This document shows positions 1 through 32,250 of a DNA stretch of 32,250 nucleotides, piece after piece. Source of the DNA: an uncultured Lachnospiraceae bacterium. GTDB taxonomy: Bacteria > Bacillota > Clostridia > Lachnospirales > Lachnospiraceae. The stretch spans positions 1-32,250 of the forward strand of contig ONBW01000024.1 in the NCBI GenBank assembly GCA_900316165.1. Direction: 5' to 3'. A model generated the notes under the pieces. The model did not search any database, was not told the DNA's origin, and saw nothing but the letters and a program-made list of their open reading frames with translations. The position numbers and the translations under genes are program-made. Every line of letters starts with the position of its first letter. The first letter of the stretch is position 1.

Positions 1-8
1 TACAATCC

Positions 9-83
9 GGCAGTATCACATTCAGAGCAGATTAGAGTTTTAAATAATCTGCTTTTTTGTTTGCTCTGAATATGATACATGCC
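9..83. repeat. Nested inverted repeat at left edge
   Basis: An outer inverted repeat pairs 9-29 with 62-83 (20 of 21 pairs plus one bulged base), and a smaller hairpin (27-34 with 45-52) sits inside it. The two share only bases 27-29, so they could form together as one long structure or compete. It lies downstream of anything entering from the left and 150 bases past the end of galT on the other strand. It may be a palindromic intergenic element or an elaborate transcription stop. Confidence 0.6.
27..58 (+). terminator. Rho-independent terminator for an off-window plus-strand gene
   Basis: GCAGATTA (27-34) pairs perfectly with TAATCTGC (45-52) and is followed directly by six T residues (53-58) on the plus strand. 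No plus-strand gene precedes it in the window, so it most likely ends a gene to the left. Confidence 0.6.
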
Positions 84-121
84 TAGATTATTATATCATG
101 AATATCTAAAGTATACAAGAA

Positions 122-165
122 AAAGTGGCGGAAAGTGCAGGTTCTTCTGCACTTTCCGCCACTTT
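122..165 (-). terminator. galT terminator
   Basis: A perfect 19-bp inverted repeat (122-140 with 147-165, six-base loop) lies 70 bases beyond the galT stop. Read on the minus strand the stem runs into a T-rich tract (TTTTTCTTG). The plus side (ATTCG) is not T-rich, so the terminator points left and serves galT. Confidence 0.8.
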
Positions 166-234
166 ATTCGTATTAAAATTTTTAAAAATGAATGTGTCAG
201 TTCTTCATCAGTTCAAAGTAAACAGTTCTTAGTA

Positions 235-1728
235 TCAAAGTGTCTTTATAAATCTCATAAATGCCTCATGTCCCTCCGGTGTGAGCTTGAAGACTCCGGC
301 ATCCTCTAAGACCTGTCTGAATACCTGTCCGACTTCCTCGCGGAGGATTCCCTCAACATTCTCTTTAGTGAAGCCCTGTGGGTACTTAGGCCTTATCTCG
401 TCAACCCAGTCTGCATGCTTTTCAAGCTCCGGATTTGATCTGATGTCGGCGCCAGAGACGAGTGCATCTGCGAGATCCTCGAAAATCTCCTTCTTAAGAC
501 GTGAAGGAAGAACCGCGAGACCCATAACCTCGATAAGTCCTATGTTCTCCTTTTTGATGTGATGGAGATTCTCGTGCGGATGGAAAACTCCGAGTGGATG
601 CTCCTTCGTCGTAATGTTATTTCTCAGAGCGAGGTCGAGCTCGTAGATGTCTCCGTGCTTTCTTGCGATAGGGGTTATCGTGTTGTGCGGCTCACCGTCT
701 GTTTCTGCAAAAATAAACGCGCTCTCGTCTGTATAACCTCTCCAGGCTTTAAGGATATGGTCAGCTAAGTCAATGACTCTTTCCCTGTCCTTACCCTGAA
801 GTCTGATAACTGAAAGCGGCCATTTGATGATTCCGCTGGTCACATCCTCGTATCCAGGGATCGTGAATTTATCTGTGAAATCAGCCTTCTCCATAGCGAA
901 GGTATAGTGTCCGCCCTGGAAATGGTCGTGTGTCAGGATAGAACCTCCAACGATTGGAAGGTCTGCGTTTGAACCAAGGAAATAATGAGGGAACTGTCCG
1001 ATAAAGTCAAAGAGCTTAGTAAAGGCAGCTCTGTCTATTTTCATCGGGGTATGCTCTCCGTTAAATACGATGCAATGCTCATTGAAATAGACATACGGAG
1101 AATACTGGAAGCCCCATCTCGTTCCATTTACAGTGATAGGAATAATTCTGTGGTTCTCTCTTGCCGGATGGTTAAGTCTTCCGGCATAGCCCTCGTTCTC
1201 GATGCAGAGCTGGCACTTAGGATATGATGACTGCTTTGCATTTCTTGCGGCCGCGATAGCCTTCGGGTCCTTTTCAGGCTTTGAAAGATTAATAGTGATG
1301 TCGAGGTCGCCATAAGGGGTTGATGTCTTCCATCTGAGATCCTTCTTTACCCTGTAAGTCCTGATGTAATTGGTCTTCTGTGAAAAATCATAGAACCAGT
1401 CAGTTGCTGTCTCTGGAGACTCCTTGTACTTCTCCCAGAAAACTCTCTGAACCTCTGCTGGTCTCGGGGTAAGACAGTTCATAAGTGCAGTGTCAAAGAG
1501 GTCCTTCTCTGTAATCGAATCCTCGATAAGTCCTCTCTTTACCGCCTCGTCTAAAAGTCCGTTAAGAATTTCCTCGAGTGGCTCTTCAGTGGTCTCAACC
1601 GAATCATCATAGCTGTCCTCGTGCATCTCGCGAAACAGCAGATTCGTAGTATATATGCGTTCGCACTCCGGTGTGAGTCCCGAATTTATACCATAATTAA
1701 CCAGTTCCTTTATGTACCCAGAAAGCAT
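235..1728 (-). CDS. galT: UDP-glucose--hexose-1-phosphate uridylyltransferase (class II GalT)
   Basis: Leloir-pathway enzyme that moves UMP from UDP-glucose to galactose 1-phosphate, giving UDP-galactose and glucose 1-phosphate in the cytoplasm. The 497 residues match the length of the long Firmicutes-type GalT rather than the E. coli type. The catalytic segment HDHFQGG is at 267-273, preceded by SNADLPIVGGSI; a KCQLC pair (C172, C175) and the family segment GLIEVMGLAVLP near 400 are also visible. ATG at 1726-1728 follows a good GGAGGT site. It has its own promoter (1850-1878) and a terminator (122-165), so it appears monocistronic and separate from recN upstream. No galK or galE is in the window. 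The GH53 galactanase at 18568 could supply galactose to this step, but a functional link is inference. Confidence 0.95.
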   Translation of the reverse strand: MLSGYIKELVNYGINSGLTPECERIYTTNLLFREMHEDSYDDSVETTEEPLEEILNGLLDEAVKRGLIEDSITEKDLFDTALMNCLTPRPAEVQRVFWEKYKESPETATDWFYDFSQKTNYIRTYRVKKDLRWKTSTPYGDLDITINLSKPEKDPKAIAAARNAKQSSYPKCQLCIENEGYAGRLNHPARENHRIIPITVNGTRWGFQYSPYVYFNEHCIVFNGEHTPMKIDRAAFTKLFDFIGQFPHYFLGSNADLPIVGGSILTHDHFQGGHYTFAMEKADFTDKFTIPGYEDVTSGIIKWPLSVIRLQGKDRERVIDLADHILKAWRGYTDESAFIFAETDGEPHNTITPIARKHGDIYELDLALRNNITTKEHPLGVFHPHENLHHIKKENIGLIEVMGLAVLPSRLKKEIFEDLADALVSGADIRSNPELEKHADWVDEIRPKYPQGFTKENVEGILREEVGQVFRQVLEDAGVFKLTPEGHEAFMRFIKTL

Positions 1729-1849
1729 CTCTAAAGCACCTCCATATTTTAATTCGACAGAAAGACTCCATTCACTGATCTATCAGCTTGAAAAAATAAA
1801 ATCTCACAGTCGAAAAAATCAGTATCTGAAGTTCCCTTCAACTGTTATC

Positions 1850-1878
1850 ATTCTATCGCGGCAGAAAAAAGACTTCAA
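1850..1878 (-). promoter_or_regulatory. Sigma-A promoter of galT
   Basis: On the minus strand TTGAAG (1873-1878), a 17-base spacer and TAGAAT (1850-1855) form a good vegetative promoter, about 115 bases before the galT start. No clear recN terminator was found in the 190-base gap, so read-through from recN is also possible. Confidence 0.55.
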
Positions 1879-1919
1879 CGTTCTGGTTGCCGTATAATAG
1901 TAAAATATTGTGGAATGCT

Positions 1920-3575
1920 TTACTTCGCACCCTCACGCAACTGCCTTGCGCTCTCCCGTACCGCGTCCGTTATGACATCGCCGCCGAGCATTCTCGCAAG
2001 CTCGTCTATGATCTCATCCTCTGAAAGCGGTCTGATGCTTGAAACAGTGGAGTCGGAGGTAGCGGACTTTTCTATCAGGAAATGCCTGTCTGAAAGTGCT
2101 GCGATCTGCGGCAGGTGAGTTATGAGAATAACCTGTCTTCCAACAGAGACCTTCTTCAATTCTCTGGCCACTGCTGAGGCAGTTCGTCCACTGATACCGG
2201 TATCTATCTCATCGAAGATCATGGTCTTGATATCGTCAGCTGAGGCAAGAACAGTTTTTAGAGCGAGCATAATTCGGCTCATCTCACCGCCTGATGCCAC
2301 CTGTGACAGAGGCTTCATCGGCTCACCAGGGTTGGTAGATATCATGAACTGGCCTTCATTAAATCCAGAAAACGAATAGGATGTTCTTGTGAGCTCCACC
2401 TCAAAATCCGCTTTCAAAAAGTTCAGGTTTTTTAACGATTCTTTTACTTTTTCAGAAAGAGCTTCAGCGCCTTTTTTTCTGATATCCTCGGCCTTTTCGC
2501 AAAGTTTGTTCAAAGTTTTTGAAATATCTTCGAGCTTCTTTTTAAGGCCTGCCACATAATTCTCATGATCATTTAGCTGCTCTAATTTCTCGTCAGCCTC
2601 TTCCTTTGACTTGTAGATATCCTCAATCGTACGGCCATATTTCTGCTTCAGATCGTTTATCAGGTCAAGCCTTCTGGTAACCTGGTCAAACTCCGCCGGG
2701 TCGAAGGTCAGATTCTCAGCAGTCGATACCAGCTCATGTGAAAAGCTCTCGAGGATATCATATGCATCCGAAAGTGTCTTCCCTAAGTCCTCTACCGACT
2801 CATCATAGTCAGCAATCGAAGCGAGGCTTCTCTGTGATTCACCAATCCGTGAGAGCACATCTTCGCCTTCAAAAAGCAGGTTCTGCACCTCTGAAAGATT
2901 CTTTGCGACCTTCTCGGAACCGGCCATTTTTTTATAGGTGGCCTCAAGATCTTCGTCCTCGCCCGGCTTTAAATCAGCCTCCTCAATCTCCTCTGAGACA
3001 TGGCTGTAATATGAGATGTCGCGCTTCTGCTGAGCTTCATCGATATCAGCCTCCTCGATACTTTTCTTAATCGAGACATATTCTTTATAGACCGGTGCCA
3101 GCTCCTCGAGCACAGGGTCAAGGTCCTTTTTTACAAACTCATCCAAAAGACGAAGATGCTTCTTCGGATCAGAGAGCGACTGGTGCTCATTCTGACCATA
3201 GATATCGAGAAGCAGATCTCCTGCCTTTTTAAGGCGTGCAGCAGGAACTGTCTCTCCATTCAGCCTTGCCTGGCTCTTGCCCTCTTTTATTTTTCTTGAA
3301 AAAATAAGCTGCCCGTCCTCCGGTTCAAAATCAGCCTCTCTGAGCCTCTTCTCCTCAGTTTCATCCAGCGAAAAAATGGCCTCGACATAGGCATCACGCC
3401 CTGTATCGCGGACCATTCCCTTATCAATCTTTCCACCCAGCGCGAGGCTTAAAGCGCCAAGAATAATGGACTTTCCGGCACCGGTCTCACCTGTGAGCAC
3501 GTTAAGTCCCTCTGTGAATTCTATCTCCTCTTTTTCTATCAGAGCGAGATTTTCTACTCTTAAGCTGTAAAGCAT
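1920..3575 (-). CDS. recN: DNA repair protein RecN
   Basis: SMC-like ATPase that acts early in recombinational repair of double-strand breaks. The 551 residues have the family layout: N-terminal ATPase half with Walker A GETGAGKS near 29-36, central Glu/Lys-rich coiled coils (about 150-350), and a C-terminal half with SGGEMSR signature and Walker B IFDEIDTGISG near 430-470. ATG at 3573-3575 follows a GGGGGT site. It is the last gene of the asp23-to-recN group, 106 bases after argR, the usual argR-recN neighbourhood of Firmicutes. A weak promoter-like TTGGTT-17-GAGAAT lies in that gap but is not convincing. Confidence 0.96.
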   Translation of the reverse strand: MLYSLRVENLALIEKEEIEFTEGLNVLTGETGAGKSIILGALSLALGGKIDKGMVRDTGRDAYVEAIFSLDETEEKRLREADFEPEDGQLIFSRKIKEGKSQARLNGETVPAARLKKAGDLLLDIYGQNEHQSLSDPKKHLRLLDEFVKKDLDPVLEELAPVYKEYVSIKKSIEEADIDEAQQKRDISYYSHVSEEIEEADLKPGEDEDLEATYKKMAGSEKVAKNLSEVQNLLFEGEDVLSRIGESQRSLASIADYDESVEDLGKTLSDAYDILESFSHELVSTAENLTFDPAEFDQVTRRLDLINDLKQKYGRTIEDIYKSKEEADEKLEQLNDHENYVAGLKKKLEDISKTLNKLCEKAEDIRKKGAEALSEKVKESLKNLNFLKADFEVELTRTSYSFSGFNEGQFMISTNPGEPMKPLSQVASGGEMSRIMLALKTVLASADDIKTMIFDEIDTGISGRTASAVARELKKVSVGRQVILITHLPQIAALSDRHFLIEKSATSDSTVSSIRPLSEDEIIDELARMLGGDVITDAVRESARQLREGAK

Positions 3576-3681
3576 AAATACCCCCTGTTCAAAAAATCAA
3601 ATACGTCGTACATTCTCGTGACTTTTTTATTATTAACCAACGACTCCGATTTTTATAGACCGCTATGTGCCTGCTGCCAGC

Positions 3682-4134
3682 TCACTCGCGCTCTATGATA
3701 TTTCTGAGCTTTCCCATCAGATTTACGACATCGTCGAGGCTTCGCACAGCGCACATAATCGTGTCATCACCTGCTATAGTGCCGACGATCTCGTTAAAAT
3801 GCATCGAGTCAAGAGCTGCAGCAACTGCCATCGCCATGCCCGAAACTGTCTTTATCACAAGGATATTTACGGCGTTGTCCATCGAGATAAATCCATCTCG
3901 GAAGACGCGCTCGTACTTCTCCTTCACATCCTCGTCGCTCTCGCGAAGCGCCACATAGTGCAGCTTTCCGTGAGTCTCAATCTTCGTAAGCTTCATCTCA
4001 CGGATATCACGGGAAACAGTCGCCTGGGTCACATCAAACCCGACTGCACGAAGTTTCTGCATCAGTTCTTCCTGAGTCCCGATCTCGTATCTGACGATAA
4101 GTTCTAGAATTTTCTGCTGTCTTTTATTTTTCAA
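3682..4134 (-). CDS. argR: Arginine repressor ArgR
   Basis: Arginine-responsive transcription factor that binds ARG boxes as a hexamer. An N-terminal winged helix contains ATVSRDIREMKL, the recognition region of the family. The C-terminal oligomerisation and arginine-binding domain ends with GTIAGDDTIMCAVRS, where the paired Asp contact arginine. I chose TTG at 4132-4134 because GGGAGG (4141-4146) lies six bases upstream and the 150-residue product (KNKRQQKILELI after the initiator) matches family length. A TTG at 4162-4164 would add ten residues but has no ribosome binding site. It follows nadK by 36 bases. No arginine biosynthesis genes are nearby, which is normal for this locus. Confidence 0.93.
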   Translation of the reverse strand: MKNKRQQKILELIVRYEIGTQEELMQKLRAVGFDVTQATVSRDIREMKLTKIETHGKLHYVALRESDEDVKEKYERVFRDGFISMDNAVNILVIKTVSGMAMAVAAALDSMHFNEIVGTIAGDDTIMCAVRSLDDVVNLMGKLRNIIERE

Positions 4135-4170
4135 AGAAATCCTCCCTCGCAAAGCCTGCTGCAATAATTC

Positions 4171-5019
4171 TCAGTCTGCCTGAAGCTTCTCACGGATACG
4201 GTCCAGGAAATTAATCTGCGCCAGCTTTATGAAACGGACTGTCTCACTCGAGCGCACAATTTCGACGCTGTCTCCGTCATTTAGACCAATTGAAATACTT
4301 CCATCAAACGCCACAGCTGAATTGAGCTCTTCCTGATTTCTCTTCGTAACTGTCGCGCGGATCTTAGCCGAGGCGTCAAGCACTATGCTTCGCTGTCCGA
4401 CCAGATGAGCATTAAGAGGCGACATCAGGATAAGATTTGTCTTCGGCTCGACGATAGGACCTCCGGCCGAAAGATTATAGGCTGTAGAACCTGTTGGCGT
4501 CGCAAATATAACGCCATCTCCATTAAATGACGAAAGTCTTTCACCGTTTACATCGATGTTTAAGTGCACGACCTGAAGGCCACTTCTTGATGTAAGCACG
4601 ATATCATTCAGGGCATGCTTGAATTCACTTTTCGGAGTTCCATCAGCTGATATAACTCTGCCCGAGAGCAGCATCCGCTCCTCAACCTCGTAGTCATTAT
4701 CAAAGAGTCTCAAAAGAGCGTCCTTATAATTAGAATCGTCGAGATCACAGAGGTAGCCTATGTGGCCTTTGTTAAGCCCAAGGATAGGAACCTTCGCGCT
4801 GATAGTCCTCATAGCAGCTCTAATCATCGTGCCGTCGCCACCGATTGTAAGAATGCAGTCGGTATTTTCAGGTACCTTGAGTGCCTCTGATGACGCTTTT
4901 CTAAGCAGGGTCCCAGTGCACGCATCGCCGCCATTTTCTCTGATGAACTCAGTTACAGTGGAAATGAAATTCCTGGTGCTCTCTGAATCTTCCTTTGTAA
5001 GAATAAAAAAATTCTTCAT
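4171..5019 (-). CDS. nadK: NAD kinase
   Basis: Phosphorylates NAD+ to NADP+. The 282-residue protein has the GGDGT motif at 60-64, the NKGHIGYL segment at 83-90, the ND pair at 138-139, and the glycine-rich region DGVIFATPTGSTAYNLSAGGP starting near 168, all typical of bacterial NAD kinases. Its ATG (5017-5019) overlaps the tlyA stop as ATGA and has no strong ribosome binding site, so translation is probably coupled to tlyA. In Clostridia it is usually found between tlyA and argR, as here. Confidence 0.96.
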   Translation of the reverse strand: MKNFFILTKEDSESTRNFISTVTEFIRENGGDACTGTLLRKASSEALKVPENTDCILTIGGDGTMIRAAMRTISAKVPILGLNKGHIGYLCDLDDSNYKDALLRLFDNDYEVEERMLLSGRVISADGTPKSEFKHALNDIVLTSRSGLQVVHLNIDVNGERLSSFNGDGVIFATPTGSTAYNLSAGGPIVEPKTNLILMSPLNAHLVGQRSIVLDASAKIRATVTKRNQEELNSAVAFDGSISIGLNDGDSVEIVRSSETVRFIKLAQINFLDRIREKLQAD

Positions 5020-5816
5020 CGCTTGTCAAGTGCCTCATGCGCTTCTGCCACAACGGCTGCTATGTCTATTGGCTCCGACTCTCCCGCGTTTTTAACTATA
5101 TACATCAGATATTCGATGTTTCCGTTCGGTCCTTTTATAGGTGAAAAAGTAAGGCCCTTCACTGTAAATCCGAGTGCCTGCGTAAATTCAAATACCTCAG
5201 CAATGACTTCTCTATGGATCTTTGGATTCCTGACCACGCCGCGCTTTCCGACATTGTCCCTGCCCGCCTCAAACTGTGGCTTTATAAGACAGATCATCGA
5301 ACCGTTTTCTTTTAGTATTGGAAAAACAGCCGGAAGGATTTTAGACAATGAGATAAACGAAACGTCGCACGATGCGAAGTCCAAGGACTCTCCGATATCC
5401 TCTGGCTTTAGGTATCTGACATTTGTCTTTTCCATAAGGACTACGCGCGGATCCTGCCGCAGGCTCCAGTCGAACTGACCGTATCCCACATCTACACTGA
5501 AGACCTTAGATGCACCGTTTTGGAGCATACAGTCAGTAAAGCCTCCGGTCGAAGCTCCTATATCCATACATACTGCTTCACTTAGATCTACTGGGAAAGT
5601 CTTTAAGGCTTTCTCGAGCTTCAGACCTCCTCGGCTTACATATGCCAGCTTCTTACCATGGAGCTCGATGTGACTGTTTTCATCGAAGTTGGTACCGGGC
5701 TTGTCCTCGCGTTGATTTTCGACGAAGACCTTTCCCTCCATGATATAGGCCTTTGCCTTTTCTCTCGAGGGAGCCAGGCCCTTTTCTACAAGGAGGACGT
5801 CAAGCCTTTTTTTCAT
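5016..5816 (-). CDS. tlyA: TlyA family rRNA (cytidine-2'-O)-methyltransferase
   Basis: An N-terminal S4 RNA-binding domain (about 1-60, RLDVLLVEKGLAPSREKAK) is followed by an FtsJ-like SAM-dependent methyltransferase domain with DIGASTGGFTDC at 85-96. The expected catalytic residues are present: K66 or K69 in RGGLKLEKA, D151 in CDVSFISL and K179 in IKPQFE. Characterised TlyA proteins methylate 16S and/or 23S rRNA cytidines and can set capreomycin sensitivity; which site this one uses cannot be read from sequence. The 266-residue length is normal. ATG at 5814-5816 has GGAGGA five bases upstream, and the gene overlaps the 3' end of dxs by 17 bases. Confidence 0.93.
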   Translation of the reverse strand: MKKRLDVLLVEKGLAPSREKAKAYIMEGKVFVENQREDKPGTNFDENSHIELHGKKLAYVSRGGLKLEKALKTFPVDLSEAVCMDIGASTGGFTDCMLQNGASKVFSVDVGYGQFDWSLRQDPRVVLMEKTNVRYLKPEDIGESLDFASCDVSFISLSKILPAVFPILKENGSMICLIKPQFEAGRDNVGKRGVVRNPKIHREVIAEVFEFTQALGFTVKGLTFSPIKGPNGNIEYLMYIVKNAGESEPIDIAAVVAEAHEALDKR

Positions 5817-7695
5817 CTGAATCCTCCTTTATTCCAAGTGCCTCTTCAACCCGCTTTGCGATAGAATCGGCATCCAAACCCTCGTCACAGCAGAGCTCGT
5901 CTACACTGCCTTGAGGTACAAACTCGTTAGGTATAGATATATTGATAAAATCACCGTCAAATCCAGCGTCTGCAAGAATTGAAAGTACGTGCTCACCGAA
6001 GCCTCCGGAGCGTACATTTTCCTCTAAGGAGACTATGACATCATAATCCTTCGCTGCATTAGTTAAATATTCTTTATCTATTGGAGAGGCAAATCTGGCA
6101 TTAACAACGCTCGCAGATATATCAATTTTTTTAAGTATCGAAGCGGCATCCTCTGCCCTCTTCACCATACTTCCGATTGCAAAAAGCAGTACCCTTGCAC
6201 CCTTTGGCTCACTTAAAATCTCGCATTTTCCTAGCTCAATCGGACTTCTGTGATCAGACTCCATAATGCAGGCCTCGCCTCTCGGATACCTGATAGCCAC
6301 AGGAGAATCTATTCTTTCTATCGCGAAGTCGAGCATATCTGAAAGCTCTTTGGCATCCTTTGGTGCCATGACTGTCATTCCCGGGATCATAGACAGGTAT
6401 GACAGATCAAAAATACCCTGGTGAGTGATACCGTCTCTTCCGACTATTCCAGCCCTATCGACTGCAAATACTACATGACTTCCCTCTATTGCCACATCGT
6501 GGATCAGCTCGTCAAAGCCTCTCTGCAGGAACGACGAATAAACCGAAAACACCGGGATCATTCCGCCCTCTGCGAGGGCTGATGAGAAGGTGACAGCGTG
6601 AGCCTCGGCAATTCCCACATCAAAAAATCTCTCAGGAAACAGCCTCTTGAATTCAGCAAGGCCGCAGCCAAGTGCCATCGCAGCTGTGATAGCAGCGACA
6701 CGGTCATTTTTCATAGCGTTACGGACAAGAGCATTCGAGAATACCTCAGTATAGGTCGGGTACTCATTCTGCGCTTTCTGCTTTCCTGTCTTTATATCAA
6801 ACGGACCTACTCCGTGGAAGTGTGCCGGATGTGTCTCAGCCGGACGATAGCCCTTGCCTTTCTTGGTAAGTACATGGATGATAACAGGTCCCTGGTACTT
6901 TAATGCTCTTCCGATGATCCGGGTCATGGCTTCTATATCATGGCCATCGACTGGGCCTAAGTACATGATGCCCAGATTCTCAAAAAGCATTCCAGGAACG
7001 ATGAGCTGCTTGATTCCATTCTTCGCATGGCGGAGAAAATGAATCATCGCGTCGCCGCCCGGAACCTTGTGCAGGTAATCCTCCATTCCTGATTTGAGGC
7101 CGGTGTACTGTTCGCTGGTGCGCAGCTTTGCTAAATGCTCACTCATTCCACCAACATTTGGTGAAATCGACATCTGGTTATCGTTCAGGATAATAGTTAA
7201 ATTTGATTTAAGTGTTGAAGCGTTGTTAAGGCCCTCATAGGCGAGGCCGCCAGTCATGGCTCCATCACCTATTACAGCCACGATATTCTCACTCTGACCT
7301 GTCAGCTCTCTTGCTTTTGCAAAGCCAAGAGCCACCGAAATAGAGGTCGAGCTGTGTCCGGAGATAAACGCGTCACAGTCACTCTCCTTAGGATTCGAAA
7401 AGCCGGTGATACCGTCCTTCTGCCTGAGAGTTGAAAACTGTCCTTTCCTTCCGGTAAGGATTTTATGGGCATACGACTGGTGTCCGACGTCCCAGATAAG
7501 CTTATCCTTTGGAAAATCCAGGACACGGTGGAGAGCAATAGTCAGCTCTATATCGCCAAGGTTACTGGCTAAGTGCCCACCTGTCTCCGAGACATTTTTT
7601 ACTATGAACTGTCTTAACTCCCGCGCCAAAAGCGGAAGCTCGTCTGGGGACAGTTTTTTTATGTCATCTGGTTCGTTTATTATTTCTAAAACCAT
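5800..7695 (-). CDS. dxs: 1-deoxy-D-xylulose-5-phosphate synthase
   Basis: Thiamine-diphosphate enzyme that joins pyruvate and glyceraldehyde 3-phosphate to start the MEP isoprenoid pathway. The ThDP-binding motif runs from GDGAMTGG near 144 to the NDN segment near 173; HPAHFHGVGPFD and the transketolase pyrimidine-domain segment DVGIAEAHAVTFS are also clear. I place the start at ATG 7693-7695, which overlaps the ispA stop as TGATG and gives 631 residues; a TTG one codon earlier is equally possible. Only a weak AGAGAG site precedes it, so coupling to ispA translation is likely. The next gene upstream, ispA, is in the same pathway. Confidence 0.96.
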   Translation of the reverse strand: MVLEIINEPDDIKKLSPDELPLLARELRQFIVKNVSETGGHLASNLGDIELTIALHRVLDFPKDKLIWDVGHQSYAHKILTGRKGQFSTLRQKDGITGFSNPKESDCDAFISGHSSTSISVALGFAKARELTGQSENIVAVIGDGAMTGGLAYEGLNNASTLKSNLTIILNDNQMSISPNVGGMSEHLAKLRTSEQYTGLKSGMEDYLHKVPGGDAMIHFLRHAKNGIKQLIVPGMLFENLGIMYLGPVDGHDIEAMTRIIGRALKYQGPVIIHVLTKKGKGYRPAETHPAHFHGVGPFDIKTGKQKAQNEYPTYTEVFSNALVRNAMKNDRVAAITAAMALGCGLAEFKRLFPERFFDVGIAEAHAVTFSSALAEGGMIPVFSVYSSFLQRGFDELIHDVAIEGSHVVFAVDRAGIVGRDGITHQGIFDLSYLSMIPGMTVMAPKDAKELSDMLDFAIERIDSPVAIRYPRGEACIMESDHRSPIELGKCEILSEPKGARVLLFAIGSMVKRAEDAASILKKIDISASVVNARFASPIDKEYLTNAAKDYDVIVSLEENVRSGGFGEHVLSILADAGFDGDFINISIPNEFVPQGSVDELCCDEGLDADSIAKRVEEALGIKEDSDEKKA

Positions 7696-8609
7696 CAATT
7701 ATTTCTCTCTGTAAGTGAGCCAAAAAGCTCAATAACAAACTCTCTCTCCTCTTCATTCTTCACTCCGGAAAGCTGCTTTATATATCCACAGGCTTCGTCA
7801 GTAAGACCTTTTACAGTCTTCTCGCTCTCCTCAATCCCGTGGATAGAGGCATAGGTGCTCTTTTGGTTTTTCTCATCCTGGCCTACTGACTTTCCAAGAG
7901 TCTTTTCGTCCCCCGTGATGTCGAGAATGTCGTCTCTTATCTGGAAAGCCTTTCCAAGAGCTGAACCAGCCTTTCTGATAAGCTCTATGTCAGCCTCGTC
8001 TGCTCCTCCAAGAGAAGCTCCAGCCATCATAGCAGCCTCAAGCAGTGCAGATGTCTTATTCTCGTAGATGTATTCGAGCTCATCCTCTGTTACGTCACGC
8101 TTATCCTTATCGCTTTCGACATCGAGACTCTGCCCGCCTACCATTCCATTTATTCCAGCTTTTTCAGCAATGATCTGAAAAGCCTTTGCGGCGCGGATTC
8201 CCTTGATCTGGTCGAGTGCCACCTGTTTTAAAACCTGATGAGAAATGATAGTAAAGGCCTCGCTTAAAAGTCCGTCTCCCGCCAGGATTCCCATAGCCTC
8301 ACCGAAAGCCGCATGTGTCGTTGGATTTCCGCGGCGAAGCATATCGTTATCCATTGCCGGCAGGTCGTCGTGTACAAGTGAGTAGGTATGGATAAACTCC
8401 ATGGCTGCCATAAACGGAGCAGCGTCAGCTTCTGTGGCACCATACATTCTTGCAAATGACAGGAGAAGTATAGGACGAAGTCTCTTTCCGCCTACTTTTA
8501 CGCTGTAATTCATAGCCTTGAGAAGAGTCTTGTCATAACCGCTCTCCTCAGGCAGAAATGAAAGGACTATTCTGTCCGCTTCCTCTTTTTTATTAGAAAG
8601 GTAAGCCAT
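7695..8609 (-). CDS. ispA: Farnesyl diphosphate synthase (polyprenyl synthetase family)
   Basis: Condenses IPP with DMAPP and GPP to make farnesyl diphosphate. The first Asp-rich motif DDLPAMD and the second DDILD are both present, with the HTYSLVHDD context of short-chain bacterial FPP synthases. ATG at 8607-8609 has AGGAGG (8615-8620) five bases upstream and gives 304 residues beginning MAYLSNKKEE. An earlier ATG at 8625-8627 adds six residues but lacks a site. It overlaps the end of xseB by 17 bases and dxs at its own 3' end, so isoprenoid genes are embedded in the exonuclease VII operon, a common clostridial order. Confidence 0.95.
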   Translation of the reverse strand: MAYLSNKKEEADRIVLSFLPEESGYDKTLLKAMNYSVKVGGKRLRPILLLSFARMYGATEADAAPFMAAMEFIHTYSLVHDDLPAMDNDMLRRGNPTTHAAFGEAMGILAGDGLLSEAFTIISHQVLKQVALDQIKGIRAAKAFQIIAEKAGINGMVGGQSLDVESDKDKRDVTEDELEYIYENKTSALLEAAMMAGASLGGADEADIELIRKAGSALGKAFQIRDDILDITGDEKTLGKSVGQDEKNQKSTYASIHGIEESEKTVKGLTDEACGYIKQLSGVKNEEEREFVIELFGSLTERNN

Positions 8610-8868
8610 CTGAACCTCCTGCCCCATTGCTTGACGAACCGTCAGACGGCGTCTCCTCGAAATTGCTGACAGAGCCGTCAGCCTCGAGCTTTTCTACTTT
8701 TCTCTGAACATCCTCTATTCGCTTAGTCGCCGATTTTATAAGCTTCATCCCCTGCTCATAGAGGCCGAAAGAATCCTCTAATGAAACGTCTGGGGACTCC
8801 ATCTGTGCCGCTATCTGATCAAGCTTTGCTAATGATTCTTTTATCGTCAATTCTTTTTTCTCAGCCAT
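8593..8868 (-). CDS. xseB: Exodeoxyribonuclease VII small subunit
   Basis: Small subunit of exonuclease VII, which degrades single-stranded DNA with XseA. The core (about 5-65) has the family pattern TIKESLAKLDQIAAQME...LEDSFGLYEQGMKLI. The last 25 residues are a Ser/Gly-rich tail not needed for the fold. ATG at 8866-8868 follows GGTGGAG and overlaps the xseA stop by eight bases. The 91-residue length is slightly above the usual 75-85 because of the tail. Confidence 0.93.
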   Translation of the reverse strand: MAEKKELTIKESLAKLDQIAAQMESPDVSLEDSFGLYEQGMKLIKSATKRIEDVQRKVEKLEADGSVSNFEETPSDGSSSNGAGGSDGLPF

Positions 8869-10264
8869 TTTTCTCCACCTTCCTGGCCTGGGCCTCTATG
8901 GTACCGTCCTTCAGTCTCACTGAAAAAATATCGTCTTTTTTAATCTGCGTAACACTCGTAATTCTTCCGCTATCGCTGCTTACATAGGCGAAGCCTGCTG
9001 CAATTTTCTTAACAGGGTTTGAAAGCTCAAGTCTCTGCGCAGAAAGTGCCAGGACATGCTTTGTGTCAGAGAGTTTTTTGGACATGTCACCTGAGATTCT
9101 TGGCTGTACAAATGATATCCTGTGCTTTGTCTCTGAAAGCTTTCCCGCCATTTCGCCTGAGAGCTTTGGAGCTATAAGAGCAAGTCTTCTCTGGTCAGCG
9201 TTTATTTTTACATCAAAGGCATTCTTCATAACCTGTGCATACCGGCTTAGTGCATTCGAAGCTTCCATACTACTTGAATTGAATGACTCATGCATCCTCT
9301 CGGAGAGCTTCATGATATCCATCATCGCGCGGTTTGCTCTCTCCTTCGGAGAAGAGATGATAATCCTCTTTTGAAGTGAGAGAAGCCTGTTCCTAGCAGA
9401 TAAAACTCTACCGTTTAAAGCATTGCTTAGCTGCTGCTGTTTTTTCCTGATATCGGATAAAAACTCGTCGTATGAGAAAACTGCGAGCTCTGCTGCAGCC
9501 GACGGTGTCGGCGCACGCAGGTCCGCCACATAATCGGCGATCGTAGTATCTGTCTCGTGTCCAACAGCTGAAATCACAGGCGTATTACATGAAAAAATGG
9601 CTCTTGCCACTGTCTCTGTGTTAAAAGCCATCAGATCCTCTAATGAACCTCCGCCCCTGCCACAGATGATCACGTCGCAGTTCATCCCATCGAGTCTATT
9701 AAGTGCTGCTGCCACTGAATCTGCCGCACTCTCACCCTGAACCGCAGCCGGTGCTAAAAGTATCTGCACATGGGGATTTCTCCTCTCAGATACCTGCATG
9801 ATATCGTGAATTACAGCACCTGTCGGAGCAGTAACTACGCCGATCTTAAAGCAATACTTAGGGATTGGCTTCTTATAGGCGGTATCGAACATTCCCATCT
9901 CGCGGAGCTCTTTTTTTAGAGCCTCAACCTTCGCGGCAAGCTCTCCCTCACCCGCGGGCTCTATCTGCTCCGCATAGATCTGGTACATGCCTCCCTTCTC
10001 GTAGACGCCTATGCTTCCAGTGACAACGACCTTGTCTCCGGCCTTCATCTGAAACTTTAGTCCATTAGCTCTATAGGACCGAAACATTACAGCCTTGATG
10101 GCTGCCTTATCATCTTTTAGTGTAAAATAAATATGACCGCTTGAGTGATAGGTGAGGTTCGACACCTCACCAGTGACCGAGACTTTACGGAGCAGCATAT
10201 CATCCTCTAAAAGTCCGGCCACATAATGGTTGATCACTGAAACGGTATATATACGTTTATTCAT
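8861..10264 (-). CDS. xseA: Exodeoxyribonuclease VII large subunit
   Basis: Catalytic subunit of exonuclease VII. An N-terminal OB fold (about 1-100, [22 protein letters not shown]) is followed by the nuclease domain with [14 protein letters not shown] and [29 protein letters not shown]. Residues 290-430 form the coiled-coil arm with internal repeats: [14 protein letters not shown] and [14 protein letters not shown] are near-duplicates about 30 residues apart. The 467-residue length is normal. Its ATG overlaps the nusB stop (ATGAATAA, eight bases). Confidence 0.95.
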
Positions 10265-10760
10265 TTGGTTTTTCTTCAGCTGGTGCTTTCGCAGGCTCTT
10301 CGATACCTAAAGCCTTTATGATACGGCTTAAGACTCCGTTTACAAATGAGCCCGATTTCTCAGTGCCGTATTTCTTCGCCAGCTCTACAGCTTCGTTTAT
10401 AGAAACCTTCGTCGGGATAGTATCGTCGTACTTGATCTCATAGACAGCGAGTCTTAGAATCGTAAGATCGACCTTTGCCATACGGCTGGTCTTCCATCCC
10501 GTGACATTCTCATTAATCACGGCATCAATATCTGTCAGGTGACCTCTAATGGCCTCGACCTTATCGTTAATAAGCTTCAGGTCAGCCTCGCCGATTCCAT
10601 TACCCAGCTCAGGCTCTATGTATGGACGGATTTCCGCCTCCGGGTCAAGTGTCTCAAGCTCGTCGCTAGCCTTTACGACATCAGCGTAGCCCTCATCCGG
10701 ATAAAACTGCGACATGAAAAGCCGCTTGAATGTCTCTTCTCTTCTTCTGGTCTGGTTCAT
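10257..10760 (-). CDS. nusB: Transcription antitermination factor NusB
   Basis: Cytoplasmic RNA-binding protein that, with NusE/S10, supports rRNA antitermination. The 167 residues show the N-terminal [15 protein letters not shown] segment and the C-terminal core RLAVYEIKY...[26 protein letters not shown] that is diagnostic for NusB. The last 15 residues are a Pro/Ala/Glu tail. Its ATG overlaps the asp23 stop (ATGA), so translation is probably coupled. The asp23-nusB pairing is standard in Firmicutes. Confidence 0.95.
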
Positions 10761-11128
10761 GCCTGTTCACCTGTAGAATTGACCTCTACTGAGGCAATAC
10801 GGATATCGACCTCTTTTACCTGAATACCGGTCATATTCGTCACGTTTGTCTTGACCTTCTCCTGGATCTCGTGGCAAACCTTCGGAACCTCGTAGCCATA
10901 CTTAAGAACAACCGCAAGTCTTACTGTGATAGAGCCATCCTCTTCTCTGATGATGTGGATGCCCTTTGAAAGCTTGCTTGCTCCCGCATGGGAAATATTC
11001 TCTCTGGTAAGTCCGTTTCCAATATATGATATGCCTTCTACATCGCTTGCTGCAAGGCCTGCGATAGCTGCCATAACCTCGTCTGTGACAGTAACGCCTT
11101 CTTCTACTGTAAATGTATTCTCTGCCAT
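10757..11128 (-). CDS. Asp23/Gls24 family envelope stress response protein
   Basis: Small (123 residues) member of the alkaline-shock family, recognised by [20 protein letters not shown] near the start and by [16 protein letters not shown]- and [16 protein letters not shown]-like segments. Relatives sit at the membrane surface, in staphylococci through AmaP, and respond to cell-wall stress; here no AmaP gene is adjacent. ATG at 11126-11128 follows a strong AGGAGG. It is the first gene after the extended -10 promoter at 11170-11198 and heads the run through recN. Confidence 0.9.
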
Positions 11129-11169
11129 TTTTGTCCTCCTTCATTTGATAGGATGGTTTTATTTAATTG

Positions 11170-11198
11170 ATTATAACAAATACTCAACTTACTTTCCA
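11170..11198 (-). promoter_or_regulatory. Extended -10 promoter of the asp23-nusB-...-recN operon
   Basis: On the minus strand TGTTATAAT (11170-11178) is a perfect -10 with the TG extension. TGGAAA (11193-11198) sits 17 bases upstream as a partial -35 and overlaps the stop-codon end of the transglutaminase gene. Transcription would start near 11163, about 35 bases before asp23. Confidence 0.65.
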
Positions 11199-13534
11199 CT
11201 ATTTTTATTTTTCTTTCGGTGCTTTTTGATGGCCTCCTCAAGTATTTCACGTGTCTTTTCGAACTCCTCCTCACTGATCTCTTTATTTGAAAAATCAGCT
11301 CTGTCTAAAACAGAAGCAACTTCCTTTTTAGAGGAATCATCTCTGTCAGAAAGCAGATATGAAACCTGCTGGCTGTAGTTTACTTTTTTACTATAATCCG
11401 GATCGTGTCGGCGCAGCCATCCCGTTTCGTGGTCAAACCACAATACAAGCTTTCCTGAATTGTCAGCAGCTGAAAATTCTTTTCTGTATTCCCGTTCATC
11501 TTTTATTTTTCGAAGAAGGATTATAACAAACGGGCTCAGGAACAGTAGAATAATAACTAAGAAAAATATACGAAGTCCGCCCGGGCCTGCTGAGAATCTT
11601 CCAATGCCCGCGTTATCGCTGTTGTCTGCTGTATCATTTGCCTGCTGCGAATCAGCGTTATCCGAGCTGCTGCTTCCGCCTGAAACCAGATCAAAGAACG
11701 AAGAAAGGATTCCGTTACTGTCGCCGGAATCTCTTGAGGCAGGAGTCACATCAGCTACTGTCCAGCCTTCCTTCTTACCATAGACTTCGACCCAGGCATG
11801 GGCGCTCGCATCCGGAACAGAGACCTTTATCACACCTGTATCTCCGAGCTCATTGTAGCCATTATAGTAATCCATGTAGTTAAGGTCATTTTCCGCCTCA
11901 GCTGTATCTGAAATCCTGTCAAAATCAATGACATAGCCCTCACAGTATCTGGCAGGTATTCCCAAGTAGCGGAGAATAAGGACCGCTGAGCTGGCGAAGT
12001 GAGCACAGTAGCCTTTTTTATTCGTATCCAGAAAATAGCTGACAAAATCCTGATTCTTAGGAGTTGCACCAGGGCGAAGCGTGTAAGGGTAATTTTTCTG
12101 GAAATACGCAGAGATGATTGAAACAGCCTGATCTGCATCCATGCCCTTTGTAAGCCCTGCACCCCTGCAGAAATTTTCAACGGCAGCTTTATCCTCATCA
12201 GGGACCTTGAGATATTTTTCATCGACAGATTTTCCACCAGCTGAGAGCTCTCCCTTATTTGTAAGCGGATAATAGGTAACCTGCTCTGTAGTATCATCAG
12301 TTGACTGGGCTTCATCGGAATAGTAAGGGAGATATGTACCCTTCGGCGCTCCGACATTTTCTATCTGCATCATTCCCTTGGCCACTCCGTTCGCGCCAGC
12401 GCGTGAGCTGCTTTTATTATACCTTGACATCAGATTAGATGTTTCCTCCGATACATCCTCCTGATCTGTAATATCTGAAAGTGACCAGTAATTTTCAACC
12501 GGATTGTATTTATCAAACGCAAAGCCACGCAGATAGACCCGGCTCTGAGTATATGGCACAAAAGTCACGTCGAGGTCAGGCTGGTTATCGTTTCTCAGCT
12601 GTGACACGCCGCCCAGCTTTCCGGAATTCAAGCCTCCTGTCGACGGATATTTGTTAAAAAGACCATCAAAGCCTAAAAGCATCGCATTTTTTACGGTATC
12701 CTCTCCTGCCTTTTTCACGGAGCTGACCGTAACTTTTTCATCATAGGATTTTTCAAAAAATACTGCCGGAAATGAAAATGCAAATACAAGGGCTCCTGTA
12801 AAAAGTATCAGCTGAATAAATACTGTGATATTGTTTACGTATGTAAAGCCCTTTTTGGTCCTGCTGTATCCCGTCGCTGAACGAGACAGTCTGTAATGTC
12901 CGGATGACCTGAGCACATAGGTCATGAAAAGCCCGCTCAGAAGTGCTGCCGCATAAAATGGCGAAGGCACCAGCTTCATGTAAATCGGCAGGAGGTTTAA
13001 GGTCACTGTAAGAATAACTGTAATCACATAGCCGGCTCTTACTATTACCGCACTCATCAGTAAAAATTCAAGTGCAGCTGCCCAGACAATCGCAAATACT
13101 GTTACTGTCAGATTCCTGTCAGCAATCCTCTCAGTGTATGTCTTCATTCCGGTCGTATTGAAATAGTCAGATATCCTGCTGACCGTCTTGTTTACTACCG
13201 CATAAAAGCCTGAATTCACGTAGTTCCTGAAATAAATGATAAATGCAGTGAACACCACAAAGAAAAGCAGCGCGCCGATGTTCTCTTTTCTTTTTGTCCT
13301 GTAAAAATAAGAAAAGTAAAAGCCCATGGCAATAATTGCCACGTTTACAAAAAACGGATTGTATGTAATCGAAATGGATGACAGGAAAAAGCCTATACTT
13401 CCGGATGTCAGAAGGCAGACTATGACTGCTTTGAAAAATATCGTCTGATTTTTATTTTTTTCTGCGTCCTCTTTTAAAGGCCTTACTACTGCTCCTACAC
13501 AGAGCTCTTCAGGCCACTCCTGTATTTTTTTCAT
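11189..13534 (-). CDS. TgpA-like membrane protein with transglutaminase domain
   Basis: A 781-residue membrane protein with about seven hydrophobic segments in residues 30-260, a large presumably extracytoplasmic part (about 265-650), one further membrane helix (about 654-675) and a C-terminal cytoplasmic tail. The transglutaminase-like core has a complete triad: C510 in KKGYCAHFASS, H579 in DASAHAWVEVY and D595 in TVADVTP. Residues 601-650 are a Ser/Asp/Asn-rich linker. The product of this family is poorly defined; it may act as a peptidase or transamidase on envelope proteins. Its ATG overlaps the DUF58 gene stop (ATGA), and the order moxR, DUF58, transglutaminase is a widespread conserved set. 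The tail holds DUF4129-like features, which I call with less certainty. Confidence 0.88.
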   Translation of the reverse strand: MKKIQEWPEELCVGAVVRPLKEDAEKNKNQTIFFKAVIVCLLTSGSIGFFLSSISITYNPFFVNVAIIAMGFYFSYFYRTKRKENIGALLFFVVFTAFIIYFRNYVNSGFYAVVNKTVSRISDYFNTTGMKTYTERIADRNLTVTVFAIVWAAALEFLLMSAVIVRAGYVITVILTVTLNLLPIYMKLVPSPFYAAALLSGLFMTYVLRSSGHYRLSRSATGYSRTKKGFTYVNNITVFIQLILFTGALVFAFSFPAVFFEKSYDEKVTVSSVKKAGEDTVKNAMLLGFDGLFNKYPSTGGLNSGKLGGVSQLRNDNQPDLDVTFVPYTQSRVYLRGFAFDKYNPVENYWSLSDITDQEDVSEETSNLMSRYNKSSSRAGANGVAKGMMQIENVGAPKGTYLPYYSDEAQSTDDTTEQVTYYPLTNKGELSAGGKSVDEKYLKVPDEDKAAVENFCRGAGLTKGMDADQAVSIISAYFQKNYPYTLRPGATPKNQDFVSYFLDTNKKGYCAHFASSAVLILRYLGIPARYCEGYVIDFDRISDTAEAENDLNYMDYYNGYNELGDTGVIKVSVPDASAHAWVEVYGKKEGWTVADVTPASRDSGDSNGILSSFFDLVSGGSSSSDNADSQQANDTADNSDNAGIGRFSAGPGGLRIFFLVIILLFLSPFVIILLRKIKDEREYRKEFSAADNSGKLVLWFDHETGWLRRHDPDYSKKVNYSQQVSYLLSDRDDSSKKEVASVLDRADFSNKEISEEEFEKTREILEEAIKKHRKKNKNSGK

Positions 13535-14523
13535 ATCTGCACATATCCGGTGACCTGTGGGTTGATGCTCTCCATCAGCTCAGCCGGGTCAGCTTCTGTA
13601 TTTATCTGTGTCATGTAAATCTCCCTGTATGCCTCGTCGATATCGTCCGCGTACAGAATTTTTTTCTGATGAAAGGTGTATTCAGGCTCGCTCCACCAGA
13701 GCAGGGTGACATTCGTCTTCTCTGCCACGAGCTCCTTTAAAAGTGAGTAGCACTCAGTAAGATTGTTCTCTGTCTCAGCCGCCGTATCTCCGCACCAGAG
13801 CAGCACAAAAAGCATCTGGTCAGACCTGCCCTCACGCTGCTTTACCATCAGGTCATCTCTTTTGGCCGAAGCCTTCCAGTGTATGTCACGAGGCCTGTCT
13901 CCCGGTGCATATTCTCTGATTTCTGAAATATCAGTAGTGTCGTTTCCTCGTGCGGTCGACTCGTCTGCCTCTATCATCTGCGACTCGAGGCTTCCGAGCT
14001 TTTCGTCCTCGATTTCAACCGGCTTTGGAAATACAGAAATCTCAGCTGTGGAATCCAACGGAACTCTCACCTCCGCAAAGCCAAAAAGGTCTCTGACCTG
14101 TGCTTTTTTCAGTGAAAAAGTATACGTCCCCAGCATTGTAAAAGTAACCGGAAGTTCCTCATGGAAATCCTCTGCCGAATACAGCGGATACATGATCTCT
14201 GTGTCCTGACCGCTGCCATAGAATTCATTTCTGGAATTTAATGTGACTATTATCTCTGCTGATGGTATAAATGAGTAATGGTCGATGTGAATATACACCG
14301 GCACATCATCTCCCTTTTCTGCCGTATCTGTATCAGTTTCCAGCGTCACATCTGTCTGTCCTGCCATCAGATACAGAAGAAGTATATCTATCGCTCCACC
14401 TGCTAACGCGATAAGGAGTGCGACCATTAAAAACCAGACTCTGAAATAATCGTACAGCACCAGAAGCACGATAATCCAGAGTGCATAGATAATAATCCTT
14501 GGAATTTTTAGATGTGTTTTCAT
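13531..14523 (-). CDS. DUF58 domain-containing membrane protein
   Basis: A 330-residue protein with two N-terminal membrane helices (about 10-25 and 28-53), a beta-rich middle, and the DUF58 hallmark YAPGDRPRDIHWKASAKRDDLMVKQ near 205-230. Relatives have a vWA-like fold and accompany MoxR ATPases. The biochemical role is not established. ATG at 14521-14523 has AAAGGAG four bases upstream, 74 bases after moxR, and the 3' end overlaps the transglutaminase start. Confidence 0.88.
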   Translation of the reverse strand: MKTHLKIPRIIIYALWIIVLLVLYDYFRVWFLMVALLIALAGGAIDILLLYLMAGQTDVTLETDTDTAEKGDDVPVYIHIDHYSFIPSAEIIVTLNSRNEFYGSGQDTEIMYPLYSAEDFHEELPVTFTMLGTYTFSLKKAQVRDLFGFAEVRVPLDSTAEISVFPKPVEIEDEKLGSLESQMIEADESTARGNDTTDISEIREYAPGDRPRDIHWKASAKRDDLMVKQREGRSDQMLFVLLWCGDTAAETENNLTECYSLLKELVAEKTNVTLLWWSEPEYTFHQKKILYADDIDEAYREIYMTQINTEADPAELMESINPQVTGYVQI

Positions 14524-14597
14524 AAGTCTCCTTTTATGCAGGTCTTAAACGTCTGTTTTTTGAAAACGCTTTTTAATATCCTGCTCAGCTTTTGACT

Positions 14598-15509
14598 TCA
14601 GACACTTTGAATCAGCTCTGCCATGGCGTCGTCCATGCTCATGCCTTTTGCCTTTGCGCGGGACGACAGCTTTACTCTGTGTCCTAGCGTATCCTTTACG
14701 ACCCTCTGCACGTCCTCTGCCGTCACAAAGTCGCGGTCATTTATAAAGGCCATTGCCTTTGCCATGCCAAGCATTGCGATCGTCCCTCTTGGCGATGCCC
14801 CCTGTGAAAAAATACCGCCCTTCCTGGTCTTTTCTACTAACGTTACTATGTAGTCGTAGATCTCGTCCTTTACATACATCTGGGCGATTGCATCTCTTAT
14901 GATCTTCAGATCCTTTGCTGTAAGCACTGGCTGTATCTGGTCTATCGGCTTTGACGCATTGCCTTTTAAAAGTGCGACTGCGTCGTCATGCTCCGGGTAA
15001 CCCATCGATAGACAGACCATGAATCTGTCAAGCTGCGACTCAGGAAGCATCTGCGTTCCTGATGAGCCATATGGGTTCTCTGTTGCTATGACTATAAACG
15101 GGTCAGGTAGTGCTCTCGTCTCTCCATCTACTGTAGCTGTTCCCTCCTCCATTACCTCAAGCAGTGCCGACTGTGTCTTTGGTGAGGTCCTGTTTATCTC
15201 ATCTGCTAAAAACAGATTTGAAAATACCGGTCCTGCGTGAAATTCGAAGGATCCGGTATTTTTATCATACATGGAAAATCCGAGGATATCACTCGGCAGG
15301 ACATCCGGTGTGAACTGGACTCTCTTGTAGTCGAGTGACAGCGTCTTTGCGAAGGCTTTTGCGAGTGTCGTCTTTCCGACTCCCGGAATATCCTCCATCA
15401 GGATGTGCCCGCCGGCGATCATTGCGGCGAAGACCTTCTGCACGACGTCCTCTTTTCCCTTTATTACTGAATTTACTTTGTCACAGACTCCCTTTGCGAT
15501 GATGTTCAA
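14598..15509 (-). CDS. MoxR-family AAA+ ATPase
   Basis: Chaperone-like AAA+ ATPase of about 300 residues. Walker A EDIPGVGKTTLA is at 39-50, the MoxR segment VLPSDILGFSMYD follows, Walker B FLADEINRTSPKTQSALLEVMEEG is near 100-125, and sensor 1 is VIATENPYG. The C-terminal lid contains ASPRGTIAM. I accept the TTG start at 15507-15509 because AAGGAG lies seven bases upstream and the protein begins right where family members do. It is the first gene of the three-gene moxR unit and follows the 240-bp palindrome; no clear promoter was found in the palindrome. Confidence 0.92.
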   Translation of the reverse strand: MNIIAKGVCDKVNSVIKGKEDVVQKVFAAMIAGGHILMEDIPGVGKTTLAKAFAKTLSLDYKRVQFTPDVLPSDILGFSMYDKNTGSFEFHAGPVFSNLFLADEINRTSPKTQSALLEVMEEGTATVDGETRALPDPFIVIATENPYGSSGTQMLPESQLDRFMVCLSMGYPEHDDAVALLKGNASKPIDQIQPVLTAKDLKIIRDAIAQMYVKDEIYDYIVTLVEKTRKGGIFSQGASPRGTIAMLGMAKAMAFINDRDFVTAEDVQRVVKDTLGHRVKLSSRAKAKGMSMDDAMAELIQSV

Positions 15510-15522
15510 AATGCTTCTCCTT

Positions 15523-15762
15523 TACTCGTAGCGGCTGCCACAGATGTCGGCTCACTAGCTTGTGATTTTCTGTTCGCTCGCGCGCGCTTATTAGCGGCCC
15601 TCTGACAAAACGCACAGAATTGCTTTTATAAAAATTGCTATCGCAATTTTTTAAGCAATTCTGTTTGAACGGTTGTCACCCGGGCCGCAGCTAGCGCGCT
15701 CGTTCACGACGAAAATCACAAAAATCGTTCGCCGTCTATCTGTGGCAGCCGCTACTCGAGTA
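15523..15762. repeat. Long imperfect palindromic element (about 240 bp)
   Basis: Two halves of this intergenic stretch are mirror images over nearly their whole length. Matching arms from outside in are 15529-15545 with 15738-15754 (17 bp perfect), TGTGATTTTC 15561-15570 with 15711-15720, GCGCGCT-type sequence around 15582 with 15694, GCGGCCC 15594-15600 with 15682-15688, 15614-15625 with 15653-15664 (12 bp perfect), and AAAATTGC 15631-15638 with 15643-15650 around a four-base loop. It has no open reading frame and lies between the 3' end of the CHAP gene and the 5' end of moxR. It may be a MITE-like or other mobile palindrome, or a structured RNA/terminator. Confidence 0.8.
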
Positions 15763-15778
15763 AACCAGGCCGATAAAT

Positions 15779-16837
15779 TCATTTAACTTTCTTCAAAAAT
15801 TCCATGGACATATAGCCCTTAAAACTCTTGTAAGTCACATACGCCCAATCTGTCTTTTTCTTGCCGGTTGCCTTAGTAACCTTGACCTTGGTTCCCTTTG
15901 GGATTGAAGTTAGGATATCACTTGTTTTATCTGGTTTCGCGCGCATTGTAAGTGGTGATTCCTTGGTATTCACTTTATAAGTGCCGGCATATTTTTTGTA
16001 AAGTTTCTTAGTTGTTGTCTTCTTTGAAGTATCTGTACTCTTTGTATCTGTTTTCTTTGTATCTGTATCCTTGGTGTCAGTTTTCTTTGTATCTGTATCC
16101 TTGGTGTCAGTTTTCTTTGTATCTGTTTTCTTTGTGTCGTCGCTCTTATTATCTGTTGTTGTATTTTTATTATCTGTGTCGTCTTTTTTATCCGTATCGG
16201 ATTTCTGGTCTGTATCGTTTGTTGTATCCGGTACTACCGGAACTACGACGGCCGGATTGTTGGAGATAGTCTTTGGTGGTGTGGTCTTGCTTTTATTATA
16301 AGCTGGGCGAATGAAAATACGGATTACTTCACCGGATGCCAGTGAGTGTCCGTGGCTGTCCCTGTATACGCCCTTTACCAGAGATACTTTTCCACTGTAG
16401 TTGCCCTCCACAGACTGCAGACTGTTTAACATGATTCCACAGTGTACCCACTTATTTGTCACTGTGCAGTAATAAAATACAATGTCTCCCTGCTGTGGCA
16501 GAAATACCTGTGTACCATTTGCTGCAAGAAGCTTCTGATACAAACCTGAAACGCTTCCGTTTGTCGGTATCACATCTGACGCTCCCGCGAGATAGGCACA
16601 GTCACAAACAAAGTCTGCACACCAGGCTTCTGTATAGCCTAAGTCCGCTTTTTTCTTTTCTTTCTGTACCAGTGCAACTGTAGCTATATCTGAAGCTTTA
16701 TTCCCTGTAAGCAGATATGCTCTGGAATACTTTGCTGCGGCACTCTGTGTCGCGTTCGCTGTTACTGTACCCATCGGCAGCTGTGCAAAAATAAGCGCTG
16801 CCGCTATGATAAATTGGCATATTTTTTTCTTTATCAT
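15779..16837 (-). CDS. Secreted CHAP-domain cell-wall hydrolase with SH3b domain
   Basis: A 352-residue exported protein. Residues 1-29 are a signal peptide ending ANA. Residues 35-180 form a CHAP/NlpC-like amidase or endopeptidase domain with the catalytic Cys in AWCADFVCD (C73), His in WVHCGIM (H132) and a polar third residue near EGN (144-146). Residues about 195-275 are a low-complexity Thr/Lys/Asp linker of repeated TDTKK units. Residues 283-352 are an SH3b domain (LTMRAKPDKTSDILTSIPKGTKVKV) likely to bind the wall. Probable role: peptidoglycan cleavage or remodelling. ATG at 16835-16837 has only a distant GGGAG. It is divergent from but. No strong promoter was found. Confidence 0.85.
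   Translation of the reverse strand: MIKKKICQFIIAAALIFAQLPMGTVTANATQSAAAKYSRAYLLTGNKASDIATVALVQKEKKKADLGYTEAWCADFVCDCAYLAGASDVIPTNGSVSGLYQKLLAANGTQVFLPQQGDIVFYYCTVTNKWVHCGIMLNSLQSVEGNYSGKVSLVKGVYRDSHGHSLASGEVIRIFIRPAYNKSKTTPPKTISNNPAVVVPVVPDTTNDTDQKSDTDKKDDTDNKNTTTDNKSDDTKKTDTKKTDTKDTDTKKTDTKDTDTKKTDTKSTDTSKKTTTKKLYKKYAGTYKVNTKESPLTMRAKPDKTSDILTSIPKGTKVKVTKATGKKKTDWAYVTYKSFKGYMSMEFLKKVK
16051..16125 (-). repeat. 30-bp tandem repeat encoding TDTKK linker
   Basis: Two exact 30-bp copies (16051-16080 and 16081-16110) and the first 15 bases of a third lie in frame inside the CHAP gene. Each unit adds ten residues of the Thr/Asp/Lys linker. Copy number could vary between strains and change linker length without shifting the frame. 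Confidence 0.85.
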
Positions 16838-17039
16838 TTATCTGTTTTCTCCCTGTCTTATCTGTTTTATCTATGTGATTCTTTCTGAATCTGTTTTCAG
16901 ACTGTAAAATTCAATGTATTTTCCGTTGGCTTTTATTTTTCCAAGCAACGGTAGTGTTTTTAGTATAGCATATTTTCGGGCGTAGTGGTAAAATGTAGAG
17001 AGCAATTTTAAAAAATTTTTATAGTTTCAAGGAGGCATT
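16838..17039. other. Divergent intergenic region between CHAP gene and but
   Basis: This 202-base A/T-rich gap must hold the promoters for both flanking genes. An AAGGAGG site directly precedes but. TAAAAT near 16990 is a possible -10 for but, without a good -35. Two 11-bp direct repeats TTATCTGTTTT (16838-16848 and 16858-16868, 20 bases apart) sit against the CHAP start codon. CCGTTG and CAACGG around 16922-16950 form a weak hairpin. Confidence 0.4.
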
Positions 17040-18386
17040 ATGAGTTTCGAAGAAGAGTACAAACAGAAACTTACTACTGCTGACGAGGCTGTTAAGTGCG
17101 TCAGAAGCGGTGACTGGGTTGACTACGGCTGGTGCGTTGGCACTCCGGAGGCCCTTGATAAGGCTCTTGCAAAGAGAGCTGATGAGCTTGTAGATGTAAA
17201 TGTCAGAGGCGGAATCCTTTTCCATGTTCCTTATATCATGCAGGTTCCTGACGCTGAGAAGCATTTTTCATATAATTCATGGCACATGAGTGGTGTCGAG
17301 AGAAAAATGCTGACAACCACTAACGCTTACTTTGCTCCTATCAAGTATTCTGAGCTTCCTAGCTATTACAGAATAAACAACGCTACTCCTTCGAGAGTCG
17401 TTATGATTCAGGTCGCACCGATGGACAAGCACGGTTATTTTTCTTTCGGTCCATCTGCCTCCCACCTCGGCGCTGTCTGCGAGAAGGCTGAGGAGATCAT
17501 TGTCGAGGTAAATAAAAATATGCCTCGCTGCCTTGGCGGTCATGAGTCTGAGATTCACATCTCAAAGGTTAGCGCCATCGTTGAGGGTGACAATCCTCCA
17601 CTTGGCGAGATGCCTGCCGGCGGTCCTGCTTCTGATGTCGACAAGAAGGTCGCTCAGCTGATCGTTGACGAAATTCCTAACGGTGCCTGCCTCCAGCTCG
17701 GTATCGGCGGCATGCCAAATGCCGTTGGTTCTCTTATCGCTGAGTCAGACCTCAAGGACCTTTCAGTTCACACCGAGATGTATGTCGACGCCTTCGTTGA
17801 TCTCGCTATGGCTGGCAAAATCAACGGTTCCAAGAAGAATATCGACCGTTATCGTCAGGTTTATGCCTTCGGTGCCGGCACCAAGAAGCTCTATGATTAT
17901 CTCGACGACAACCCGGAGTGTATGAGCGCTCCTGTTGATTACACCAACGATGTAAGAGTCATTTCCCAGATTGATAATTTCATGTCTATAAACAACGCTA
18001 TCGACATCGACCTCTATGGTCAGGTAAACGGTGAGTCCGCTGGTACCCGCCAGATCTCTGGTGCAGGCGGTCAGCAGGATTTCGTTCAGGGCGCTTACCT
18101 CTCAAACGGCGGCAAGAGCTTCATCTGCATGTCTTCTACCTTCACTGATAAGAAGGGCCTTGTTCACAGCCGTATCCGTCCTACCCTTGCTGAGGGTTCT
18201 ATCGTTACTGATACCCGTCCGCAGACTATGTATGTAGTTACCGAGTACGGTAAAGTAAATCTCAAGGGACTTTCCGCCTGGGAGAGAGCTGAGGCTTTAA
18301 TCTCTATCGCTCATCCTGACTTCCGTGACCAGCTGATAAAGGATGCAGAGAAGCTTCGTATGTGGAGAACTTCAAACAAGAGATAA
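17040..18386 (+). CDS. but: Butyryl-CoA:acetate CoA-transferase
   Basis: Moves CoA from butyryl-CoA to acetate, releasing butyrate and acetyl-CoA; the final step of butyrate formation in many gut Lachnospiraceae. The 448-residue length and segments such as [41 protein letters not shown] and [19 protein letters not shown] agree closely with the Roseburia-type But. The likely catalytic glutamate is E246 in HTEMYVDAF, and [10 protein letters not shown] (221-230) is the CoA-binding loop region. Separation from the related 4-hydroxybutyrate CoA-transferases rests on this overall likeness. Codons are strongly biased, as for an abundant protein. A strong AAGGAGG lies upstream and a hairpin terminator follows. 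The thl-hbd-crt-bcd genes are not in the window. Confidence 0.92.
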
Positions 18387-18392
18387 AATCAA

Positions 18393-18449
18393 GTGCCAGC
18401 GCGGCACGATAAGCTCTTCGCCTGGGACTTATGTCCCGGGCGTTTTTTT
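18393..18449 (+). terminator. but terminator
   Basis: CGCCTGGGAC (18419-18428) pairs with GTCCCGGGCG (18433-18442), a 10-bp stem with one G-T pair and a four-base loop, followed by seven T residues. A small hairpin GTGCC/GGCAC (18393-18407) precedes it. Confidence 0.85.
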
Positions 18450-18506
18450 GCAAAAATTTCCGATTCCGCATCAAAAAATCCTATAGCAATTTTCCCAACT
18501 ATATAG

Positions 18507-18533
18507 TATAATCGGTTTGAGCAAACGGTTTCA
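18507..18533 (+). promoter_or_regulatory. Galactanase -10 box with overlapping cre/LacI-type operator
   Basis: TATAAT at 18507-18512 is a consensus -10; the -35 position (TAGCAA around 18484) is poor. Just downstream AGCAAACGGTTTCA (18520-18533) matches the Firmicutes cre consensus TGWAARCGNTWWCA at 12 of 14 positions. Two adjacent short dyads, GTTTG/CAAAC (18515-18526) and GGTTT/AAACC (18527-18539), lie across it. A repressor here would sit on the transcription start. Confidence 0.5.
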
Positions 18534-18567
18534 CAAACCAGGAGTTATAAAAACAGAAGGAGAACCA

Positions 18568-20628
18568 ATGAACAAACTCAAGGCGATTTTTTTGTCCGCA
18601 ATTCTAGCTGGGACAATGATCTTAGGAGCAGGCTGTACGCCAGGTTCCAAGGCAGCAAAAAATTCCAACTCATTTTCAGATATCCGGGGCATGGATATCT
18701 CCTCATACATCAGCGTCCAGGACGGATTTGACGCGCTGAATAAAGAGGAAAAAACCGACACCTATGGATTCAAGGACTTCGATGGCAAGATTATCCGTGA
18801 CCAGGATTTCTTCAATTTCCTTGCTAAACAGGGTATGAACTGGGTTCGAATAAAGGTCTGGAACGACCCATACGATGAGGATGGAAACGGCTATGGTGGC
18901 GGAAATTCCGATCTGAAAAAAGCCATCAAAATGGGCAAGTGGGCTACCAAGGCAGGAATGCGAGTACTTATAGACTTCCACTACTCAGACGACTGGGCTG
19001 ATCCAGCCAGGCAGACCGCTCCAAAGGCCTGGGCTGATTACAAGGGAGACCCTGATAAGACAGCAAAGGCCCTGTCGAAATTCACGACAGAATCCATCGA
19101 AAAGCTGTTAGATGAAGGCGTCGATGTCGGAATGGTTCAGGTCGGAAACGAGACCAACAACGGTATCGCCGGCGTAGAGGCCTCAGGCGACTGGACTTCA
19201 AATGTTGGAAAAGTATACGCTGCCGGCTGCGACGCGGTTCACGAGGTGGCAAAAAAGCATAACAGAAAAATCTTAGCAGTCGTTCATTTTACCGATCCTC
19301 AAAATAAGACACAGATGCAGATAGCCGGAAATCTGGACAAGTGCAAGGTCGACTATGATGTATTCGCCACTTCCTGGTATCCATACTGGCACGGCACTGC
19401 CGAAAGCATCACTGAAGACCTCAGTCAGATAGCTCAGAAATACAATAAAAAGGTGATGATAGCCGAGACGAGTTACGCCAATACTCTTACCGACTACGAT
19501 GGTTTCGACAACACAGTAAGCGATGGCAATAACGACGTCGGTGACGGAACTGTCTATCCATTCACTCTGGATGGCCAGGCAAAGTCATTCCACAGCGCAG
19601 TTCAGGCAGCTCTCGATGTGAAGGATTCAAATGGAAAGACAGCCGGTCTTGGAGCCTTTTACTGGGAAGGCGCGTGGAACGGTCTTATGGATGTAAGCTC
19701 TCTTTCAAGCGGCGACAAGCTTGACGCTATAGCAAAGGAGAGAAGAATCTGGAACAGCTGCGGATGCGGATGGACCTCATCTTATTCACACGATTACGAC
19801 CCGACTCAGACCAATGGAACAGCCGGAGGCTGCGTCATAGAAAACCAGTCATTTTTCGGTCCGGACGGCAAGGCACTTGGCTCGCTGATTGCTTTTTCAA
19901 AGGATTACGATGGTACGAAGACCGTGGATCAGGATCTGACTGTTAGTGAGGTAAAAATAAACGACGAGCCATTAGAGCTCGACCCTTCTACTGAGCTTAC
20001 AGCTGACGTTCTAGGAACCGCGCAGATCTATTACAAGAACAGTTCGAGAGCAACAGTCGATGTCGACTGGAACACATCAGATGTCGAGGCCTACGAGAAG
20101 GCGAGAACAAGCGGAAAGGATTACGGAAAAACATTTACGATAAACGGAACTGCCGGAGATGACAAGACTCCGGTTTCAAGAGAGGTAACACTTCTTAATC
20201 CGAACCTGATTAAAAACGGTGACTTCGAGACCGGTGATTTCACTGACTGGACGGCGGCTGATGGCTCAGAGGGCTACGATATCGAGACAGATTCGAACAA
20301 CGTCTACAAAGGACACAACACGCTGCATTTCTACAGCGAAAGTGACTTCGACTTTGAGCTTTCTCAAACTGTAAAAATAACCGAGGACGGCGATTACGAG
20401 GCTTCGATGATCACGAGCGGTGAATTTACAGCCTCAGACAGCTACGCCTTCATCTCTGTAAATGATAAATCAAAAAATGATGTCTTAAACGGCTGGCAGG
20501 CATGGAACAAGCAGTCAACCGGCACCATCCATCTCAAAGCCGGCGACACCGTAAAGGTAAGCTTCGGTGTCAAGGCAGCCGCCAAGAGCTGGGGCGCAAT
20601 CGACGAAGTACGATTTGAAAAGAAATAA
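18568..20628 (+). CDS. GH53 arabinogalactan endo-beta-1,4-galactanase, lipoprotein with CBM61-like domain
   Basis: Cuts beta-1,4-galactan (pectin side chains) outside the cell. The 686-residue form starts at ATG 18568-18570 after AGAAGGAG; an in-frame TTG at 18517 lacks a site and overlaps the promoter. Residues 1-23 form a lipoprotein signal ending LGAGC, with C23 as the likely lipid anchor (Gly at -3 is not ideal). The GH53 domain spans about 36-415, with acid/base E195 in QVGNETNNG and nucleophile E300 in MIAETSYA. Residues 455-540 look like an Ig-like/Big_4 domain and 546-686 (NLIKNGDFETGDFTDW) a CBM61-type galactan-binding module. It is a single-gene unit between two terminators. Released galactose could feed GalT. 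Confidence 0.93.
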   Translation: MNKLKAIFLSAILAGTMILGAGCTPGSKAAKNSNSFSDIRGMDISSYISVQDGFDALNKEEKTDTYGFKDFDGKIIRDQDFFNFLAKQGMNWVRIKVWNDPYDEDGNGYGGGNSDLKKAIKMGKWATKAGMRVLIDFHYSDDWADPARQTAPKAWADYKGDPDKTAKALSKFTTESIEKLLDEGVDVGMVQVGNETNNGIAGVEASGDWTSNVGKVYAAGCDAVHEVAKKHNRKILAVVHFTDPQNKTQMQIAGNLDKCKVDYDVFATSWYPYWHGTAESITEDLSQIAQKYNKKVMIAETSYANTLTDYDGFDNTVSDGNNDVGDGTVYPFTLDGQAKSFHSAVQAALDVKDSNGKTAGLGAFYWEGAWNGLMDVSSLSSGDKLDAIAKERRIWNSCGCGWTSSYSHDYDPTQTNGTAGGCVIENQSFFGPDGKALGSLIAFSKDYDGTKTVDQDLTVSEVKINDEPLELDPSTELTADVLGTAQIYYKNSSRATVDVDWNTSDVEAYEKARTSGKDYGKTFTINGTAGDDKTPVSREVTLLNPNLIKNGDFETGDFTDWTAADGSEGYDIETDSNNVYKGHNTLHFYSESDFDFELSQTVKITEDGDYEASMITSGEFTASDSYAFISVNDKSKNDVLNGWQAWNKQSTGTIHLKAGDTVKVSFGVKAAAKSWGAIDEVRFEKK

Positions 20629-20639
20629 AGATTTTAAAG

Positions 20640-20673
20640 GCGTGCCACGGGAGTTTCCTGTGGCACGCTTTTT
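20640..20673 (+). terminator. Galactanase terminator
   Basis: GCGTGCCAC (20640-20648) pairs perfectly with GTGGCACGC (20660-20668), followed by five T residues. Read leftwards the T tract is weak (CTTTAAAAT), though it may also stop the convergent OCD-like gene. The rest of 20674-20810 is A/T-rich with nothing I can identify. Confidence 0.85.
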
Positions 20674-20810
20674 ATATCATGGCAGAATTTATAAAGCAAA
20701 TTTTTCAATTGCAGCACACATATGCGGATTATTTTATCATCAAAAAATAACATCAACATAATTTCTTTGTTTGTGCAATAGTATAAAAAATATAACAGGT
20801 AAAAATCTAA

Positions 20811-21944
20811 TTATGCAAGACATGGCTTGTTCCACAGATTAAGTGAAATTCCGAGCCCTTTCTCTACTGCCTTGTCATAGCAGATTTTGCCCCATGCAAC
20901 ATCCTCTACAGGCATACCACCAACCGAGTAAACGATTATTTCATCATCACTCTTACGCTTCTGAGCTTTTCCAAGAAGTATATCACCCATATCATCTATC
21001 TGATTCTCTGTGATTATTCCGTCATGAACCATATCTGTAAACTTAGAACCAATAATGTCTATCGATCCAAATGTAGGATAAGGATATTCTTCAGCCCATG
21101 CATGATATAACCCCATGCTGTCTACTACAAGACGCGCCTTTTTCGCCAGAAAATCAGTTTCCATATTGATTCCCGATGGTGCAACCAGAAGTGCTCCTGG
21201 CTTTACCCACTCACCCTTAACCATCTCGTAAGAGTTAACATCCTGACCAGTCGAAGCCGTAAATGTCATTACATCTGTTCCACGTACCATCTCCTCTAAA
21301 TCTTTGCAGACCGTAATCTTCTTAAACTGCGGATAATTTTTCTTAGCATATTCGATAAGACTATCTATAGATTTCCGGCTCCGGCCCTTGATCTTCAATG
21401 TATCGAGTGAAGGGCAGGCCGAAACGAATGCATCAAGTGCAGTCTTTCCCATTACTCCCGGGCCGAATATTCCACAAACCTTAGCACCTTTCCTTATCAA
21501 GTGGCGCACTCCAACTCCCTGCACCGCTCCTGTTCTATATGCACTTTCCAAATTACCTGACATCAGCACCTTTGGGGCTCCGGTGGTTTTATCATTAAGC
21601 ATAATCATTAAGATTGAACGTGGCAGGCCAAGCTTTTTATTTTCCATATTTGAACCATACCACTTGACTCCTGCCATATCGAAACTCCCACCGATATACG
21701 CTGGCATCGCCATAAAACGCCTTGCCTCCGCGGCAATTGGCATATTAGGAAATTGTGACGTCTTTGGGAATGTAACCATAGTTCCATGAGACATATGGTT
21801 TTCTCCACCCATCATGAAATCGCCAACAGCGAGGCATTTAAGCACTTCTTCCATTGCATCGATACATGCATCCATATCGCGCACACCGGCCTCTATCATG
21901 TCCTGCTCAGATAAATATAAAAAATCTATTTTCGGATAAGTCAT
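20811..21944 (-). CDS. Ornithine cyclodeaminase/mu-crystallin family protein
   Basis: A 377-residue NAD(P)-binding protein of the OCD/mu-crystallin family. The Rossmann segment is GIFGPGVMGKTALDAF near 160-175. Upstream are the family active-site features GVKWYGSNMENKKLGLP (lysine) and SAYRTGAVQGVGVRHL (RTG arginine), and downstream VDSMGLYHAW. Members deaminate ornithine to proline, reduce cyclic imines or act as alanine/opine dehydrogenases, so the reaction cannot be named from sequence. From memory, some databases label similar proteins tyramine oxidase subunit B; I give that little weight. It is the last gene of the pot unit, 13 bases after the Fe-ADH, with AAGGAG before its ATG. An amine- or imine-processing role fits the context. 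Confidence 0.8.
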   Translation of the reverse strand: MTYPKIDFLYLSEQDMIEAGVRDMDACIDAMEEVLKCLAVGDFMMGGENHMSHGTMVTFPKTSQFPNMPIAAEARRFMAMPAYIGGSFDMAGVKWYGSNMENKKLGLPRSILMIMLNDKTTGAPKVLMSGNLESAYRTGAVQGVGVRHLIRKGAKVCGIFGPGVMGKTALDAFVSACPSLDTLKIKGRSRKSIDSLIEYAKKNYPQFKKITVCKDLEEMVRGTDVMTFTASTGQDVNSYEMVKGEWVKPGALLVAPSGINMETDFLAKKARLVVDSMGLYHAWAEEYPYPTFGSIDIIGSKFTDMVHDGIITENQIDDMGDILLGKAQKRKSDDEIIVYSVGGMPVEDVAWGKICYDKAVEKGLGISLNLWNKPCLA

Positions 21945-21957
21945 TTAACTACTCCTT

Positions 21958-23124
21958 TTACTCACATGATTTATAAATATCAATGATGTCTTCTTTCGTC
22001 AGATTCACAAGACACCCATCAAGTCCATCGGTAAGCGCCACCTCGGCCATCTTGTCAAAATGCTCCTCTGATGTGATTCCAAGGTCTTTTAATTTGAGTC
22101 CCAGGCCTAAACTCTTAAAGAATTCCTCTGTCTTATCAATGGCTCTTTCTGCTGTTTCAACTATATCGTTCCCCATAGTTATTCCAAATACATTGACGCC
22201 GTATGTCGCAATAGTCGGTGCACTCTTTTCATTTAAAATATGTCGTAGAAGCTCAGGAATAACGACCGCAAGTCCATGACCATGAGTAACATCATACCAG
22301 GCTGAAAGCTGATGTTCTATTGCATGTGCTGGCCAAGGGCCAAGTTTTCCGCTGCAAATAAATCCATTTATCGCCCATTCCGATGCCCACAGAAGATTCG
22401 CACGAGCATCATAATCACTCGGATTCTTCAAAGCCTTCGGTCCTTCCTGAACCATGGTTTTCATAAGTCCCTCCATTATTCTGTCTTGGATTTCAGTCCC
22501 CGGGATTGGTGCAAAATAGACCTCCATAATGTGTGAAAACATATCGACCGTCCCACATGCTGTCTGATATGGAGATACCGAAAATGTAAGCTGAGGATCA
22601 AGAAGTGCATACATCGGATAGAGATTTTCGTTAGCTATCTCTTTCTTAAGCTTTTTCTCTTGATTAGTAATAACCGAGAAATAATCCATTTCAGAACCAG
22701 TAGCTGCCATTGTAGGGACTGCGATAATAGGAAGAGCTTTCTTTACACGGCTGTTATCCTCTATAAGCTCCCATGCATCACCATCATAGCAGGCCCCCGC
22801 TGCAACTGCCTTGGCACAATCTATCGTACTTCCACCTCCGATAGGAATAACTACATCAATGCCTTGGGTTTTGCATATCTCAACTCCATCTCTTACAGTT
22901 GTGATTCTTGGGTTGGCATCTACTCCTGAAAGCTCTTCGTACGCTATTTCTGCGTCGCTCAGCATACCAGTTATTCTGTCATACAGACCATTTTTTTTAA
23001 TACTTCCCTTACCATATACGAGAAGAGCTTTTGAACCGCACTCCTTTACGCAATCCGTCAAATGATTCACCGCATCTTTTCCAAAATAAATTTTTGTCGG
23101 TATTGAATAATAAAAATCCTGCAT
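21958..23124 (-). CDS. Iron-containing alcohol dehydrogenase (YqhD/BDH type)
   Basis: A 388-residue group III alcohol dehydrogenase that would reduce an aldehyde, probably with NADPH, or oxidise the alcohol. The nucleotide motif PIGGGSTIDCAKAVA is at 94-108. The four metal ligands are in place: D194 and H198 in GTVDMFSHI, H267 in WPAHAIEH, and H281 in DVTHGHG. This spacing equals that of E. coli YqhD and clostridial butanol dehydrogenases as I recall them. AAGGAGG precedes the ATG. The 78-base gap after potA2 contains a 9-bp inverted repeat (23171-23179 with 23200-23208). In this operon it may handle an aldehyde formed from an imported amine; the substrate is unknown. Confidence 0.9.
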   Translation of the reverse strand: MQDFYYSIPTKIYFGKDAVNHLTDCVKECGSKALLVYGKGSIKKNGLYDRITGMLSDAEIAYEELSGVDANPRITTVRDGVEICKTQGIDVVIPIGGGSTIDCAKAVAAGACYDGDAWELIEDNSRVKKALPIIAVPTMAATGSEMDYFSVITNQEKKLKKEIANENLYPMYALLDPQLTFSVSPYQTACGTVDMFSHIMEVYFAPIPGTEIQDRIMEGLMKTMVQEGPKALKNPSDYDARANLLWASEWAINGFICSGKLGPWPAHAIEHQLSAWYDVTHGHGLAVVIPELLRHILNEKSAPTIATYGVNVFGITMGNDIVETAERAIDKTEEFFKSLGLGLKLKDLGITSEEHFDKMAEVALTDGLDGCLVNLTKEDIIDIYKSCE

Positions 23125-23170
23125 ATTATTCCCTCCTTACAAATGCATCATAAAAACTATTCTTAAACTC

Positions 23171-23208
23171 ATATGATAATTCTGTCTATAGAGATTTATT
23201 TATCATAT
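23171..23208 (-). repeat. Stem-loop between potA2 and Fe-ADH
   Basis: ATATGATAA (23171-23179) and TTATCATAT (23200-23208) form a 9-bp A/T-rich stem with a 20-base loop that covers the potA2 stop codon. There is no T tract. It could be an mRNA processing or stability element. Confidence 0.35.
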
Positions 23209-24324
23209 CTTCTCTGGAAACTTGACCATTCCCGTCATCTTCGCAACATCTCCAACAGGGTTTTTCATAACAATAGCATACTTTGGATTCCAGAAGAGAT
23301 GAACAATCTGATTCAATTTCGGAAGTCCTCTTCCTCCAAGTCGTGAGACTCTTACCCTTCGCCCGTTTCTTAACATAACAACTGCAGTCACAAGCGAACC
23401 TGTATAAATAAAATCAGTCACATGTCCATGAAGATGAAATCCAGGGACTTTTTCTTCAGACCATTGAACTCTGTGTGGTCTTATCGACACATTTACAAAT
23501 TCGTCCTTTTCAAATGAAAAACCGGTAGCAAGGAAATCACCCGATTCGCATAGAATACGTATAGCATCACCTTTTGGGTCTCCGACCATTCCATCGAATT
23601 CATTCGTTTCTCCAATAAAATCAGATACAAAAGCAGTTTTGGGGTTCTTATATAATTCCTGTGGAATGCCCTGCTGTTCTATATGACCACCCTGCAGAAC
23701 CACGATTTTATCACTCATTATCATCGCTTCTTCCTGGTCATGCGTAACATATATGAATGTTATTCCTAACTGCTGTTGTATTTCACGAAGTTTGTAACGC
23801 ATATCTTTTCTAAGTTTCATGTCAAGAGCTGTAAGTGGCTCATCAAGGAGCAGAACAGAAGGATGTGTAACTATCGCTCTAGCAATTGCAACTCTCTGTT
23901 TCTGCCCGCCTGACATCTGAGAAGGCATTCTCTCCTCAAAGCCCTCAAGTGAAACAATCTTAAGCGCTTCTTTAACGGCCTCTTGTATTTTACTGCGTCC
24001 AACATGTTCCGCTTTAAGTCCGTATGCTATATTGTCATAAACATTCATGTGCGGAAAAAGTGAATAATGCTGAAATACCGTATGTACATTGCGTTTCTCC
24101 GGAGGCAGCTTTATTATACTCACTCCATCAAGTCTTATATCTCCTCCGTCCAGGGTCTCGAATCCCGCAATCATCCTCAACAGCGTTGTCTTGCCGCATC
24201 CTGATGGTCCAAGAAATGAGACGAATTCTCCTTTTTCTACAGAAAAGTTAATGTGATCGACGACGTGGTTGTCACCGTATGATTTATCAAGATCGATAAG
24301 TTCAATTGCACCTTTTTTCTCCAT
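23203..24324 (-). CDS. Spermidine/putrescine-type ABC transporter ATPase, second copy
   Basis: A PotA-family ATPase of 373 residues from ATG 24322-24324 (AAGGG upstream; a GTG at 24331-24333 would add three residues). It has Walker A GPSGCGKTTLLR, Q-loop VFQHYSLFPH, signature MSGGQKQRVAIARA, Walker B VLLLDEPLTALD, H-loop YVTHDQEEAM and a C-terminal TOBE-like region (about 270-373). It is the second PotA-type ATPase in the operon, clearly related to but not identical with potA1. It could form a mixed or alternative ATPase with potA1, or serve permeases encoded elsewhere. It begins about 40 bases after the PII gene. Confidence 0.9.
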   Translation of the reverse strand: MEKKGAIELIDLDKSYGDNHVVDHINFSVEKGEFVSFLGPSGCGKTTLLRMIAGFETLDGGDIRLDGVSIIKLPPEKRNVHTVFQHYSLFPHMNVYDNIAYGLKAEHVGRSKIQEAVKEALKIVSLEGFEERMPSQMSGGQKQRVAIARAIVTHPSVLLLDEPLTALDMKLRKDMRYKLREIQQQLGITFIYVTHDQEEAMIMSDKIVVLQGGHIEQQGIPQELYKNPKTAFVSDFIGETNEFDGMVGDPKGDAIRILCESGDFLATGFSFEKDEFVNVSIRPHRVQWSEEKVPGFHLHGHVTDFIYTGSLVTAVVMLRNGRRVRVSRLGGRGLPKLNQIVHLFWNPKYAIVMKNPVGDVAKMTGMVKFPEKI

Positions 24325-24362
24325 GGATATCACACCCTTACCTTCAGATCTGCTTAATACAC

Positions 24363-24710
24363 TTATATAGCTTTATTACCGCGCTGTCCTGTTCTTATTC
24401 TCATTACATCTTCAACAGGCGTGATAAATACCTTGCCATCTCCGACAGTGCCTGTAGACAAATTTTCCTCTATAAGTGCAAGCAGATCCTCCACCTGCTT
24501 ATCCTTTACTACTACCTCTGCTTTAATCTTAGGTATAAGGTTCATAGTAGCTGTCTTTACACCCATCTGAGTGTCTTCTCCAGTGACACCGCTTTGATTG
24601 CCACATCCCATTGCAGAAGTTACGGTAATTCCTCCTACGGAAAATTCATTCAAGATAAGTTTTAATTTTTCCAGTTTATCCGGGCGAATTATCATTTCTA
24701 TTTTTTTCAT
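24363..24710 (-). CDS. PII-family signalling protein in polyamine transporter operon
   Basis: A 115-residue PII (GlnB/GlnK-like) trimeric sensor. The N-terminal MKKIEMIIRPDKLEKLK, the B-loop TGTVGDGKVFI (near 86-96; GDGK at 90-93) and the C-loop RIRTGQRG near 104-111 indicate intact ATP/ADP binding. The T-loop (about 36-57, GCGNQSGVTGEDTQMG) is three residues longer than in E. coli GlnB, has no tyrosine and so no uridylylation site. ATG at 24708-24710 overlaps the potA1 stop (ATGA), with AAGGAG inside potA1, so production is tied to the transporter. There is no amtB, glnA or nif gene nearby. It resembles the Firmicutes PotN-type PII proteins that I recall as linked to Pot transporters. Target and effector are not shown by sequence. 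Confidence 0.9.
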   Translation of the reverse strand: MKKIEMIIRPDKLEKLKLILNEFSVGGITVTSAMGCGNQSGVTGEDTQMGVKTATMNLIPKIKAEVVVKDKQVEDLLALIEENLSTGTVGDGKVFITPVEDVMRIRTGQRGNKAI

Positions 24711-25723
24711 GACACCATATCTCCTTCCTCCTGTATCACCTGACTATTATCAGGATCCCAGGTCATAAAAACATTGTCTCCGACATGCCATTCACTATCC
24801 ACACTGTCAAGTGCAACTGCTTTCAAACCATTTTGTTCAACAAGTTCTATACGCTGATATACACCAAGATATGTAACCTTCGTAATTCTTGCAGGAATAG
24901 CTATTCCTTCCGGCCTGTCTTTCTTAAGTATTAAAAATTCTGGTCTTAAAGATACAACTCTTCCATCAGAAAGATTTTCCGTATCTCCTGAAAAGAAATT
25001 AGATTCACCCAGAAAAGATGCAACGAACCTTGAAGAAGGATGAAGATAAATATCGTTTCCCTCTCCAATCTGTTCTATATGCCCGCCATTTAATACCACA
25101 ATACGGTCGCTGATTGTAAGCGCCTCTTCCTGATCATGAGTGACATAAATATATGTTATGCCCGAAGCCTTCTGCATATCCTTAAGCTCCATCTGCATCT
25201 GTTTTCTAAGCTTAAGGTCAAGTGCACCAAGTGGCTCATCCAAAAGCAGAACCTTCGGTTCACATACAAGACTTCTTGCGATTGCAACCCTTTGCTGCTG
25301 ACCTCCGGAAAGTTTCGATGGTTTCCTGTTTGCAAAAGCTTCAAGATTTGTCATCTCTAGAACTGCGTTTACTTTTTCTACAATCTTCTCTTCAGGAACC
25401 TTCTTCATCTTTAAGCTGAATTCTACATTCTCACGAACAGTAAGATGAGGAAAAAGTGCATAGCTCTGAAATACCGTATTCACATTTCTCTTATTTGGTG
25501 GAACAGATACCTGATCTTCCCCATCAATAAGAACGCTCCCACTGTCAGGCTTTTCAAAGCCGTTTATCATACGAAGAAGAGTAGTCTTACCACATCCTGA
25601 CGGTCCAAGCAATGTAAGGAATTCTCCCTGCCTGACATCCAGACTTATCCCGTCTATAACCTTCTGATTTCTAAAGCTTTTTTCAATATTCTGAAGTGAT
25701 ACCTGTATTCTTTCTTCAATCAT
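24707..25723 (-). CDS. potA: Spermidine/putrescine ABC transporter ATPase PotA
   Basis: Energises import through PotB/PotC. The 338 residues contain Walker A GPSGCGKTTLLR, Q-loop VFQSYALFPH, signature LSGGQQQRVAIARS, Walker B VLLLDEPLGALD, H-loop YVTHDQEEAL and a C-terminal TOBE_2 domain (about 270-335). ATG at 25721-25723 follows AAGGAGG, four bases after the potC stop. Because it directly adjoins the permease genes, it is the more likely partner of this transporter; its stop overlaps the PII start. Confidence 0.93.
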   Translation of the reverse strand: MIEERIQVSLQNIEKSFRNQKVIDGISLDVRQGEFLTLLGPSGCGKTTLLRMINGFEKPDSGSVLIDGEDQVSVPPNKRNVNTVFQSYALFPHLTVRENVEFSLKMKKVPEEKIVEKVNAVLEMTNLEAFANRKPSKLSGGQQQRVAIARSLVCEPKVLLLDEPLGALDLKLRKQMQMELKDMQKASGITYIYVTHDQEEALTISDRIVVLNGGHIEQIGEGNDIYLHPSSRFVASFLGESNFFSGDTENLSDGRVVSLRPEFLILKKDRPEGIAIPARITKVTYLGVYQRIELVEQNGLKAVALDSVDSEWHVGDNVFMTWDPDNSQVIQEEGDMVS

Positions 25724-25727
25724 AGAA

Positions 25728-26510
25728 TCAATCCTCCTTCGAAAGCATGTTGGATATCAGTATTGCCGCTAACGAAATAATAAATATCAACGATGATATT
25801 GCATTTACTTCAGGTGTAATACCATTCCTAGTCATACCCCAAATCTGGATTGGAAGGGTTGAGAATATTCCGTTTAAGAAATATGTTACAGGAATCTCAT
25901 CCATTGAAAGTGTAAATGAAAGAAGCGCCGAACTTATGATAGCTGTCTGTATATTCGGAAGTACCACATGAAAAAATGTCTGCGAGCTTGTGGCTCCAAG
26001 ATCCTCCGCTGCTTCAATGATATTCCCATCTAACTGCTGAAGCCTTGAATATACCTGAGGAAGGACTGTCGCTATAAGAAATGTTGAATGACCTAAAATA
26101 ACAGCCATCATTCCCTGGTGTATTCCAACTGCCTGATAGAATGTCAGGAGAGCTACACCTGTTAGAATTCCCGGAAGAATTAGCGGAAGCATGACAAGCT
26201 TATTCATGAAGCTTTTCCCTGGAAAATCAAACCTATACATTCCATAACCACCAGTAACACCCAGTACACAGGCCACACCTGTACTTATTCCAGCAATTAC
26301 AAGTGAATGCTCTAACGAACGTATAAGATCATCGTCAGCAGCCATCTTCGCAAACCATTTAAAAGAAGCGCCCCTCATCGGGAAATAATTAACTGAATCT
26401 GCGTTAAATGCATATAATACAACGACAATGATCGGAATATACATGAAAAGAAGGATGAGAATTCCGATTACCGTCAGTACTCCGGTTGATAAATGTTTTC
26501 TTTTAATCAT
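25728..26510 (-). CDS. potC: Spermidine/putrescine-type ABC permease PotC
   Basis: A 260-residue inner-membrane permease with about six hydrophobic helices and the EAA-type loop EAAEDLGATSSQTFFHVVLPNIQTAI, typical of the ABC binding-protein-dependent family. The N-terminal helix and the FNADSVNYFPMRGASFKWFAK segment are PotC-like. ATG at 26508-26510 has AAGGAG eight bases upstream; a GTG at 26517-26519 is too close to that site. It follows potB by 16 bases. Confidence 0.92.
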   Translation of the reverse strand: MIKRKHLSTGVLTVIGILILLFMYIPIIVVVLYAFNADSVNYFPMRGASFKWFAKMAADDDLIRSLEHSLVIAGISTGVACVLGVTGGYGMYRFDFPGKSFMNKLVMLPLILPGILTGVALLTFYQAVGIHQGMMAVILGHSTFLIATVLPQVYSRLQQLDGNIIEAAEDLGATSSQTFFHVVLPNIQTAIISSALLSFTLSMDEIPVTYFLNGIFSTLPIQIWGMTRNGITPEVNAISSLIFIISLAAILISNMLSKED

Positions 26511-26526
26511 AAATCTCACTCCTTAT

Positions 26527-27414
26527 TTATCCGTTTAGATTTGCATAATGTTTTTCTATCTTTCCCGTTATCTCCATCAAAACAATAACAAATACAAGAA
26601 TAATCATTCCCATTGCCGCGCCATAAGGCCAGTTATCCGATGTACCGAACTGCATCTGAACAATGTTTGCTATCTTGGTCGATGATGTAGTTCCTCCCAG
26701 AAGTGATGGTGCAAGGAAATCTCCCATGGAAAGTGCAAAAGCATATGTCGCTCCTGTCACTATTCCTGGTAAGGAAAGCGGAATTATTATTTTTCCAAGC
26801 GTTCTTGCACCACCACACCCCAGGTCTCTCGATGCTTCAATAAGGCTATGTGGAATCTGTTCAAGCGACGTATATATAGGCATCATCACATAAGGAGTAT
26901 AGATATGCACCATTGCGATAATTACTGAGGCGTCACTGTACAGGAAAATGTCAAGAGGTTTGCTTGTAACCCCCAGCCAGATAAGGAATGAATTTAGTAT
27001 TCCATTGGTCCCCAGTATTATTTTCCACGCATAGGCTCTCATAATATAACTGACCCAGAGCGGAATAATAGTCATCATGTAAAGTATCTTCTTCGACCTG
27101 GCTTTTTTTACTGCATAAATAATAAAGTATGCCAATGGAAAACTTATTATTATCGCAATAACCGTAACAATAAGCGACGTTCTCAATGTCTGTAACAGTA
27201 TCATAACATGTCCAGAACCTGAAGAGTCTCCTGCAAAGAATCGGATATAATTGTTCAGCGTGAACGTCTTCTCTACCTTAAATGCTCCGTTTTTCCAGAA
27301 GCTGTACAAAAACAGATTGAAATACGGAATAACAAGGAAAACAATAAGCCAGATACATGATGGGGCAAGTATTCCGTATCTTAAAAAATGAAACATTTTT
27401 CTTTTCGTGCTCAA
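26527..27414 (-). CDS. potB: Spermidine/putrescine-type ABC permease PotB
   Basis: Partner permease, about 295 residues with six membrane segments, the SFWKNG-like periplasmic loop after the first helix and the EAA loop EASRDLGCGGARTLGKIIIPLSLPGI. I prefer TTG at 27412-27414, eight bases after GAGG. GTG at 27421-27423 (298 residues) is the alternative, and the first ATG, six codons into the TTG form, lacks a site. It follows potD by about 70 bases. Confidence 0.9.
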   Translation of the reverse strand: MSTKRKMFHFLRYGILAPSCIWLIVFLVIPYFNLFLYSFWKNGAFKVEKTFTLNNYIRFFAGDSSGSGHVMILLQTLRTSLIVTVIAIIISFPLAYFIIYAVKKARSKKILYMMTIIPLWVSYIMRAYAWKIILGTNGILNSFLIWLGVTSKPLDIFLYSDASVIIAMVHIYTPYVMMPIYTSLEQIPHSLIEASRDLGCGGARTLGKIIIPLSLPGIVTGATYAFALSMGDFLAPSLLGGTTSSTKIANIVQMQFGTSDNWPYGAAMGMIILVFVIVLMEITGKIEKHYANLNG

Positions 27415-27487
27415 GATGACCACCTCTTATCTGTTGCTTTCATAGCAGATTGGAATCTGTTACTTTTTTCAATTCCGAATCTATATA

Positions 27488-28600
27488 TCAGGTTCCTGAC
27501 TTAACCGATACCCAGATGTCATTGTACTGATCACGGTTCTTAACATATTGCCAGAAGTTAATCTTTGAAAAGAACTCATCAAGTGAATCTGCATTAGTCG
27601 TAGCAATCAGGTCGTCATCCATATAATCAAGAGCTTTTGGATTGACAACAGTATAATATGTTGCAGCAGAGCTTAATGCCTGGCCTTCAGGACTAGTTAC
27701 ATAATTGATCCACTTATATGCTGCATCTACATGCTTAGCTCCTTTAACTATCATGAGACGATCCATCCAACCGGTGCAACCTTCCTTTGGAATAGTCCAC
27801 TTAAGATTTCTTCCCTGATCATTTACATTCTTAACTGTTATAGGCCAACCTACAGCCACGTCTACTTCCTTGTTTGCGAAGAGATCTGTAAGTTCTCCGG
27901 CTGTCGTCCAGTATTTTCTGACGCTGCCATTTATCTTGCTAAGCTTCTCCTTCGCATCTTCAAGCTGATCAGTCGACATATTGTAAATAGCTGAAGGATC
28001 ATCCTTGTCCAAGCCTTCCATCTGTCCAATCATGTAGATATTACTTATATCATCATATAGACTTATTCTTCCAGAATACTTAGGATCCCAGAAAATATCC
28101 CATGATGTCGGCTCCTCTTTTACAACATCTGCATCATATATCAGATAATCAGGGCCCCATAGATATGGGCATCCATAGGTCTTTCCATCCTTTTCCACAT
28201 CAGAAAGCTTGACACTATCGCTTATGTCACTCCAGTTCTCAAGCTTATTTAAATCAAGGGGTTCTGCCATGTCATTTTGTACTATATATCCGGCCATATC
28301 ACCAGACGGTGAAATAACATCGTATGTGTCTCCTCCTCCGGCCTTAAGTTTAGCCGCCAGGTCATCACTGGTGTTGAAATAAGTGGCATTTACTTTTATT
28401 CCTGTCTTTTTCTCAAACTTATCTGCAAAAGATGAGTCAGCGTAGCCTTCCCATGTGAGAAGATTTACAACCTTGTCTCCACCAGATTTGCTTGAAGATC
28501 CTGAAGCACTATTCTGTGACGATGAACCGCATCCGGCCATTGATATGGCGAGGGAAAACGCAGTTACTGCAACTATAAGTCTTTTTCTAATCTTTTTCAT
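27488..28600 (-). CDS. potD: Polyamine-type extracellular solute-binding lipoprotein PotD
   Basis: First gene of the transporter unit. The 370-residue protein has a lipoprotein signal (basic start, hydrophobic run, SMAGC with C24 as the lipid anchor) and a Ser-rich tether. The mature part is a PotD/PotF-type binding protein: LLTWEGYADSSFADKFEKKTG at 47-67, TYDVISPSGD, WGPDYLIYD and WDIFWDPKYSGRI. ATG at 28598-28600 follows AGGAGG at eight bases. Ligand specificity (spermidine, putrescine or another amine) cannot be read with confidence. Regulation looks complex; see the leader features between 28741 and 28846. Confidence 0.92.
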   Translation of the reverse strand: MKKIRKRLIVAVTAFSLAISMAGCGSSSQNSASGSSSKSGGDKVVNLLTWEGYADSSFADKFEKKTGIKVNATYFNTSDDLAAKLKAGGGDTYDVISPSGDMAGYIVQNDMAEPLDLNKLENWSDISDSVKLSDVEKDGKTYGCPYLWGPDYLIYDADVVKEEPTSWDIFWDPKYSGRISLYDDISNIYMIGQMEGLDKDDPSAIYNMSTDQLEDAKEKLSKINGSVRKYWTTAGELTDLFANKEVDVAVGWPITVKNVNDQGRNLKWTIPKEGCTGWMDRLMIVKGAKHVDAAYKWINYVTSPEGQALSSAATYYTVVNPKALDYMDDDLIATTNADSLDEFFSKINFWQYVKNRDQYNDIWVSVKSGT

Positions 28601-28740
28601 AAGTCGTTCCTCCTTACACCGTAATAATCATTCTCACCAGTTACCTTTTTTTCTCAAATCGCAGATTATAAAGTCAATTCGCCTGAATCCCTACCCACCA
28701 TGTATGCTGATCAGCCATGTCCTTTGCGTAATTGATAAAA

Positions 28741-28774
28741 AAGGCGCTTATCGGATAATTCCGATAAACGCCTT
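28741..28774 (-). terminator. Intrinsic terminator in the potD leader (candidate attenuator)
   Basis: AAGGCG-C-TTATCGG (28741-28754) pairs with CCGATAA-A-CGCCTT (28761-28774), giving 13 pairs with one mismatch and a six-base loop. On the minus strand it runs into TTTTTTATC. It lies about 35 bases after the predicted potD transcription start and 140 bases before the potD ATG, so it would stop potD transcripts unless countered. On the plus strand the tail TGTCTTTTTT is poorer but not excluded. Confidence 0.75.
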
Positions 28775-28815
28775 TGTCTTTTTTATATTTAATTCTGCCT
28801 GATTTGATTATAAAT

Positions 28816-28846
28816 AATCTACATCTTATACATACTATAATGTCAA
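28816..28846 (-). promoter_or_regulatory. potD promoter with 19-bp spacer and MerR-type dyad
   Basis: On the minus strand TTGACA (28841-28846) and TAGATT (28816-28821) are 19 bases apart. The inverted repeat TTATA-CATAC-TATAA (28826-28840) lies inside the spacer. A long spacer with a dyad is the layout that MerR/BmrR proteins untwist on activation. Start would be near 28808. Confidence 0.55.
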
Positions 28847-28911
28847 CACTCAATATCTTACAAAATCTATCAATAAATAGCCTGAAATTTCTATAATTAT
28901 TATTATAATTA

Positions 28912-28940
28912 TTGACAAATTTCGATTTAAAGCATAAAAT
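28912..28940 (+). promoter_or_regulatory. Sigma-A promoter of the MerR-type regulator
   Basis: TTGACA (28912-28917), 17 bases and TAAAAT (28935-28940) form a near-consensus promoter about 110 bases before the ATG at 29049. It is 66 bases from the potD -35 and divergent. Confidence 0.75.
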
Positions 28941-29048
28941 TACCTCGATATTTAGATTATAGTTGGTATAAAGTTTTTGCTTACCAGACTTCTTATATCG
29001 TATATAAAAGTTTATGTAAGCCATAGCAATGCAGGAGGCGGTGAAATT

Positions 29049-29888
29049 ATGAATCTCAGAAAATTATCTATCGGCGAAATGGCGTCCTTGAATCATATAT
29101 CTAAACAGGCATTAAGATTATATGACAAGATGGGACTTCTGTCTCCCATTGAGATAAATGATAAAACCGGTTATAGGTACTATTCTATCGGACAGTCAGC
29201 AACCCTCGATATGATACAGTATTATAAAGAAATCGGCTTCTCACTGAATGACATCAAAGAACGGCTTAATGAAATGAATCTGAACACAATGCCTGAAGTC
29301 CTTCAAGAACGCTACGAATACAGCGAACGAGAAATGAAGAAGCTCAAAATCAATCAAACCGCAATTCTCAGGAGCATAGACAGCTTCAACAGATACATGA
29401 GTTTGCCGCAGATTGGCACAATATTCTACGAATATATTCCTGAACGATCCATCTACGTTTACAATACCGGCGCAGATTTCTTCTCATATTCTTATTATGA
29501 GTACGAATACTATCTGAGAATGTTCAAGGATCATCTAGAGGAAAATGGTTTCCCAACAACTTATTTTGCAAATGTCGGCACTATAGTAAGAAGCAGATAT
29601 TTTAACGAGGGATATCCAGAGCTTCACAGTGATGAGGTTTTCGTATTCATTGACAATAACATTAATATCAAGCTGCCTGTCGAGACAATTCCAGCCGGAA
29701 CCTATATATCAATGTGTTGCGATGTATTTGAAGAAGAAAAAGATTACGCTATAAAACTATTCGCCGAAATGCGTAAAAACAATCTCAGGCCTCTCGGTGA
29801 CTATTTCTGTGAGGTCGTAACAGAATACCCTGACGGTGAAAACGGACAGCGAAAGATATTCTATAAGATGCAGGTAAGGATTAAATAA
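29049..29888 (+). CDS. MerR-family transcriptional activator with BmrR-like effector domain
   Basis: A 279-residue regulator. Residues 5-75 are the MerR winged helix (LSIGEMASLNHISKQALRLYDKMGLLSP, then GYRYYS); 80-115 form the dimerisation coiled coil; 125-279 resemble the GyrI-like multidrug-binding domain of BmrR, rich in Tyr and Phe and so suited to hydrophobic or cationic ligands. ATG at 29049-29051 is chosen because AGGAGG lies upstream (about ten bases); an earlier in-frame ATG at 28977 has no site. It is divergent from the pot unit and is the natural candidate for its activator. Direct control is inference from the 19-bp spacer promoter. The ligand is not known. Confidence 0.88.
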   Translation: MNLRKLSIGEMASLNHISKQALRLYDKMGLLSPIEINDKTGYRYYSIGQSATLDMIQYYKEIGFSLNDIKERLNEMNLNTMPEVLQERYEYSEREMKKLKINQTAILRSIDSFNRYMSLPQIGTIFYEYIPERSIYVYNTGADFFSYSYYEYEYYLRMFKDHLEENGFPTTYFANVGTIVRSRYFNEGYPELHSDEVFVFIDNNINIKLPVETIPAGTYISMCCDVFEEEKDYAIKLFAEMRKNNLRPLGDYFCEVVTEYPDGENGQRKIFYKMQVRIK

Positions 29889-29945
29889 AATGTTTTCAAA
29901 TGGTTACTATACACGGATTAACCCTGAAGCCCATTGCACACAAAG

Positions 29946-29980
29946 AAACGCCCGCATGTTTCAGCACGCAGGCGTTTTCT
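29946..29980. terminator. Bidirectional terminator between merR-type gene and pulA
   Basis: AAACGCC (29946-29952) pairs with GGCGTTT (29971-29977), with a further GC pair inside. T-rich tails follow on both strands (TTTTCTG plus, TTTCTTTG minus), fitting the convergent genes ending at 29888 and 30028. Confidence 0.7.
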
Positions 29981-30027
29981 GTCACGATAAAAACATCCGG
30001 CATGACACCGGCTCATTATATATCAGA

Positions 30028-32124
30028 TTATTTTATAAGTACAGTGCATGATACAGGTTCTGCAGAGATTTTTCCGGAAACAGTTGAAATAGTGTCTGTT
30101 CCTGCTTTTTCTCTGTTGATGCATACTTTCCAGTCACCTTCAGGAAGGGTGATATCCTCTGCCTTCTGGTTCGGATTGAATATCACAAGAATCTGCTTAG
30201 CGCTGTCACCAGCCTTCGTACCATCGATAGTATACGCTATTACATCATCAGTAGTACCGGTAAGGAGCTTTATACTGTCATCAATGTCTTTTCCATTTGT
30301 CATGCGGAGAGCTGAATGAGCCTTTCTGAAGGAAATAAGACCCTTGTAATAATTAAAGACATCAGCGTACTCGCTCTTACTCAGGTTATCCCACTTGAAA
30401 GCATTGATACCTGCAGCTGAGAAAGCAGGGTCAGCAGCATAATACGGGCTCAGATATGAAGCGTTTGAGCTGTAGCTGTTAGTCCAATAATCATGACCAT
30501 TTACAGTCTTGATATCGTTCGTCTCATCATGCTTTACATCTGAAGGAAGTTCCTTTGAGCGGAGCATCTCTTCGCCGCCCTGCATGAATGGAATACCCTC
30601 AGACATAAATACAATTGAAGAAGCCAGGTTATTCTGCGCTATAAGAATGCTTGAACCGGTTGCAGCTGATGAAGCCTGAATTCTGTCGAATAAAGTATCA
30701 TTGTCATGGCAGGATACATAGTTTATCGTCTGCGCAGCTCTGTTATCAGTCTTAAGCCAGTCAGCTGAAGCTGTGATTGACTTAATGATATCATTTGTCT
30801 TGTCGCTGTTGCCAGTAGCGTAACCAGCTTCAGTGAAGTTAAATACACCACCCTTTGCACCATCACGGATCTGGTCATTGAAGAATCCCATATCCGGGGT
30901 AGCAGAAGAATTATTCTGAGTAGCAAAGGTAAGACCACTCTTTGTAGAGTTTGTTGTATTATTCCAGCCCTCACCATAGATAATGATTGAAGGATCAATC
31001 TTATGGAGAGCTGTTACAATCTCATTTATAGTCTCAGTATCAAACAGATAAGACTGATCAAGTCTGAATCCATTGATATGGTACTCTTTTGCCCAGTAAA
31101 CAAATGAATCTACGATATACTTGCGGTTCATTGTTCTTTCAGTTGCAGTATCATTTCCGCAGCCAGAGCCATTTGAATTTGGTCTTGAATAATAGTCAGG
31201 AACGATTCTGTTGATGCAGAATTCATCCTTAGAGGCTACATGTCCGTAAACGACATCCATTACGACGCTTAAGCCATTCTGATGAAGTGCCTCGACCATC
31301 TGCTTGAATTCCTTAACACGAACCGCTCCGTCATAAGGATCAGTAGAGTATGAACCCTCAGGGATATTGTAGTTCTGTGGATCATAGCCCCAGTTGTACT
31401 GGTCTGTATCCTTTGACTCATCAACAGTCTTGAAATCATATACAGGCTGAAGCTGTACATGGGTAATGCCAAGAGCCTTCAGATAATCAATTCCTGTAGA
31501 AACTCCACTGCTGTTCTTCGTACCGGTCTCTGTAAGGGCTAAGTATTTGCCTTTATTTTTCATACCTGAGGATTTATCAGATGAAAAATCCTTCACATGC
31601 ATCTCATAGATGACTGCATCAGTATAATTCTTTATCTCGTTAGGATTCTTATCACTGCTCCATCCGGTAGGATCAGTAGAAGAAAGATCAATTACCATTC
31701 CTCTGTTTCCGTTTACACCGCAGGCACGGGCATACGGATCGATAACATCCTTTTCGGTCTTTCCATCAGTTGTAACTGTGTAAGTATAGTAGGTGCCATT
31801 TAAGTCACCCGATACTTTATTTGACCAGACGCCCTTCTTACCCTTCTTTAAGCTTACTGTCTTGATTTTGTCATCAGTTCCGGCTGTACCTGATTTGTAG
31901 AGGTTGAGCTTTACTTTGGTGGCAAGTGGTGCCCAGAGCTTGAATGTAGTGGCATCCTTTGTGTAATTGGCGCCTAAATCATTTCCGGTATAAGTGTAGG
32001 CTTTCTCAAAATCAGATGATGAATAATAATCAGGTGTCGTAACCTTGGTTTTTACGCTCTTGTAAGTGATATATGTGTCATAACGATAAGAAAGCTTTTT
32101 TGACTTTGTCTCATTATTATACAT
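30028..32124 (-). CDS. pulA: Type I pullulanase (GH13_14), alpha-1,6-debranching
   Basis: Cleaves alpha-1,6 branches of pullulan, starch or glycogen. From ATG 32122-32124 (AAAGG just upstream) it is 698 residues. A CBM48-like domain (about 45-160, NDLGANYTKDATTFKLWAP) precedes the GH13 barrel. YNWGYDP (243-249) marks type I pullulanases. The triad is D356 (GFRLDQ), E385 (YGEGW) and D474 (SCHDND). Two sites differ from common PulA sequences: DVVYGHV (290-296) has Gly where Asn is usual, and GFRLDQSYLFD replaces the common GFRFDLMG. No signal peptide is visible, so this form would be cytoplasmic. The frame stays open to the window edge, but the upstream translation (about 40 codons, GTG at 32233-32235) does not look protein-like and lacks a binding site. 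A remote 5' start is not excluded. Confidence 0.88.
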   Translation of the reverse strand: MYNNETKSKKLSYRYDTYITYKSVKTKVTTPDYYSSSDFEKAYTYTGNDLGANYTKDATTFKLWAPLATKVKLNLYKSGTAGTDDKIKTVSLKKGKKGVWSNKVSGDLNGTYYTYTVTTDGKTEKDVIDPYARACGVNGNRGMVIDLSSTDPTGWSSDKNPNEIKNYTDAVIYEMHVKDFSSDKSSGMKNKGKYLALTETGTKNSSGVSTGIDYLKALGITHVQLQPVYDFKTVDESKDTDQYNWGYDPQNYNIPEGSYSTDPYDGAVRVKEFKQMVEALHQNGLSVVMDVVYGHVASKDEFCINRIVPDYYSRPNSNGSGCGNDTATERTMNRKYIVDSFVYWAKEYHINGFRLDQSYLFDTETINEIVTALHKIDPSIIIYGEGWNNTTNSTKSGLTFATQNNSSATPDMGFFNDQIRDGAKGGVFNFTEAGYATGNSDKTNDIIKSITASADWLKTDNRAAQTINYVSCHDNDTLFDRIQASSAATGSSILIAQNNLASSIVFMSEGIPFMQGGEEMLRSKELPSDVKHDETNDIKTVNGHDYWTNSYSSNASYLSPYYAADPAFSAAGINAFKWDNLSKSEYADVFNYYKGLISFRKAHSALRMTNGKDIDDSIKLLTGTTDDVIAYTIDGTKAGDSAKQILVIFNPNQKAEDITLPEGDWKVCINREKAGTDTISTVSGKISAEPVSCTVLIK

Positions 32125-32126
32125 GT

Positions 32127-32143
32127 GCCTTTCTTTGAAAGGC
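32127..32143 (-). promoter_or_regulatory. Hairpin covering the pulA ribosome binding site
   Basis: GCCTTTC (32127-32133) and GAAAGGC (32137-32143) form a perfect 7-bp stem with a three-base loop. On the minus strand the AAAGG that would act as binding site is in the 3' arm, two bases before ATG 32122-32124. Folding would hide it. Confidence 0.5.
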
Positions 32144-32250
32144 ATCAAAGCGGTTATGAAACACAGCTTCTGGCCTTTCGATTTTTCTAATTTCCTGTTA
32201 TTCTTATAGTGAGGGCCTGGCATACTACACAGCACGTGGAGGTGAGTGGC

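Follow-up and report, generated by a model that had tools for sequence, protein, structure and literature searches.

A PotN-subfamily PII protein between two PotA ATPases in a conserved transporter operon, with the second ATPase as its probable partner

Overview

The window (the whole stretch of DNA analysed, 32,250 nucleotides of contig ONBW01000024.1 from an uncultured Lachnospiraceae bacterium) carries an operon in which a PII protein, by its sequence a member of the PotN subfamily, is placed between two PotA ATPases. Sequence comparison assigns the PotN type of C-terminal regulatory domain to the second ATPase, PotA2, and not to PotA1, the one to which the PII gene is coupled. The PotN kind of PII is already published; the novelty therefore lies in the conserved two-ATPase operon, whose order MerR-potDBCA1-PII-potA2 looks new, and in the assignment of the sensor to the second ATPase. 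No title describing PotN with two PotA ATPases was found among the open-access matches listed, and an earlier description could still stand in the 2022 FEBS J paper on PotN (10.1111/febs.16431). We favour, with somewhat better than even confidence, a model of a MerR-activated amine importer in which one PotBC would be served by two ATPases and a PotN-PotA2 module would be gated by the energy state.

Organization of the operon

The operon runs potD-potB-potC-potA1-PII-potA2 behind a divergent MerR gene. The genes of the locus, including two downstream metabolic genes, are as follows.

29049..29888, plus strand: MerR-family regulator, divergent (Pfam MerR_1, 46.9 bits); the ATG at 29049 is preferred over the listed TTG at 28977
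27488..28600, minus strand: potD-like substrate-binding protein (SBP_bac_8, 140.7 bits; best NCBIfam YdcS, 137.7 bits, cut-off 725)
26527..27423, minus strand: potB-like permease whose type was seen in 4 sampled genomes only (184.8 bits with the PotB model, cut-off 348)
25728..26519, minus strand: potC-like permease (PotC model, 201 bits, cut-off 326)
24707..25723, minus strand: potA1, ATPase whose C-terminal domain is of the PII-less type (TIGR01187, 361 bits, cut-off 355.6)
24363..24710, minus strand: PotN-subfamily PII, 115 aa (Pfam P-II, 88.3 bits, cut-off 25)
23203..24324, minus strand: potA2, ATPase of 373 aa with a PotN-type C-terminal regulatory domain and a flexible tail (TIGR01187, 354.4, just under 355.6)
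21958..23124, minus strand: iron-containing alcohol dehydrogenase, YqhD-like (Fe-ADH, 175.5 bits; PRK15138, 269 bits, below the cut-off of 645)
20811..21944, minus strand: ornithine cyclodeaminase/mu-crystallin family enzyme, PRK06199 subfamily (536 bits, cut-off 362)

The PII gene extends from an ATG to a TAA (24710..24363, minus strand), and its ATG overlaps the potA1 stop codon as ATGA, with AAGGAGA nine nucleotides upstream of the PII start. This overlap is peculiar to the window genome, since in L004, L050 and L192 potA1 and PII are separated by gaps of 28, 20 and 18 nt. The likely start of potA2 is the ATG at 24324, which has AAGGTAAGGG upstream, and not the GTG at 24333 of the open-reading-frame list. 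The coordinates and the overlap agree with the earlier note, which had described a complete PII gene coupled to potA1 and followed by a second PotA. It had also placed no ammonium or glutamine gene nearby, and indeed Pfam detects none in the nine open reading frames around PII, the MerR gene, or 16 further window frames (E up to 1e-10; two of the 16 have no match at all). The remaining window genes are ordinary and include galactose metabolism, NAD kinase, isoprenoid, exonuclease, family-53 glycosidase and pullulanase-like protein genes. Near the amine operon, on the opposite strand, lies a butyryl-CoA:acetate CoA-transferase gene (17040-18386, plus strand; score 853 against a curated cut-off of 674.8).

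The PII protein

The best PDB match of the window PII is 7O4X (1.2e-28), which according to the reference list of PMC9692440 is PotN of Lentilactobacillus hilgardii. In an 84-row PII tree, 41 Pot-linked PIIs cluster with the L. hilgardii PotN in a single 42-member group (ultrafast bootstrap 100, SH-aLRT 89), inside which none of the AmtB-linked PIIs falls. Both the PDB match and the tree bear out the earlier suggestion of a PotN-type PII, and the proposed phylogeny thus separates this protein from ordinary nitrogen GlnK proteins. The sample behind the tree consists of 15 named genome loci and the results of a search of 397 family genomes, from which the surroundings of the best matches were fetched; a PII match at 1e-20 occurs in 151 of the 397. 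The tree was built without the partial PII of L010 and the PII of L192 (61% to the window's), and L092 was omitted as a copy of L004. The label AmtB-linked was given by resemblance to residues 1-430 of L089, and five of five neighbours so checked are ammonium transporters by Pfam. The PII gene lies immediately 5' of a PotA gene in 39 of the 41 Pot-linked loci, L061 and L082 being the exceptions. PotN of L. hilgardii is reportedly encoded in linkage with polyamine-transporter genes, and is said to bind ATP and ADP and to sense the energy state.

The family features are present in the window protein, namely the P-II profile and the conserved B- and C-loops (GDGK, RIRTG), and residues G90-K93, R104, R106 and T107 are invariant across 19 aligned PII rows, in keeping with the intact ATP-binding loops reported before. 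Glutamine Q39 and the T-loop lysine (K61 in the window) are likewise kept in all 19 rows, so that binding of 2-oxoglutarate is possible. The T-loop had been described as three residues longer than usual and lacking the uridylylation tyrosine. Its segment is indeed 23 residues long, where 31 of 33 AmtB-linked PIIs have 20, and the column of GlnB Tyr51 holds a Q. A tyrosine occupies this column in 28 of the 33 AmtB-adjacent proteins, in none of 37 PotN-operon proteins and in one of three two-ATPase rows; that one is L004, the closest relative, which has the two-ATPase arrangement and yet keeps the tyrosine. The missing Tyr51 says little and marks no special loss, because no GlnD was found by Pfam PF08335 in the window genome, which is 91% complete (the same search was positive in 3 of 14 control genomes).

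Other PII proteins are encoded in the same genome. An unusual one (L090:5651-10605, contig C52) is flanked by an APC amino-acid permease and a cyclodeaminase-family enzyme (58% to that of the window), and the PII at L190:1044-4001 (G407) is placed alike; in L090 two proteins follow, one small and one large, each matching parts of sarcosine oxidase alpha. The PIIs of L090 and L190 form, with that of L091, a PII group of their own (100/100) without the usual YRG motif of the T-loop, and perhaps a PII of the L090/L190 group controls an APC permease. An ammonium transporter with a C-terminal PII fusion is encoded at L089:7589-9349 (window genome, contig C48) and at L106:5400-7178, both by Pfam. 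Many further PII matches in the family lie in open frames of about 570-660 codons that resemble such fusions, which Pfam confirmed in L089 and L106.

Two ATPases with different regulatory domains

PotA1 and PotA2 fall in different clades, and a tandem or recent duplication of potA is not supported. In a tree of 54 PotA rows the PotA2 proteins lie inside a clade of 32 rows with the PotAs of PotN operons (bootstrap 91, which is below the usual 95; SH-aLRT 92), and on all 80 rows this clade comprises 45 rows (SH-aLRT 95). It is shared by the PotAs of the 38 single-ATPase PotN operons, all of which are in the 80-row tree and 25 in the 54-row tree. The smaller tree leaves out 26 of the 80 rows, namely near-copies and a number of long-branch or truncated rows. 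Five long PII-less PotA rows of 525-544 aa were represented by their first 365 residues; one of them, L167, is in the smaller tree. The four PotA1s form a clade of their own (100/98) outside the PotN-linked clade. The PotN-linked clade also contains two PII-less PotAs (L172, L173), so that clade membership does not guarantee a PII.

The C-terminal domains were scored over 125 columns by leave-one-out log-odds between PotN-operon PotAs (38 rows) and PII-less PotAs (31 rows; the background omits the two of the 33 PII-less PotAs inside the PotN-linked clade, which score +31 and +37). The five PotA2-type rows score +100, +127, +136, +102 and +110, and four of the five are thus a little below the PotN-operon range of 128 to 278. 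The four PotA1s score -111 (window), -120, -176 and -134, within the PII-less range of -331 to -22. When the tail columns are removed the signs are the same (PotA2 type +68 to +105, PotA1 -101 to -55). The NBD scores of both kinds of ATPase are near the middle (PotA2 type -18 to +36, PotA1 -38 to -1, with reference ranges of 48 to 237 for PotN operons and -264 to 7 for PII-less PotAs, so that the PotA2 type is below the first and partly inside the second), and it is therefore reasoned that the signal sits in the regulatory domain. In PMC9692440, as far as its available text goes, a purified C-terminal domain of L. hilgardii PotA, PotAc, is named beside PotN.

A C-terminal tail is present in PotA2 and absent in PotA1. 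In the AlphaFold model of PotA2 (mean pLDDT 87.8) the tail residues 358-373 are under pLDDT 50, and two strands at 254-267 have no counterpart in the model of the window PotA1 (mean 90.7). Walker A, signature, Walker B and switch histidine are intact in four of four PotA1s and in all five PotA2-type rows, and hence neither ATPase is a dead half. Elsewhere in the family, the PII-less pot operons L152, L156, L160, L163 and L167 encode the PotAs of 525-544 aa; in L156 and L163 the ATPase and TOBE regions end near residue 325 and are followed by about 200 further C-terminal residues without a Pfam family.

Conservation and spread of the operon

The PotB type of the window (E at most 1e-60) is rare, occurring in 3 of 397 family genomes (G000, G017, G151), 3 of 392 order genomes (G000, G017, G489) and 1 of 391 class genomes (G000), in samples that overlap. 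A PII and a second PotA are present in all four genomes with this PotB type. The complete order is found on one contig in G017 (L050) and in G489 (L192), the latter of another family. In G151 the operon is divided between the contigs L188 and L092, and its continuity is for that reason an inference. The gene-order check proposed earlier thus came out in favour of conservation, the order MerR-potDBCA1-PII-potA2 being kept in four genomes of two families, with that qualification for G151. The PotA1 and PotA2 subtrees show matching splits. L010 is likely a fifth case, in which a contig edge falls inside the PII gene and the PotA belongs to the PotA2 clade. Its partial PII (L010:2-250) has an in-frame stop in the T-loop and may therefore be broken or misread; the adjoining PotA2 keeps its ATPase motifs.

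Among 13 genomes of the genus, a PII more than 50% identical occurs only in G000, and G397 has a 48-49% identical PII in the order PotD-PII-PotA-PotB-PotC. The usual order in the family is PII-PotA-PotB-PotC-PotD, with variants in which PotD precedes PII or PII is last. The patchy spread of the two-ATPase operon suggests horizontal transfer. In G489, phage terminase genes (Terminase_3, Terminase_2; L192:352-2038) are found at a distance of about 6 kb from the operon, a position that fits such transfer.

Promoter and leader

Long spacers are typical of promoters activated by MerR proteins. Relatives of the window MerR are found in the same place in L050 (41%), L188 of G151 (69%) and L192 of G489 (44%). 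Two features are predicted between the MerR and potD genes of the window.

28816..28846, minus strand: predicted MerR-type promoter for potD (TTGACA, a 19-nt spacer with TTATA-N5-TATAAG, and TAGATT)
28740..28775, minus strand: leader hairpin with a U-run between the promoter and potD, a possible attenuator

All four two-ATPase operons have the divergent MerR gene and, before potD, TTGAC-N-TTATA-N5-TATARG, in which a 19-nt spacer leads to a -10-like hexamer. The pattern TTGACNTTATANNNNNTATARG, which was drawn from the same four operons, matches exactly once per genome in the four operon genomes, before potD, and has no exact match in the five other genomes searched. Tolerating one mismatch adds two matches at other places, and a reversed control gives 6 against 6 in the nine genomes; the number of matches alone therefore proves nothing, and the case consists of four exact matches at the same place.

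A hairpin followed by a U-run stands between promoter and potD in all four operons. Compared with shuffles, the folding of 86-101 nt leader pieces gives z values of -6.2 (window), -5.0 (L050), -2.9 (L192) and -5.8 (L188). A simple terminator scan does not list the window hairpin, perhaps as part of the U-run pairs inside the stem, and Rfam finds nothing near cut-off in the window and L192 leaders (the best weak matches are trpB, 29.1 of 59, in the window and GibS, 27.3 of 115, in L192). The terminator kept in four of four leaders is a lead pointing to possible attenuation rather than a demonstration of it.

Amine-catabolic neighbours and the substrate

An amine-catabolic relative lies within about 5 kb at 30 of 41 PotN-type loci; the corresponding figures are 0 of 33 for PII-less pot loci and 2 of 38 for loci with other PIIs. 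The comparison leans toward PotN loci because the reference proteins came from these, and the PII-less loci mostly span 11 kb against 18 kb. The neighbours at PotN-type loci are putrescine aminotransferase (14), aldehyde dehydrogenase (11), the cyclodeaminase family (10), Fe-ADH (8), GABA aminotransferase (6) and agmatine deiminase (2). Relatives of the window Fe-ADH (43-47% identity) are found at the PotN loci L174, L175 and L189, and relatives of its cyclodeaminase (61-65%) downstream of the PotN operons L055, L058, L062, L063, L068 and L069. The earlier note had seen novelty in the two-ATPase arrangement together with its downstream metabolic genes. The arrangement is indeed unusual, but the metabolic genes add no novelty, as genes of this kind commonly flank PotN loci.

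The L050 operon contains a putrescine aminotransferase and an agmatine deiminase, the latter over both its curated cut-offs. The aminotransferases of L050 and L056 score 667 and 687, over one putrescine aminotransferase cut-off (612), and 469 and 494, under another (659). As to regulators, a LuxR-type gene is near 15 of the 41 PotN-type loci and a MerR-type gene near two, both of them two-ATPase loci. The window PotB, PotC and PotD score below the curated polyamine equivalog cut-offs; the substrate would, by association only, be a polyamine-like amine.

A proposed mechanism and its alternatives

It is proposed that MerR activates the operon and that its importer takes up a polyamine-like amine, a single pair of permeases, PotB and PotC, being served by two catalytically complete ATPases. 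PotA1, with an ordinary C-terminal domain, would be the free engine. PotA2, with the regulatory domain of the PotN-linked PotA clade, would be the PII-gated engine, the two forming alternative dimers or a mixed dimer. The PII would read the ATP/ADP state, and possibly 2-oxoglutarate, and its T-loop would bind the C-terminal domain of PotA2; PotN is said to bind PotAc, the C-terminal domain of PotA. The sign of the control is probably inhibitory, with PII restraining PotA2-driven uptake at low energy. The transporter had been named before as the likely target of PII; this is supported, and the C-terminal domain and the clade point to PotA2 as the likely partner. A more specific version appeals to us as a tentative picture, for which we claim somewhat less than even chances: a two-speed importer with a plug-in regulated engine, a PotN/ATPase pair like those of PotN operons that would have become fixed behind a complete importer, in which PotA1 dimers would be always on and PotA2 dimers energy-gated, or a heterodimer half-gated, under the MerR promoter and the leader terminator.

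Several other readings of the locus were weighed. PII could act on its coupled neighbour PotA1, or on both ATPases alike, and we regard this as unlikely. The ATGA overlap in the window genome would favour PotA1 as the target, and cyanobacterial PII binding to NrtC and NrtD, according to the available text of PMC6603209, offers a precedent for both. Against PotA1 stand the gaps that replace the overlap in the three relatives, the PII-less score of the PotA1 C-terminal domains and the two strands that the PotA1 model lacks. It is also rather improbable that PII and PotA2 are a foreign pair energising another permease while PotA1 alone drives PotBC. PotN-linked PotAs do normally go with another type of PotB (28-39% to that of the window, 33 loci), and the search for convergence of PotA1 and PotA2 toward one permease gave no clear signal (2 shared columns against 2, 1, 0 and 0 in four control sets). 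A comparison of coupling helices (EAA) was dropped when our own search expression matched none of 19 PotB/PotC proteins. Contig C73 of the window genome carries another Pot-like set, with the closest ATPase (52%) and the closest permease (26%) outside the operon, but there the two adjoin each other (a further ATPase, with 46% identity, is on contig C74). Moreover, no PotB of the PotN-operon type was found at 1e-50 in the window genome, 12 of 14 candidates having been scored, and PII and PotA2 stay in the operon in four genomes of two families (in G151 by inference).

That PotA2 is what remains of a PotN operon, decaying and functionless here, we consider very unlikely: the PotB, PotC and PotD that usually accompany it are absent, its NBD scores below those of PotN operons and the PII of L010 has an in-frame stop, but the ATPase motifs are intact in all five copies of the PotA2 clade, which is kept across two families. 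Least credible, to the point of being nearly negligible, is an ordinary GlnK/GlnB nitrogen regulator placed in the pot operon by chance. The PII fold, the nucleotide loops and the Q39 and K61 of the 2-oxoglutarate site are what such a protein would show; the grouping with PotN and 40 other Pot-linked PIIs, and not with AmtB-linked ones, rules out an ordinary GlnK, and the genome has two other PIIs, one of them fused to an ammonium transporter.

If the preferred reading, with PotA2 as the partner of PII, is true, the same permease would work with a PII-gated and an ungated ATPase in one cell, a natural comparison that would allow a direct test of how PII stops an ABC importer. Through the analysis the PotN subfamily also gains many members in and around Lachnospiraceae and is tied to amine catabolism.

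Comparison with known systems

The published PotN operon of L. hilgardii reportedly has a single PotA. The window PII shares with the PotN of that organism (7O4X) the PII clade (100/89), the absence of Tyr51 and the conserved loops of the ATP site, and differs in its place, with a complete potDBCA1 ahead of it, a second PotA behind it and a MerR gene in front of the operon. In the PotN operons of Lachnospiraceae (for example, L049 and L068) a PotA of the PotA2 clade likewise comes straight after the PII, with cyclodeaminase-family, ADH, ALDH or aminotransferase neighbours, but these operons encode one ATPase and the other type of PotB.

The closest solved relative of PotA2 is in PDB 8ZX1 (5.5e-89), the E. 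coli PotABC-PotD complex. There too PotA consists of an NBD and a regulatory domain, the second domain being called regulatory and proposed to sense spermidine (PMC11414716). In contrast to the window, the E. coli system has one type of PotA, its control is proposed to be via spermidine, and the available text of that article does not mention PII.

The window operon can be likened to the NrtC/NrtD pair of cyanobacteria, as an analogy of arrangement that claims no membership. NrtABCD is also a two-ATPase ABC importer in which one ATPase has an essential regulatory C-terminal domain and which is under PII control; unlike the window system, it imports nitrate, the locus tag of its PII (Ssl0707) is far from those of nrt (Sll1450-1453), and PII binds both ATPases. 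According to the available text of the same article (PMC6603209), the PII of Synechocystis interacts with both NrtC and NrtD, the transporter no longer responds to ammonium once the regulatory domain of NrtC is truncated, PII-ADP is favoured by the authors as the inhibiting form, and how PII stops NrtABCD still awaits a structural and functional explanation. It is from the Nrt precedent, together with the regulatory domain of E. coli PotA, that the present locus is read as one permease with a free and a PII-gated engine.
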